DNA from: Isoetes taiwanensis
Lineage: Eukaryota; Streptophyta; Lycopodiopsida; Isoetales; Isoetaceae
Length of the DNA: 64,000 nt
Assembly: GCA_021234155.1 (NCBI GenBank)
Contig: JAJEKV010000041.1
Span: forward strand, 3,398,829 to 3,462,828
Reading direction: 5' to 3'
Below, piece by piece: positions 1 to 64,000 of this stretch. The first letter of the stretch is position 1; each line of letters begins with the position of its first letter. The position numbers were made by a program, and so were the translations under genes. The notes under the pieces were generated by a model. That model was not told where the DNA came from. It ran no database searches and saw nothing but the letters and a program-made list of their open reading frames with translations.

Positions 1-407
1 TTTGGCAACTCTTCTACGCTCTGCGAAGGCTTTTCAATCTTCTCATTGTCAGCCCAACATGGGAATACCAACCAGTGATTGTCCAAGCCTGGGCACGCTA
101 TAAACTCGTTAGAGCTGTACGGGAGAGTACCCGCTACGCAATCCTATACCCCTTCGCGAACCCCTAGGCTTGGTCTCTTCAGTTATGTTTTCTTTGTTGC
201 TGTTACGCTGTGTGCGAGTAAAACTTTAAAACTTCCACTGTATCATACCTCCTTTTTGTACCAACCCATGTATCAATCAACTTGTTGTTGTACTCAACTT
301 GAATGAAATAAAATATTAATTTCTGTTTGTATATTATCTTATCGCTGTTAGCAAATGTTATCTCAAAGCAATTATACATTACTGTAAATCTGCTTATACT
401 TCCATGA
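1..407. other. Leader upstream of Ty3 element 1 gag
   Basis: No gene is recognised here. The stretch is moderately AT-rich and has a poly(A)-signal-like AATAAA at 307-312, as often seen near the R region of an LTR. That, and its position before gag, suggests 5' LTR or leader sequence. However, I find no primer-binding-site motif such as TGGTATCAGAG, and nothing here is repeated after 5804 where the 3' LTR starts. The 5' LTR is therefore not confirmed and may lie before the window. Confidence 0.35.
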
Positions 408-3400
408 ATGCTCGCTATAGACGGTGCACGTAACGCCGCCTGGCAAACACCTTCCAACGCCAGTAGGCTGACACCTGAACAGGAATTGATGTTAATGAAA
501 AGGCAACTCGGCGAATTACAGGCCTATGTATTGCATACCAATCCACCGCAACAAACCCAGGAGGACGGACCGGAATTACCTCCACGACCATTGAGTCCAC
601 CTGCACAACAGCCATCTCCCCCTAGAGCTAGCCCTGTACCTGCACAAGGGAGGACTCATGCTAAGCGTCACCGAAGTTCCTCTAAGGATAGCGCCACTTC
701 CTCACACTCAACCACTTCGGTGTCTTCTGGGTCATCGCTATCAGTCAGTGACCATGCGAAGCGTAAGGATAAGGAATACCGTAAAACCGTTGATACAGCC
801 ATAACTAGCATATGGAAGAACAGGAAGTTGGCTCAGTTTGATGGGAAATCCAGAGGCAGCTTGAATGCAGAATCCTGGTTGGACGAGATGGAGGAGTTTG
901 GAAAATCCTATGGAATGACGGAGAAGGATACAGGAAAGGTTGCCACCACCAACCTTATCGGAGCTGCCCGTATTTGGTGGAAGGGTTATGCCAGAGCTAA
1001 GCACCTGGACAGGAGCAGGTGCAAGTTCAAAAAGTTCGCTAAGGCTTTTAAATCGCATTACGTGCCTCGTGCGCACAAATGCCAACAGATCCAGACCTTT
1101 TACAGGTTAGAGCAGAAGGGCATGTCCGTTCAGGCCTACACTGATGAATTCATGCGCTTGAGGTTGTATGTACCAGGAATGAATGAAAAGAGGGTAGTAG
1201 AGGGCTACATTGAAGGGTTGGCCCCATCCATTAAACGAATGGTCAAGGCCATAGACCCAAAATCAGTAGCAGAAGCGGAAGCTAAGGCATTAAGCCTCGA
1301 AGAGGACACGCCAAGGAACCAGTATCCGCGACCTGCTCCTTACTCGCAGCCACGATCGTCCACGCCATATAAACCCCGCTCACCCAGTCCGGGGCCCTCT
1401 CAGCAGAACTCCTACGGTCGCCAGGAAAAGAAAGTCACCTTCAACATGCCTGACAAACCTACTAATGTTAGCAAGGAAGTTCAGAATCTCTTACAGTCTA
1501 TTCCCAAAGAGGCCCGAGATCAGCTACGTAAGGATAAGGCATGTTACAGGTGTATGCGACCCGGGCATTATATGCAGAATTGCCCTTATGTCACGCAGAC
1601 TGCCCAACTGGCCATGGAAGACCTCGATTGGGAAGATCTGGAGTCCAATCTGCCTATCGAGGACGAGGCTCCCGAGTACATTCACGGTGAGTCTCATATT
1701 CTTGCCACCATAGAAACTGGCAACGCTGAAACTCAGCCTTCAGTTATTTCTACCATAGGCCAAGTAGACAGCAAGCCTTTCATAATTTTAATGGATACGG
1801 GTAGTACGCATAATTTTGCTTCTCCTAGAATGGCCCAGGCATTGCAGCTTGAAACGTTGAGATCCCGACCTAAGCCAGTCACGTTAGCCAGTGGTAAGAT
1901 CAGGCACACGCATGGCCGCCGCATTAACCTTAAGATGCAGTTGCCCGGTGCACCAGTTGCTTTGGGTGCCGGGTTAATGGACATTGGCAAATATGATCTT
2001 ATTGTTGGTATGGAGTTCTTGGCATCTGCAAAGGCCAACATAGACTGCGAGAAACGAGAGGTTACCTTCAACGCCGCTAATGGAGCACGCGTGACGACCA
2101 AAGGTGATCCATTCCCCCCAGTTATGCAGTCTATGTCAATCAGGCAGTTAGAAAAAGCTATATGCAGGGATAAGCTCCTTTGCCTCATTACACTTGCCTC
2201 CATTGAGTCTGACACTAAGCAGAAGCAGGCAATCGATATCTTGCCACAAGGCATTGCCACCCTTCTTCGAGAATTTAGCGATCTTTTTCCGGATGAGATC
2301 CACAAGCTTCCTCCTTTCAGAGGGGTAGAATGTGAGATAGCTCTAGAACCAGGTACTAAGCCTACCAGCAAGGCCCCGTACCGAATGAGTCCTCCAGAGT
2401 TGGCAGAGCTTAAGAAACAACTTCAAGAGTTATTAAACCTAGGTTTTATTCGGCCTAGTGTTTCACCATTTGGCGCTCCTATCCTTTTTGTCAAGAAAAA
2501 AGATGGCTCCTTGAGGATGTGTATTGATTATAGGCAGCTCAATAAGCATACCATCAAGAATCGCTATGCTTTGCCTAGGGCAGATGATCTCATGGACCAG
2601 TTACAAGGAGCCAAATATTTCTCAAAGATTGATTTACGCTCCGGGTACCATCAAATACGGATAAAGGAGGAGGACATTTATAAGTCTGCGTTCCGTACCA
2701 GATATGGGCATTATGAATTCACCGTTATGCCTTTTGGGTTAACCAATGCCCCTGCAACGTTCATGCGGTTGATGAATGACATCTTCCGCCAATACTTGGA
2801 TGACTTTGTTGTTATTTTCTTTGACGACATTCTCATCTATAGTAAAACCTTGCAGCAACATGAACAGCATCTTCGATTGGCTTTACAGAAGCTAAGGCGC
2901 CATCAGCTCTTCGCCAAGTTCTCTAAATGCAAGTTTGCCACCCCCAAGGTCGACTATTTGGGGCATATTATTTCAGCAGAGGGAATTTCTACCGATCCAG
3001 CGAAGATAGAAGCAGTAAAGGATTGGCCTATTCCAAGTAATGTTTCAGAAGTCCGAAGTTTCTTGGGACTCGCCGGATATTATTGGAAATTTGTTAAGGA
3101 TTTTGCAACGATTGCCGCACCTCTTACTAATCTCACAAAGCATGAGAGAGTGAAGGATTGGATGGAACATTGGAAAGCAAAAGTCCAGGACGGCTTTCAG
3201 AAGCTCAAGGATGCTTTAACATCTGCACCGGTTCTCACCTTGCCCGATCCTGAAAAGGATAAACTAGTTGCCACGGATGCTAGCAAGATAGCTACCGGTG
3301 GAGTGCTAATGCAGGAGGGGAGAGTTGTTGCCTATGATTCAAAGAAGATGAATGACGCAGAGCAGCGATACCCTACCCATGATCAAGAGTTGCTGGCAGT

Positions 3401-3422
3401 TGTCCGCGCTCTCCGTATTTAG
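408..3422 (+). CDS. Gag-protease-reverse transcriptase-RNase H (Ty3), ends at a nonsense codon
   Basis: This is the first 1004 residues of a Ty3 polyprotein. Residues 1-110 are Pro/Ser-rich and low complexity. A retrotransposon Gag domain follows (about 125-285), then a CCHC zinc knuckle (C379, C382, H387, C392). The aspartic protease has its DTG at residues 463-465 in the context [10 protein letters not shown]. Reverse transcriptase covers about 650-830 with FFDD at 804-807. RNase H begins around residue 945 with catalytic D957 (ATDAS). The ATG at 408 is the first in this frame. The frame stops at TAG (3420-3422), where the related element at 38.6-51.8 kb has Trp in the same context (ALRIWRHYLLG). 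The open frame continues unchanged after the stop, so this looks like a single TGG-to-TAG change rather than a natural terminus. Confidence 0.93.
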
Positions 3423-4538
3423 AGACACTACCTTCTCGGTAGAAAATTTCAGCTAGATACGGATCATCAGAGTCTCCGCTATCTATCCACCCAGCCAAAT
3501 CTCAATCTCCGTCAGAGAAGATGGATGGAATTCCTCGAGGAATATGACTTCGAGATTATGTACAAGCCAGGGAAGCACAATGTGGTTGCGGATGCCTTGT
3601 CACGTCATCCTTTGATCACCCGAACCCATTGTAATGCCATTTCCACACTCACCAGCGAATTTGGGAAACAGATAGAACAGACCCTGGCCACAGATCCCGA
3701 ATTTTGTGATGTTAGGGGAAGTTTGGGAAAAGAAGCTCGTACAGATAAAGAACGTGAAGCTTTCCGTTCATATAAGAGAGAGGGCAACTTATTATATCAT
3801 AAGGATAAGTTGTGTGTTCCTGAGACTTCAGGGGTGCGCAAGCTAATTCTCCATGACACACACAACAGCCCTATAGCGGGACATGCGGGTTTTATGAAAA
3901 CTTACTTTAAGATCCGCTCCAGCTATTTTTGGCCTTCGATGAAGAAGGATATTGCTAGGTACATTAAGCAGTGTCAGGTGTGTCAACAAACTAAGGCTGA
4001 GCAATTAAGAGTTCCAGGAGAGTTGCAACCCTTGGATGTGCCCAACGCCAAGTGGGAAGTGATAACCATGGACTTCATTGTGGGCCTTCCACGTACTCTC
4101 CGTGGATATGATACATTAATGGTAGTGGTCGACAAATTGTCAAAGATGGCTCATTTTCTGCCATGTCGAACCACGGACACCGCCTTCGACACCGCCTTGC
4201 TATTTGCAAAAGAGATTTTCAGGTTGCACGGGATGCCAAGAGTAATTGTATCAGACAGAGATCCTAAGTTTGTAAGTGCATTCTGGAAAGACTTCTTCGC
4301 CACCATCCAGACCAAGCTTGCTATGAGTACAGCTTACCATCCTCAGACAGATGGTCAGACAGAACGTGTCAATCGTATTATCGAAGATATGCTACGAAGC
4401 TATGTATGGAGTAAACAATCACAATGGGCGGATTATATTTATCTGGTAGAGTTCGCCTATAACAGTACAAAGCAGGAGTCTTCCAAGATGTCTCCCTTCA
4501 TGATAAATTATGGCTATCAATGTCTTACTCCATTCTAA
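3423..4538 (+). CDS. RNase H end and integrase (Ty3), continuation of the 408 frame
   Basis: This region lies in the same frame as the ORF at 408 and is separated from it only by the TAG. It encodes the RNase H tail (DTDHQSLRYL, then VADALSRHP), the integrase HHCC zinc-binding region (around IAGHAGFMKT and QCQVCQQTKAE) and the DDE core. The catalytic acidic residues are D at 4071-4073 (TMDFIVGLP), D at 4254-4256 (VSDRDPKFV) and E at 4362-4364 (GQTERVNR). The frame breaks near 4530 after MINYGYQCLTPF, where the related family continues through the integrase tail. An internal start at 3525 would give a 337-residue product, but it is more likely part of the former polyprotein. Confidence 0.9.
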   Translation, partial: RHYLLGRKFQLDTDHQSLRYLSTQPNLNLRQRRWMEFLEEYDFEIMYKPGKHNVVADALSRHPLITRTHCNAISTLTSEFGKQIEQTLATDPEFCDVRGSLGKEARTDKEREAFRSYKREGNLLYHKDKLCVPETSGVRKLILHDTHNSPIAGHAGFMKTYFKIRSSYFWPSMKKDIARYIKQCQVCQQTKAEQLRVPGELQPLDVPNAKWEVITMDFIVGLPRTLRGYDTLMVVVDKLSKMAHFLPCRTTDTAFDTALLFAKEIFRLHGMPRVIVSDRDPKFVSAFWKDFFATIQTKLAMSTAYHPQTDGQTERVNRIIEDMLRSYVWSKQSQWADYIYLVEFAYNSTKQESSKMSPFMINYGYQCLTPF

Positions 4539-5286
4539 AGTGGAGGTCTCTCAACAACTCCTTTTAGAAATGCAGGCCTTGGTGGAGGAAGTTCGTGGTT
4601 ACTTATTGGCGGCGCGCAGTCGTCAGAAGAGTCTAGCGGATAAGCACCGAACCCCACGAGTCTTCCAGGTGGGCGAATCAGTTTGGCTTAAGATCAAAGT
4701 AAAACAAGCCAAGCTTAAAATTGGTAATCAGAAGAAGTTGGCACCCGATGGGCTGGGCCGCTCAAGATTACCAACGCTGGGAGAACAGGCATATCGCTTA
4801 GACTTGCCGCCCCGCTTGAAGATCCACAAGGTCTTTCACGTGAGTCTTCTGAAACAACACACCCCTGATCCAGAGGAGGTTTTGGATACCCCAACCCTCC
4901 TAGAAATGACTGAAGAGCAGCTGGAAATAGTGCCTGAAGCTCTTCTTGATCGAGCTTACAAACAGACCAGAAGGACTCAAATGTTGCAATACTTGGTCAA
5001 GTGGAAGCACTTACCAGTTGAAGATGCTACCTGGGTGATGAAGATAGACCTTGAGAAGCACTATCCGGACTTCATGCGGGAATCTCAGGGCCGCACCATC
5101 AACGATGCTATCAACCCCGCTCCCGGCGGTAAGCTTGAAGGCTTGATTTGCCGAGAATCATGCTCTAGAGGGGTAGACGCATCGTATCTTATAATAATAA
5201 CCGATGATGAGATCACCTTTGTGTTCTCTAGAACGTGGTGCATTGTTGGTGTTGACATGACCGCGCATTGCTTGGAAACCATCTAG
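4510..5286 (+). CDS. Integrase C-terminal region and chromodomain (Ty3), frameshifted
   Basis: This frame is shifted by one relative to the upstream integrase and overlaps its last codons. It encodes the integrase C-terminal region (VFQVGESVWLKIK, then the RLKIHKVFHVSLLK segment typical of chromovirus integrase tails). A chromodomain follows at about nt 4930-5085 (LQYLVKWKHLPVEDATWV). Chromodomains of this class bind methylated histone H3 tails and bias integration toward heterochromatin. The stretch around 4740-4790 reads poorly (APDGLGRSRLPTLG) and matches the family better in another frame, so a compensating pair of indels is likely there. The remaining residues to 5286 lie past the chromodomain and are probably not functional. 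Confidence 0.85.
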   Translation: MAINVLLHSKVEVSQQLLLEMQALVEEVRGYLLAARSRQKSLADKHRTPRVFQVGESVWLKIKVKQAKLKIGNQKKLAPDGLGRSRLPTLGEQAYRLDLPPRLKIHKVFHVSLLKQHTPDPEEVLDTPTLLEMTEEQLEIVPEALLDRAYKQTRRTQMLQYLVKWKHLPVEDATWVMKIDLEKHYPDFMRESQGRTINDAINPAPGGKLEGLICRESCSRGVDASYLIIITDDEITFVFSRTWCIVGVDMTAHCLETI

Positions 5287-5790
5287 TGGATAGACTGCGT
5301 TCATTTCGGCTATACGGGGAACTAAACCATTCCTTATGCCGCAATGAATTGCAAGCCATAGACATGATAGGTTCCCTTCTAGATAGATTTTCTTTTATTT
5401 ATAGGGGGTGGTCCCTTCAACCACAATCTAATTATATTATTGATATACGGGTATATTGACATGTGCAGGCCAGTGAGCAGATCGTCACCTGCCATGTATA
5501 GACGGTTGCTGATGACCCAACCTTTCTCGTATTGGTTTTCTCTACATGTGTGACTTTTGTCGTCCATGCTGTTTTAAATCGGACTTTGGTCCTAAACTTT
5601 CTTTGATGATAAGTTTGTATAAGGCACTTTGATGCTTGCACCTTGATATTTTCAACTTCAATGTATTACTGTCCGAAATGCTATAACTCCAACGTATTAA
5701 TGTTATATTCTTAACTTGATTTTCTAATTGAGTTCTTTAAGTATATGTATCCGATTAACTAACCCCAATGCCGAGGACAGCATTATTTTT
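5287..5790 (+). other. 3' untranslated region of Ty3 element 1
   Basis: About 500 bases of AT-rich sequence with no supported ORF lie between the chromodomain and the polypurine tract. This is a usual arrangement for the 3' non-coding region of an LTR retrotransposon. Confidence 0.6.
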
Positions 5791-5803
5791 AAGGAGGGGA
5801 GAA
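5791..5803 (+). promoter_or_regulatory. Polypurine tract of Ty3 element 1
   Basis: The run AAGGAGGGGAGAA directly precedes TGTGACG. This is the expected plus-strand priming site at the edge of a 3' LTR. The minus-strand element 2 has the similar tract AAGGTGGGGAGAA before TGTGGCG at 40192. Confidence 0.8.
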
Positions 5804-6311
5804 TGTGACGTTCCACGTATTTATACGATCTACGTCACGTATTTATACGGGACACGTACAAATACACGCACGTCACCCCCCCTAAAGGTACGCCAACATG
5901 GGATACGTCAACTTAATTGTAACCTAGGGGGTTACTTTAAAAGGGATTAAATTAGCTATGCTAATTTAACCATTAAAGTTAATAACCTATAACTTAGGAA
6001 ATTAAGGACTAAATAGGATTAGTTAGGCTAATTACTGTTTTGGGAAGGCGCCACCTACCCCAATCGATTGGGGAGCATGGGGATTTCCAAGTTAGGCTGT
6101 CAACCTGATCCCTATCCCTGTGTTGACTCCCTCAATTGCTATTGGGCTCAACACTCCTGCAACACTGCAAACCAGACAGGAACTCATTGGACAATATCAT
6201 GATGGCGTGCAAATCCTCACTCTCGAGAGGATGACTTCCAAACTCCTGGGTTCCCACCCTCAGAATCACTCCCTCCTTTTCTTGACACTGAGTGTCGTTT
6301 GGTGGGGGGAG
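5804..6311 (+). repeat. 3' LTR (start certain, end uncertain) of Ty3 element 1
   Basis: The LTR begins TGTGACG right after the polypurine tract. Its first 80 bases are packed with ACGT cores: TGACGT, three CACGT motifs, CTACGTCAC and a direct repeat of ACGTATTTATACG at about 5815 and 5837. Plant bZIP factors bind such cores, so this may be the U3 control region. I cannot find the far end of the LTR or a matching 5' copy. The part after about 6050 may belong to something else. Confidence 0.55.
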
Positions 6312-6888
6312 TGTTAGTTCTGTACGTCCTGGTACAGGACTATTCATGCACACAAAGGACCAGGTCAAGAACAAGGAGACGACCACGGGTCAGACGTCCA
6401 AATGTCCTCAGAAGACCAAGGCACAGCAGCCAAAGACACCGCAGGTCAAAAAGAGGCGCACAGAGAAATGACGCGTGTCTCAGTCAGCGTCATTTCAGGG
6501 TTTTCAAGAGGCACCGCTGGGTGTCCTACAAATCAGGCCTTCATTCAAGGAGTCGGCACCGAGCCGGCTGATTTTATCTATATTGGGCCCAAGGCCGTTG
6601 TACTATATATAGCAGTAGATGTAGCCCTCACGGGCAGATGAGTTTTGAGTCTTGTCTCACTTCAGTTTTCTCTCGATTGCGAGAGCTCATGTATCTTCAT
6701 TGACATCAAGGAAGCTTATTATTGTGATCTCATTGTTCTTTGTGTTTTCTTTTCCATTTTCCTTGTTTTTCTTGCAAATCCCCCGTGACAGAGCTCCCGG
6801 ATTCTCCTGTTAGATCCAAGGGTCCTCACAGAGGGCTGTCTTGCAAGAGTTCCCGAATCCAGACCCCAAACACACCTATATATTGACA
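6312..6888 (+). mobile_element. LTR-like sequence, possibly Copia-type or solo
   Basis: The purine run GGTGGGGGGAG (6301-6311) followed by TGTTAG looks like a polypurine tract joined to a Copia-type LTR start. A TATA-like ACTATATATA lies at 6602-6611 and the candidate end is ...TTGACA near 6888. No Copia coding sequence is present on either side, so this would be a solo or truncated LTR. The boundaries are inferred from these motifs only. Confidence 0.4.
6602..6611 (+). promoter_or_regulatory. TATA-like box in the LTR-like sequence
   Basis: ACTATATATA sits about 290 bases into the LTR-like sequence that starts at 6312, a plausible promoter position. There is no independent support. Confidence 0.35.
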
Positions 6889-7335
6889 CCTTTAAATTAT
6901 TATTTGTAGATATTTTTTGTCACCTCAATGTGATCTATGGATTCTACGTATATGATTATCTATATGGCATAAACAAGATTGCATATTAAACGGGAGCAAA
7001 TCATTGAAACGGGAGCAAAAGGAATATTCCTTAAAGATTCCTTTTTTTTTCAAAAAAGGAGCTAAAATGAGGTAAAAAAAATTTTGATCATAAAATTGTA
7101 TTTTGACCCCCCTAAAATCATTCATTTTTTTGTGCAAAGAGAAAATTGACTATGTCAAAGTGACATTTTTTTCTAACAGTTAGAATTTATCTGAAGTGTG
7201 TTTTTAGAGAAAACCACTAATTTAAGTGTATCTCCTACACAACATTTTGTAAGCTTGGATTATATTCCAAAAAAGGTACTTTTAGGTTACAATGTGTCAT
7301 TTTTTAATGATGTAATATTTCAAAGTACCAAAATT

Positions 7336-7478
7336 GTAATCCGGAATACACTTTTGCTATTCGAGGATAACAGAAGTGTATTCCGGAATACACTTTTGCT
7401 TTTCTTGAAAGTCAAAGTGTATTCCAGAATACACTTTTGGTTTTGCTCGAAATCCAAAGTGTATTCCGGAATACATTT
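7336..7478. repeat. Array of TGTATTCCGGAATACA palindromes
   Basis: Four copies of a palindrome centred on TATTCCGGAATA or the variant TATTCCAGAATA lie near 7345, 7384, 7426 and 7468, about 42 bases apart. The spacers resemble one another and end in a CTTTTG-like word. Two further copies lie at 7838-7880. The small ORFs on both strands here are translations of the repeat and are not genes. Confidence 0.8.
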
Positions 7479-7837
7479 TTGTTGTACAAGGTTTTGAGAC
7501 TCAACAGTGATCTTGGGGTTTTTCGGGTTTTCGACATTTTCAATGACCTCGCAACGTTTTTGTTTCAATTGATTTGAATGACGTTACGATTTTATTCGTT
7601 TTCTATATGGGGATACATGAACAAAGTTCTAAATAATGAAGGGATTAGCGAAAGGGAAAAACAAACCAACAACAACTAGATTTTCTAGCATATTCAATTT
7701 ATCTTGATGACCTTTCAATAATTGTTTTTATTATTTTGTGTGGATACAGGGTTATGGTATTAAATAATAAAGGGATTTTGATTTTTTTGTTCTTAAGACT
7801 AGGGATACTGGGTCTTGGTTTCAAATCATAAGAGGGA

Positions 7838-7880
7838 AATGTATTCCGGAATACACTTTGTATTCCAGAATACATTTTTT
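7838..7880. repeat. Second cluster of TATTCCGGAATACA palindromes
   Basis: Two adjacent palindromes, one with CCGG and one with CCAG at the centre, match the array at 7336-7478. They are followed by a T-run. Confidence 0.75.
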
Positions 7881-8046
7881 TTTTCTAGGAGGACAGAGAC
7901 GTGTTTTTTTTGCCCTTTCTGCTCTGGCAATATTTGTCTACAGACCTTGCGCCACCATTTCATGCTCAGATTGGAAAAGGCTATGGTGTTGGCTAAAGCT
8001 TAAGCCAAGGCGCTGGTTAAGCGCCTTTGAATTTTTTTTTTTGCAT

Positions 8047-8250
8047 TAGGGTCGAATGCCAAAATATAGGGTTGGATGTAGCAGAATCAGATCGGATGCC
8101 AGAATAAGGTCGAATCTAGAATCGGATGCCATGTCGCATGTAGGGCAAAGAGTTTTTTCCAATAGGGTCGGATGCGAGAATCAGATGGCAGAATGTTGGA
8201 TCATCAGGTCGGATGCCAAAATCAGATGCTTTTAGATGCCATATCGAGAA
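8047..8250 (+). repeat. Degenerate repeats of a GTCGGATGCCAGAATC-type word
   Basis: The words GGTCGAATGCC, ATCGGATGCC, GGTCGGATGCGAGAATC and GGTCGGATGCCAAAATC recur irregularly through this stretch. It looks like a decayed minisatellite with no coding potential. Confidence 0.6.
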
Positions 8251-8262
8251 GCAAAGGACTGC

Positions 8263-8383
8263 TGGCAAACAAGGTTTCGGATATGCTGGGTGATTTGGGA
8301 TGCTGGCAAACAAGGTTTTCGGATATGGTGGAGCAAACAAGGTTTTCGGATATGGTGGAGCAAACAAGGTTTTCGGATATGAT
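8263..8383 (+). repeat. 27 bp tandem repeat, three good copies plus one diverged
   Basis: Three units starting CAAACAAGGTTTTCGGATAT lie at 8307, 8334 and 8361, the last incomplete. A diverged unit starts at 8263. There are no unique spacers, so this is a minisatellite. Confidence 0.85.
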
Positions 8384-8459
8384 GGCTATGCAGCAGCAAA
8401 GTTATGGTGCCTCTGGTATTTTATATGGCATGGCCGCAGCGAAGCTACAATGGCAGTGA

Positions 8460-9472
8460 AGCTACGGTGGCAGTGAAGCATGTCGTCCAAAGTAAGTTGC
8501 ACAGTTTTCTTTTCCTTTTTTTTAAACTAGATGAGCAGGTCTGACCATTTGAAGCAAGGAGATATTCTTGATTTGCCCATGATGTGTCCTCTGTGTTTAA
8601 ACTGGAGCTTCTTTTCGCATTGTACATTGAAGCTTTGAAATAACAGCTGAGAAATATGGTCTGGCCATGCTTTGCACTGTAAAAAAGGACAGTGATGAAT
8701 GAGAGTTTTGCTGTATGAGACCTTGAAGCAGGAAAATGCTTTTGTGGTACCTCAGTTGCATCCCCATATTATAGTAAGATATTTTTACATTTTCATGTTT
8801 TTTTAGTTGCCATTGCTAACTTTTGTCAACATATCACTGTTAATTCTTAAGCGTCAATTTAATTATTCTCTCATTTCTTGCTGATTTTTAGCATAGAGTT
8901 CCGTTTTAGAGTAGGTTTGCATGACTATTTTTTCTAGCCAAGTTTAGCCAATTGGTTGCATTTCTTTTTACTGACTGGAATTTTGCTTAGTTCTTTTTAG
9001 CTTTAAAGATCTTATGTTAACTGTTTGAAGATCTTATGTTAACTGTTTGCAGGTTCTACTTGAGTTTTGAGAGCAATTCCTCACAATATCTTTTCACCTT
9101 CCTTGAACTCTACATCTGGAAGTGTTGAATATATAAAGTCATAGAATCGACGAGGATTTCATCAAATTAGCATGAGATTTTTAGTCACTGAAGTTGGCAT
9201 AAAACATTATTAGCAGAAGAAGACCACAATGGCTCATACAAGTTGTTGCTATTTTAATGAACTGGAACTGAGGTTGGAACTGAAGTTGCAAAATGGAGCA
9301 GTTTCTGCACATTTCTATAATCATATTTACATGAAATGTACATGCCTTGAAAATAAAAATAAATAATATGAATTCTTATTATATTAATGTCTACTAGGAG
9401 TGTGTCAAGGCTCTTGCAGGATGTGCATCAATGTTTTTAATTTTCATCCTCAACAAAAATAAGGAGGTTGCA
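8460..9472. other. AT-rich stretch without a recognisable gene
   Basis: No supported ORF. A 24 bp tandem duplication (unit beginning GATCTTATGTTAACTGTTTG) lies at about 9007-9050. The rest is AT-rich and unrecognised. Confidence 0.5.
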
Positions 9473-9654
9473 TATTAAACGGGGTCTCTAAATCAAAGGA
9501 AATAAATCCTTCACCAAATTCAAAGCACCAAATCATCTTAAAGCTTTGTCTGATCTTAGAACATGCTTTTTTGGGGTGCAATAGATGCTACCTTTAGATT
9601 TGAGCAACATTTGGCACGTTGAATGGCCTCTTAAACATAAGGTGTACTGCAGGG

Positions 9655-9845
9655 ATTGGAAATATGGTTTCCAATTTGTATTCTGGAATAGCATAAGAGT
9701 GCAAGGTGCTATTCCAGAATAGCGCAAGACGGTGCAGGGATTTGAAATATGGCTCCCAATCTGTATTCTGGAATAGCATAAGAGTGCAAGATCCTATTCC
9801 GGAATAACGTAAGAGTGCAAGGGCAACTGACAATCCTATTCCAAA
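9655..9845. repeat. Repeats of TATTCTGGAATAGCATAAGAG and inverted variants
   Basis: Near-palindromic words (TATTCTGGAATA, TATTCCAGAATA, TATTCCGGAATA, TATTCCAAAATA) recur about every 45 bases, with the word CATAAGAGTGCAAG between them. They resemble the array at 7336-7478 in centre and spacing, so both may descend from one repeat family. Confidence 0.65.
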
Positions 9846-10284
9846 ATAAAGTAGGAATTTTGAAAACTCTGATTAGGTTCTTCTCTAGACAGATATTGGT
9901 AAATGCTCGGGTAGGTTCTTCTCCTCATATCATAAAACTTTATGTTTACTTCTTCTTCATACCTTGCACTTATTGTGTAATGTTCATGCTTTAACTTGTG
10001 ACCTTTTGCAAATTCACCCCTTTTTGTCATGTCTTCATAATAACCCGATGCGAACAAAAAAAAAATGTAGCTGAAATAGTGCATACTAAATCATACACCA
10101 TAATGATCTTGGAATTAACCTCTAAAAATGCCATTTCAAGTGATTTATATATTGATCCAGTAGTAAGAAAATAATTTTTTCCCTAAAATAGCACATTTTA
10201 AAATGTAATCACCATGATCTTCTGAACACAACCCCTAAAAATGCCATTTCAAATGGTTAGTACATTTTAGAGAAGGGAATCTTC

Positions 10285-10321
10285 AAACGGGAGTGCTACG
10301 ACACTCCCGTTTAATATGCAA
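10285..10321. repeat. Terminal palindrome of the AAACGGGAG element
   Basis: AAACGGGAGTG and CACTCCCGTTT pair perfectly across a 6-base loop, and the right inverted repeat ends ...TTAATATGCAA. The end of the element can therefore form its own hairpin. Confidence 0.7.
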
Positions 10322-10489
10322 CTGTGTTCATAACTACAAGTGTAGCATCTTGATCTGATTTTGATCTGATACTAGTGTTTGGTTAAAAGTTAAGACCAGT
10401 AATAAATTGGCTGTAATAAACTTTTTTGTGAAATTATAAATTCCGGCTGGGTTATTGAAAACTATAAGAAAATTTTCGATAGCAGGAAA

Positions 10490-10580
10490 AAGGTTTCCCC
10501 AACGCTGGCCTAGAGGTAAGAAGCTTCTTTTTTCATGGCAAGGCCACGTCATCTTTTGGACACGTGGATAACATCTTTTG
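10490..10580 (+). promoter_or_regulatory. ACGT/G-box module shared with the F-box gene upstream region
   Basis: This stretch contains CCCAACGCTGGCCTAGA, GGCCACGTCATCTTTTGGA and CACGTGGATAAC. The same words in the same order occur at 55711-55780 upstream of the F-box gene, but here about 20 extra bases separate the first two. The G-box-like ACGT cores suggest a promoter module. No gene follows here, so this may be an orphan promoter copy or part of a dispersed repeat. Confidence 0.45.
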
Positions 10581-10884
10581 GAAGTAATATTGTGCAAAGT
10601 ATCTACATTATTAAGGATGCTCTTTTAGCCGTCTGAACAAAACCAAAGAAAGAAAAACAACAAAGAATAAAACCCACCTTAATCCTAGCTCATCTCGTCG
10701 TGTAAGTTATTATCTCTGTGAATAATGTATTAGCAGATTAGGAATGAAATGTATGTCACGCAATGTAATGTGCAATGTTGCTGTCAAATGAAGTTAGAAA
10801 GTAAACTGATTACCTTTGTCTTAGTAAATGCAATGGACTAGACTTGAGGAACTCGGATATGTAGAAAAAACTAAACACCAACAC

Positions 10885-11140
10885 AATATCAGTGATAATG
10901 AATACCATTTTTCTCACTCTATTGGTGACATTTTCCACGGACATGTATGAGATAATCGATGAGATGTTTGCCCATAATCATTTGCACACAGACATTCCCT
11001 CTTGCAACTATAATCCCATTGGAAGTGCTCTATAAAATCGTGTAATTCCTTTTCTTGCATACATTAACTTGTATATAGATTGCACATCTTCTGTAAAGTA
11101 GGAGCCAGATATTGGAGTTGCATAAATTAAAAAGTTAATA
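10885..11140 (+). repeat. Left copy of a ~260 bp direct repeat flanking the 9.2 kb TIR unit
   Basis: The repeat starts AATATCAGT and contains long words such as TTTTCCACGGACATGTATGA and CATTGGAAGTGCTCTATAAAA that recur in 20352-20619. By eye the copies are roughly 80-85% similar. The left copy runs up to the left terminal inverted repeat at 11141, while the right copy begins at the base after the right one. Confidence 0.8.
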
Positions 11141-11338
11141 GGGTCCTCGCACGTTACGGTGTCTCATAATTAGTGTCCTTTTGTCCACCCAAATTAGCAC
11201 TATTTTATAGTATTATGGGAAGAGGGAAATTCAAAATTAACGAGAATATCGGGGGGTGGTTGATTCCCCCTTTCTCGAGGGAGAGAGATCTCGTTTCTTT
11301 CTTTCCATCCATTTTTTGTTCAGGTTTCTTGTGATCCA

Positions 11339-11524
11339 ATGACTAATGACGAAGACAGGAGGCGGAAATGGCGTTTGCAGAAGCAACGACAAAGAGCAAG
11401 CAAGATGAGGCAACAATTGTCAAATGAAAATTTAGATTGGAGTATTGAGCACTCAAAAAAGCAATTGCAACATGCAGCCTCCATAATCACGAAAACGTTT
11501 TTGGATTTGACAGGTTCGATGTAA
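11339..11524 (+). CDS. N-terminal basic segment of the decayed gene
   Basis: 61 residues begin MTNDEDRRRKWRLQKQRQ and are strongly basic, followed by an amphipathic stretch (WSIEHSKKQLQHAASIITKT). This looks like a DNA- or RNA-binding N-terminus or a coiled coil. It begins about 180 bases inside the left terminal inverted repeat. The stop at 11522 is followed after a short gap by the next fragment in another frame, so a splice site or a frameshift lies between them. Confidence 0.45.
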   Translation: MTNDEDRRRKWRLQKQRQRASKMRQQLSNENLDWSIEHSKKQLQHAASIITKTFLDLTGSM

Positions 11525-11540
11525 AGAAGTATGGCATCTA

Positions 11541-11999
11541 GTGGAGAATAGCAAAGTTATGCAGGTTGCAGTGTCTGATAAGGAAAAGATTGTTCACAGT
11601 GAAATTGTCGGTAGCATCCAAGAAACCATACAGCACGTGAAAGGAGTGGAGTCCAATGACAAATTAGCAGCAAAAAGAGCAGCATTAGTCATGGCACTTG
11701 GGAAGGTCAGGCATGGAAGCAAAAGATTAGCTGCCAAGGCTTTAGGAATTCATCCAAGGAATTGTTCCAGAGCTAAGAAGCACCGTGTTGCAATTAGTAA
11801 TAAAAACGCATTGTGGGCTCTTGGGGGAAGGAAGAAGAGAAAGGATTCCCTGAACCAAGAAGTGATTGAAAAAGTTGTGGATTATTGGACAAACTACACC
11901 AGAGTTTCGCCTAACTTCAAGGACGTTAGATCTGGTAGAGGAAAACATCCTAAGCATCCAACACATTACCTTGATGTGAGCCAGGTATACTATCTGTAG
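11541..11999 (+). CDS. Basic domain fragment of the decayed gene (TRVSPNFKDVR)
   Basis: 152 residues. An alternating Lys/Arg-rich region (AAKRAALVMALGKVRHGSKRL, then ALGIHPRNCSRAKKH) precedes a conserved-looking block, KVVDYWTNYTRVSPNFKDVR, then HPKHPTHYLDVSQ. The ORF ends shortly after DVSQ where a GTATAC-like donor lies (11984), so an intron may follow. The next block, IEFFTSFK, starts at about 12542 directly after CTGCAG, which fits an acceptor. No catalytic residues can be assigned. Confidence 0.5.
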   Translation: MENSKVMQVAVSDKEKIVHSEIVGSIQETIQHVKGVESNDKLAAKRAALVMALGKVRHGSKRLAAKALGIHPRNCSRAKKHRVAISNKNALWALGGRKKRKDSLNQEVIEKVVDYWTNYTRVSPNFKDVRSGRGKHPKHPTHYLDVSQVYYL

Positions 12000-12129
12000 A
12001 TCAGTTTTTTACTAAATCTTTTTTCACATTTACTAATACTAATATTTTTTATAAGTTTTGAAGTATTGATTCTAATATGATCTGCTAATGGAATTAATCT
12101 GCATGTTCTTCTCGTGGTAGCAAGTCTTA

Positions 12130-12540
12130 GTGCTATTGATGGTTGATAATGGATCATTTCTTGATATAGTGCTAAGGTTTCTCACCTTTATAATGTTGGT
12201 GCCACCTTTAGTAATTGTGTTGATGTTAGTGCCACTGTTAGTGATTTTGTAAATGACAGTGCTAATAGTACTATTTTCGTTAATGTTGTTCCACTGTTAG
12301 TAATTTTGTCATTGTTAGCACTAAACTTAAACTTTAGTTAGTGAAGCACTACCTACCACTACAGATTAGCAATGCTTTCATCTCAATGTCCTAGCACTGG
12401 TTAGTGGTTTGGTTTGCTAAGGGTTTGTTGTAATGCTAATGGAATCAGTAATTAGTTCTAATTTGCTATTCATTAGCAGTTGCTTTTTCTAGTGGTATTA
12501 GCATTAGCATTTACTAAGTAGTTTTCTATTCATATTCTGC
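12130..12540. repeat. TTAGTGCTA/GCTAAT-rich repetitive stretch (probable intron)
   Basis: Variants of GTTAGTGCCACTGTTAGT, GCTAATAG and TTAGCATTAGC recur irregularly. The stretch lies between two coding fragments and is probably intronic. Similar words occur in 19130-19600 near the other end and beside both terminal inverted repeats. Confidence 0.5.
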
Positions 12541-12541
12541 A

Positions 12542-12686
12542 GATAGAATTCTTCACTAGTTTCAAGTAAGACAATCCAGATGTTCAAATTAAGCAGAGAG
12601 CCTTCGAGAAATTAAAGCCTTACTTTGTTGTAAAGCTATCTGAATTCAATACCTGTTGTTGCGTCTATATAAAAGCTGGTGGAGTG
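12542..12686 (+). pseudogene. Exon fragment of the decayed gene (IKQRAFEKLKPYF)
   Basis: Reading from the base after CTGCAG gives IEFFTSFK, one in-frame stop, then DNPDVQIKQRAFEKLKPYFV and KLSEFNTCCCVYIKAGG. The tight CCC cluster before a Cys-rich fragment on the other side of the TRIM suggests one zinc-binding region split by the insertion. The in-frame TAA after FK marks decay. The frame runs into the 92 bp tandem duplication at 12678. Confidence 0.5.
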
Positions 12687-12861
12687 TAGTCACATGATTT
12701 ATATGAAGGATGTTAATAATTTCCTCTTTTTCTTGCAATCTAGATTTCATTATACATGTCAACAAACTCGGTGGAGTGTAGTCACATGATTTATATGAAG
12801 GATGTTAATCATTTCCCCGTTTTCTTGCAATCTAGATTTCATTATACATGTCAACAAACTC
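12678..12861 (+). repeat. 92 bp tandem duplication
   Basis: Two copies of a 92 bp unit beginning GGTGGAGTGTAGTCACATGA start at 12678 and 12770 and differ at only a few positions, so the duplication is recent. It lies at the end of a coding fragment and just before the TRIM. Confidence 0.9.
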
Positions 12862-12931
12862 AGTAGATGTACCAGCAAACTAATAAACAATCTAGGTAAT
12901 TGAAGATGTTTGGGTTTATTGCATCTTAAAC

Positions 12932-13089
12932 TGTAACGTTCCTAACCGACATGCCCTTAGCCAACTGGGCAAAACCGTCTAGACGTTTATGAGTAGTCGC
13001 TTCTACCCATTTATGCCGGTGTCTCGGGAACGCCCCACAGGCACATTCAAGGATCGAATACTCGAGCGGTCTACCATGGGCCCGTTACA
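12932..13089 (-). repeat. TRIM 3' LTR (minus orientation)
   Basis: 158 bp, TGTAACG to GTTACA, matching 13228-13385 with one difference. The polypurine tract on the minus strand lies just to its right. Confidence 0.92.
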
Positions 13090-13214
13090 GTCTCTCCCAC
13101 TAGAACTATGCTCGTCCTCGAGCATCCAAGGCCATACCATGTCACAATGATTACCAAGTCTTTGCAAATTACCCATGCATATAGGCACCCATGGAGACTC
13201 GAACTCGAGACCTA

Positions 13215-13227
13215 CTCTGATACCAAC
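13215..13227 (-). promoter_or_regulatory. TRIM primer-binding site (initiator tRNA-Met)
   Basis: On the minus strand the 5' LTR end ...CGTTACA is followed by GT and then TGGTATCAGAG, the complement of the 3' end of plant initiator tRNA-Met. Confidence 0.9.
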
Positions 13228-13385
13228 TGTAACGTTCCTAACCGACATGCCCTTAGCCAACTGGGCAAAACCGTCTAGACGTTTATGAGTAGTCGCTTCT
13301 ACCCATTTATGCCGGTGTCTCGGGAACGCCCCACAGGCACATTCAAGGATCGAATACTCGAGCGGTCTACCATGGGCCTGTTACA
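13228..13385 (-). repeat. TRIM 5' LTR (minus orientation)
   Basis: 158 bp copy of 12932-13089. On the plus strand its last bases TTACA plus the next G form a splice-acceptor-like TTACAG immediately before the next coding fragment. Confidence 0.92.
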
Positions 13386-13751
13386 GTGAGGAAAAAGTCC
13401 ATGGTGCACGGTGCAGATTGCACCTGTGATTGCAAGATATGTGACCACACGGCAAGCCAAGTAGGGTGCAATGCAGCAAGACATGTTTGCCAGTCTAACA
13501 GTAACATGTGGAGAAGCATGGTTTGCCCAAAGCCTGAAGGTGAGGAGTGGCACAATGAAGCATGCTTGTCAGGAACCTGCAGCAAATGTGGTGTGGACAA
13601 AATGGAAAGGTGTCCAAAAGAAGAAACAAAGGACAGTACCTCAAAAATCACTTGGGAGAACATAGATACATTGAAATTGGTATGGATAAAAATGGCAAAC
13701 CCAAAAAAAGAATTGAGCATCAGTATTTACAGACTTCTCCCAATGTTTTGA
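13386..13751 (+). CDS. Cys-rich fragment of the decayed gene
   Basis: The frame is open from the edge of the TRIM and starts with a GTG codon, so it is the interior of a gene and not a true start. It encodes a Cys/His-rich region (CTCDCKICDH, then CNAARHVC, CPKPEGEEWHNEAC, TCSKCGVDKMERC) that suggests several zinc sites. Around 13640 the family-like reading passes to the frame of the next fragment (13562-13936), indicating a frameshift. Confidence 0.5.
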   Translation: MRKKSMVHGADCTCDCKICDHTASQVGCNAARHVCQSNSNMWRSMVCPKPEGEEWHNEACLSGTCSKCGVDKMERCPKEETKDSTSKITWENIDTLKLVWIKMANPKKELSISIYRLLPMF

Positions 13752-13936
13752 TGGAAACCTTCAGATCTAAAGCAAAGGAGTTTGTGACACATAATTTCAG
13801 GTATAAATGGAAGCAAACCATGTTTAGACAACTACTGAACAGGTTTGCTGATGATACTATTGTATCAGTGGTTGACTTTGCGAGAGAATTACTCTTTCAA
13901 GGAGCGCGAATGAAGTCCACCCAAGCATTGGCATAA
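13562..13936 (+). CDS. Central fragment of the decayed gene (RFADDTIVSVVDFA)
   Basis: This frame overlaps the Cys-rich fragment and is the better reading from about 13650 on: HQYLQTSPNVLMETFRSKAKEFV, then KWKQTMFRQLLNRFADDTIVSVVDFA. The DFA-type acidic motif could be catalytic, but that is only a guess. After 13880 a further shift is needed to read NYSFKER and KHWHNE before the ILVHLTYRR piece at 13955. Confidence 0.5.
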   Translation: MLVRNLQQMWCGQNGKVSKRRNKGQYLKNHLGEHRYIEIGMDKNGKPKKRIEHQYLQTSPNVLMETFRSKAKEFVTHNFRYKWKQTMFRQLLNRFADDTIVSVVDFARELLFQGARMKSTQALA

Positions 13937-13954
13937 TGAGCGATCACTATTCTT

Positions 13955-14161
13955 GTGCACCTCACATATAGAAGGGATCCCGAGACACAAGAAATGATCA
14001 AGGAAGAACATTTTTATATATCCGATGACGTAAAAAATATGATTCTTTGTTTGTGCAAAGATTGCTTTCTCTTACACAATCATTGGATGCAAGAGAAGGA
14101 AATCACTTTGAAGAAGCATTATGTCTTCTCGAGATGGTGCAACCTCACAATTCAAAGGTAA
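13955..14161 (+). CDS. Fragment of the decayed gene (LVHLTYRRDPETQ)
   Basis: 68 residues. The first 35 (HLTYRRDPETQEMIKEEHFYISDD) fit the family reading. The later part reads better in another frame (LLSLTQSLDARKGNHFEEAL). Further downstream, out of frame, ARHGK and EHDGAGARIKRALRAK can be read near 14230-14300, a Gly/His-rich block that I associate with this family. Confidence 0.45.
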   Translation: MHLTYRRDPETQEMIKEEHFYISDDVKNMILCLCKDCFLLHNHWMQEKEITLKKHYVFSRWCNLTIQR

Positions 14162-14523
14162 AAAATCATTTTACTTTGATGCTAGATTCAAATCTTTAAC
14201 AGTTTAGACATGATGTGGAACTTTTGGTGCTCGCCATGGGAAATGAGAACATGATGGTGCAGGGAGCAAGAATAAAGAGGGCTTTGAGAGCAAAGACACA
14301 ATTGAAGAAGGGCACAAGATGACCAATGCACGGAGGTGGTGGAATGGCTAAAGCAAAGATGTCAACAAAGAAAGCACCCACAACATATAAAAAGAAGATT
14401 CAAACTGTAAGTAGAACTTTTGGGAGGTTGAAATAGGACAAGTGGACGTAAAAAATCGAGTGGGAAGCACGTCCTATTGAAGGATCTAGAAACCTTCATT
14501 GTTTCCATGGGTGTTCAAATCAC

Positions 14524-14850
14524 ATGACACATTTACAGGTCAGAAACCTCTCTTGCTTTTGCACATATTGTTTAGATTTGAATAAGGAATCTTGCCCCAA
14601 TGTATCATATACTAAGAAGTTTGAACTAGTTGTGGTACAGCCCATCAAAGCTATTGTTGAAGAAGAAGTACATGATGAAGGAGAAGAAGCATATATTGGC
14701 AGCGCTGACTTATATAGCATGCAAGTATCCATAGGTGATGTCTTTGCAGTGGTGGCTCCAAATAACAATCACGAGAATGTGAAATTATACCTTATCCCAT
14801 GTACCAAAGCTAAGTACTTGATGTTAGAAGACTTTGTCGATATGCAAGGG
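14524..14850 (+). CDS. C-terminal fragment of the decayed gene
   Basis: The reading MTHLQVRNLSCFCTYCLDLN, ESCPNVSYTKKFELV, an acidic linker (EEEVHDEGEEAYIG), and VSIGDVFAVVAPNN followed by KYLMLEDFVDMQGQ looks like an intact C-terminal domain with a Cys cluster. The true frame probably ends or changes near 14860. The hydrophobic residues after that come from a minus-strand acidic, Ser-rich ORF read backwards. Confidence 0.5.
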
Positions 14851-15318
14851 CAGAAGATTTTGGAGTTCCAAAAAAAATTCATGTTCTTCTTCGTCTTCTA
14901 CCTCTTCTTCTTCTTCGGTCTGGTCTTCGCTCCATTCGTTATCAGAATCTTGGGAATCAATTTGATCATCAGAAGAAGCTTCATCAGAGGAATCGAAATT
15001 AGAGGAGGATTCCACCTCTTCTGAAAGCTCCAAAAGATCTTCAGAGCTTTCAGAAGAGGTGGAATCAGGCTCAGAGCTCTCAGGCTCAGGGCTCTCGGGT
15101 AGTAGGCTTTCAGGCTCGGACTTCTGCAAATAAAAAATTGGCCAAGTTCCTATGCCATAACTGGCAAGGACCTCTGCCAAAGGAATTGAAAGCAGTTTCC
15201 GGCGCTTATGAGGGCTAGGGGAGGCAGAGCGAGAGGGAGAGGCAGAGCTGGAGGGAGAGCGACAGCGCTTCGACATTCTGTTGGAAGGAATTGGACGATG
15301 CTTCTCCTTCACGACCAT
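14824..15318 (-). CDS. Small RS-like/acidic protein, unknown function
   Basis: 164 residues starting at an ATG. The N-terminus is basic and Ser-rich (SKRCRSPSSSASPSRSASPS, then HKRRKL), resembling RS domains or a nuclear localisation signal. A short ordered-looking segment follows (AEVLASYGIGTWPIFYLQ), then about 90 residues of Glu/Asp/Ser. The end overlaps the tail of the plus-strand gene and may not be genuine. Such proteins are disordered and usually nuclear. It may be a separate cargo gene of the TIR unit or an exon of the minus-strand gene further right; nothing decides between these. Confidence 0.45.
   Translation of the reverse strand: MVVKEKHRPIPSNRMSKRCRSPSSSASPSRSASPSPHKRRKLLSIPLAEVLASYGIGTWPIFYLQKSEPESLLPESPEPESSEPDSTSSESSEDLLELSEEVESSSNFDSSDEASSDDQIDSQDSDNEWSEDQTEEEEEVEDEEEHEFFLELQNLLPLHIDKVF
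15009..15065. repeat. Perfect 22 bp inverted repeat with 13-base loop
   Basis: Arms 15009-15030 and 15044-15065 pair perfectly (left arm begins ATTCCACCTCTTCTGAAAGC). It lies inside the acidic Ser/Glu coding region. It could fold as RNA or DNA, but may simply reflect alternating Ser and Glu codons. Confidence 0.85.
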
Positions 15319-15572
15319 AGCCTATAAAGGCTAGCGTGAAATTAATTTTGTAGGCTACGATTTTAGGATTTCGTACCATTAGTATCTTAATCGTAATGAT
15401 TTAGTAGGATACGAATTATTACCTCGAAATGACCATTATTTTATTTTCTAAAAAACATAAAAAAAAAATATATATATATATCTATCCTGAAATGGCCATT
15501 CTTTTTTGGACATCAATCATATTATGTTGGCTTGGCACTTGTTTAGTAAAATCTAGTTATAATTAGCTAGTG
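15319..15572. other. AT-rich gap with a short (AT) run
   Basis: No ORF. An A-run followed by alternating AT occurs at about 15460-15481. Confidence 0.5.
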
Positions 15573-15990
15573 TAAATTGATTGTTGACTTCAAAATTGTT
15601 GACTTATGCTTCACCAAACATGTTGGTCAATGAAAGTCAAACATGTAACAAACGGGGTGATTCACACTTGTTGACTTGAAAATTGTTGTCTTACACAACA
15701 ATGCCTTAACATAATGCATAGAATAGCATAGGTCAAAATTGTTGACTTACGCTTTACCAAATGCTTGGGGTTGATTCACATGGAAATTGTTGACTTAACC
15801 AATTTATGCCTTAACATAATGCATAGAATAGCATAGGTCAAAATTGTTGACTCATGATTTACCAAATGCTTGGGGTTGATTCACATGGAAATTGTTGACT
15901 TAACCAATTTATGCCTTAATATAAATTGGGGGTGATTCATACTTGTTGACTTGAAAATTGTTGACTTACGCTTTACCATGGTCAATAAAA
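15573..15990 (+). repeat. ~105 bp tandem repeat containing AATTGTTGACTTA words
   Basis: Units containing ATAATGCATAGAATAGCATA, CAAAATTGTTGACTTACG and TGCTTGGGGTTGATTCACAT recur with a period near 105 (for example 15706 and 15811), and partial copies lie on both sides. TTGAC/GTCAA is the core W-box for WRKY factors and is repeated many times here, but a regulatory role is inference only. Confidence 0.75.
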
Positions 15991-15995
15991 GTCAT

Positions 15996-16047
15996 ATAAA
16001 AGGATTACATCTGAAAGGATTACATCTAAAAGGATTACATCTAGAAA
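15996..16047 (+). repeat. 17 bp tandem repeat (AAAGGATTACATCT)
   Basis: Three successive units of AAAAGGATTACATCT with one or two changes. Confidence 0.85.
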
Positions 16048-16060
16048 GGTCATGACACTC

Positions 16061-16869
16061 TGGCCTGTAACTGAAGATTACAAGCCAGAGAGCCATTGTT
16101 GGGATTATCAATGTTATATGATTATTCCTTAAGGGAAGTTGATAGCACTTTGCTCATACCTAAGGGTTATCATGTATTCAGATTGAGGGACAAGCAGAAA
16201 GGCAGTTTGATCTTCATGAGCAACACAGTTGAAGAATGAAGAATAGAGTTTGCATTAAGTCCAAAGATTACACATGAGGTGAGTTAATTATTAAGCTATA
16301 TTTGTTTCAATGGTTCAATGGTTCGAGGGCATAGAATGATTCAAATGCATGTGGGATATTGATATGCAAAAGCCCTGTTGACCTCGAAAACGTGAGAACG
16401 CCTGTGGGATATTTTGTTGGGCAGAAAAGAGAAAATAGCAAAACCAAGAATGCCGCCGCGTCGAAATTTGGGGTACATCGCCCTCGATCATTATATAACG
16501 AGAGATAAGATTGAAGGAGTTGCCATGGTGTGGAGACAAATAATCGGCTCTCAGAATCGAAAGTGCTTGGGCTCTCGGGGCAAATCATAAAGGATATGAA
16601 TGTGAATGCTACAGTAATATAATCATATCCATTTGAACAGTGCTGACTATCCATTTGAGCCCACTATAATGGGAACTGCATACCAGAGAATTATAAAGTT
16701 CTTTAAACGTTTGTGGTGTTCATAAACACCATATTACAATAAAAAAGGGATCTAATATTAAAAAAACATACAACAGTTTAGGTCAAGTCCATGGTCTTTA
16801 GTACCTCCAACACTTTTGTGCTTTTCTCGTCATAATCGATTTCAAAATGCACGGACCTCCTCATTATAA
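16061..16869. other. Stretch without a recognised gene
   Basis: Short ORFs on the minus strand (115 and 74 codons at 16307-16654) show no recognisable domain and overlap each other. This may be the 3' flank of the minus-strand gene. Confidence 0.4.
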
Positions 16870-16879
16870 GCAATTACGT

Positions 16880-17312
16880 TCACTTCGCTATTAGCTTCTC
16901 CAAGTAAGGTACCATAGTCTTCAACAGGTAATCACCGTCATTTATGTCAGGCACGAAAGACCTTGGTGTGATGCAGGAATCTACATTATTCTTAAAATTC
17001 ACATACCTGTAAGGATCAATCAGCAAAGTTGTCCTCATGCTAAATTCTGGACATTTCTCATAAACTTTTGTGAGTTTTTTGATGTAGCAAGAAGTTCCTC
17101 CTTTCATTTATACCAACAAAGAAAATGTTCTAAGGATCTAATTGCATGAATCAGACCGCCTCGGCCTCGACAAAGAAGAACCTCTTTTCTTGATGGATAA
17201 AGTTGGACACCTTCCACCACATCAGGTACTGCTTCAGCTTTTTTGAAAACCTTGTACAGGAAATCTTCTGGCTCAATAACCAAAAGCTTCTTGCCAACAA
17301 CACTAGCACTGT
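16880..17312 (-). CDS. Last exon(s): C-terminal domain with one frame change
   Basis: An acceptor-like TTGCACAG precedes SASVVGKKLLVIEPEDFLY, then CRGRGGLIHAIRSLEHFLCWYK. A one-base change of frame at about 17107 gives KGGTSCYIKKLTKVYEKCPE, LLIDPYRYVNFKNN, and an end at YLEKLIAK. The frame change is either decay or a consensus error. It looks like a compact globular domain, but I cannot name it. Confidence 0.45.
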
Positions 17313-17389
17313 GCAATGAGAACTATTAGAGAAATTATATCAGTACAACAGGCAGAAAGGAACACACTAGAATCACCTTAGTTTCTTAG

Positions 17390-17655
17390 TTATTGATTTG
17401 GATGGACCTCGTTTGCTGGAGGAACCTGCTTGGAATTATTCTTAGAAGGAGATTCTCCAACTGATGCCAAATCAGTTTCTTCCTCTGTGATTGTCTTCTC
17501 CACAATATCAGCACGTTTGTCCAAATTGGAAACATAACCATCTACATTCTTCAACACTGCTTCACATTCTTCATCTATTACTTGCACAACATTATCTTCA
17601 ATTCTGTTAGAAATGTCAATTATAGAGTTTGAAATATCCAAACTTGAGCCTGCAT
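17390..17655 (-). CDS. Exon 3: acidic linker
   Basis: About 88 residues without an ATG, so internal. It follows a GATGCAG acceptor-like sequence. Isoleucine/Asp/Asn-rich helices (ISNSIIDISNRIEDNVVQVI) precede an acidic Ser/Lys tail. It is predicted to be partly disordered and no domain is recognised. Confidence 0.4.
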
Positions 17656-17939
17656 CATTCAAATTATCAAACTAAATAAGTACTTATAGAAGAGAAATCC
17701 AAAGTAGTTATACTTCACAAGAATAACTTACTTTTCAGTCTTTTACAACTATTACTTTGTTCAGCATTGTCTCTCTTCAAGTTTGGGCTTGTGGAAGATA
17801 ATAAAGTGCAATTTTCAATGGATTGCATAATTATATCAGGCTCCTCCAAGTTAGCAGGTGTGCTTAATGATGGATCTTGAGTGCATTCAATGGACCGACT
17901 TGCACTATAATTGGGGAGCGTAATCCAAAGGCAGATCTA

Positions 17940-18221
17940 CATGGAAGTCCAATGGACTGAACCAATTATGAGGCATCCGCTCTCACAAGAGGGACAAGTT
18001 GATCTCTTTGAGAAACATATGTAAGCGCAAATTGGATGAAAACTGTGCATGCAATGTGCAACAATGGCTGAGACACAAAGTGGGTCATAGGCATATGTAC
18101 AGAAAGAACAACTTTGTAATTTTGCAAATGCTACGGTAGAGAATGTTGGATGTTCCAAAAATGGAAGGTTGAGTTGCAGTCCAGACATCTTATTCAGAGA
18201 TGAAGCTATTTCATTCAACTT
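17940..18221 (-). CDS. Exon 2: RING-type zinc finger
   Basis: The sequence CSFC (C-x2-C), then CMHSFHPIC (C-x-H-x2-H-x2-C) and CPSC (C-x2-C) fits a RING-H2 arrangement. Such domains usually recruit E2 enzymes in ubiquitin ligation. The exon begins after a CTGGAG acceptor in phase with exon 1. Its end is uncertain: the frame stops at 17937, and a GTAGAT just before the stop could be a donor. Confidence 0.55.
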
Positions 18222-18343
18222 CTCCAGCCTTGGTTGGAGTCTATGTTCGTCGTCTTACACTTTTGTTTAAAAATAAATAAAATGATGAAGCAGAAAGAAT
18301 AATTATTGAGCACTATGTAATTGCAAAGGTCATTAGCAATTAC

Positions 18344-19066
18344 CCATTTGTGAATTTCCTCCATACTCTTGTATGCTGTTGTCGCCTCCAAAAGTTCATT
18401 TTCCTTGGAAACCAGCATTGACGACAGGAATGTAATGACACTAGAGTGCTCACATCTGGCCTTTGCTGCTTCAATTTGCTGTTTTGCAGCATCCACCTCG
18501 TACCTGCACTTCTTCCACAACTTCTTTTTTTCCTTCATTTCATTGGCTGCAGTTTTAACTCTAACATTCAAGTCATCCTTCTGCTTATCTAAGCCAGCAA
18601 TCAAGGAGTTGATGACAGAATAGTCCACTACACAACCAACAACGTTTGTATGAGGAAATGAGGGCTCATACTCACCTTCTTTCTCAACCTTAGCTGTAAC
18701 ACTTTTCTTCGTTTTAATCACAAATGACTGCCAGTTAATCTTTTGTCCTCTCACATGCAAAGTGAATGCCCGTGCAAAAAACTTCCCAATCTCTCTAACA
18801 CAAACATCAGTTCTTTGGTAACATCTTCTGTAGATGTTCATAAACTGATCCACAAATAGTGGATTCATTCGACTAGACTTATAAATTTGCTTGGTACCCA
18901 CCAGTTTTACACAGCCAAATATTTTTCTTATCTCATCTTCAGCCACATCTGCCTTTCTTACATCTGAAGAGGTCATGCCCTCAGAAGGCAATACAGATGT
19001 GTCAAACATCCTCCTTGCTTCCTCTTCGTCTATGGTCACTTTAGGTTGAGTTTTCTTTGTTGCCAT
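18344..19066 (-). CDS. Exon 1: N-terminal domain and coiled coil
   Basis: 241 residues from an ATG at 19066 to a GTAATT splice donor. The N-terminus is charged (KVTIDEEEARRMFD). A segment with FVDQFMNIYRRCYQRTDVCV and FFARAFTLHVRGQKINWQSF follows. Residues about 165-240 form a long charged helix with heptad-like leucines (LIAGLDKQKDDLNVRVKTAA onward, Lys/Glu-rich), a probable coiled coil for self-assembly. No known domain is recognised. Confidence 0.6.
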
Positions 19067-19129
19067 TCTATCCCTGCACCAGCTTTGAAATTATATATCA
19101 CTGGAAGTTCTTCATTGTGTCTGCAAAAA

Positions 19130-19620
19130 ACTAAACCAATCCAAATCATAGCACTAAGTATCCTCAATAGTACTAACTCTAAGAGCTTAGCAATGAACTG
19201 CTACTTTTCCCAAATAATTACTAATTGTCATGAACACCAATTACCTTGGGCCTACTGTCTGCAAATTAGCAAATGCTTAGCATGTCATGTTAAATAGCAG
19301 CTAACTCTTTCTAACTTAGCACTGAACTTCATCTTCTTAGCAACCGCCGCTAATAACAATTTGAGCCTGCAAGTGTAGCACAAAATTCGCGTTCTTAATG
19401 TAACCTGCTACTTAGCAAATGTTGCCTGCAAACATAGCACGAAATCACTAAGTAACTCGGGTACACAGAACATACTAACTAGCAAGTACTGCCTGCGAAA
19501 CGTAGTACCAATATAACCTGTTAGCATAATTTGCTAACTGATTGTCTGCAAACATAGTACCAAATGCTAAACTCGTTAGCATCAACTTACTGAACTTGCA
19601 CGACCAAACATTACTAAAAA
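19130..19620. repeat. TTAGC-rich degenerate repeats near the right end of the TIR unit
   Basis: Words such as CTGCAAACATAGCAC, CTTAGCAAATG, TTAGCATAATTTGCTAAC and ACTAACT recur irregularly. They mirror the repetitive region at 12130-12540 and the TTAGCAC words beside both terminal inverted repeats. Confidence 0.5.
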
Positions 19621-19889
19621 TTGTACTTTTCACATACCAAGCCCAAAAAGTTCTCCACACCTGGAATGCAATCCTCCACACCTGCTACATTAACCTCTGT
19701 CTTCAATATAGAAGCATGAAATATAATAGAATGAAACCATTTCCTTATTATTTACCATTCCCAAAGATTTGTCAACAAAGATTAGATGCTTACCACTAAA
19801 ACAACTTTTCTTGAGTCTGGGAAATTGTTCAGATGAGCAATTTGATCCGAGCTCTTTACAAAGCAGAGTAATGGGATCTCGATTGTCTG

Positions 19890-20150
19890 GCAATTGATTG
19901 TTTAGAATGGTACAAATAACCGAATTCGATAATTATCTGGCTGTGGAAGCAAAGACAAATACATCAATTTACTCTGGCCAGTTAACCAAGCAGGGAAATG
20001 GAATCTCGATTGGGGATTTTGTTGAATCTAATGACTGGCAATTGTTTAGAATGGTACAGATAACGGATTTCGATAATTACTGTTGTGGGAGCAGTACAGT
20101 CACAACAATTTGATCCGGCCAGTTAACCAAGCAATGTACGGGGATCTCGA
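19890..20150 (+). repeat. Diverged ~145 bp tandem duplication
   Basis: TTGTTTAGAATGGTACAAAT, TTCGATAATTA, GCCAGTTAACCAAGCA and ATCTCGAT occur in order twice, about 145 bases apart. Confidence 0.7.
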
Positions 20151-20351
20151 TGGGGAGCAGCTATGTTGCTGAGTCCGATCCAAGAAACTCCAAGAAAGTA
20201 GGAAAGGGGGAAAGGTTCGACGGTTTAGGATCCCATGGGCGGGATTTAGTGCTAAAAAAAATTTAAAAATTCAGTTAAACCCCCTTAATTAGCGCTATTG
20301 TTTAGGGCTAAAAATGGCGTCATTTATGCCACCCGTAGCGTGCGAGGACCC

Positions 20352-20619
20352 AATATCAGTAGTCATACATACCATTTATCTCACACTGATGATGACATTT
20401 TCCACGGACATGTATGAGATAATCGATGAGATGTTTGCCCATAATCACTTCCACTTGTGCACAGACAATCCCTCTTGCAACTATAAGCGCATTGGAAGTG
20501 CTCTATAAAAGCGTGTAATTCCCCTTCCTGCATACATTATCTTCTATGTAAATTGCATCTTTATAAACTAGCATAATTCTAAGTCAGATAATGAGTTGCA
20601 TAAAGTTCAAGATTGCATA
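20352..20619 (+). repeat. Right copy of the ~260 bp direct repeat flanking the TIR unit
   Basis: It starts AATATCAGT directly after the right terminal inverted repeat and matches 10885-11140 along its length, including its last bases (ATTGCATA versus AGTTAATA) that abut the left inverted repeat in the other copy. Confidence 0.8.
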
Positions 20620-21378
20620 AGTCCAATAGAAGAGCATGCAATTTGCAAGATGAAATGTAATCATTGCTGCAATGGAGACCTACTTGCAGACACGACTCAC
20701 AGGCCAAAACTTCAGGTGCATAATATTACTCTGTCGAATGTACTATAAACCTAGATATAAGAATCCTGTACGGCATAATTCTATGCACGAACCTCCAATA
20801 ATGTACTTGTAAAATAACAAGAGAACCTCAAATTCAATATCTATCAAGAAAAACTACCTTGCAATCGTTAGAGTACAACAACACAATATATAAATAGGAA
20901 CCACTATAGCAAACAAACAAAGAAAGGCCCCATATTGGTTCACCGAGAAAACCCATAAATCATACAGTTTTGAAACGAAACAACTACCAAGCAGTAAAAT
21001 ACCACTCAAACTGTGGACCACTCAAATCGATGCAGCCAAAATCGTCTGCCTAATTACTGGTTACCGATCTCCAGCTACCTGCCACCACTTGCACATCCCC
21101 AGCCGACTCCACCTGGCTTCTGCAAATCGACCCAACATGCCGGACTTTGGAGGAAGCCGGATTTTCAGAAGGAGGAGCCAGGGTATTTAGGTTAAAAAGG
21201 GAATAAAGGGTCCAAAAATAACGTATAGGTGCTTTTTTTAAAAAGGGGAAGGGGCCACTTTTAGCCGTCGGATTATTTTACTCCCCAATCCTCACCATCC
21301 AAATTAGGGGGGGATCCAAATCCAGGATTTACGCCATAATATAACATTATAATATAATAATATAATATAATATAATAA
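20620..21378. other. Intergenic stretch ending in an AT-rich microsatellite
   Basis: No gene recognised. An (ATAAT)n-like run at 21335-21378 is the apparent insertion site of the Helitron whose 3' end lies at 21379. Confidence 0.5.
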
Positions 21379-21420
21379 CTAGTAAACGTGTGCCCGGCGT
21401 TGCCGGGCCAATGTTCTGGG
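21379..21420 (-). mobile_element. Helitron 3' terminus (minus orientation)
   Basis: On the minus strand, GCCCGGC and GCCGGGC pair across the loop AAC. They are followed by CACACGTTTA and the terminus CTAG, with T as the next base. A hairpin about ten bases before CTRR, with insertion next to T, defines plant Helitron 3' ends. The matching 5' end should lie to the right at higher coordinates; I could not locate it. Confidence 0.8.
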
Positions 21421-22437
21421 CATGTGTTTTTCCTTGGCATCTAATCTTTTCCTTGATCAACCTTTAAGAACCCACATCACAACAATCTTTACATAGGCCT
21501 TACAAAGTTTATGTTGATCAACCTTTAATTGAGATTATGTTAATCAACCTTTAGTTGAGTTTTTAATCAACACATGTTGAGTTGCATCCGATGGGATTAA
21601 ACGTTTTTGTAAATTGTCACCACATATGTTGAGTTTCAGCTATTTCTTACATTCAACGTTTTTCTTTTCTATGCAAAGTTCAATCTTATCCTTTGTAGAT
21701 ATAGCATTCTACATTCCCTGAAATTTGGCACATCTACACTACAAATGCAGTTGCTAGGATAGAAGTGATGTTGGTGCACAAACTATTTTGTGAGGCAAAA
21801 GGTTTCGTATAACAAATTATTTCCAACAATCTAGAATGTAAAACAAAGTTGGAGCACAAACCATTCTAAGGCAAAATCACTTGGCTATCGAGGAAACAAA
21901 CTACTGTAAGTTTAAGTACAACAGATACACCATCCTCGATATTCAAGGTGCTTCTGATCGCAGGGCTTTCTTGCAATGGCTTATTTCCAAATCCTCCTAT
22001 GTGTCATAGAAGCAGCAGACATTTTGACATTCAGTTTAGCTTGAGAACATAGTTCTACGCAACATCTATAAAGCCCAGAATTCAGTTCAATCAGTTTGAA
22101 AATACCTATATTTGTTGCCCAGCCTGATGAAATGGAGTTGAAGATGAAACAAATGAATAAGTGAAAAGACGCATGCTAGAATACTCAACTTGGTCTAATG
22201 TCAACTTGACCCAGCGATTCCACTAAACAGGTCAAGAACTGGACAAAGAGGTAAAAAATCCGGTATGTTTTCAGCTTTCTTACCTGTAAACTTTGAAAGA
22301 AAAGATTGCAGCTTTGATCTGGCCGGATCTGCATAAAAAAATATTGGACCTATGAAAGATTTACACAAAAAAAATGCCCAGATCTATATAAGAAGGTCAG
22401 ATCGGCAATAAAACAGTGACGAAGCTGGAAAAAAAAA
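21421..22437. other. Presumed Helitron interior, no gene recognised
   Basis: AT-rich DNA with no supported ORF. It includes repeated TTGATCAACCTTTA words at about 21450-21560. It probably belongs to the minus-strand Helitron ending at 21379. Confidence 0.4.
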
Positions 22438-22479
22438 GTGATGAGGCTTAAGAAAAGGGCTCATAACTTCCATTTTGTA

Positions 22480-22640
22480 GATGAACGAAAAAGGAGACTC
22501 CCTTTCCGCAACAACAGCAAACCCGCTCCCTGCTACTGCCGGTCGCGGGGCCATTGTCGTTGTTGCAGAAAGGGAACAATGCCCGTTGCCGCCGGTCGCG
22601 GGGCCCCTGCTGCTGTTGCAAAAAGGGAGCCCCCTTTTTC
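22480..22640. repeat. GC-rich foldback with duplicated CCGGTCGCGGGGCC
   Basis: CCGGTCGCGGGGCC occurs at about 22540 and 22589. The outer parts are inverted: CTCCCTTTCCGCAACAACAGC near 22498 opposes GCTGCTGTTGCAAAAAGGGAG near 22609. Short ORFs on both strands are by-products. Confidence 0.75.
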
Positions 22641-22689
22641 GTTCCTTTATAGAATGCAACATACTGTTAAAATGATATGTTAAAAGCAC

Positions 22690-23240
22690 CAAATAGGTAG
22701 AATGCCTATTTGTTATTCCTACAAAATTGCAACGTTGTTAGCCAAGATCATGTAGTCTGACATGCATTGCCTAGGTTCAGACCTCTCTAAATTTAGAGGT
22801 TTGAGTAGAAAGCGAGGTTTAAGTAGAAAGCGCACGTTTCTTAGTAGCGTTTATGTCCATTGTTATCATACCTAGTATGAGCATCTTCAAATGTTGGACA
22901 AAACTTAACATTGTAATTGTGTATTTCTTCAAAACGGTGCCCACAGATGCCAGGCTATGTGGAAGTGTATATGGGCTTTTGAAATCCATAGGGCCATTTA
23001 TTCATGCTAGACAATCAATGCCATAATAATATAGGGATAGAAGTTACATGTGTTCAAGACAATAACATTAGTCAAATGCGGCTTGCATGCATGTATCAAT
23101 AACTTGTGATTAATGTAGGGACGTTCAATGTTTTAAAACCCTAATGTAGGGCATCAACACAAAGGAAACAATCACATATATCAACCATCAAGGTAGTCTT
23201 TATTTAAATCATATTTACATTCTCATATTTTCTAATACAT
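22690..23240. other. Stretch without a recognised gene
   Basis: AT-rich sequence with no supported ORF between the GC-rich foldback and the LINE fragment. Confidence 0.5.
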
Positions 23241-24692
23241 ATACAAAGCGCCTTCGACACAGTGCCCAGAGATAAACTCCTACTCAGACTAATAGGACTA
23301 AGAGCACCAGAAGGGTTAGTAGGATCAATTGCAAGGCTATACCAAAAGGTATATGCCAAGATAGAGGGGGGAGGGGAAGCCATAGACTGCGACACAGGAG
23401 TAAAGCAAGGATGTCCACTATCACCCACACTTTTTGGGATATACATAGATGCGCTACAGGAATTTTTCAAAGAAAGAGAGGGAGACAGGGAAGCACCAAT
23501 GATAGGGAGAACAAAAGTTCCAATAATGCTATATGCGGATGACTTAGGTATGATGGCGACCAAAGCCAAAGGAATGCACAGAATGCTAGAGATACTAGAA
23601 GAGTTCTGCGTGGAGACAGGATTGACAGTCAACCTGAGCAAAACAAAAATAGTGACCTTCGGTACAAAGACAAAACACAAGCCCTTTAAATACAAGGGAG
23701 AAGAGCTAGAGGAGACCACAGGGTACAGGTACTTGGGATATGATACACATGGTGGGGGAAAGTGGTCAAAATGGGCAGACAACAGATTCCAAACAGCAAT
23801 AGGCAATTATTACGTCATGATGAATTACTGTAACAACAACAGGATCACCAACTGGGAAATCAAAACATACCTATTTAGCACATTAGTAGCATCAACACAG
23901 CTGTATGGATGTGAGATGTGGGGGCCAGGTCTGTCAGAGAAGAAATGGAAAAAACAGGGAGGCATACTGAGACAATGGCACGGACAGGAATTCCAGGTTA
24001 AGGCAGGTACATCATTAGCAACAATCATATATGAAACAGGGGAAAAGCCAATGGAAGTGAGAGCATGGGAAAGAACAATTAGGTACCTAATAAAAGACAA
24101 CAGTTATGGGAAAGAGGACAAACTATCGTCACTGGCAATAGATGAATCAGCAAAGCAGCACATAGTAACAGGCAAGGGATGGTTTAATGAAGTGGCGAAG
24201 TGGACGGCAAGCATGGGGATGCAACTAAGCCATATCATACAAGCGGATGGATGGGACGAAGAATGGACAAGCAGGGCAATGAGAAGCTGGCTAGCACAAC
24301 ACACATGGCTTAAAACAGACTGGCTATTGGGAGCCTTCAATCAAGGGGGACAGATAGGACATATCACATACAAAAGCAACATGTTGAATAGGAGCAACAG
24401 AGGGACGCTGGCTAGGTTCAGAATGGGGAGCCACGACCTCCGAATTGAGAAAGATAGATGGAGAAAAATAGATAGAGCAGAACGAATATGTCGACTATGT
24501 GATTCAGAAAAAATAGAAGACGAAGCACATATGGTCAAGGAATGCCCGGTCTACACAGACATAAGGTCCAAATTTAACAAGTGGGATCTCCCACTCCCAG
24601 CACTGATGGACAAAGAAGAGACACTCACAGATGTAGCGAAAGCTATAGAGATGATAATAAGACACCGGGGGTGCACAAAGAGAAAGGGCTAA
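23241..24692 (+). CDS. LINE reverse transcriptase, C-terminal two-thirds (5'-truncated)
   Basis: The open frame enters at RT motif A (SAFDTVPRDKLLLRL). It continues through VKQGCPLSPTLFGIYIDAL (motif B), the catalytic YADD at 23532-23543, and KTKIVTFGT (motif D region). The C-terminus holds the CCHC-type finger of plant LINEs (CRLC, then HMVKEC) at about 24490-24550. The frame is otherwise uninterrupted over 476 codons from the GTG at 23262. There is no ATG start, and the endonuclease and N-terminal RT are missing, as in a 5'-truncated LINE insertion. No poly(A) tail is seen after 24692. Confidence 0.92.
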   Translation: MQSAFDTVPRDKLLLRLIGLRAPEGLVGSIARLYQKVYAKIEGGGEAIDCDTGVKQGCPLSPTLFGIYIDALQEFFKEREGDREAPMIGRTKVPIMLYADDLGMMATKAKGMHRMLEILEEFCVETGLTVNLSKTKIVTFGTKTKHKPFKYKGEELEETTGYRYLGYDTHGGGKWSKWADNRFQTAIGNYYVMMNYCNNNRITNWEIKTYLFSTLVASTQLYGCEMWGPGLSEKKWKKQGGILRQWHGQEFQVKAGTSLATIIYETGEKPMEVRAWERTIRYLIKDNSYGKEDKLSSLAIDESAKQHIVTGKGWFNEVAKWTASMGMQLSHIIQADGWDEEWTSRAMRSWLAQHTWLKTDWLLGAFNQGGQIGHITYKSNMLNRSNRGTLARFRMGSHDLRIEKDRWRKIDRAERICRLCDSEKIEDEAHMVKECPVYTDIRSKFNKWDLPLPALMDKEETLTDVAKAIEMIIRHRGCTKRKG

Positions 24693-24753
24693 TAATCTGA
24701 GAAGCACTATTGAGGCGAATCAGAGGGGCCCACAAAGTACAGTTCAAAACTGT

Positions 24754-25668
24754 TTATATAGAGACTGCTTTTCTTATCTCAACTGGGCATCCTAGCTCCT
24801 TAAGCCGTTCTCCTAACTTGCCACGTGGTACCCTGTCAAACGCTTTAGTAAAATCAACAAAGCTAGCATAAAGCACCCTATTAGGCCCTTTGGAACCCTC
24901 TGCTATCACCCTCAATGTCAACAGGTGATCGATGGTAGAATGGTCTCTCCGAAAACCTGCTTGTCCAAGAGCTCTTAACCCTTCTCTATCTGCCCATAGT
25001 GAGAGTTTCCTTTCAACCACCGCTCCAAATAGTTTAGCCATAATACTACTCACCATGATTGTACGATAGTTTCGCACACAATTGGGATCACCTGCTTTTA
25101 GGAGAGCCACTATTCTGCTCAAACACCACTGATCTGGAAACCCCTCACTTAATGACATGTTGAACATCTCCGCCACTTTTGCATGCACTGCTGGTCCTCC
25201 CCATTTCAGCAATTCAATGGCAAACCCTTCAGAATCTCTCGCTTTGCCGTTTGACATCTTCTCTAGGGCCACATCTATATCTATTGCTTCGAACACCTGG
25301 GATACCTCAGCTGATGGCACCTCCATTTTTGGGGCATCTGGTGCATGATATAACTCCTGTGCATACAGAAGAAGATCCTCTCTACTGAATTTCCCTGCGG
25401 AAGGTGCAACTGGCTTCATTCTGGCCCAAAGTTTCCGTGCATCATGATGCAGTTCATACTCTAGTTTTTCCTGCAATTCATGTACCCAAACTGCCTCCTT
25501 CCGTTTGAGAAATTTCCTGTATGCCTGCTTAGCTTCTTGCCTGGGTAGCTTAGCATAATATTCATTTTTAACCAGCCTGCACTCCTCATCCCACCACGCA
25601 GCATTCTTATGCGATCCTCCCTTCGTTAGACCAAACACCTGAGAAGCAACATCCATCACAATTTTCAA
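24754..25668 (-). CDS. LINE reverse transcriptase, N-terminal part (3'-truncated)
   Basis: 304 residues in minus orientation: an endonuclease-RT linker (AAWWDEECRLVKNEYYAKL) and RT motifs SNGKARDSEGFAIELLKWGG, NYRTIMVSSIMAKLF, QAGFRRDHSTIDHLLTL and FVDFTKAFDRVPRGKL (motif A). It stops shortly after motif A, so the catalytic YADD is absent. Overlapping the plus-strand LINE at motif A with a different sequence shows these are two copies. It joins the endonuclease ORF upstream through a one-base shift in a T/A run at about 25665. Confidence 0.92.
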   Translation of the reverse strand: MKIVMDVASQVFGLTKGGSHKNAAWWDEECRLVKNEYYAKLPRQEAKQAYRKFLKRKEAVWVHELQEKLEYELHHDARKLWARMKPVAPSAGKFSREDLLLYAQELYHAPDAPKMEVPSAEVSQVFEAIDIDVALEKMSNGKARDSEGFAIELLKWGGPAVHAKVAEMFNMSLSEGFPDQWCLSRIVALLKAGDPNCVRNYRTIMVSSIMAKLFGAVVERKLSLWADREGLRALGQAGFRRDHSTIDHLLTLRVIAEGSKGPNRVLYASFVDFTKAFDRVPRGKLGERLKELGCPVEIRKAVSI

Positions 25669-26609
25669 AAAACACTTACTTTTTGTGAGCAGGTTGCCTT
25701 TCCAGGTCCACGTTCACAAACCTTTGCTCCAATTTCCTTTTTATAATCTTTTTTTCTTCTCATGCCTCGGTTTTCCTTCCTCCTCCGGTATGCCGAAGCT
25801 TCTCCAACTACTTGAGCGCCTAGAGTAAATCTAAGCGAAGCATGGTTAGATTCCAACTCGTCTTCCACCCGAAAGCTTTCCACCAACTCTCTTGCAGCCG
25901 GATCACCTATTAGATAGTCTGCAACACTAGCATTTTGGCAAGTGAGCTCTGCTGAAGCAGGGAATTTAGGAACACCATTATACAATACCAGGCCATGTGC
26001 TTCACAGAGTTGCAGCAACTTTAAGCCTGAATCATTAACTATAGAATCTTTAGAATACCTCTTCCAACCTGCTGTTTCAACTTCTACAGGTGAGAGCTCT
26101 TGCAGAAGGACATCTTCCACCCCATTCACAAACATGCTGGCTTGTCGCTCTGCAGTTCTGCCATTGAAATCTCCAGCGAGAAAGACCTCCCCTTTTTCCT
26201 TAAATGCATTGATGTCTCTGGCCAAGTGTAAGAATGGATCCTCTCTAGATAAATCTTCATGAAGGTAGGTACTACTAGATGCAGGTGCAAAGTATGCAGC
26301 AGCAATGTACACCAGCTTTTTGCCCTTGATTTCCAACCAAATGTATTGGTTATACGCACACACTTTTGTGATTCTCACCTTAGCCACAAAATTGTTTCTC
26401 ACATAGCACGCTATTCCTCCAAACCCCCTTCCTGGACCTGCTCCCTTTGTATTCCAAGCCGATTCTAATAGAGTGAATTCATGTAGATGCCCTAGCCTTG
26501 CTGTTTCATGTTCCCAAGTCTCCAACAACACCACAATATCTGCCTCTTTCCACATAGAATGAGTTGACACCTCCTTCCTATTCTTAAAGCCATGCACATT
26601 CCATACCAC
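25665..26609 (-). CDS. LINE AP-endonuclease domain
   Basis: 314 residues of an apurinic-type endonuclease of non-LTR retrotransposons. It begins WNVHGFKNRKEV, with VVLLETWEHE (catalytic Glu), GIACYVRNNF, VFLAGDFNGRT (the D-x-N motif) and SNHASLRFTL (the terminal S-x-H motif). It nicks target DNA to prime reverse transcription. The ORF continues into the reverse transcriptase after a frameshift. Upstream coding continues past the listed start (RCVVWNVHG). Confidence 0.92.
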   Translation of the reverse strand: MVWNVHGFKNRKEVSTHSMWKEADIVVLLETWEHETARLGHLHEFTLLESAWNTKGAGPGRGFGGIACYVRNNFVAKVRITKVCAYNQYIWLEIKGKKLVYIAAAYFAPASSSTYLHEDLSREDPFLHLARDINAFKEKGEVFLAGDFNGRTAERQASMFVNGVEDVLLQELSPVEVETAGWKRYSKDSIVNDSGLKLLQLCEAHGLVLYNGVPKFPASAELTCQNASVADYLIGDPAARELVESFRVEDELESNHASLRFTLGAQVVGEASAYRRRKENRGMRRKKDYKKEIGAKVCERGPGKATCSQKVSVF

Positions 26610-26798
26610 ACACCTGAGGGCGCGTCCCTAGCAGCTATGGACATCACCATTCTTGTCCTTAATCCAGATTCTATCTCCCTTGATATATGCATGTTTCCCT
26701 TACGCTTTTAGAGCTTTTACCCGAAAGTTAACATGTCATTGAATTCTCGTTCTTTCTGCTGCCATGTGAGATCATTGTTCGACCAAAATGTTTGTCTT

Positions 26799-27074
26799 TC
26801 AACACCGATTATGCATCACTCTATCTCTGGCTTCCTGGCTTCTGAACTTTATAATTATGGGGCGTGGTTTCCCCAGTTGCTTTTTTCCCACCCTATGGCA
26901 ACTCATAATTCCGGGATCGTGCAGGTGCATTTCTTGGTTGAAGAATTCTCTAACAACTTCAGAAATATCTTCCTCCTCATTTTCTATTACTCCTGACAAC
27001 TTAACATTGTTTCTTTTGTTGCCGCGAAGTCGTTTCTTCTTTCTTTCAAGATCAGTAGTGACTATCTGTTCCAC
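26799..27074 (-). CDS. LINE ORF1-like RNA-binding fragment
   Basis: 91 residues upstream of the endonuclease on the same strand. The pattern VKLSGVIENEEEDISEVVRE, then CHRVGKK and KPRPIIIKFRSQEARDRVM matches the RRM-like transposase_22 region of L1-type ORF1 proteins, which coat LINE RNA. The N-terminal KKKRLRGNKRNN is basic. The ORF is partial. Together with the two ORFs downstream it makes a minus-strand LINE from about 27.1 kb to 24.75 kb lacking its 3' half. Confidence 0.75.
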   Translation of the reverse strand: MEQIVTTDLERKKKRLRGNKRNNVKLSGVIENEEEDISEVVREFFNQEMHLHDPGIMSCHRVGKKQLGKPRPIIIKFRSQEARDRVMHNRC

Positions 27075-28308
27075 CCTTTTCGCAATACAATTTCGGCATC
27101 ACCGTGCATCCCGCTCATTTGCGCGACCCTACTCTCTAATTGATTGCGGTTCGTTTGAATTCTTCTCTAGTTGCTTCCGGTCTTTACAATTTTACCCCCG
27201 CCCTTTCATTTTGGATCTTCAATATCGCTCTAATTTTCTTTACCTCTTAAGCCTACCTTGATTCTAACCTTGACTAACTCCGCCCTAACATGTTCGATTC
27301 GATCAATAGGGGCGATTCTGATTCTACGAAAATATCTTCAGGTCATCGGTTAGCTGTTTGTACCAGACCGGGAGGGATGGAGCCATTTCGTACTTTTTAT
27401 CATACACTAGTTCGATGTTTTGGGCACCTAACAGATGCGCCTAACAGATTCTATACCAATGGGATTCTAGAGAATAATAGGTGCCCACCAGCAATGTTAA
27501 ACCTGGTAGTTGTTTGTGCTATAAATTTGTTATGTCCAAAGCCATAATTCATTTAGTTGGTGATTTGAATTACAATCTGCAAGAAATTGTTGTGTCCTTA
27601 GTCTTACTTCAACAATTCTTTATTCTTTACATTGGCTTCCTTACATTTGATTATTGTTCATTCATAGAACATTTTTCCCAAGACAATGTCTAAAACTCAT
27701 TGGCATGGGATTCACACAGGGAAGAGATAAGCCTTATAAGCTCCTTGCAAGCTTATTTCCTTAACCGGAGAGACCACTGACAATTAATGATGCACACAGG
27801 GGTGGCTGCATCAAAAAGTGATTAATATCTGCACATAGATACGTCAAATATTTACCTTGGAATTTTAGCTCCACTACATAAATTGAACAGCAAAATGTAT
27901 CTATAATAACTTTAGGAAAACATGGATAAAAGATTTGTTAACAACACCAATGATTACACTAACCTGCTTGTGCTTGCCACTTTTTCAACCGCAGAGTTAG
28001 CATACTTTAAGAATCAATCCCTAAGCCTTGGTCTGATAATTTGAATGCCTTGAAAACATTCTCTCTTCGTCAAACCGCAATATTTAGATGAGACAACATT
28101 CTACTTGCAGGTTCAGGTACTCAAGAGTTGCAAGACTGCCTGAGGAGAAAAACTTGCTTCTATACCCAAGCTAGATAATCATTTTAGATTAAATATTCTT
28201 ACCATATCTTGTTCTTGATGAAGATGACATCCAGGGCACACATTAATAATATTCAATCAATAAATAATACTTACATTCAGCAAACCTTCAGCCAAAAGGA
28301 AAATGTTA
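27075..28308. other. Stretch without a recognised gene
   Basis: No supported ORF. The first part may be the 5' region of the minus-strand LINE, and the rest is unrecognised AT-rich DNA. Confidence 0.4.
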
Positions 28309-28545
28309 CCAAGAATGTCAAGGTTCTATTGCAACGCAATAGAACCGCCATTCTTTGGCAAGGGACGTCATCTGCTATTTTGAGCCCATTTTCTTTTCCT
28401 TTATATACGTGTTTCTTCTGCTTCGTCCTCATCGGCGTTCTCTTGAGCTACTTTTTTGATAGTTTTCTTCTTCTCTTCTGTCCTACCAGTTTCTTCAAAC
28501 GATTATGCGAGTTTCTTCCTACGATGCCCTACCGGTTCTTTTCCT
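28309..28545 (+). repeat. Left copy of a ~230 bp direct repeat with foldback
   Basis: It matches 34035-34245 over about 200 bases (for example GGCAAGGGACG, then ATTTTGAGCCCATTTTCTTT and CGTTCTCTTGAGCTAC). It contains a hairpin with arms GGTTCTATTGC (28322-28332) and GCAATAGAACC (28336-28346) and loop AAC. The pair could be LTR-like ends of a large non-coding element (LARD-like) or a dispersed repeat. Confidence 0.8.
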
Positions 28546-30024
28546 ATGGGGTTTGTCTCTGAGCGTTTCTGTTCGGCGTGTTATGTCCTGGCGCTCAGAA
28601 CGATAGATGGGCCGATTGAGCGAATCACTAAATGGGTTGCGTTGGATGGATGCCTTCTTATTTTTATTACAACCCCGTTGTTGGTTATCGATGGCGCTGG
28701 CCCAATAGACGAATATTGTCTTCAAAAACATGGGCCTAGATCTGCAGTCGGGCGTGGTTGGTTGCAGCTTCACTCCATAAGTGATTTTTTACAGATAAGT
28801 TACTATAATCTTCCATATTTTTCTTGGCTCTACTTTTTTCACGATTGGGGCCTGGTTCTCTCTGATTTCTAGGATGCCGTATTGCTTAACTGTGCCTTTT
28901 TTCACAATTTCGGATTTTAGAGTGTATGGCCACGATGCCAGAACCATGATTGCTTGGTTGTTTCATTGATTTACTGCGTTCTTGGCAGTTTGATGAGCTC
29001 AGAACAACTGGATTGATGCCGGATAGGACTCCTATTTGGTCAGATTCAAGCTGGGTATGGCCGATTTAAGGCAAAATCTCGGGCTAGGTATTCACGATGC
29101 AGGGTTCTTTGCATGAGGTGGATGTGGTGCATAGTGCTTTGCTACATTTTTGGTGTCAAGCCTGTCATCTGGATCGTGTTGGGACTAGGTTCTTATTAAT
29201 ACCGCACAGACCTACTAACAGAGTATTCCAAAAGTTGCAGTTGGTTTGGTGGCCAAGCTGATGGTTCTTCAGCTTGCAGGTCGTGAAGGTGTCAGCCTCG
29301 GTATTGAATAGTTCTAAATTTCGCCTGGTTTGAGTTTATATGCATAGAAGGTTTGAATGTTCCCAGACTCTAGACTCTGTATGCGTGTATGTGTATGCTT
29401 ATATACATAGAAGCATCTCTTAGAATTTGTGTTTATGTTGGTACCTCTGGACTTGGGTGGATTTGTTCATATGCTATGGTGCATATACATCATCAGTCCT
29501 ATGTCATCCCATCTTTGTAATTCCAGTTTTTTGTCACAACTCATATGGTGCATATCTTAAATGTATTTGTCACTTGGTCATTTTATTTCCTTAAATTATG
29601 TGCTTTGTCTAGCTTAATGGCCAAGGTTGGTGATATCATTTCCTTTATGTGTTTCATCATTTTAGCTCACAAATCTCGGGCTTGTTGATATGGTGCCATT
29701 TGAAGCTTTTTCTAACAAAGGCTAATTACACATTGTTATTCTCATCTTCGCGTCGCGTCTGGTTTCTTTTTTGACAACATGTTTCCATGTTACTCTCCTT
29801 TTGTTGACCATCCATTTTTCTTGGTTTCCACATTTTGGATTATTGGTGGTCACCGCCTTGTGGGGTGGTTGTTTTTGGTGTTAGTCTTGTAACCGCATCA
29901 TCTTGTGTCAATACGGTGCATCACATTGCTTACATGACCTTGAGTTCTCATTTATTCACCTTTTTCGTGTGGTTCTAGTTGTTTCACTTTGCTTGTTGTG
30001 CGTTCCATTACTTAGATTGGTCTT

Positions 30025-30135
30025 TTCATGTTGTCCTTTGCTCTAGATGTTTCCCCGTTGTTGCTCAACGACTTACTTTGCTTGGTCTTCTCATGTTGTC
30101 CTTTGCTCTAGATGTTTCCTGTTGTTGCTCGTTGC
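30025..30135 (+). repeat. Local duplication in the T-rich region
   Basis: TGTTGTCCTTTGCTCTAGATGTTTCC occurs twice about 60 bases apart with shared flanks. Confidence 0.75.
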
Positions 30136-31049
30136 TCGACGTCGTTATCATGCTTATTGATATGAACTTGTTTCGTTGGATCAATCCTTTTGCTCCTTCA
30201 TTTGTTTCAGTTTATTCTTTAGCCTTGTTTGCTTTATTTTTGTTTTTCCAAGTATGTTGTTCCATTTGTCAGTAGTTTTCTATATTTTCAGATGCGTTAC
30301 AGGATCATCACTTGGGTACTCTCTCCTTTGTGTGTTACTCTGATTTAGTTGGTTGATTGGTCTAACGGTATGATTGTTTTATCTCCTTCTTTGCTCATCC
30401 TTCCTTAGTAGGTTGATTGTACTTCTTATTCAACTGTTTTTGTTGGCCCTAGTGCTCTCATTCGATATGCATTATTTGGCATCTTATAAAGTTATAGCCA
30501 TATTTCATCTAGCACTCGTTGATTTTCATTATTAGTAATTATTGTTCTTTATCACCTTTAAATTGTACCCATTGCTTTCTCGAGTCAGTTAGCCTCTTAT
30601 GCAGTTTATGGTTATGATATTGTCATTTTATCTGTCTTCATCACATCATTTCCTCCAACCTTTTTTCTTTCCGCATTATCTTTTAGCTTAGGGGTTTCAA
30701 TTCTTTCATGTGTTCGATGTGGGCATCCCATGCGGAGTTGACCCAGTTGCCCATTCTAGCCTTTGCTTTCTCATCATTGTTTTTGTCGCTTTGCGTTCTA
30801 TATTTTATCCTATAACCCCTTTTGGTCTTTATATTTTCATCCTCCATTCCATTACTCTCCTTGCCTTCAATGTTCCCTGTTTTTTGAGCCCCTCTTCATT
30901 GCATCCTTTCTGTTCTTTCTTTGCATCTTTCTTCTCCATGGTAGCCTCTTGGAAAACTTTGTGATTTTGATGGATCTTGTATTTTGTGGTGCTTCTCTAT
31001 TTCTAATACTCCTTTTATGTTTGTTCCTTTCTTAGCTTGCTCGTCTCAG

Positions 31050-31098
31050 TGCCAATTGTGAAACTTGTCAGGTGTGCCAATTGTGAAACTTGTCAGGT
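31050..31098 (+). repeat. 25 bp tandem duplication
   Basis: Two adjacent copies of a unit beginning GTGCCAATTGTGAAACTTGT. Confidence 0.85.
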
Positions 31099-31151
31099 CG
31101 GTCATATAGTTCTATTTCGGTTGTTTGGTTTGGTGAGTTCCTTTTCCAAAC

Positions 31152-31257
31152 GACTTTGTTAAACCGTTGTTCCATTGGTTTGCTTATAGTTGCTCTTCTT
31201 ATACGACTTTGTTAAACCGTTGTTCCATTGGTTTGCTTATAGTTGCTCTTCTTATAG
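31152..31257 (+). repeat. 53 bp tandem duplication
   Basis: Two adjacent, practically identical copies of a unit beginning ACGACTTTGTTAAACCGTTG. Confidence 0.9.
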
Positions 31258-32387
31258 CTGCTTATGGTTTTGCCCTCTTTGTATGCAAGGACCCTAGTAA
31301 TTCATTTAGTTATTTGCTTCGGATCGACTTTGCCTCTTATAGTGATGATGTCCTGTTGTGCCATTTGTGCTATGTTGATCCCTCTAGCTCCATTTGTACC
31401 TTTGTTCTAGTTGTTCTACTCGGCATCTTTTGCATCCCATTACTATGCTTAGTCTTTTTTGATGATTTGTCCTTTGCCCTAAGTTACTCCACTTTGTTGT
31501 TTGATGTCGTTATTCTCATTTTTTCGCATTTTTGTGAACTTGTTTTTGTTATTTTGGTCTACCACTTGTCATTCCTTCTTTTGTCTCTGTTTGTCTTTTA
31601 GCCTCGTTTGCTCATTATTTCCGTTACTTTCATTTTTACCGAGCACCTTGTGCCTTTATGTCCACCTATTCCGCCGTTAAATTAAATTTTTATATTTCGG
31701 ATCGTTTATAGGATCATCACACACATAATTTTTTTCCTCCATATTACTTTAGCTTCATTGTATCTATGTTTTAGATGATTGATTTGGTCTTCATATATCT
31801 GATTGTCTTGTCTCCCTCTTTGCTCGATGGGTTGGTTGTACTTCATATTTTGCCGCTTCATTGGCCTGGGTGCTCCCTTTTGATTTGCGGCATGTGGCAT
31901 CTTATAAAGTTATAGTTGTATTTCATCGGCACATGTTATTGCTAGCCTTCTAAGTCGGGTGCATCTCGTTAACTTTGCCTATAGTAGTTATTGTTCTTAT
32001 CACCTTTATGTTGTGGTGGTTTTGCTTTCATTTCGGTTAGCCTCTTATATGGTTGAATGCATATGTTGGTCATATGCATCGGTCGATAATGCTTGTTTTG
32101 CATGCCTTATTGATGTGCTTTAGGCTTGCACGTGTATATCTGATTTTATTTTGATACATTTTTCGTTTCTATATCCTTTCTTAGCATTATAACTCATTTA
32201 TTTCTTTTGATCTTTTGATCCACGTTTAGAATATCATGTATTTTATTCTTGGTTTGTTTCCTATCCTTGTACCTCTGTGTGGTCATTTGATGTTACCTTT
32301 GGCAAATAGCTTTCTCATCTCGGTGTCAGTTATGCAATTAGTCTAGTTGGCCATATAGGTTCTAGTTTCGTCTTTTTGCTTGGTAAG

Positions 32388-32572
32388 TTCTTGTTCACGC
32401 CATTGTCTTCATCAACCTATTGTCCCTGTGGCTTTCTTCCTTGTCCTTCCATAAGTTCTTTGATCCTTTGTGTGTAAGTTCTTGTTCACGCCATTTTCTT
32501 CATCAACCTATTGTCCCCTGTGGGCTTTCTTCCTTGTCCTTCCATAAGTTCTTTTGATCCTTTGTGTGTGCG
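32388..32572 (+). repeat. ~91 bp tandem duplication
   Basis: Two adjacent copies of a unit beginning TTCTTGTTCACGCCATT, differing by a few single-base changes and indels. Confidence 0.9.
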
Positions 32573-34015
32573 TTAACTCCAAAGAATTCTTTTAGACCAT
32601 GCTTGATTAACTTTTGCTTCTAGATATGTGATCCCTATGTGCCATTTACTTGCGAGCTCCTTTTATTTGTTCTAGTTGTTTCACTCAGTGTCGTTTGCAT
32701 AACTTTTCTATGCTTGGTCTGATTTATCACGATTGTCCTTCTGTTCTAGGTTTCGTTTCTTTGTTTGATATCATTATTTAGTTTTTCGGTATTCCTTTGG
32801 ATTTGTTTTGATATTCTAGTCCATCCATTTGCCATTGCTTCATTATCTCCGTGTCCTTTAGCCTCGTTTGCTCATCTTTTTTCCATGATTTTCTTTTTTC
32901 CCAGTACTTTATGCCCTTATCTCCATTTGTTCTAGTTTGTCAATAAATTCGTTTGTTTCTGGGTGGTTTTGGTCATTTTGGGGGGTCTCCTTTGTCTCCC
33001 CTTTTTTACTCGGTTTGTAGATTCGTTCCACTTGCTCCATCCGTCCCATCAACTTCATTTGTGCATTTTATTTCATTTTGTTGTAGTGACCTTTGTAGAC
33101 TCGTTTCTCCCTTTCTTTATACCGAATTTCAATCTTGCCTATTAGGTTCTACGTGCTTCATTATGGGTTCCTTGTAATCTGTTTGCTATACTCTTCTCAT
33201 TATCTCAGTAGCTCCATTTGATATCATTTCTCTATTTGGTTGTGTTTGCATTGTTCCCTTATTTAAGTTCCTTTAACTTGCTGGCCTCATTAACTCTAGT
33301 GACATTGGTTGCATTGGTTCCTTCTTTGGTTTCTTTGTCTTAAAACCCGAACTTTTTTTCTATTGCTTAGTAGGATAGTTGGGTTTTATAATCTCTTTGT
33401 TAATATAGTATTTACTGATATATTAGTCACTTGAGATCATTACTTTGTTGATGTTATCATGTTCGTGGCTCTGTCTGCTGTTGTCAAGTCCCTTCCCCTC
33501 ATTATTCCATTCTCTTTCATTTTTATATTCCTTTTCCATATCTCAAGGCATGGTTCCATTGTGTCCTCCTTCATTTTATGCATTCCACTGTGTGGATTTT
33601 GGTATTACTTGCTCATTCTCCTTCTTCATTGTTCCATTGTCTCTGTCTTTTCTTTATCTCCCCTTTTTTCTTGGTTTCCTCTTCCATCTTTGTACTCTGC
33701 TTGCCTTTATTGCTCTTTTTCTTTCTTTCGATGAGCCATCTCCGGTACTCTAGAACTCCTTACTTGCTCGTTCGCCTCGTTTTGTCCCATGGCTCTTTTA
33801 TCTTGTTGTTTCATTATCCCTATTAACGCATCCGTTCTGTTGTTGCTCGTTCTTTCTTGCCAGCTTGACCTTGATGGATCATGTATCTATTCATGTTCTC
33901 TTATCCCATTGTTTTCTGTACATGTTTTCGATTTGTTTCGATTATCTCTTGTCACTTTAATCTCGCCTTTGTCTTTGAGTTTTTGGAAGTTGTTCCTCTT
34001 CTATCGGCCGACATA

Positions 34016-34039
34016 TGTGTTATCTAGGACCTTGCCAGG
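34016..34039 (+). repeat. 24 bp direct repeat, left copy
   Basis: TATGTGTTATCTAGGACCTT plus GCCA occurs here and at 34916-34939. It brackets a 0.9 kb segment that contains the foldback and the CTCGG repeats. Confidence 0.85.
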
Positions 34040-34245
34040 AATGTCAAGGTTCTATTGCAACGCAATAGAACCGCCATTTCTTTTGGCAAGGGACGCCATC
34101 TACTATTTTGAGCCCATTTTCTTTTCCTTTATATCGTGTTTCTTCCAAGTCCTCGCCCCTCGTTCTCTTGAGCTACTTTTTGATAGTTTTTCTTCTTCTC
34201 TTACCGTCCTACCGGTTTCCCTTACCCTCCCTCCCTTGATGGGTT
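34035..34245 (+). repeat. Right copy of the ~230 bp direct repeat with extended foldback
   Basis: The same hairpin arms GGTTCTATTGC (34048-34058) and GCAATAGAACC (34062-34072) pair over loop AAC. Here the stem extends outward: CCTTGCCAGGAATG on the left opposes CATTTCTTTTGGCAAGG on the right, giving a foldback of about 60 bases. Confidence 0.8.
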
Positions 34246-34306
34246 GTCTTATTAGTTTACTCTTTCTCCCCATGGCTCTAGTATTTTATCTATTCATTCA
34301 AGTTTT

Positions 34307-34538
34307 CTCTCGGTGTGGCTTTGTAGCCTCTGAGTCAATATTTATTATTCATGTTTTCTCTCGGCGTGGCGCTGTTGCCTCCGAGATTATATTTATTGTT
34401 TTTTCTCGGCGTGGCGTTGTAGCCTCCGAGGCAGCACTAATCGGTTCTTTTTTCCCGCTATGGTCATTCCGCGGACGGTTCCCGATTGGTCGGTCAATTT
34501 GTTGTTTTCTTTCTCGGCGTGGCCCTGGAGCCTCCGAG
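34307..34538 (+). repeat. Four CTCGGCGTGGC...GCCTCCGAG foldback units
   Basis: Units at about 34307, 34357, 34404 and 34511 begin CTCGGYGTGGC and end GCCTCYGAG, each about 27-29 bases. CTCGG pairs with CCGAG and GGC with GCC in each unit. Spacers are TTTATT-rich and variable. There are too few and too irregular units for CRISPR. Confidence 0.8.
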
Positions 34539-34915
34539 TCTTCTTGCCTATGGCATCTAACTCATTGACGGGTTATTTTTCTTTCAGCCTTGATTCTGCA
34601 GGATTGTTTAAGGTCTTGTGGTTGCCATAGTGCGTGGGGTCGTGCTTCAACTATTTGCTTGGGTTTCCTCAAACACCTAAGAAGGCGTGGTTCTTCTTCT
34701 CGATGAGGAGCAGTCACCGAGTCTTCTCACCTTTGCATCGACCAAGTGGCGGATAAAACTATCTTTTATGTTGTATTCTTCAGTTTCATCATGCTCTCGA
34801 TGATTGTCTAGTTTCGGAGCATTTAAAGTTCATATTTCCAAATTTATCTATCCCTAGTGAGGGATCCATTTGTACTCAATGTTTTACAAAGCTCAATGAG
34901 AACACCACTTCACTA

Positions 34916-34939
34916 TGTGTTATCTAGGACCTTGCCACA
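34916..34939 (+). repeat. 24 bp direct repeat, right copy
   Basis: Second copy of the 34016-34039 word, here without the following hairpin. Confidence 0.85.
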
Positions 34940-37011
34940 GAATATACCATAACAGTGTTCAATGTATCATAATAGTGGTCTAGTTTGCTCCACCATATCC
35001 AACTTTACATATCCAAAACAACGTTGCTAATTTGCACCATATCCAACTCCACATATCCAAAACAGTGTTGCTAATTTGCACCATAAACAGAAACAAAAGA
35101 AGCAAATCGCCTTTTGATACCATATCTTCTAGTTTATAACCAACTTGATGAAGCAAATCCGCCCATAGCTAAGCAAGAAAAAGAGGAATCCAAGCCATTG
35201 TAATCTGTTACTTCTACTGCCAAACTCACATATGCCCAGATGAAGCAAGAACCATGGAATATAAAAGGTCTTTAAGAGAGGAGACAACAACAGAAATGGT
35301 TCTTCTAAGTTCAGCCATGGCTGCTCTGAAGTTCCACACAACAACAAACTTTAAACGTTAAATGCCATGCTGCTGGAAATGAGTGCTTACAAAAATTTAT
35401 AGCTTAGAAAGATTTGAATGGCCACAATGTAATGTCGAAATTTCTCATATTTCCCGCAAAGTTCGCATGTCAGCATCCATCACATATCAGACTCCACCAC
35501 ATGTCATTCGAATTTCATATCCTGCTATGCATATATCAAAGACATTTTGCAGATCATTCACATACTGCAGATCATCTGAACAACATGTGGCACATAGACT
35601 GAATATTTGAGAGAAAAATAAAAGGAAGAAACAGCACTAACGTGAAAGAGCCTTGTCTCATTGAATTACTTATTTCTAAGAATCCATCGCTGCCGCCATT
35701 ACAAAGCTCAAAAAATGGTTCTCTTGGTCTAAATCTAATATGAAGCTATTTGCTAGGGATGCCAAGAGTTACCATTAATCGAGAGAAGGACGAATAAACA
35801 TGTAACAGCTTGCTATTGAATCGATGACGGAAATGAAAGAATATTACCTTCAAGAAGCAAGCATGGAGATTTTCAGTATTACTCTGTATTGGCATGTGTG
35901 CTATAATCCTTTTAGGTTGCAGATGCAAACCTCGACCCCAAGAATATTGAGTAAAAACATCGGAAAATGGTTGCATACATGGCTGAATCATGCAACCATA
36001 CGTACTCCTTTTTGCTCTGAGCTCTGAAAATCAAAGAAGCTTCAAAAATCAATCTCGGATGCTTCCAACATACTCTCGAGATCGACTTGATAAGCAAAAA
36101 TCAAAGCTCTTATAAGCAAATATCTCAACCTTATAAGCTTTACCCGACGCTTTTTCAGTAACACATACTCTTCAAGCTGATCACAGAACTTGCTTTAGAG
36201 CCCAAAAATGATCCCAAGCTTCAAGCTCTAGCATTCGAAGAAGTTGAAGCCTAAGAAGTAAACGTGCCTTCTCTGTTTGTAAGCCGACGTCTGTTTGTGA
36301 ACCTATTCTTTTCGCATCCTCCGCTTTTTAGGGCTGAAAAAATAGCAATACGTGTTAAGAGACGGCAAAGGAAATAAGTTATGACAAAAATTAACCCTAA
36401 ATAAAATGAAAAATCTATCAGATGTCAAACCTGAAGCTTCAGGTGCTAAGAGTTTGCCTTGGGCATGATTGCTCAGAGCCAGCCATTTTGCTAGTCCGAT
36501 CAATGCTATGAGGGAAAAAAAACGCAATAGAGCAGCATGCGTTATGCAAACTGGAAAGAGCAGAATAGAAGGAAGCATAGTGAAAACCCTAACCCGAGTG
36601 CTTCCTCAGCCGGAAAAGAAATATGATAACACAAAAAATGAAACATGAAGAAACTCGCCGGAAAAAGCATTACATCCGCCGGAAAAAGCGTTAGCGCCGG
36701 CGTTAGCGAACCGAATTTTTTTTTTTTAAATAAGTAGATAATATAATATAATAGATAGGAAGATTTTCCCATACTATTGTGTAATATATTATATATTTTC
36801 CTATATATTGTGTAATAGTAGGAAAATTTTAAATAAGTAGATAATATAATATAATATATAGGTGCTGAAGGCAGAATTGTGCATCAAGCGGAGGGACGGA
36901 ATTGCCCTAGCTTGCCCGAACAAATCTTGACCCTCCATCTCAATCCAACGTGGAATTAATCCCCTCATACACGTCACATTTTTCCTGCCACGCCACGAAA
37001 AAACTATTTTA
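34940..37011. other. Stretch without a recognised gene
   Basis: No supported gene. It contains a 44 bp-scale tandem duplication at about 34990-35083 (CCATATCCAAC, CACATATCCAAAACA and GTTGCTAATTTGCACC repeated). It also has a 28 bp direct repeat (TTTAAATAAGTAGATAATAT) at 36725 and 36828 in AT-rich DNA. Confidence 0.5.
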
Positions 37012-37139
37012 TCTTTTATATTATAATGTTATACCGTAAGTCTGTAGTGCATCGAGCCCTAATTTGAATGGCCGAGATCATCTGGATGCATCCGAAGGCC
37101 TAGATTTATTGCACGACTTACCAACACTGTGATTGGTTA

Positions 37140-38613
37140 TGCTTTGATCTCTTAAGGGGAAAGGGTAAATGAAAAGGGGGAAAAGGAAAAGGGAAGTGGA
37201 AAGAGAGAATGTGAAGGGCAAAACGGCATGGGGAAAAGGGAAAAGGGTAAAAGGAAAAGGGTGGGGATAAGAGAAGAGAAAAAGACATGGAAAACGAAAA
37301 AGGGAAAGGGAACCTGGGAAAAGGGCACGAGGGAAGGAGGAAGAGATAAAGTGGAAAAGGTAAATGGAAAGGGCATGAAAAAAAAAAGGAAAGAGGAAAA
37401 ATGTTGAAAAAAGGAGAAAATGAAGGAGAAAAAAACATGGAAAAGGGGAGGAGAAAAAAAGCATGGGAAAAGGAAGGAGGAGCATGGAAAAAGGGGGAAA
37501 AAGAGAAGAAGAGGAAAAATGAAGGGACAAATTGCATAGGAAAAGGGAAAAAAAAGAGGGAAAGGGAAGGGAAAAAACGCATCAAGAAAAGGGGAAGAGT
37601 GAAAGGTTGGAAAAATGAGGAAAAGGGAAGGGACAAGGGGGAACAAGAAAAGGATGGGGAGAGGGAAAAAGAAAAGGGGCATAGAAAAAGGGAAAGTGAG
37701 AAGAAAGAAAAAGGAAAGGGAAAAGGGGGAAAGGGAACCTAGGTAAAGGTCACAAGGAAAAAGAAAGAGGGAAACGAGAAAAGGGAAGGGGGAAAGGGCA
37801 TGAGAGAAAATGGAAGAGGAAAATGGTGAAGAAAGGGAAAAAAGAAAAAAAGGAAAAGAAAAGAGGCAAGAGAGAAAGGGTGGGGAAAAGAGGAAAATGG
37901 GTATAGTAAATAAGAGAATAAAACAAATGTGCAAAAGGCATGGAAAAAGGGAAAAGGAAAAGGAAAGGAAGGGAAAAAGTGCACAGGAAAAGGATCGGCA
38001 AAAAAGGAAAACGGAAAGAAAAAAACCCATCAAGAAAAAGAAACGGGAAAAAAGGGAAAGGGAAAGGGAAGCAGGGGAGTGATGGAGGGGAGGGAAAGGG
38101 AAAAAGGACATGAGGAAAGGAAAAGAGAAAAGAAAAAGGAAGGGTTGAAAGAAGGGAAAATTGCACGGGAAGAGGGAAAGGGTGGGAAAAGGAGGAAAAA
38201 GAAGCACGGGAAAAATAGAAAGAAGAAAAAGGTGGGAAAAGGGCATGGGAAAAGGGAAATAGAAAAGAAAAAGAATGGAAAACCATCTTAAAAGAGAGAG
38301 AGGCACGGGAAAAATGAGGAAAATGGAAAAGGGGAAGAGAAAAAGGGAACATGGAAAAAGGAAAGAGGGAAAGGGTGAGGAGATGGAAAAATGGAAGGTA
38401 AAAAGGGCATGGAAAACGAGAGGGAGAAAAAAAAAAATGGAAGGGAAAAGAGCACACAAAAAAGGGAGGAAAAGAGTGGGAAAAGGAGGAAAAGAGAAGG
38501 GAAAATAGGCATGGAAAAGGGCGAAAGAGTAAAAGGTTGAGAAAAAGGGAAGACATGGAAAAAGGGTGGGGAAAAGAGAAGGCATAAAAAAAGAGAAAGG
38601 GGAAGGGAAAAGG
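37140..38613 (+). repeat. Polypurine tract, left part
   Basis: About 1.47 kb that is almost entirely A and G on the plus strand. It is built from variable GGGAAAAGG-type words with scattered CATGG interruptions. It continues at 51780 beyond the inserted retrotransposon. Long minus-strand ORFs (up to 477 codons of Phe, Pro, Ser, Leu) are artefacts of a pyrimidine-only strand. Confidence 0.95.
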
Positions 38614-40192
38614 TGTGACGTCCTCTACTCGTATACGGTGCACTCACCGTATACAAACAGGAGTTCTTCCCCCACACCAGCTCCATCTCGTCACGGGGCC
38701 CTCCACATATCATTTGCACACTGAACGAGTCCCAGTGGGAAGAGTGAAGGTGTCATTCTACCCCGTCTCCCTCAGGGCCTACCTAGCTGCGGAAGCGTAA
38801 ACATACATGTCAGTAGCACATACATCAACATCCTGTGACCATCTCGAAGGATGGTCCTCCTCATATCTGCATAGACAAAGATCAGCACATCACATAGGGG
38901 ATCCTACCCAAGGCTCAGACTCAAGGATGGTGGCGGCTTGGGTCTCCCGGGGAGTTCGTTCTGAGCCGGAATTCATGGCAATGGGTTAGGCTGGCATAAG
39001 AACATGGCATAGGGTTGTCCACTCCATCCGCCCCTCCTGTGCACACTTTGCAGAGTAGGCTGAAAAGTGTCTGGGACTGACCCTGTAGCCCGCCGGATGC
39101 ATAGCCGAAGGGGCTATTCCTGGGTCTCATCCTCCCAGTTCCGATGGGGCAGGTAGGGATCACTCCCTCCAGAGATCTACATGCTGACTCAAGGTGACTA
39201 GAGGGCCACTGCCCGTATTCGACTGAACCCACTGGAAAGTGTACACCACTTCACGGGTGTCGAGCCCATGCCTTACCCAGCACTTTCGGTGGTAAGCCAT
39301 TGGACCTAGTCACAATGATCCCGGTAGGCTTTACACACACCGGGGGAATCGCTTCAGAGAACATGAACCTCCTTCTTAGCCAGTCCGGCCCCTTCACCCA
39401 CAACCCGGGTGTGGCTCTTGTACCTACAGGCGCCGATCTACAAGCAGTGTGCTAGAGAGGCTACTCTAGGAGCATCAACTACAAGCTTTAGGGCCTCTAC
39501 CCCCTCTTCCCAATACAAGGAGTTCACAGAGATACATCATCCAAATACATCACAGAAGAACTAAAGAACTAGATCTAATCATAGAGTTAGGTTCTTTAGT
39601 TAGTGTCCGAGATCTAAGTTCTAGATAGCTACTATGGGCAATTTAATAGTCTAAACCTCACGGTTCTATGACTAGAAGGCGGTTTAAGCTACTAAATTGA
39701 CCAAATACCCCGATCCTTGAGTGGCTCCTCCCTCGACCGAGTTCAACCATCCTGGGTGGCGGCCGAGGAAGGGAACCGATGGTGCAATTAAGCTTGGCGT
39801 GCGGGAGGTGGTTTTGGCTCTGGGGCAGCCAAAACCGAAGCTCTAAAACCCTAAGGATCGAAAAACTAGCAAGCTAGGGTTTTCCTACCCTAAATAGACA
39901 TGGGGTTTAGGCTAGGGTTTCCAATTACCCAATTTGGCATGTGGGATAATTGGAAAGGCCCCACTTGCCTTTAATGGCTAGGTGGCAAAATATGCCAACA
40001 TGGAAAGGTGTGCCCTCATTAATGTGCACATGTGCACATTAATAATATATGAACACTCCTAGCAAGTTGCCCCCTAGGGCTACTTACGGCTATCCGCTTG
40101 CGCATACCGCGTCGGTCGGTGGGTGTGCACGCGTGGTGATTTGATCAAGATAAAGATACGCCCCGGGACCGTATCATGCTTTGAACGCCACA
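38614..40192 (-). repeat. 3' LTR of Ty3 element 2
   Basis: 1579 bp. On the minus strand it runs TGTGGCG to CGTCACA. It matches 50217-51779 throughout. Close to its 3' end there is a palindrome, GTATACGGTG and CACCGTATAC, separated by four bases (about 38631-38654). There is no coding content. Confidence 0.93.
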
Positions 40193-40205
40193 TTCTCCCC
40201 ACCTT
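40193..40205 (-). promoter_or_regulatory. Polypurine tract of Ty3 element 2
   Basis: On the minus strand AAGGTGGGGAGAA directly precedes TGTGGCG. Confidence 0.85.
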
Positions 40206-41050
40206 GAAATGATCTTTGTCATCTCGCAAAGATCGGGGGTCTCCCCACCTTGGGATCTTCCTAATCGCAATACGCAATCAACGTGATGCATACAATATAA
40301 TAGTTATACATTTACCAGGATTACCCTAAGGTAATATTTTTAAAACATTATCACGTCATCATACTATGGAATACTTAACAATTCACAACATCATTAAACA
40401 AGGTATTCACTATCTTAAGTTAGACAAAATTTCAACATTTCATATCTATAATTATTGTCCGAGGTACTCTTCATTCCTTGCAACACATTCCAACAAAACT
40501 TGTGTTGCAAGTCTTCGTCTTCGACCTCCTTGCCCTTCCGAGCTCTCTCGGCTGCAAGCAGTCGACACTACACGCTAGTACCGTTTTAATTATTTAATAA
40601 ATTTTGGTTATATGGTGACCACCCCACCTATCTACATGAATGCATGGCTAATCTCCCGGGCCAGAGGAAGAGGATGAATCTTCCATAATGGCGTGGGAGA
40701 CAGCCTATATGCCTATATGCGCTCATGCCTACACCTCTAGTTGCCCAACGTGGAGGATATCCTTCCTCGCGTGGGGGTGAAGGATGGATTCCTCCTATCA
40801 AAGCATATATGGGGCTAAAGGTGCTTTCCCTATCAATGCATTCCTTAATGACCTCTTTTTCTCTAGGTCGTCTCCTTCCGTGGGGACAGTAGACTTTCTA
40901 ATCTACCTTCCACTAAGCCCCTAAAGGAAACGGTCATGCCTACATTGACATTACACCCATGCCCCTAGAGATCACCGTAGTGGTCTCATCGCCGAATACG
41001 CATGCGACCCATACTAAGCATAGGTTGCATCGCGTAGATTAATCTATACA
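40206..41050 (-). other. 3' untranslated region of Ty3 element 2
   Basis: About 850 bases between the chromodomain and the polypurine tract with no supported ORF. Confidence 0.6.
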
Positions 41051-41059
41051 AGAATTAAC

Positions 41060-41740
41060 CTACACAAATCGACATGCCCGAGCGATTTCTTGAGAGATGA
41101 CCTTGCCGTCCCATTGCTCCATAAAACCGTGGGTACTTTGCTTTTACTAAATCCTTCTTAAGTACCCACGTCGTCTTCCATCGGCAAGTGTTTCCACTTG
41201 ACCAAGTATTGGAGGAATTCCGACCTCCTTGTCTTCTTGAAAGCTTTATCAAGAATCATTTCGGACTATTTCGGTTGCTCCTCCGTCATTTCCAACAACG
41301 TTGAGTGTCCAAGACTTCGCCTGGATTTGGAGTATGCTTCTTCAACAAACTCAATGTGGAAGACCTTATGAATCTTTAGGTGTCTTTGGCAATTCCAACT
41401 TGTAGGATTGATTACCTACTCTCTTGATTATTACGAAGGGTCCAGCCCACCTTGGAGCAAGCTTCTTGCAATTGCCAATCTGAAGCTTTGCTTCACCTTT
41501 ATCTTGAGCCATACATCATCTCCAACTTTGAACTCTCGGATCAGACGATGCTTGTCGTGATGCTCTTCGGCGACTTCTTCTTTGCTAGGATAACCTCGAA
41601 CTTCTTCCACGAAGCTGCCGCATATCGGCCAACATCTGGCTGCTTGAAACTTCTACTTTTGACACTGGGGGTTGTGCCAAAGTGTGCAGAGTTAGGCAAT
41701 CGATAGCCATAATTGATCATAAATGGCGACATTTGGGACG
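41060..41740 (-). pseudogene. Integrase tail and chromodomain of element 2
   Basis: The ORF at 41541-41732 carries the integrase end (SPFMINYGYRLPNSAHFG). Further on, in other frames, LAPRW and HVS-type integrase-tail words can be read. At 41100-41250 the chromodomain reads LQYLVKWKHLPMED, then TWVLKKDLVKAKYP. The similar segment in element 1 is LQYLVKWKHLPVEDATWV. Several one-base shifts separate the pieces. Confidence 0.75.
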
Positions 41741-41903
41741 ATTCTGCTTGGTGCTATTGTATGCAAAACTCCACCAAGTGAATAAATTCTTCCCACATAC
41801 TTTGCTTATTCCGACATAGTTTAAGTAGCATGTCTTCTAAGATCTGTTGGTCCGCTCTGTACGCCCATCCGTCTGAGGATGATAGCGCGTGCTCATGGAT
41901 AGC

Positions 41904-42248
41904 TTAAAGCGAGATAAATCGCCGCAAAGAGGTCTTGCCAAAGGCACTCATGAACCGGATCCCAATGGAGATAATCTCCCTTGGCATGCCATGAAGCTTG
42001 AAGATCTCTTTGGTGAAGAGCTTTGCCGTATCCATAGCTGTATCCGTGGTCTGCAAGGCACAAAATGTGCCATCTTCGACAACTTGTCGACCACTACCAT
42101 CAAGGCATCCTTGCCTCTCCATTTTTCTTGGGAGTCCCGTGATGAAATCCATGCTGATTACCTCCCACTTAGCGTTTGGCACCGCTAATGGCTCTAATGC
42201 CCACGAATTGGAAAGCTGCTCGCTTTCCGTCTGCCGGCATAGCGACAT
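41904..42248 (-). CDS. Integrase core of element 2 (fragment)
   Basis: The frame encodes KWEVISMDFITGLPRKMERQ (first catalytic Asp), then TTDTAMDTAKLFTKEIFKLH and GMPREIIS. The second Asp (in SDRDP of element 1) and the Glu lie beyond a frame change. It continues the RNase H/integrase ORF on its right after another shift. Confidence 0.85.
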   Translation of the reverse strand: MSLCRQTESEQLSNSWALEPLAVPNAKWEVISMDFITGLPRKMERQGCLDGSGRQVVEDGTFCALQTTDTAMDTAKLFTKEIFKLHGMPREIISIGIRFMSAFGKTSLRRFISL

Positions 42249-42355
42249 TCCTTGATGTAGCGAGCTATTTGCTTCTTCATTCCTCGGCCAATAATAGGCT
42301 CTTGCGCACTTTGAAATATGTTTTCATGAATCCCGCATGGCCAGCTATTGGGTTG

Positions 42356-42832
42356 TTAATGCGTGTCATGGAGGATCAACTTCCTTACACCCGATGATTC
42401 GTGTGCGCACAACTTGTTCTTATGGTATAACAGGTTGCCTTCCTTCTTATAATGCTTGAAGGCCTCCCGCTCTTTATCTGTTCTAGCCTCCTTAGAGAGG
42501 CTTGCCCATACTTCCCCGAAATCCACATCCGTTGGCAAGGACTCTTCAATCTTCCTACCAAAGTCGCTGGAGAGCGTCGAAATTGCATTGCAATGCACTC
42601 TAGTTGTCAGGGGATGCCTTGAAAGCACATCTGCTACCACATTGAGCTTCCCCGGCTTGTAGACTATATCAAAGTCATATTCCTCGAGGAACTCCATCCA
42701 TCTTCGCTGCCTCAGATTAAGGTGTGGTTGCGTGAATACATATTGGAGGCTCTGATGGTCGGTATCCAATTGGAACTTCCTTCCCAAGAGATAGTGCCTC
42801 CATATTCTTAATGCCCTGACAACCGCAAGCAA
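42356..42832 (-). CDS. RNase H end and integrase N-terminus of element 2
   Basis: 158 residues. RNase H tail [20 protein letters not shown], then LDTDHQSLQYV and VADVLSRHPL, then the start of integrase (KLILHDTH). Here Trp follows ALRI, where element 1 has a TAG stop, which identifies that stop as a mutation. Confidence 0.9.
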   Translation of the reverse strand: MLAVVRALRIWRHYLLGRKFQLDTDHQSLQYVFTQPHLNLRQRRWMEFLEEYDFDIVYKPGKLNVVADVLSRHPLTTRVHCNAISTLSSDFGRKIEESLPTDVDFGEVWASLSKEARTDKEREAFKHYKKEGNLLYHKNKLCAHESSGVRKLILHDTH

Positions 42833-43238
42833 TTCTGATTGTCGCGTTGGGTAAGCGGCGTCTCGGCGTCGTTCATCTTTACGGAATCATAGGCTACCAC
42901 ACGCTCTTCTTGCATAAGCAATCTTTTGTAGCTATCTTACTCGCGCTGTTGCTACAAGCTTATCTTTCTCCGGGTCCGGCAAGGTCAGGACAGGGGCTGT
43001 CGTCAGAGCTTCTTTCAACAATGGGCTTTCTTGTGCCAATGCTCTACCCAATCTTTCACCTTCTCTGCCCTTGTCGTCCATTAATCGGGGCTGCTATCTT
43101 ATTAAAGTTCTTCCACGAACTTCTGTAGTACCACTAGACCGGTGAAAACTTCTCGACCTGCGTGCACATTCTTGGCGCCGGCCAATCAATCATTTGCTTC
43201 AATCTTGGCGGGTCCGGCCGAGATGCCTTCTGCTGAGA

Positions 43239-43484
43239 TCACATGACCAAGGTATTCCACCTTCTCTGTTGCGAAGTGGCACTTCGACAACTTTGGCGTA
43301 ACTGGTGCCTCTTCAACTTCTCTAGCACCCTTCTCAAGTGTTGCACGTGCTCTTCAAGGGATCTACTATACACCAAAATGTCATCAAAGAAAACAATCAC
43401 AAAGGTGTCTAGGAACTCCCTGAAGATATCGTTCATGAGCCTCATGAACGTTGCGGGGGCATTTGATAAGCCGAAAGGCATCAC
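43239..43484 (-). CDS. Reverse transcriptase catalytic segment of element 2
   Basis: 81 residues: [20 protein letters not shown], then [19 protein letters not shown] with the FFDD catalytic motif. It is separated by a shift at about 43550 from the N-terminal RT ORF. Confidence 0.9.
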
Positions 43485-43543
43485 TGTGAACTCATAGTGC
43501 CCATACCGCGTCCTGAAGGCGGTCTTGTGGATATCCTCCTCCT

Positions 43544-44092
43544 TTATCCGTATCTGATGATAACGACCTTAAAGTCGATTTTGGAGAAGATCTTTGCTCC
43601 TTGAAGCTGATCCATCAAGTCGTCTGATCTTGGAAGCGCATACTTGTTCTTAATGGTGTGCTTATTCAACTGTCTATAGTCTATGCACATCCTCAAAGAT
43701 CCATCCTTCTTCTTGACAAAAAGAATGGGCGCTCCAAACGGCGAGACACTAGGTCTAATGAAACCTAGGTCGAGCAGCTCCTGCAACTGCTTCTTTAGCT
43801 CCGACAACTCCTGCGTTGTCATTCTATATGGAGCCTTGCTTGTTGGCTTTGTTCCCGGTTCGAGTGCTATCTCGCACTCGACTCCCCTATAAGGAGGGAG
43901 CTGCTTGATCTCATCTGGAAAGAGATCGTGGAACTCCGTGATCAACTTAGCTATTTGCTTCGGCAGCTTGCTGAGCATCTTGTCTTCTTTGCTTCCTTCC
44001 AATTCCGGCTCGCTAATCTCAAGCTTGAAGATGTATGCTACTTGCTCACTCTTGATGCACTTGAACAGTCGTTTAGAAGACATGCACTGCAT
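43544..44092 (-). CDS. Protease end and reverse transcriptase N-terminus of element 2
   Basis: 182 residues: a connection segment, then [59 protein letters not shown] and [15 protein letters not shown]. Similarity to element 1 is high throughout. Confidence 0.92.
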
Positions 44093-44227
44093 GATGGGAA
44101 CAACTTCTTTACACCATTATCTCAATGATCTTGCCGTCGGGTGTTGGGAAGGTCACCTTCCGCTTTCCACAATCAATAATGGCCCTGCTGGTCCAAGGTA
44201 CTCCATACCTATTATCAAGTCGTATTT

Positions 44228-44936
44228 TTAGATGCCCATTACCTCTGCCCCCATCTGGATCTTAATCCCCGGCAAGTCGATGTCAAAGTTGATTCTTTTA
44301 CCTGCCGTCTGCCTTACTGCTCCACTTGCTAAGACAACGGGCCTTGGCTTTGACTTTAATGGTTTCAACTTCAACATTTGAACCATTCTGGGAGATGCAA
44401 AGTTATGGCTACTTCCGAATCTATCGGGACTATAAATGACTTGGCCTTGGCCTTTTCCAATCGTGGAAATTACTTTATCTTGGCTCTCTGCTTGCATTTC
44501 AGATCTATTGCGGCAAAGATATGACCTCACCACGAATGTAGTCGCGGGCCTCCTCGCCGTCGTGGTCCGGGCGGGGTGTCCCAATCTCCCAACTCCCGCT
44601 TCACGCCAGCACTCATGACATATGGGCGGTTGATTGGTCCTATGGCTTTGGCTGGAAACACCTCGGCAAAGGCGCTTTTCTATGCACTCCCATCTCTCTT
44701 CTCCTTGGGCATGGCTGCTGAAAGGATCGCCTTTGCTTTGGAGTAGTTTGACCCTTCTGTTTGTCTTTGAAAGACACACGCTTCTTCTCCCGCTGCTTCC
44801 CTTGATTGCCACTATATGGGGCTCTAGGCCCAGAAAGGCCGGCTGTCCTCGCTGAAACCGGCACTTTCTTTGCCTTGCCTTTATCTTGGTAATGCTGCCG
44901 CCTCGCCTCGCTATTACGAGGTCCTGTTCCTTGCAA
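44228..44936 (-). pseudogene. Gag tail, zinc-knuckle region and protease of element 2
   Basis: Two overlapping frames (44640-44936 and 44228-44812) share the coding. The first has the basic Gag tail (KKRVSFKDKQKG); in the second HECWREA fits the end of a broken zinc knuckle. The protease segment reads VISTIGKG, then [16 protein letters not shown] one-base change at a CG next to the active site disrupts the expected D-S/T-G motif. Confidence 0.75.
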
Positions 44937-44938
44937 AC

Positions 44939-45950
44939 TTATTGCCTTGGACTCAAAACCCGATCTTTGTTCGGGTTTATTGCCCTTACAAACTTGCGGA
45001 TCTCCTCATTCAGACCTTCAATGTAGCTTTCCACTGCGTGCTTCTCACCTAACTTTGGCACATCTGACCTTAGCCTCATAAATTCCTCTGTATATTTACA
45101 GACTTGACTTGTTGCCTTCTTTGCAACTTTGTAGAACCTATTTGCATCATCTTTTGGACTTGTGTTCTCTTGGGGCGTAATGGCGCAGAAAGGCTTTAGC
45201 AAACTTCTTGAACACCGCAAGCATCCCCCGCTTAAGCCATGAGCCTTGGCATAGCCCTTCCACCAAATGTCTTGCTGCTCCCTTCGGGTTATTTGTTGCC
45301 ACCCTGCCTTTATCCTTATCCTTCATACCATAGGCATTGCGTATTAGCTCATCTCGTCAAGCCAAGCCTCTGCCTCCATGCGACGCTGTTCTCTTTGAGA
45401 ATTGCTCGAGCTTCCCTGGCCTTCCAAACATTTCCCAATCACGAGTCTACTTTCTTACGGTAGTCGAGAGGTTCTTGTGTCCCTTTGTCGTCCGTCCGGA
45501 GGCGTTCCTCTTTTCCATCACCTTCGGTCTTGGTTACGCTCTTCTTCTTCCTCCCGGAATCGAGTCTGAATCCCGAGCTTTGAGTCAGTCAGAGCTGGGG
45601 ACCTTCCTCTCTTGCTCCTCTTCTTGTCTCTATCATTCTCCGTGATGCTTGCGGCGGTTGGCGTTACCGCCAGAACTGTTCTGGCATGCGGCTAGCAAAG
45701 CCTTTATCTGTTCGAGTCGGGTCCTCATTTTATGATATTTCTTCTTAGGGTCATTTGTCCAAATTCTTCAAGCGGGTTCCTTGCGGGAAGTAAGCTGGCG
45801 GGCTCATTCCTCTGTAAGTTCAGCGGTTATCGTTCTCCTGGCTCTCGGGCCTCTAGCTGCATACACAAGTGGTTCATATCTATATGGTTAGTTTTCCTTG
45901 CTTTCTTGCATTATTTATGTTTGTTGGCATGGTTGGGGAACACAAAAAAC
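44939..45950 (-). pseudogene. Gag of element 2 (broken)
   Basis: The best piece is 44939-45220: DDANRFYKVAKKATSQVCKY, TEEFMRLRSDVPKLGEKHAV and ESYIEGLNEEIRKFV, matching the Gag core of element 1 ([20 protein letters not shown]). Upstream pieces (EAEAWLDEMS, IWWKGYA) are read in other frames up to about 45.4 kb. A TATA-like CTATAAATG lies at about 45950 on this strand, upstream of gag. The exact start is not determined. Confidence 0.75.
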
Positions 45951-46457
45951 ATTTATAGTGCAAGAGAATATTATATTTATATTTTATATTACACTAATAC
46001 AAAAAAATTGCAACTTCTGCTAATCATTCCTGTTGTTGCCGGTAAGATGGATTATCCTCCAGGAACTTTTTCACTTGGGTCGTTCCCCTGAATGGCCCAA
46101 GTTCCTAAGGACATTGGCTGGAGATCCACCCCTGTAATGCTCTTGCTAAATCTTCTATTCTCGCGGTGGGAGGTATAAGCCGCTCGTCGACAGTCTTGCT
46201 TGCCCCGGCAAAGGGTATGGCGGTCGAAGACGTCGAGTGCTACCGCTCTCTTCACCGTGATTGCATACTCGGTGTTAAGGGGAATAACCGCGCATGCCGG
46301 CGAATCTGAGTGCAATCAAAACGATACTCCTTCCTGCGCCTCACGGGGTGAACTTGCGGTGGATAACCGCTATTCTTCCATCCATCGCCATGGCGGGGTA
46401 ATAGCGTAGTGACACAGCCGTTATTGAGATTCGGTCCTCGGCCACTCGGTATCCAGC

Positions 46458-47566
46458 TCACGTATGCGCTTCCAAGTCATCAACCTCCACCGTGGTGAGC
46501 TCCACCGTAGCTCTCGGATTTATTCTTTGAAGCCCTCCCCGAGGTCGATTACTGTCTCTGTCCCCGGAGGTGCTTGCTTGGACGAGCTTGCCGTTAGGAT
46601 GTTTGAGGTCGCATAAGCGGATCCCCATTTGTTCTGAAGAGCAAGGAACTCTTCCCTCCGTCGGTAGCTTGTTCCCCGGCCTTATCTGCCTCCATAATCG
46701 CTGCCTGTTCTTTGTAGGCTTGGATGTCGGAGGTAAACTCTCCCGTGTAAGTGGGCTTCCCCTTACTTGGAGGGGGAAGTCGGACTCTCCTCTGGACGAT
46801 GAAGTCGTCCAAGTCCGTTTTTCGGGTTGGTGCAGCAACTCTTGGTCGGTACTCCCTTTCCACGCGACTCCAAGAGGTTTTGAATGTCGACAGGAGCGAA
46901 ACTCCTCACCTTCGACTATAATGGGAGCTAGGCTTGTGATGCCTAACCCGGTGGCGCGACTCGAGAGTCTGTGCCGGCTTCTTTCGAAGTCTTGCCACTC
47001 CTGCTCTGCTTGCCGCCGCTCCTCCGCTGGGTCGAGCTCGACATAGTCTTCCTCTTCTTCAGATTCCTGTTCTTCCGAGTCTTCTTCCTTCCCTTCCTGC
47101 TCCTGTTCATACTGTGTGAGGAGCCGTTGTTCTGCCACTATGGCTAATGGGTCCACGTCCATGGGGGGAATGGAGGTTTCCCCCACGGTGTTCTCGGCAC
47201 GGTGGGTGAGAAAGATTGCCGAGCTGGTGTTGAAAGAGAAGTACTTGGTCTGTTGGCCATTAGGACCATTGGCTCAGGTGTGCGGTGCGCTTTGTTTGTG
47301 AGGTATTTGGCGATGTTCGGGACATCGTCTAATGCTGCCTGCAGGGACTGTCTAGGAACAAAATATCCTACACAAGGGGGGAGTTGCACTAGCGCTGGTT
47401 CTACCCTAGCTTGGAACTCAGTCAAGACTCTACTATAAGCTGGGGTCGCGTGCAAGGTTGCTTGGACGTCTACCTCCTTCCTGAAGATCTGGAAGATTTG
47501 GTCGACGTCGGCCTCAAGAAGATGAGCATATTTGCGGCTATACCATCTCTGGAAATCGGTTGCCAT
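46458..47566 (-). CDS. Accessory gene 2 of Ty3 element 2 (unknown, acidic; broken frame)
   Basis: It starts at an ATG (47566) about 115 bases after a TATA box. The first 120 residues (MATDFQRWYSRKYAHLLEAD onward) look folded: helical, with VDVQATLHATPAYSRVLTEF and LPPCVGYFVPRQSLQ. A shift near 47195 passes to a frame that starts VGETSIPPMDVDPLAIVAEQ, then a very acidic stretch (EEDSEEQESEEEEDYVELDP), a charged helix, and ITSLAPIIVEGEEF. Near 46860 a further shift leads to KTDLDDFIVQRRVRLPPPSK and YTGEFTSDIQAYKEQ. The family is not recognised. Its position between the 5' LTR and gag recalls the extra ORF of Ogre/Tat elements, but no sequence similarity is claimed. Confidence 0.6.
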
Positions 47567-47680
47567 TGATTAATTGCGGAAGAGGGTAACAAATGGGTTG
47601 CAAGAGCGCCTCGGGGAGTTGGGAAATCGGCTAGAAGGGCGGGATGCATTTGTAGGGTGCTATCTCGAGAAATGAGGGGT

Positions 47681-47690
47681 CTATTTATAG
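47681..47690 (-). promoter_or_regulatory. TATA box of accessory gene 2
   Basis: On the minus strand CTATAAATAG lies about 115 bases before the ATG at 47566. The same ten bases occur about 102 bases before the ATG of accessory gene 1. Confidence 0.7.
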
Positions 47691-47879
47691 AAAAAGGGGA
47701 AACCCTAATTTTTGGATGACTTGAAAATTTCCTAGGATTGGGTAATTCTAACTTATCTGAGGTCAAAATAGGAGTTTGAGGACTATATGAGATGCTTGAA
47801 CAAGGCTAGGTTACCTAAAAGATGCTATGCAGTAGGTTGAAGGTGACTTTGACAAGTCCTGGTGAAGAAATGGTAAGAG

Positions 47880-47945
47880 GTCTCACAAACTTTAGCCTCG
47901 CTTCAAAACTAACTTTTGTTTTGGCGACCGTAGCGCGAGTGAGAC
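47880..47945. promoter_or_regulatory. GTCTCAC...GTGAGAC module, copy a
   Basis: GTCTCAC and GTGAGAC flank an interior containing AGCCTCGCTTCAAAACTAAC, TTTTGTTTTGGCGACCG and GCGCGA. Three similar copies are at 48075, 49756 and 49946. This one lies about 190 bases upstream of the TATA box of accessory gene 2. Confidence 0.75.
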
Positions 47946-48074
47946 ATCGATCTCATTTCGATCAAAGGTGTCCAATTTGGGTAAACTAATGGTGTAAGGG
48001 TGATGGGCTCATCAAATTAGGCGAATCGACCCTTATTTGGTCAATTTGGAGCTGTTTGGTCAAGTTTGGGCGAG

Positions 48075-48136
48075 GTCTCACGCCTTACCGCTTCAATACT
48101 AACTTTTGTTTTTGCGACGGTAGCGAAATGTGAGAC
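48075..48136. promoter_or_regulatory. GTCTCAC...GTGAGAC module, copy b
   Basis: GTCTCAC (48075-48081) and GTGAGAC (48130-48136) flank an interior with CCGCTTCAATACTAACTTTT and GCGACGGTAGCG. It lies 195 bases from copy a. Confidence 0.75.
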
Positions 48137-48659
48137 ATCATGTCTCTCGGCTTGCAAATGTCCTATTCCACTGGAATAAAAGCTAAAACTTATTAATTTG
48201 CTCTAATTAACCAAGTTTATGTCATCAAGATACACAAAATTGCTCTATATTACAAAAATTTTAATTATTTACAAAACCAGTTCTAAGGGCGTTCTCCCTT
48301 AATGCGGTCGCGCAAGACTCATGTCTTGTCGCATTAAGGTTACCCGCTTATGGATAGTGCGGTGTTGAGTCTTCAAAATGTTGCACTATCTTTGCCTCAA
48401 CCGCCTCTTGCATTGCCGGCCGGCGCCTGGAAAAAGTGACTCTAAAGTCACATTGCAGTGGCCCTGCATCACTTCACTTGCCCCAACCAACCGAAGGGGG
48501 GCCACGGGGAATTAGGAGGCGGCTGCTTGTTGGAAGTGTCTAATCTCCCTTAGCAGCTCTTCTCTCCACCTCCTTCCTATCAGCTTTCTTCACGGGTGGC
48601 GGCTTGGGAACCTTGGGCCCGGTGGTGGCGGCCTTAAGGTTTCTTTGCTTAGTTGGTCA

Positions 48660-49543
48660 CCCTCCCTCGATGAACTTAACCCTGTTTTCTTCATAATATT
48701 TGTTGTAGGCCTCCCATTTCTTCATGTAGGCCTCGTGCTCTCTCATCTTCCTCTCAGTAAATCTTCACCACAAGCCGGTGGCGTAGGCTTCCCCGGTGTC
48801 GTGGTTCTTCTTTCTATCCCATGCGGGTTTCGGGGGCTTACACTTGGTCTTCTTTGGGGTTGCTTTCAGTCTTGGCTACTCGGGTACTTCACCTTTCGTC
48901 GCTGGGTGCTTGGAAGAGCTTCCACCTGCAGCATTAGGGTCGAAGTCCTCCTCGGAAAGAGTCGTCCCGGGAGGGTTTGGGGGTTGTCGGGTTGCCGCTC
49001 CTTGATGACTATGTTGGGGTTCGGCCTCTTCCTTGGCGAGGCGGTCCTTCGTTCTCCTTATGCCCGACCCGCGAACTTCCCTTTTGCTTTCTTCTTCTCT
49101 TCTGCTGCCTTTTGTTCCTCTTCCTTCCTTTTCCTCTTTTTTGTCTTCCCTTCTCTTACTTAGCATTCGTACTTTTCGATGACCTTCTAAAGATTACTAC
49201 TACCTCCGTGGCTCGGACACATCACTTGCTCATCTGCTCGAGGGATCTCAGGTAGATCTTTGTCTGAATAGTGCCTTGTTCTTTGCTTAGGATCTCCCGC
49301 TCTATTCCTTCATACACCTCCCTCGTCTCCTCGTCCATGGGTTCGGTGATGTGGCCTCGTCACCTGCTCTGCACTTTGGGTTGAAGCCCTCAATCGGTCG
49401 GACGTGTCTTGCTCCTCGTCCGAAGGCGAACGTCCCCCTCTCGCGAGCCTCTCACGAAGCATCTTCCGAATGATCTCCGCCTCAGTGGCGCTGGTGGCTT
49501 CGCCTGGGCGACGCTTCCTTGCGGTCTGTTTGGTTCGGGCCAT
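48660..49543 (-). CDS. Accessory gene 1 of Ty3 element 2: histone H3 tail mimic
   Basis: ATG at 49541-49543. The protein begins MARTKQTARKRRPGEATS: after Met removal, residues 1-9 equal the histone H3 tail (R2, T3, K4, Q5, T6, R8, K9), but position 10 is Arg instead of Ser. The intact ORF has 77 residues and continues with AEIIRKMLRERLARGG and an acidic stretch. Later frames on the same strand (for example 49166-48876, rich in Lys/Glu, then DPNAAGGSSSKHPATKG; and MREHEAYMKKWEAYNKYYEE at about 48.7 kb) look like the rest of a roughly 300-residue coiled-coil protein broken by indels. No histone fold is present, so this is not a histone gene. Likely nuclear or chromatin-directed (inference): a mimic could bind H3-tail readers or be modified by H3 enzymes. 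Confidence 0.7.
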
Positions 49544-49644
49544 GCTTTACGGATCGTCAATCGGATAAAAGCGCCGAAAGATCGCCTAAGTTGGGAAGAG
49601 CGGATTTCTAGGGCTTGGACGAAAAAAATGAGGGGGTTCTACAT

Positions 49645-49654
49645 CTATTTATAG
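49645..49654 (-). promoter_or_regulatory. TATA box of accessory gene 1
   Basis: On the minus strand CTATAAATAG lies about 102 bases before the ATG at 49543. Confidence 0.7.
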
Positions 49655-49755
49655 CTTGGGGAATTTTAGGTCAAAACTCAAGTTGCTCTGTTTAACATGC
49701 TAAGGCACCATCTTAGCTAAAACTTATACTTATTTCAGACTTTTTCTACCTATTG

Positions 49756-49822
49756 GTCTCACAGCTTGCGCCTCGTTCCAATACTAATGTTTAGTTTTGC
49801 GACCAGGCGCGAGCTGTGAGAT
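49756..49822. promoter_or_regulatory. GTCTCAC...GTGAGAT module, copy c
   Basis: The clearest palindrome of the four: TCTCACAGCTTGCGCC opposes GGCGCGAGCTGTGAGA with one mismatch across a 35-base interior (TCGTTCCAATACTAATGTTT onward). It lies about 100 bases upstream of the TATA box of accessory gene 1. Confidence 0.8.
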
Positions 49823-49945
49823 CTCATACATTTCTAGGGTTTTTAGGTAATTAAAACATGCTATTCTAACTAATTCCTACCTTAGAATTAGCCTTACCAC
49901 ATTATTTTTCTCAAATTCATCATGTTTTGGTGTTCTTGGCTCGAT

Positions 49946-50013
49946 GTCTCACGACTTAGCCTCGCTTCAAAACAAAAATTTAGTTCACATGACTGACCGG
50001 AAATGTCAGAGAC
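49946..50013. promoter_or_regulatory. GTCTCAC module, copy d (decayed right arm)
   Basis: GTCTCACGACTTAGCCTCGC, then TTCAAAACAAAAATTTAGTT matches the left part of copy a. The right arm has degenerated to GTCAGAGAC. It lies 190 bases from copy c. Confidence 0.65.
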
Positions 50014-50200
50014 CACCTCACTTGGAAAATTTTGGCTCATTCTTTTTAATCTTGTTAAATTCCAATTCACTTAATTGTTACTAGCTTAGCATAAACTACA
50101 AAGGTGAGAAAAAATTTTCCCACTTTTCGAGGCTTGAGGATCCTATCAAGTTAGTACTCATCGGGAACATGGTCGGTGCTTTGCTCTTGGTCTCCAAGAA

Positions 50201-50215
50201 CATTGCTCGATACCA
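50201..50215 (-). promoter_or_regulatory. Primer-binding site of Ty3 element 2
   Basis: On the minus strand, TGGTATCGAGCAATG follows the LTR end after one base. It resembles TGGTATCAGAG, the site for initiator tRNA-Met, with one base missing next to a CG. This identifies 50217-51779 as the 5' LTR. Confidence 0.8.
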
Positions 50216-50216
50216 C

Positions 50217-51779
50217 TGCGGACATCCCTACTCATTATACGGTGCACTCACCGTATACAAACAGAGTTCTTCCCCACACCAGCTCCATCCATGTCTGGGG
50301 CCCTCCACATATCACCGCACTGTAACGAGTCCCAAAGTGGGAAGAGTGAAGGTGTCATTCTACCCCGCCTCCCTCGGGGCCTACCTAGGCTGCGGGCGTA
50401 AACATACATGTCAAGAGCACATACATCAACATCCCGTGACCATCTCGGCGATGGTCCTCCTCATATCTGCATAGACAAAGATCAAGACATCACATAGGGG
50501 ATCCTACCCAAGGCTCGGACTCAAGGATGACCGACGGGCTTGGGTCTCCAGAGTTCGCTGGGCATGTAATTCATGGCAATGGAGTTGGCCGGCATAAGAA
50601 CATGGCATAGGGTTGTCCACTCCATCCGCCCCTCCCATTGCACACTTTGCGAGTAGGCCGAAAAGTGCTCCGACCCCGGGACCGTAGTAGCCACGGGATG
50701 CATAGCCAAGGGGCTATTCCCTCGGTCTCATCCTCCCGCCCGATGGGGCGGTAGGGATCACTCCCTCCGAGATCTACATGCCGACTCAAGGTGACTAGAG
50801 GGCCACCGCCCGTATTCGACCAACCCACCGGAAAGTGTACACCACTTCACGGGTGTCGAGCCCATGCCTTACCCGCACTCGGTAAGCCATTGACCTAGTC
50901 ACAATGATCCCCCGGTAGGGCTTTACACACCGGGGAATCGCTCAGAGTCAAACATGAACCTCCTTCTTAGCCACCCGCCCCTTCACCCACAACCCGTGTG
51001 TGGCTCTTGTACACAGGCCGAATCTACAGTGTGCTAGAGAGGCTACTCTAGGAGCATCAACTACAAGCTTTAGGGCCTCTACCCCCTCTTCCCAATACAA
51101 GGAGTTCACAGAGATACATCATCCAAATACATCACAGAAGAACTAAAGAACTAGATCTAATCATAGAGTTAGGTTCTTTAGTTAGTGTCCGAGATCTAAG
51201 TTCTAGATAGCTACTATGGGCAATTTAATAGTCTAAACCTACGGATTCTATGACTAGAAGACGGTTTAAGCTACTAAATTGACCAAATACCTGATCCTTG
51301 AGTGGCTCCTCCCCGACTGAAGTTCAACCATCCTCACCGAAATTTGAATTGGCGGGGAACCGATGGTGCAATTCGCCAAGGGCGTGCGGGAGGCGGTTTT
51401 TGGCTCCTGGGGCAGCCAAAACCGAGCTCTAAAACCCTAAGGATCTAAAAACTAGCAAGCTAGGGTTTTCCTACCCTAAATAGACATGGGGTTTAGGCTA
51501 GGGTTTCCAATTACCCAATTTGGCATGTGGGATAATTGGAAAGGCCCCACTTGCCTTTAATGGCTAGGTGGCAAAATATGCCAACATGGAAAGGTGTGCC
51601 CTCATTAATGTGCACATGTGCACATTAATAATATATGAACACTCCTAGCAAGTTGCCCCTAGGGCTACTTACCTGGCTATCCGCTGGCACACCGCCGGGT
51701 CGGAGTGGGCGGTAATGCTGCGTGATCTGGCGATGCAATATACGCCCCGGGACCCGTATAATCGTCTTTGGAAACGTCT
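50217..51779 (-). repeat. 5' LTR of Ty3 element 2
   Basis: 1563 bp matching 38614-40192. Long blocks are identical by eye (39452-39655 with 51029-51235; 39861-40070 with 51446-51656). Most differences, including indels, are in CG-rich stretches. Both ends are clear by comparison with the other copy. Confidence 0.93.
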
Positions 51780-52010
51780 AAAGGGCAAAGAAAAAAAAGA
51801 AGAGGGAAAAGGTGGAGAAAGGAGCAAAAGGGAAGGGAAAAATGTTATCGGGAACAGGGAAGGGGGAAGGAAAGGGATGGGAAAACAAGGAAACATGTGA
51901 GAAAGACGAGAAAAAAAAAGGAAAAGAAAAAAAAAGTAAAGAAAATAAGAAAAAATGAAATGCGGGATAGAGCAAAAGGGAAAGGGAAAGGGATAGGGCT
52001 TTTCTCACTG
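51780..52010 (+). repeat. Polypurine tract, right part
   Basis: The A/G-rich composition of 37140-38613 resumes directly after the LTR, showing that the retrotransposon inserted into a longer tract. Confidence 0.9.
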
Positions 52011-52500
52011 CATCCCAAAGCATTTACAGGCTCTCAACTTATGCCCAGCAACGCTGGGCACCATTACTAGTATATGTTAGAGAAGCGTAGATAATTCCAA
52101 AATTTTTTTTTTGCTAGTTATTATATATATAGGAAAGATAAATATATATAGGCCCCATCCCCATTAGCCCAAAAATTCAAGGCACCTTTGCCATGTGGCG
52201 AACCCGGTTCTAAAATTTACGTTCCTATTGCATTTTTTTTTTCTGAATTTGGTTGACGTGGCCGGGTTACCTTCCCTTTTTCCAGAAGTCCTCGAACACT
52301 TCTGAGTTCCCCATTTGGGAACCGGGTTTCTCGTTTTGTGTAGATCTGGCAGGTTTGATCTGCCTGTAACCCCATGACTCCAGTAGCAACAGAATTTGGC
52401 GCCATCGAATTCTTCATTGTAGATGGCAATTTCCACCATTTCTTTAGTTTCTTTCCTTCCGGAGACAAGCAGAGAATAGCCGAAACCCTTTTCTTGAGCC

Positions 52501-53151
52501 ATGAGAGGAAGCAACGGTGCTGGGTCTGCTTTTAATTTTTTTGCAGCACAACAGCAACATGATCAATATGAACAGTTTCACCAGGTGAGGTGATGTTTAC
52601 ATTTTATTGTAATTTACTTTCACATAATTTTAGATTTCCATTGTCTGTATAGTTATTGAAATTGCTAAAATGCTTAAATTATGATTGCACAGAACTCATT
52701 CAGTAGGATGCTAGATGAGCAGGAAGATGAAATTGTGCATGAAACTCAAGACATGGGATGCCATGACATGCCTACTGCTGCATTTGGCGTTGGTCACCAT
52801 GCTTCAAATCCCATGTCTGCCATTCCCACTGTAAGGCAATATGCTAGCACACATTGGACAGCTCATGAATTACTGGTTCTACAAGCCGCCAAGAAAGAAG
52901 ATGATGAGCTTCGTCTATTTGGTGGGGGAAGAGAGAAGATGAAGAAGAAAGAAGTTAGATGGAATGACATAGAAGAGTATTGTTGGAAGAATAACGTGCG
53001 CAGGTCAGCCAAGGCATGCATGAGCAAGTGGGAATCTTTGGCAGCAGACTTCAAGAAAATCAATGACTATGAAAGGCAAATTCCAAGTGGTAGAAATAGT
53101 TATTGGCGGATGGCAAATCCTCGAAAGCATATCGCCCTCCTCAGACAATGA
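52501..53151 (+). CDS. Harbinger Myb/trihelix-like protein (two exons)
   Basis: Exon 1 is 52501-52584 (MRGSNGAGSAFNFFAAQQQH onward) and ends at a GTGAGG donor. Exon 2 is 52693-53151 after an ATTGCACAG acceptor. The join keeps phase 0 and gives about 180 residues. The C-terminal half has the tryptophan pattern of Myb/SANT-like trihelix domains: HWTAHELLVLQAAKKEDDEL, VRWNDIEEYCWKNN and KACMSKWESLAADFKKI. In this superfamily the Myb-like protein binds subterminal DNA and brings the transposase into the nucleus. An alternative start at 52681 would lie in the intron. Confidence 0.85.
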
Positions 53152-53159
53152 TAATGTCT

Positions 53160-54080
53160 AGTGAAATGCGAGGATGTTATCACAAAAACAGACGAGCTTC
53201 ATATGACAGCATTTTGCTCTTCGTATTAGTGACATCATAGACCTGCCATGATCATCAACCTGCCATAGTTGCAAAAGTTGCAAAGTGTTACTTAAAATTG
53301 GCCTTAATGTGTATTTCTGGCTGTTTCATTGCCATCATCCTATGATACACTACGTTTTCTAAAGCTAATGAGAATATTCTATTTTACTTTTGTAAGTATA
53401 CACCGACATGGACTACACCAATGTTTTCTCTCGCAGGATATAGCCGATACTTGAAACGTAAAAAATTTAAGAACCTTAATTGATAACGTGTAGGCATGCT
53501 TCTTCTCTGAAACAATTGTGTAGAATTCAGTTGCATTTACTCAAATATCAGGGCAATTCAATTGCAAAGTCCCCAGCAAGAGCTAAGCACAAAATTTATC
53601 CTTAAATTCAACAGAAATTTGATCAAAGAAAAACCGGACATGTCCGTAAGTATTGAAATCTTTAATTTGTTTTTTTGAATGGTCAAATTGATCAGCTTAA
53701 TGTGATAGCCAAACAAAGTCTCAATTGTCGAACATGTTAGTAGTGAAATCTGGAATTGTTCAAGGCAATAATTTAGTTGAGAATTTAATGAGGGAAGGAT
53801 GTGAAATAATGAATGGCACCATTTGGGAGAATACATAAGTCCTGCACCATTTGGGAGACTGCAATTTTTCCAACTTTGCTGCATTCAATCTGTCATAATG
53901 TTTCAGCAAGCCTTTTAATGAGAATTCAGCAAGCCCAACTCCATCGTAGCTGCATACAATGAATTGCACAACAAAAAGCAAATGTATAATATGAAAACAG
54001 TACACATTTAATTGCACACCAAACAACAACTGTTTGTTTTGAACAGTACACATTGAATGTTTGTTTCCATTGAATGAATG
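53160..54080. other. Convergent spacer of the Harbinger element
   Basis: No supported gene. AT-rich DNA between the two 3' ends. Confidence 0.6.
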
Positions 54081-54082
54081 GT

Positions 54083-55210
54083 CTATCTTCGTGTCCATAA
54101 ATGATTGCATATGACCTGCCGCAGCTCAAAACCAGTGCTATTAGGCTCCCGACCAACAGGCTCATTCAAGTATGGGAATGATGGGTCGAAGCCCACTGTA
54201 CTCTCGATCACAGCTTGGGAGTAACGGTCACCTCTGTCAATCATAATATTGTGCAACATACAACATGCCAATATAGTTCTAGACAAAGCCTCCTTGTTTG
54301 GTTTGTAAATCTTCCTGTGAAGGAGTTGCCATGACCGTTTCAAGAGTCCAAAAGCACGCTCAACCGCCATACGAGTAGAAGAATGCATGTAATTAAACCT
54401 GTCAGTTATAGGAGGCAACTGTGTACCAGGAAATGGTACAATCAACCATGGAAGTAAAGGATAGCTTGCATCACCTATGATATATTCTCGGACACTACGG
54501 TTGTTGATCTGTATTGTAGGCCCATTCAATCGATCTTGTCTTTCAACTAGTTGCGCAAAGTTTGAGATCCTTAATTGGCGTGCATCATTAACACTACCGG
54601 GATAACCTGCAACTACGTCCAAGAATTTTGTACGGCTATCAACTATAGCCTGAACAAGCATAGAGTAGTTACTTTTCCTGTCAAACCAATCGACCTCGCT
54701 CTCATAGGCAGGAAGTTCCATTAAGATGTGTGTAGCATCAATTGCTCCACAGCAGTTGGGAAAGCCATGTATGGATTGGAAGCCTCGTTTGACTGCAACC
54801 ATTGCATCACCTGTTGGCCACTCTAAGTGATGTTGAGCATTCTGTAGCAAGGCATGAACAAACTTGATAGTGACTCTAGCAGCTGTAGAAGATCCAATTC
54901 CAAATAATTCTGAGATGCTCAAGAAACTATCACCAGATGCTAACCTTTTCAATGCAATGGCCACCTGTTTCTCCACTGACAGCACACGATTTGGAATGTG
55001 AGAAAAAGTAGGTGGAGTATTTGTCTCCAATGCAGGTGCCACTAGGTTGCAAATATAGTGGAAAGTGTCTTGAGATACTCTAAATAATTCTTTGAAACGA
55101 CCTGGATCCACTTGCATGACCCATCCTTCATAATGAAACCACCAATGCACTGAACGCGGTCGAATATACCATCTGCCATATGTTATCCCTGTCAAAGTCC
55201 CTCTGGGCAT
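54083..55210 (-). CDS. PIF/Harbinger DDE transposase
   Basis: 375 residues, uninterrupted. An N-terminal region (WFHYEGWVMQVDPGRFKELF) and a helix-turn-helix-like segment (EKQVAIALKRLASGDSFLSI, then SELFGIGSSTAARV) are followed by the DDE_Tnp_4 catalytic core. That core has D158 in CCGAIDATHI, D247 in YIIGDASYPLLPWL and E284 in RMAVERAFGLLKR, plus the conserved GYPGSVNDAR. All three catalytic residues are present. A short upstream ORF on the same strand (55255-55542) could be an N-terminal exon. The length fits plant Harbinger transposases. Confidence 0.93.
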   Translation of the reverse strand: MPRGTLTGITYGRWYIRPRSVHWWFHYEGWVMQVDPGRFKELFRVSQDTFHYICNLVAPALETNTPPTFSHIPNRVLSVEKQVAIALKRLASGDSFLSISELFGIGSSTAARVTIKFVHALLQNAQHHLEWPTGDAMVAVKRGFQSIHGFPNCCGAIDATHILMELPAYESEVDWFDRKSNYSMLVQAIVDSRTKFLDVVAGYPGSVNDARQLRISNFAQLVERQDRLNGPTIQINNRSVREYIIGDASYPLLPWLIVPFPGTQLPPITDRFNYMHSSTRMAVERAFGLLKRSWQLLHRKIYKPNKEALSRTILACCMLHNIMIDRGDRYSQAVIESTVGFDPSFPYLNEPVGREPNSTGFELRQVICNHLWTRR

Positions 55211-55254
55211 TTTAAATTCATCTCATATCATTGATAAGAAAAGGATGGAAGACA

Positions 55255-55542
55255 TTAATTAGGGAATTCTTCAGACTCATCATAATCCATAATTTGTTGG
55301 TTTCCAATCACAAACTCATTCTCTGTGTCCTCTTCTTCTTGCAGCTCAGTCAAACTTTCTAAAATGTTTAAAGCTATAGTCATGGCCTTCAATAAAATTG
55401 CAATCAACATAAGCTTGGCTGCATCCATTTCTGGAAAACTAACCTGTGAAGCAATTGCAATACCTGGCTTCGGGTGTAGCAACAATGTGAGATACTGCAG
55501 AACCCAGGCGCCTTTCACCGGAAAGAATTCGGAGCAGAGCAA
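55255..55542 (-). CDS. Possible N-terminal exon of the Harbinger transposase
   Basis: The useful part starts at MDAAKLMLIAILLKAMTIAL (an in-frame ATG), with an acidic end, LQEEEDTENEFVIGNQQIMD. It ends 45 bases before the transposase ORF. I see no clear donor, so a join is possible but unproven; it could also be a chance ORF. Confidence 0.4.
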   Translation of the reverse strand: MLCSEFFPVKGAWVLQYLTLLLHPKPGIAIASQVSFPEMDAAKLMLIAILLKAMTIALNILESLTELQEEEDTENEFVIGNQQIMDYDESEEFPN

Positions 55543-55710
55543 TCGGATTGCAATGGGAACGTTTTTTCCGCCTTCCCTTTGCTGATGTGGCGAAATTAAA
55601 TTTTAGGTTCAATGAGAATGGTAGACGGTCGAAAAAAAAATGCCGCCCTTAATTTGCTGACGTGGCTGAGTTCGGAAAATTAGTTCAGACGTTAATGGGA
55701 TGTGCCCCAT

Positions 55711-55790
55711 ATCAGGAAAAAGGTCTCCCAACGCTGGCCTAGAAGGCCACGTCATCTTTTGGACTCGTGGATAACTAGCCTTATACACGA
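55711..55790 (+). promoter_or_regulatory. ACGT/G-box-like module upstream of the F-box gene
   Basis: CCCAACGCTGGCCTAGA, GGCCACGTCATCTTTTGGA and CGTGGATAAC repeat the module at 10490-10580. It lies about 220 bases before the ATG at 56006 and directly against the Harbinger right end. Confidence 0.45.
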
Positions 55791-56005
55791 AAAGGCAAAA
55801 GGGAAAAAGAAATAGAAAGGGTTTGCAATTGCATGCTCTTGGAGGATCAGATTACCACGGCAGCTTCTGTTGTTTCTGGCGGGTTGGCGGGTTACGCTGG
55901 CGAAGGAGGCGGCCTAATTCAGCAAAGAAGAGATTGCAGTTTCAGCAAAGAAAAAATTGCCCTTTGAGGCCCTTTGAACATAAAGATTGCACTTTGCTGA
56001 AAATA

Positions 56006-57226
56006 ATGAAGTGGTGCTCAACTATTATGGGAAAAATAATGAAGGAGTGCCCAGTTTGTATGGGGAAGGAAATAGCAACAGTTGGTATGGAGTGGTCAGC
56101 TGGTATGAAGTATTTGGGGAAAAAAAGAATGAAGTGTTCGCAGTATCCCAGATCAGAGAGCCACAACAATTATACACTGCAGGAACTTGATTTTCATATT
56201 CAGTCGAAGATCTTGGCTTGCCTGCAAATTGAGGATCTTTTTGGCTCATGCTTGCTTGTGTGCAAGCAATGGAAAGATGAAATTTTGTTGTCTGAGAGTT
56301 TTGCCAGGCTCCATCATAGGCACAGCATCTGGGTTTATCTAGATATAACACACGAGTATGGTTTTGATGCGCCATATTATCCAAATAAAGGGTTAGTTTT
56401 TCAGAACGGTCCTTATAAAGTTCTGAAGGCGAGGCTGGAAGTTGGTGAGATGATATGTTGTTCTGATAAAGGAATAGTCTGCACAATGGGTATGGTCAAA
56501 AACAGTAATCAGTGGAATGTGAAGATTAGGGTCGGAAATCCATTAAAGGATAAGTGGAAAATAATTCCTAGTACTTCCAAATATCTTATACCACAGGTCA
56601 TGAGTGTAGATACCTCAACATCACCAGCTGCTTTTAAGATAGTAGCTTGTAGTTTCAGGATGCCTGACTTGCTGACTGAAATATTTGATTCAAGAGTAAA
56701 TACCTGGATCAAGGGGAACACCATTTGCTTAAATGGGCCCTTTCAAGATAAACTTGGACAGGCTTTGGTAACTTACTGTCCAAATGCGGAGAAAATAGTA
56801 GCCTATGACTTTGAACAAGATATATGGAGTGTAAAAAGCTACTTGTCACCAGAACAAAAAAAAAGGGGTGGAAAAATTTTGCTTTGGAAGCAGGAGCCAA
56901 TTTTAGTATCTGATTTGTGGCCCCGGGCCATGCTTTGGAAGGAGAAGTCCTCTTGCAAGGGCATCATCCAGTGGGGATTAATCGCTAAACTTGACTTCAA
57001 GGAATTCTTGGCACAACATAAGCTCGAGGCTGGGTGCGAGAGATTAGAGTGGTATCCACATTGCACGGGGGATGTTATCATAATTATGATAGATCTGCCT
57101 TCGAAAAAGACAGCGGTGGCTACTTATGACATGAGAAAGGGTTGTTGGGAGCTTGCAGGATTAATGGAAGGCACATGTGCAGAACCCATTAAAATGAATT
57201 TCACTCCCAGCTTGATTACAGTTTAA
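56006..57226 (+). CDS. F-box protein
   Basis: 406 residues from the ATG at 56006; the frame is open upstream to 55823, but there only from a TTG. Residues 1-45 are Met/Lys-rich and unusual. An F-box follows at about 57-100 (TLQELDFHIQSKILACLQIE, DLFGSCLLVCKQWKDEIL), which would bind SKP1 in an SCF ubiquitin ligase. The remaining 300 residues have short beta-rich stretches with spaced tryptophans (WNVKIRVGNPLKDKWKIIPS, then EQDIWSVKSYLS, MRKGCWELAGLM), typical of the substrate-binding half of F-box/kelch-like plant proteins. It is intact and uninterrupted, the best candidate for a real host gene here. Its substrate is unknown. A Harbinger element ends about 300 bases upstream. Confidence 0.85.
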   Translation: MKWCSTIMGKIMKECPVCMGKEIATVGMEWSAGMKYLGKKRMKCSQYPRSESHNNYTLQELDFHIQSKILACLQIEDLFGSCLLVCKQWKDEILLSESFARLHHRHSIWVYLDITHEYGFDAPYYPNKGLVFQNGPYKVLKARLEVGEMICCSDKGIVCTMGMVKNSNQWNVKIRVGNPLKDKWKIIPSTSKYLIPQVMSVDTSTSPAAFKIVACSFRMPDLLTEIFDSRVNTWIKGNTICLNGPFQDKLGQALVTYCPNAEKIVAYDFEQDIWSVKSYLSPEQKKRGGKILLWKQEPILVSDLWPRAMLWKEKSSCKGIIQWGLIAKLDFKEFLAQHKLEAGCERLEWYPHCTGDVIIIMIDLPSKKTAVATYDMRKGCWELAGLMEGTCAEPIKMNFTPSLITV

Positions 57227-57620
57227 AGGATTGCTTTGAGGGGCAGCTTGGCTGGAAATATCAAGTTGTTAATTCATGGATGGAACCGTGTCGGTGGGTG
57301 GTAGTTTGTTTTGTATTATTGATTTATTGAAAAAGACAGCTTTGCTTAATTACGAGATGAGAAGGCGCATGTGCAGGTGTCCCAGCTTGATTATAGTTTA
57401 AAGAATTGCTTTGAGGGGCTGGTAGGTTTTTTGTATCAATAATTTATTGATTGACAGTATGTGAAGAAGTATTACAGTATGTGAAGTATGTGAAGAAGAC
57501 AGCTTTGCTTAATTCCAGGATGAGAAAGGGTTGTTTGAAGCTTGGAGCCATTCAATGAAATTCAGTCCAGTTTACAGTTTCAAGGATTATCTGAGTGGCA
57601 GTTTGGCTGTAAAATGCAGT
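57227..57620 (+). pseudogene. Two decayed copies of the F-box gene 3' end
   Basis: The gene's end (AAAAAGACAGC, then ATGAGAAAGGGTTGTT, GCTTGATTACAGTTTAAAGG, ATTGCTTTGAGGGGC) recurs in part at about 57328-57420 and again at 57487-57620, with increasing decay. They are partial tandem duplications of the last 150 bases of coding sequence plus 3' flank. Confidence 0.75.
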
Positions 57621-58060
57621 TAATAATTTATGGAACCATGTGATGCGGGCAATCAGTTTGTTTGTTTGTTTGTTTGTGTACTGTGCCCAATGATAACATA
57701 TGTGAAGCCATAATGCTCTAGGAATTGGTGGCCCATGTATTTCCTCTTTATGATACAATTCTCAGTTATTTGGTCGGAGGCATGACTGCTAGGAAGTAGT
57801 TTGAAACTCAGATTTCTTGAAGGAGCTTTGGTACAGCTTTGAATGTGATCATGGTTGCAATTTGTTATGAATATATTTAATGTTTCCCGATTTCAATTGC
57901 GCTCTGGATTTTGCACATCAAATTCTGCTTGACTATGTACTGTGATTATAGCTGTGTTCCTTTCCTGGTTCAGCATGTGCTGCATGAAGGTACAAAGAGG
58001 GAGTATAATCCTAGTGAATTCTAGACTGAATTGCTTTAAAAACCTGTACTATTATCTATA
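57621..58060. other. Stretch without a recognised gene
   Basis: No supported ORF. It contains a short (TTTG)n run at about 57655-57676. Confidence 0.5.
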
Positions 58061-58085
58061 TCTATATATAATAATAAAGGCGTTT
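58061..58085 (+). mobile_element. Candidate Helitron 5' terminus
   Basis: A|TCTATATATAATAATAAAGG is the usual form of plant Helitron 5' ends (TC followed by an AT-rich run and AAAGG) inserted after A. No matching hairpin plus CTAG was found downstream within the window, so the element may extend beyond it or be decayed. Confidence 0.5.
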
Positions 58086-59600
58086 TGTGATAGTCTGTGC
58101 GCACTTTTGACCGTTGATTTTTTTATTTTATTTTAGTTCGTTAGATTTACAGTTTTGTTTCGCGGGCAGTGTGGAATAGGGTTCCACTCAAAACTGAAGA
58201 CGATCTCTCCTTTTGATAATGAGTTCGAATGGTATTTTTTTTCTCTTCGCTTTCCTTTTCTTTTTTGTTGTCGTGATCTTTATTCTTGTGATTGATCTCT
58301 TCAACATATGTGCTCATGTCACTTTGTCCCTTGCAGACTTGGAGAGTTCTGTAAGCAATGAATAAGTGGAACTGTGTAAAGATATCAAGTATTTGGATGT
58401 ATCTTCCATTAGAATGCTCAGAAGCATCAGGAGAGCGTGGATCAGACTTCATCTCATATTGCAGAGAGCTGAAATTTGGTACATGTTACTTAGTTAAATT
58501 CTTATTCTTATAGATCACCATGAAACAAGCTGCTTTACTTCATGCATCAGAAGGCAATACTTCATCTTCAGATGGTTTTACCCTTCGTTTTGTGTATGAT
58601 ATTGACCTTCCAACGTTTCTATTATGCATGTAAAATATCTAGCATGTAGGAAAAGGTAAAATATCTGCTTCCAATGGGTGACTTATTTTCCAGCATGAAT
58701 TTTCTGTTAATGGAGCTCTTCCGAATGAATCTCTTCTTTTCTTTGTCAAGATAGGAATTAGAGGGTTGAGAATTTTTATATATATATATCGGTGTGCTAA
58801 GATTTTGCAGATTGGAATGTTGTATTTATGCATACTTGCATCTTATTATATGGACTTGTTCTTTTGGGTGCCGGCGCCAATCGGAGGAGTTGGTTGCCCA
58901 GAAAGTCAAAGGAATGCCCAAAGTTTCTTTGAGTCTATCTAAACTCCCTGACACAGTTGCAGATGATGCAGTGGGTGAGATGGGCGTACAATTGTGCAGA
59001 ACTTGGAAGTCCCAGCTACTTTACAGCAGGTTAGAGCTGAAATTCTTGGTTGCTGTTAGTTATTATTTTGCAGGTGAATGCATACGAGAAACCAACGTGA
59101 ATGATTTTGCTTGGATCGCACCATAAGCTTCCTAATTGCTTTCTCTGCCGATCATGCACTGGTGTGCATAAGAGCTTTCTGCGTTTTATATGCTCCCGAG
59201 TTTACATGTCGCAAATATTGCACCCGAGTTTATTTCTGGCACAGCCATTCAATCACAGATATAGGTCATGATTTATCGGAGATTCTGTGTGTGAAGGTAA
59301 GAATGAGTTGGACATATTGTGCCGTTTGAATGTGATGTACGCGTCCAAGCTTATCTGTGCTTCTCTGCATATAAATCTTGCTTATTTTACAGTGTAAATC
59401 TAATTTTTCTGGGCAAAACATTTAGGCAATATGCACTTAGTTGGATGCCAAAATTCCAGAGGCTGCAAGATTTATCTGTTGGAGCATTGGCAGAAGGTTT
59501 GGCTGTTAGCCCTGTGGATTGCCACGATGATAGCATTATTCACGTGGAAATTCTTTTAATATCATTATGAAGATGCATTTGAGATCTTGGGCTACTCTAT
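58086..59600 (+). other. Unrecognised stretch with possible exon-like pieces
   Basis: Two short coding-like pieces stand out: about 58890-59030 (SEELVAQKVKGMPKVSLSLS, then DDAVGEMGVQLCRTWKSQLL), ending at a CAGGTTAG-like donor, and about 59425-59560 (YALSWMPKFQRLQDLSVGAL, then AEGLAVSPVDCHD). I cannot identify them. They may be gene fragments like those that follow. Confidence 0.35.
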
Positions 59601-59995
59601 GTGCACTGCAAAAGGAGCAGCAGAAACTTTGAAACGGAACATGGCACTCATTCTTCTCCCAGTCTGCAGAAATGCAATTTCATGGTTATGGTCCATGGTA
59701 TGAAGCACGATAGGGAAATCCTTTTTACTATTCTTAAAGCTTGTGCATCTGCTTCAGCTGCTGAGAGTGGTAGATACATCCATGAAATTATTCATGAAAT
59801 TGAATGGGAATGAGATAATGCATTAGGAAGTATGGCATATGTGGTAACTTAGAAGAAGCCCATAAAATGTTCAACAAATTGGATACTGTAAATGTAATAT
59901 CTTGGATTGTTGTGATCAACATATATGCCGAACTTGGATGCAGAAAACAGGCTTTTGGGCTCTTCCATTGTATGGTTGTGGCACAACAAAGCAGC
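59600..59995 (+). pseudogene. PPR protein fragment
   Basis: TILKACASASAAESGRYIHE in one frame, and KYGICGNLEEAHKMFNKLDT, NVISWIVVINIYAELGCRKQ and AFGLFHCMVV in another, match consecutive PPR motifs of the PLS class found in organelle RNA-editing proteins. The frame breaks between the two pieces and only about three motifs remain, so this is a relic. No DYW domain is present. Confidence 0.75.
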
Positions 59996-59999
59996 GGCA

Positions 60000-60352
60000 T
60001 TTTAAATCAGCCCTGGCCTCTGTGAAGAAAGGACTGGGAAAAAGCCCGAGGGCCCTTACTTCTCTAGCGCTTCAATCTCTGGAAATGGAAGCTCTGGTAC
60101 TTCATGGAGATGATATTTGACTCTGCAGAAAACCATAGGCAGAGCCGTGATATTTACAGGTATAATATCCCTTTTTCTATATCTGGTTTCCGCTTTTGTA
60201 TGACATGATTTTTCCTCCCACCTTAAGCGCAGGTCTATAGTGCCGATACCCCTTGGATAAAGCTCGGCCTGCCATAGCCAAAGCTCGGCCATTTCTTTTC
60301 GGTCGTTTTGTCTTTTAAGTCATGCTTGTTTAGATGTTGGTGCTTGTTGCAG
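60000..60352. other. Spacer between gene fragments
   Basis: No recognised coding sequence. It ends in a pyrimidine-rich run and the TTGCAG acceptor of the ALDH3-like exon. Confidence 0.4.
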
Positions 60353-60589
60353 TTCATCCATGCGTTGCCGTTTGGAGGAGTTGGGGAGAGTGGAATGGGT
60401 TTTTACCATGGTAAACATTCTTTTGATGCCTTTAGCCATATGAAGGGCATTCTCCATCGCCCATACTGGGGAGATATTGCCTGCAGATATCCCCCTTTTA
60501 CGAAAAAGAAGCAATCCTTGATTAGATACCTGCTTGAAGCTGACTTCTTAAGTGTTATACTCACGCTCTTGGGCTTGAAGAAACATTGA
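60353..60589 (+). pseudogene. ALDH3-type aldehyde dehydrogenase, last exon only
   Basis: After a TTGCAG acceptor the frame reads LPFGGVGESGMGFYHGKHSF, then DAFSHMKGILHRPYWGD, RYPPFTKKKQSLIRYLLEAD and a hydrophobic end LSVILTLLGLKKH. This matches the C-terminus of plant ALDH3 enzymes, including the conserved PFGGVGESGMG block and a membrane-anchoring tail. The catalytic Cys, the NAD-binding region and all earlier exons are absent nearby, so it is an isolated exon and not a working gene. Confidence 0.8.
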
Positions 60590-60809
60590 ACAATGGCATA
60601 GCAAGCTCGAATGCTTTTCTTTGTGGCATTCAGTTTTGTCAAATTGTTGCTTTTGATTTATGGCAGAGGATTTAAGGCATAAAAATGGCAAGATAGATGA
60701 CGGTTTGCTGGTTCAACTCCAACCATACAAGTTCATGGTTTTACATGTGCACAGGTTAGCATTTGTTTGCACTGTAATTTTTCTAGAAAACTGAAGCCAG
60801 GGAAAGTCA

Positions 60810-61124
60810 ATGTCATCAGATTGCTGTGATATCTTCTGGTGCTCTGTTGAAATAGTGCCTTTCTTTGCTCGAAAGGGAGTTCATCCTACCGTTATATCTG
60901 ATTCTCTATATAACATGTTGCTGGTCAAATTGAGATGCTCTAAAATGCTAGCTTTGACCTCTGAAATGTTGGGTTCTCTGCATGGCAAGTGGGATTGGCA
61001 TCGGCAGTATATTTCTACAAGACAGAAGCAAGAACCCAATGGGTTATCTCCTATCAATAACATTTTGGTTTGTGTAGCTGAAAAAAGTCAAACATGGATA
61101 GGCAGACTTGAATTCTCTGCATGA
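60810..61124 (+). pseudogene. Possible chaperonin (CCT4-like) fragment
   Basis: KGVHPTVISDSLYNMLLVKL resembles the GIHPTVISDS segment of the CCT delta subunit of the cytosolic chaperonin. Similarity covers only about 20-25 residues and fades afterwards. It is placed here as a relic because of its position next to PPR and ALDH3 fragments. It could also be chance. Confidence 0.35.
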
Positions 61125-61486
61125 TGTTCATATTATTCTAGGCAGATTTCATATTATTGCAAGATTTCGTGACAAAATATTGTGTTAAGCATTATATCTC
61201 TTGACAAGGTTATGTTGTGATCAGGAAGCACATGAGAATAATTTTCAAGGTCTCTAAATTTATGTAAGATATGAAGCTCACGATCTTCAAATTTATGGGA
61301 CATATGGAGAAGGAACTAAGGTTGTTTTTGACACCATGGTAACTATATTAATTGCGGGAAGCGTAATTAGCATATCACCACCAATGCAGAGAAATATATA
61401 ACAGCATCGAGAGCAGTTTATGGGATGCAGCATAAGTCTAGAACAAGGGTAAGGTACCTCACTTTAAACTTAAGGTCTGAGTGTAG
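61125..61486. other. Stretch without a recognised gene
   Basis: AT-rich; nothing recognised. Confidence 0.5.
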
Positions 61487-61560
61487 AAATGGATCAGTAA
61501 TTCATGGATCAGTAATTCATGGATCAGTAATGAGTGCAGTTGCATGGATCAGTAATTCAT
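61487..61560 (+). repeat. ATGGATCAGTAATTC tandem repeat
   Basis: Four copies of GGATCAGTAAT, the first three 17 bases apart. Confidence 0.85.
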
Positions 61561-61574
61561 CAAATGCAGGCCCA

Positions 61575-62110
61575 AATGGAAGTTATTTCACCAGCTAAAG
61601 GTCTTCTGGAAGCTTTCTACTAAATGGAACAATAATACTGTCTAGAATACTCACAAGTTATTTGTGTAGATGTGAATACAATGGAGAAGCATGTTGACTT
61701 AACTCTGATAGTAGACCAGTCTCTTACCAAACAACATGGAGAGGTACAAAATTATTTGTTATTTTTTGTCCACATGGATTGAAAAAACTGGATCTGAAGG
61801 TCCTATCTTTTGGGTGCAGGATGAACCCCATTGACTGCATATTGACATGGCGAAGTGGAAGTTATTTCACTAGCTGAAGGTCTTCCGGAAGCCTTCAACT
61901 AAATAGAACCGGAAGCCTTCAACTAAATAGAACAATATATTGTCTAGAATACTTGGCAGGTTATTTTTCTAGACGTGAATACAATGGAGAAGCATGTTGA
62001 GTTAACTCTGATAGTAGACCCGTCTCCAAATAATGTCACTAGCAAATGCATATGTGGTAGTTAGGTTTATGACCGACTTACCAAACCACATGGAGGTACA
62101 AAACTGGCAA
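61575..62110 (+). repeat. ~200 bp direct duplication
   Basis: GGAAGTTATTTCAC, CTGAAGGTCTTC, AATACAATGGAGAAGCATGTTGA and TAACTCTGATAGTAGACC occur in order at about 61578-61755 and again at 61858-62100. The second copy has a 27-base internal duplication (CGGAAGCCTTCAACTAAATA). Confidence 0.85.
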
Positions 62111-64000
62111 AAAAAAAAAAGGAGAAACACGCTCTCCTTAAGCAGATGCACGGATGTAATTTAGTCTCTTAAGTGGACAAAATCCAACACTGTACTAGCC
62201 ACTTCTTTGTCCAAGGTGTTTTATAGAGCAAGTGAAGCAACATTACCTATAAAATGAAATTTAGAAGGATCTATCTTTTACTGTTTGCTGCATTGCTAAT
62301 TTACTTGGAATGTCTTATACTAGCACCAGAAACCTGAAAATAGTAAATACAGCATGTCCTTTTGATTATTTACAACAATGTCCATCTATAATAATTGAAA
62401 GCAAAATGTCTGAAGTCCATCTACAAATTACAACCAAATGTCTTTAGAGATCTATACTTAAAGATCAATTCTTACCATAATAGTAGGCTCTTCTAATTTT
62501 TCTGGAAAATTAATAAATAAGCGAATGTTTATGTGACCACAACACCGAAGACAACGAGGGCAAGACTTCCCCTCCATCGCCAATATAACCCCACATTTAC
62601 TCAAGCTAGATTAACTTGAAGCTTGATTAACTTATCATACCTTAACCAATGCGTTCAACCCAACTTGCTTACACACAACCCTATAAAAGTTTATGCTTTG
62701 GTTCAACTCTTTTGGAAGTAAGAGAAGGTGGATTTTTGCACAATGCGACTTCATTAAGCAAGCGGAGCAAATCATTGATAAACGCACATGAGGCTTCAAA
62801 TTGTGATATTTGTTTTTGATCACATGTATGCCATTACTTCATAAATAGTGCATGTTCCTTACAATTAAAATCACAGAGAGGTCTATAAATTGTACTTTCA
62901 TCTATTCTCCTTTCATTCAGAATGTTAACTATAAAAAGCAAATTAATAAAAAACCAAGGTCTAAACTGTGGGAAGGTATGGCCTTTGGTGCTAGAAAACT
63001 TACTTCTTACTCTGAGGCAGATAACTCTCCCATAACTCTCCCATACTGATGTAACAACATCAAAAAATAAATAAACTAGCGGAATTGCAGGGTTGAGATG
63101 AAGGTTAGGATTTGGTTGATGACTACAAAAACCAACTCTACTTATGTATAGAAGCTCAATTTTGAACAGGTGTGGCATTGTACCGTCACTTGAATGATGA
63201 GGTGGACTTTTGCATGGCTTATGGCCTAGAACAACTTTTGCCACAAGTAGCATACATGTTTGCGAAAACTTTGACCTAAAGTTGCCAAGACTTTGACCTA
63301 TGTTTGCCAAGATTTTGACAAGATTTTGGTGCAAGTTTGTTTATGTGTTTAGTAAATGTGATGGAATTTCCATCCCATGTTGCGAATATAGGTTTTAGTC
63401 AATTTTGTCATTATCATAGACAAAGCTTTCAATTTGTAACGATTATATAATATGTTGATATAGTGTTTTAGATGAATATGGTCAGTTATAATTTGTTCTC
63501 TATGGGGCCAAGAGATCTTCCACAGGGGTTTCTTCTTTGTGGTTTATTCCTCAATGAATTAGGACGCCTGATCAATTGCTAGGAAAAGGAGCTATAATTC
63601 CTATTATATGCTAGAACACTAAGTACATGAGATCATTTCCGAAGGAAATCCAAGGAGCTCTTCCACTATGCTGGACAGAATAGTCTATCTACATATAACA
63701 TTGACAAACATGTCAAAGGCAGGACTGTTTACCCATGCATGTGCACCAGACTTTAAGAACAGTTTAGGAATTTGAGGGTATTTAAGATGTCTTTTTGTCA
63801 AAGCAGAATCATAAATGGTAAAACAACTTTTATGGCAACCATATATGCATCTGCTTTATATCTTTTAGCTTCCTACTGATCAGACTTGATACATGGATTC
63901 TTTAGCTTGGGATGACCAAGCAACTTATTGAATAAAAAAGTAAGAGAATAATCATGTTTAGTTAGGACAGTCTCGTGTATTTTGGGAAAAGAAATGACAG
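62111..64000. other. Stretch without a recognised gene
   Basis: No supported gene. The longest ORF (minus, 62834-63334) contains no recognisable domain. TTTGCCAAGA/CTTTGACCTA words repeat at about 63258-63330. Confidence 0.5.

Follow-up and report, generated by a model that had tools for sequence, protein, structure and literature searches.

Captured histones are already known from DNA viruses, and the retrotransposon case described here is what appears to be new. Single H3 histones occur in xenomavirus, Dishui Lake phycodnavirus and sylvanvirus, with extended tails in three of six, according to a review of viral histones (PMC9145170). As given there, these viral genes resemble the one reported here, referred to below as retro-H3, in that each is one H3-like gene in a mobile genome with no partner histones, in that some have longer N-terminal tails, and in that the α2 chaperone site is changed. 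They differ in that the viral fold is 73-87% identical to the H3 of the possible host, as against 52-59% for the main clade of retro-H3, and in that retro-H3 belongs to an LTR retrotransposon, occurs in many copies and carries an insert of ~300 residues behind a perfect tail tip. In the main text of the review 'retro' occurs 0 times and 'transposable element' once. The bracovirus H4 (CvBV-H4), as described in that review (PMC9145170), enters host nucleosomes at sites near host genes, with tail-dependent effects. Like retro-H3, it is a captured core histone with an extended tail, but it is an H4, is delivered by a polydnavirus and has a demonstrated function, whereas for retro-H3 we infer one.

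Comparable elements of non-seed plants have also been described. Tat elements of four mosses and Selaginella tamariscina share with the retro-H3 elements an accessory ORF upstream of gag, but this ORF is a separate RNase H (aRH) and not an H3, and 'histone' occurs 0 times in the main text (PMC10508981). Tcn1-like chromoviruses of lycophytes and mosses likewise have a gypsy pol with a chromodomain, and differ in that the text available from the reports mentions no histone gene (PMC2864245, PMC3350952). Extra ORFs are mentioned in this lycophyte and moss gypsy literature as far as its text was available, and again no histone gene (PMC2864245, PMC3350952, PMC10508981). A literature search, the scope of which excludes preprints and most subscription journals, gave no retrotransposon with a captured histone among the matches listed, as judged by titles and the starts of abstracts. 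Short mimics of the H3 tail are found in other, unrelated proteins and share the N-terminal residues of H3; retro-H3 differs from these in that its tail and its fold are both homologous to H3.

The locus lies in a 64,000 bp stretch of the Isoetes taiwanensis genome (the window), inside a minus-strand Ty3/gypsy element. As an earlier note on this DNA had stated, the minus-strand ORF at 49543-49310 (MARTKQTARKRRPGEATSATEAEI...) has a MARTKQTARK start, and it runs for 77 codons to a stop. A scan of the window for ARTKQTA codons with up to two mismatches returned a single site, that of this ORF, with 0 mismatches; shuffled versions of the window gave a mean of 0.10 sites, and at least one site in 9 of 100 shuffles. 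The note had further claimed that no other H3 sequence follows. This proved wrong: 0.9-1.2 kb further downstream, at 48665-48302 of the minus strand, are the decayed remains of an H3 fold. With host H3, the canonical H3 gene at L054, as the tblastn query, two minus-strand segments, AMQEAVEAKIVQHFEDS (48416-48366) and KRVTLMRQDMSLAR (48349-48308), were matched 1.1-1.2 kb downstream of the tail, each weak singly (E 0.091), while an H3 core of the element type (from L021) matched 48665-48363 on the minus strand at E 6e-11. One of two window fold pieces matched Pfam Histone (PF00125) at E 0.0014 and 19.3 bits, below the cut-off of 26.4, and the other gave no match. The frames between tail and fold are linker-like when compared by eye with better-kept relatives. 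Hence the window copy is a broken retro-H3 gene of ~1.24 kb, of which the 77-codon ORF represents the intact front. This front (49310-49543) holds MARTKQTARK and the start of the linker. The rest of the linker (48543-49309) is broken over three frames, for example 49193-48879 and 48764-48660 (ERKMREHEAYMKKWEAYNKYYEENRVKFIEGG), and the same segment was recognised by eye in the uninterrupted ORF described below; the decayed fold and C-terminus (48302-48665) complete the gene.

The surrounding element has the parts of a Ty3/gypsy LTR retrotransposon, namely an LTR pair, a primer-binding site (PBS), gag (sub-threshold in the window copy), reverse transcriptase and RNase H, all on the minus strand. 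The part of the 5' LTR that aligns to the 3' LTR spans 50236-51685, with the LTR end placed just before the PBS, at about 50216. The 3' LTR spans 38632-40098, and similarity ends at 38632 in low-complexity pyrimidine sequence. In blastn the pair is 89.6% identical over 1494 columns, with 85 mismatches and 44 gap openings. The PBS (50204-50215, TGGTATCGAGCA), which we take to be of the initiator-tRNA-Met type, has TGGTATC counterparts in many related places. Downstream of the retro-H3 gene follow a broken second accessory ORF (ORF2, 46461-47569), and remnants of gag (45005-45145; PF03732, E 0.0061, sub-threshold), reverse transcriptase (43296-43565; PF00078, E 5.4e-20) and RNase H (42677-42859; PF17917, E 1.3e-16), together with a Tf2-1-like SH3 domain in the integrase C-terminal region (41375-41476; PF24626, E 1e-08). 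The chromodomain noted earlier in the same element is present as a remnant (41170-41262), but is sub-threshold in this decayed copy (PF00385, E 0.0053, 17.1 bits versus a cut-off of 25.1). A long low-complexity pyrimidine-rich stretch with F/S/P-rich frames (37078-38752) borders the 3' LTR and apparently cuts it at 38632. Elsewhere in the window, LINE-type endonuclease and reverse transcriptase ORFs were seen by eye on both strands at 23204-26627.

The tail start was counted in the 1.66-Gb genome with a pattern that covers codon 8 up to its second base. Exact matches numbered at least 2079, versus 0 for the reversed-pattern control, and at least 2832 versus 3 when up to one mismatch was allowed. 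These counts and the window shuffles rule out a chance origin. The H3-type start is present in many copies and is written with different codons; two of the refuting conditions set in the earlier note, other copies without the motif and a chance fusion confined to this copy, were thus not borne out. In IMG/VR the tail pattern had 0 matches. The first 100 of the genomic places in contig order, which are not a random sample, were fetched (L-numbers). Ordinary H3 genes or pseudogenes are rejected as the source of the tail starts, since only 2 of the 100 are canonical H3 and 98 are not. Many tail copies are broken, including the window copy and most of those examined.

Among the 98 non-canonical copies, codons 2-8 occur in 48 versions with a third-base heterozygosity of 0.45-0.69. 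All seven wobble positions vary, which rules out conservation at the DNA level, as for a primer site or a splice signal. As many copies use different codons, protein-level selection on the H3-type N-terminus appears likely; the copies were collected by the tail pattern, and their fixed residues 1-7 are therefore partly a product of the sampling. Position 8 lies outside the search selection, and 83 of the 98 copies have R there, for which six codons are used. At position 9, 52 copies carry K, 16 carry V, 15 carry I and the rest another residue; in the 83 copies with R8 this residue is K in 49 and I, V, M, T or L in 34, and S10 is retained in 3 of 98. The connection drawn earlier between K9 and the chromodomain is not supported by these figures. 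The block common to families is thus A1-R8, centred on R2/K4, and the sequence after residue 9 is of at least eight kinds as judged by eye (KRPGE-, KFGERPTLSM-, KVSKDD-, VVPDD-, VPRGD-, KPRRSGSSS-, IHPGGVRP- and VPG-).

For 20 places (L009-L028) more than 10 kb was covered, and in 18 of these an H3-core match lies downstream on the same strand. In L017 the match lies at the edge of the fold, taking in the pre-fold segment and no more than the beginning of helix N, and L013, L020 and L028 have decayed strongly. Three of the matched places, L021, L016 and L027, supplied H3-core queries, and host H3 finds the same three as well (7e-28 to 4e-17). The two places that had no H3-core match, L024 and the start belonging to L019 itself, are both of the VPG family. 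The idea of an H3-tail mimic that lacks the rest of H3 is consequently not sustained for the window or for the 18 places, and the places that would fit it belong to a single family. In most places covered far enough, the H3-type tail belongs to a complete homologue of histone H3.

In L077 and the directly adjacent genomic DNA (L114), a single uninterrupted ORF of 434 codons contains all three parts: the tail takes up residues 1-10, the linker extends up to about 313, a GGHPTKQQ segment begins at 314 and the fold starts at 350. The GGHPTKQQ segment may loosely resemble H3 from G12 on. Since four residues of helix 2 are missing, this copy is not called functional. Of the seven extended places, the whole run is in one frame only in L077; in five others pieces of the fold stand behind a stop or in a different frame, and the remaining one, L086, has no fold within 3.6 kb. 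From the canonical tail (residues 1-37), residues 1-8 are kept, followed by a charged, fast-changing linker of ~300 residues that separates them from the fold. The canonical motifs ARKS, KSAP, GGVK, KAPRK and LATK, around K14, K23, K27 and K36, were absent in three frames from 27 of 28 stretches of 1.4 kb, the exception being L025 with two of them in different frames. A protein search for relatives in other organisms with the 279-aa ORF of L011 gave no match at E up to 10. The fold region of the 434-aa ORF had 176 candidates, of which 56 matched at E ≤0.001; all 56 carry Pfam Histone, and the closest is 56% identical over 62% of the query part. The plan of tail, linker and fold was absent from the ten proteins inspected among these 56.

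The retro-H3 gene is the first recognised gene after the PBS, upstream of gag. Of 20 related places, 12 have TGGTATC on the upstream side of the ATG at a distance of 566 to 705 nt; in L025 it is at -968, and in the other 7 it is absent. A TATAAA(T/A) motif stands at -108 to -117 from the ATG in 14 of 21 elements, the window included, and is absent there in 7. In the window it is TATAAATA (49646-49653, minus strand), 110 nt upstream of the ATG between PBS and ORF. Single-base shuffles of the counted stretch gave a mean TATA count of 0.97 and a maximum of 5 in 500 shuffles; the copies with the box are related and so do not represent 14 independent events, and quite different families share the position. 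The box is probably an internal promoter. In the window the PBS is separated from the ATG by a stretch with short frames of 35, 48 and 22 codons, which could impede translation of the ORF when genomic RNA is the template.

Gag/pol similarity follows the tail on the same strand in 13 of the 20 places. By tblastn, 10 of 20 related places also have a relative of ORF2 on that strand, at a distance of 2.2-2.6 kb behind the tail; one further match, in L019, is part of the L018 element. The relative at L027:2925-4445 (+) is uninterrupted over 507 codons. A Pfam search with ORF2 gave no match, and its structure model has a pLDDT of 45. ORF2 of the window has an acidic stretch, which, speculatively, could suit a histone partner.

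Retroelements are known to take up sequence from their hosts, and the many broken copies would suit a captured host gene that has no function and is simply carried along. This explanation is the least probable of those considered, given the 48 synonymous tail versions, the conserved position of the TATA box and the selection on the fold. In the 6 of 55 fold pairs that are unsaturated, dN/dS is 0.055, 0.011, 0.12, 0.08, 0.06 and 0.05, the other 49 being saturated and little informative; purifying selection on the fold is strong in the measurable pairs. Of 22 chosen pairs for the stretch after the tail, 20 were measurable and gave 0.06-0.84, with 18 of these at 0.15-0.45, and two were saturated; some of the ORFs compared contain part of the fold or ends that are out of frame, and this moves dN/dS in either direction. 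In the pair L016-L062, the values are 0.007/0.61 for the fold versus 0.144/0.64 for the stretch after the tail.

The fold itself is that of an H3 and, like the tail start, recurs in many families. Five fold pieces (L021, L010, L016, L019 and L109) matched PF00125 at 78-106 bits versus the cut-off of 26.4, with E values of 1.4e-28, 2.4e-26, 7.8e-22 and 3.6e-28 in the four that are linked to a tail and 1.9e-30 in L109. Among the matches listed, the element core found PDB entries that are H3 chains by name (60 listed of 174), and not H4, H2A or H2B; for the L101-type core the matches listed were likewise H3 chains (60 of 176). Residues R69, R83, H113, K115, R116 and D123, which we take to have roles in H3-H3 and DNA contacts, are retained in 6 of 6 aligned main-clade cores. 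R63 is changed, and the α2 chaperone site described in PMC9145170 reads EMLL or DMLL in the main clade versus SAVL in the host, and host chaperones may thus not recognise retro-H3. Because the chaperone site is altered, deposition may use another route. A structure model of the H3 core, made with no partner, is poor (pLDDT 58.9). Condensation of element cDNA or binding of its RNA in particles by retro-H3, as a basic nucleoprotein, would agree with the basic linker segments joined to a histone fold and with a gene upstream of gag. We regard such packaging as improbable, since it would not need the conserved, modifiable tip of the tail, and no other histone was recognised by Pfam in the element pieces tested.

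In the tree, the H3 of gypA, a second Ty3/gypsy element whose gag-pol lies at 408-4538 of the plus strand (ORFs, domains by eye), groups with host H3 (87/81), the main clade stands apart (100/98), and L101 is unstable. This is no proof of separate captures, as host H3 stays near the ancestor. The main-clade folds share LIP, VTL and mostly PFARLV with P0041, a grass protein that we take to be CENH3-like, and group weakly with it (support 78/83). A CENH3-like retro-H3 might mark or tether the integration complex, acting with the integrase chromodomain, and so address it to particular chromatin or the centromere. However, for each of the 10 element cores the score with host H3 exceeds that with P0041, and the loop-1 insertion of the CENH3 type is absent in the main clade, which makes such addressing doubtful. 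The IHPGGVRP family (L101 with L112, and L031) has an H3 fold behind a shorter linker, and in L101 a four-residue insertion in loop 1, presumably as in centromeric H3s.

Tail and fold can come apart, as one gypsy element has the fold without the canonical tail and one family the tail without the fold. The former was found at L109:4612-4869 (+), 2.1-2.4 kb upstream of the window and before gypA, where the fold is 80% identical to host H3 over 82 residues and overlaps the end of a 421-codon reading frame; the frame before the fold starts with MAITKSAPDP and not with MARTKQTAR, and the frame after it is ORF2-like by eye. The latter family (MARTKQTARVPG...WCIEIGNIHPG) comprises L019:8901-8704 (-), L024 and L086 with L113, and by their N-terminus also L071 and L082, and accounts for 5 of the 98 copies as judged by eye, with L071 and L082 covered for 600 bases only. 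No H3 fold was found within 8.9 kb in L019 and L024 or within 3.6 kb in L086, and Pfam gave no match on L024. L019 and L024 carry an acceptor-like site (CTAAC...TTCTGCAG) just before the ATG. For this family the mimic reading still fits, in the three places covered beyond 600 bases.

The proposal in the earlier note that the element makes a decoy or platform also gains from these data an element-owned tail at the extreme N-terminus of many copies, but what it took for a free-standing tail is mostly the tail of a whole H3. As a soluble protein, retro-H3 could expose A1-R8 to readers, writers and demethylases of the H3K4 region, and keep them off the element or recruit them to the particle, with the fold as a scaffold. 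Binders of this kind include PHD fingers, WDR5-like subunits and LSD1-like enzymes. That A1-R8 is common to families, including the one in which no fold was found (L019, L024 and L086), while K9 is not conserved, speaks for such a role; the purifying selection on the fold would be left unexplained, and we consider a decoy unlikely, though a better candidate than addressing or packaging.

On balance, we favour the explanation that an H3 gene was captured by Ty3/gypsy elements, in which it is retained as a working variant that would probably join host H4 in nucleosomes. Nucleosome use is thus placed first, a soluble decoy next and chromatin or centromere addressing third. The identity, spread, architecture and selection of the gene are shown by the data above, and for every step after translation we infer the following course. 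The ORF would be translated both from genomic RNA and from an mRNA of its own, and removal of the initiator Met would expose A1. The fold would then pair with H4 of the host, named as the partner because the element has no other recognised histone, and retro-H3 would be placed in chromatin or on the new DNA of the element. There the tail would offer R2/K4 to K4 writers and readers; proteins of the K4 region read A1, R2, T3 and K4 to R8. Such a tail, with K9 missing in many families, S10 missing in nearly all of them and the canonical sequence around K27 and K36 missing as well, would favour an open, hard-to-silence state. More tentatively, and with rather less confidence than in capture and nucleosome use as such, a large group of LTR retrotransposons may make its own H3 variant from an internal promoter and build or edit nucleosomes on its own DNA, with the K4 end, which is read as 'active', kept and the silencing sites dropped.

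It becomes testable whether elements counter silencing in the nucleosome itself. If retro-H3 enters nucleosomes, a transposon could rewrite the very marks by which plants silence transposons, and its many natural variants would reveal the residues of H3 required for this, namely A1-R8 and the fold, and not K9.
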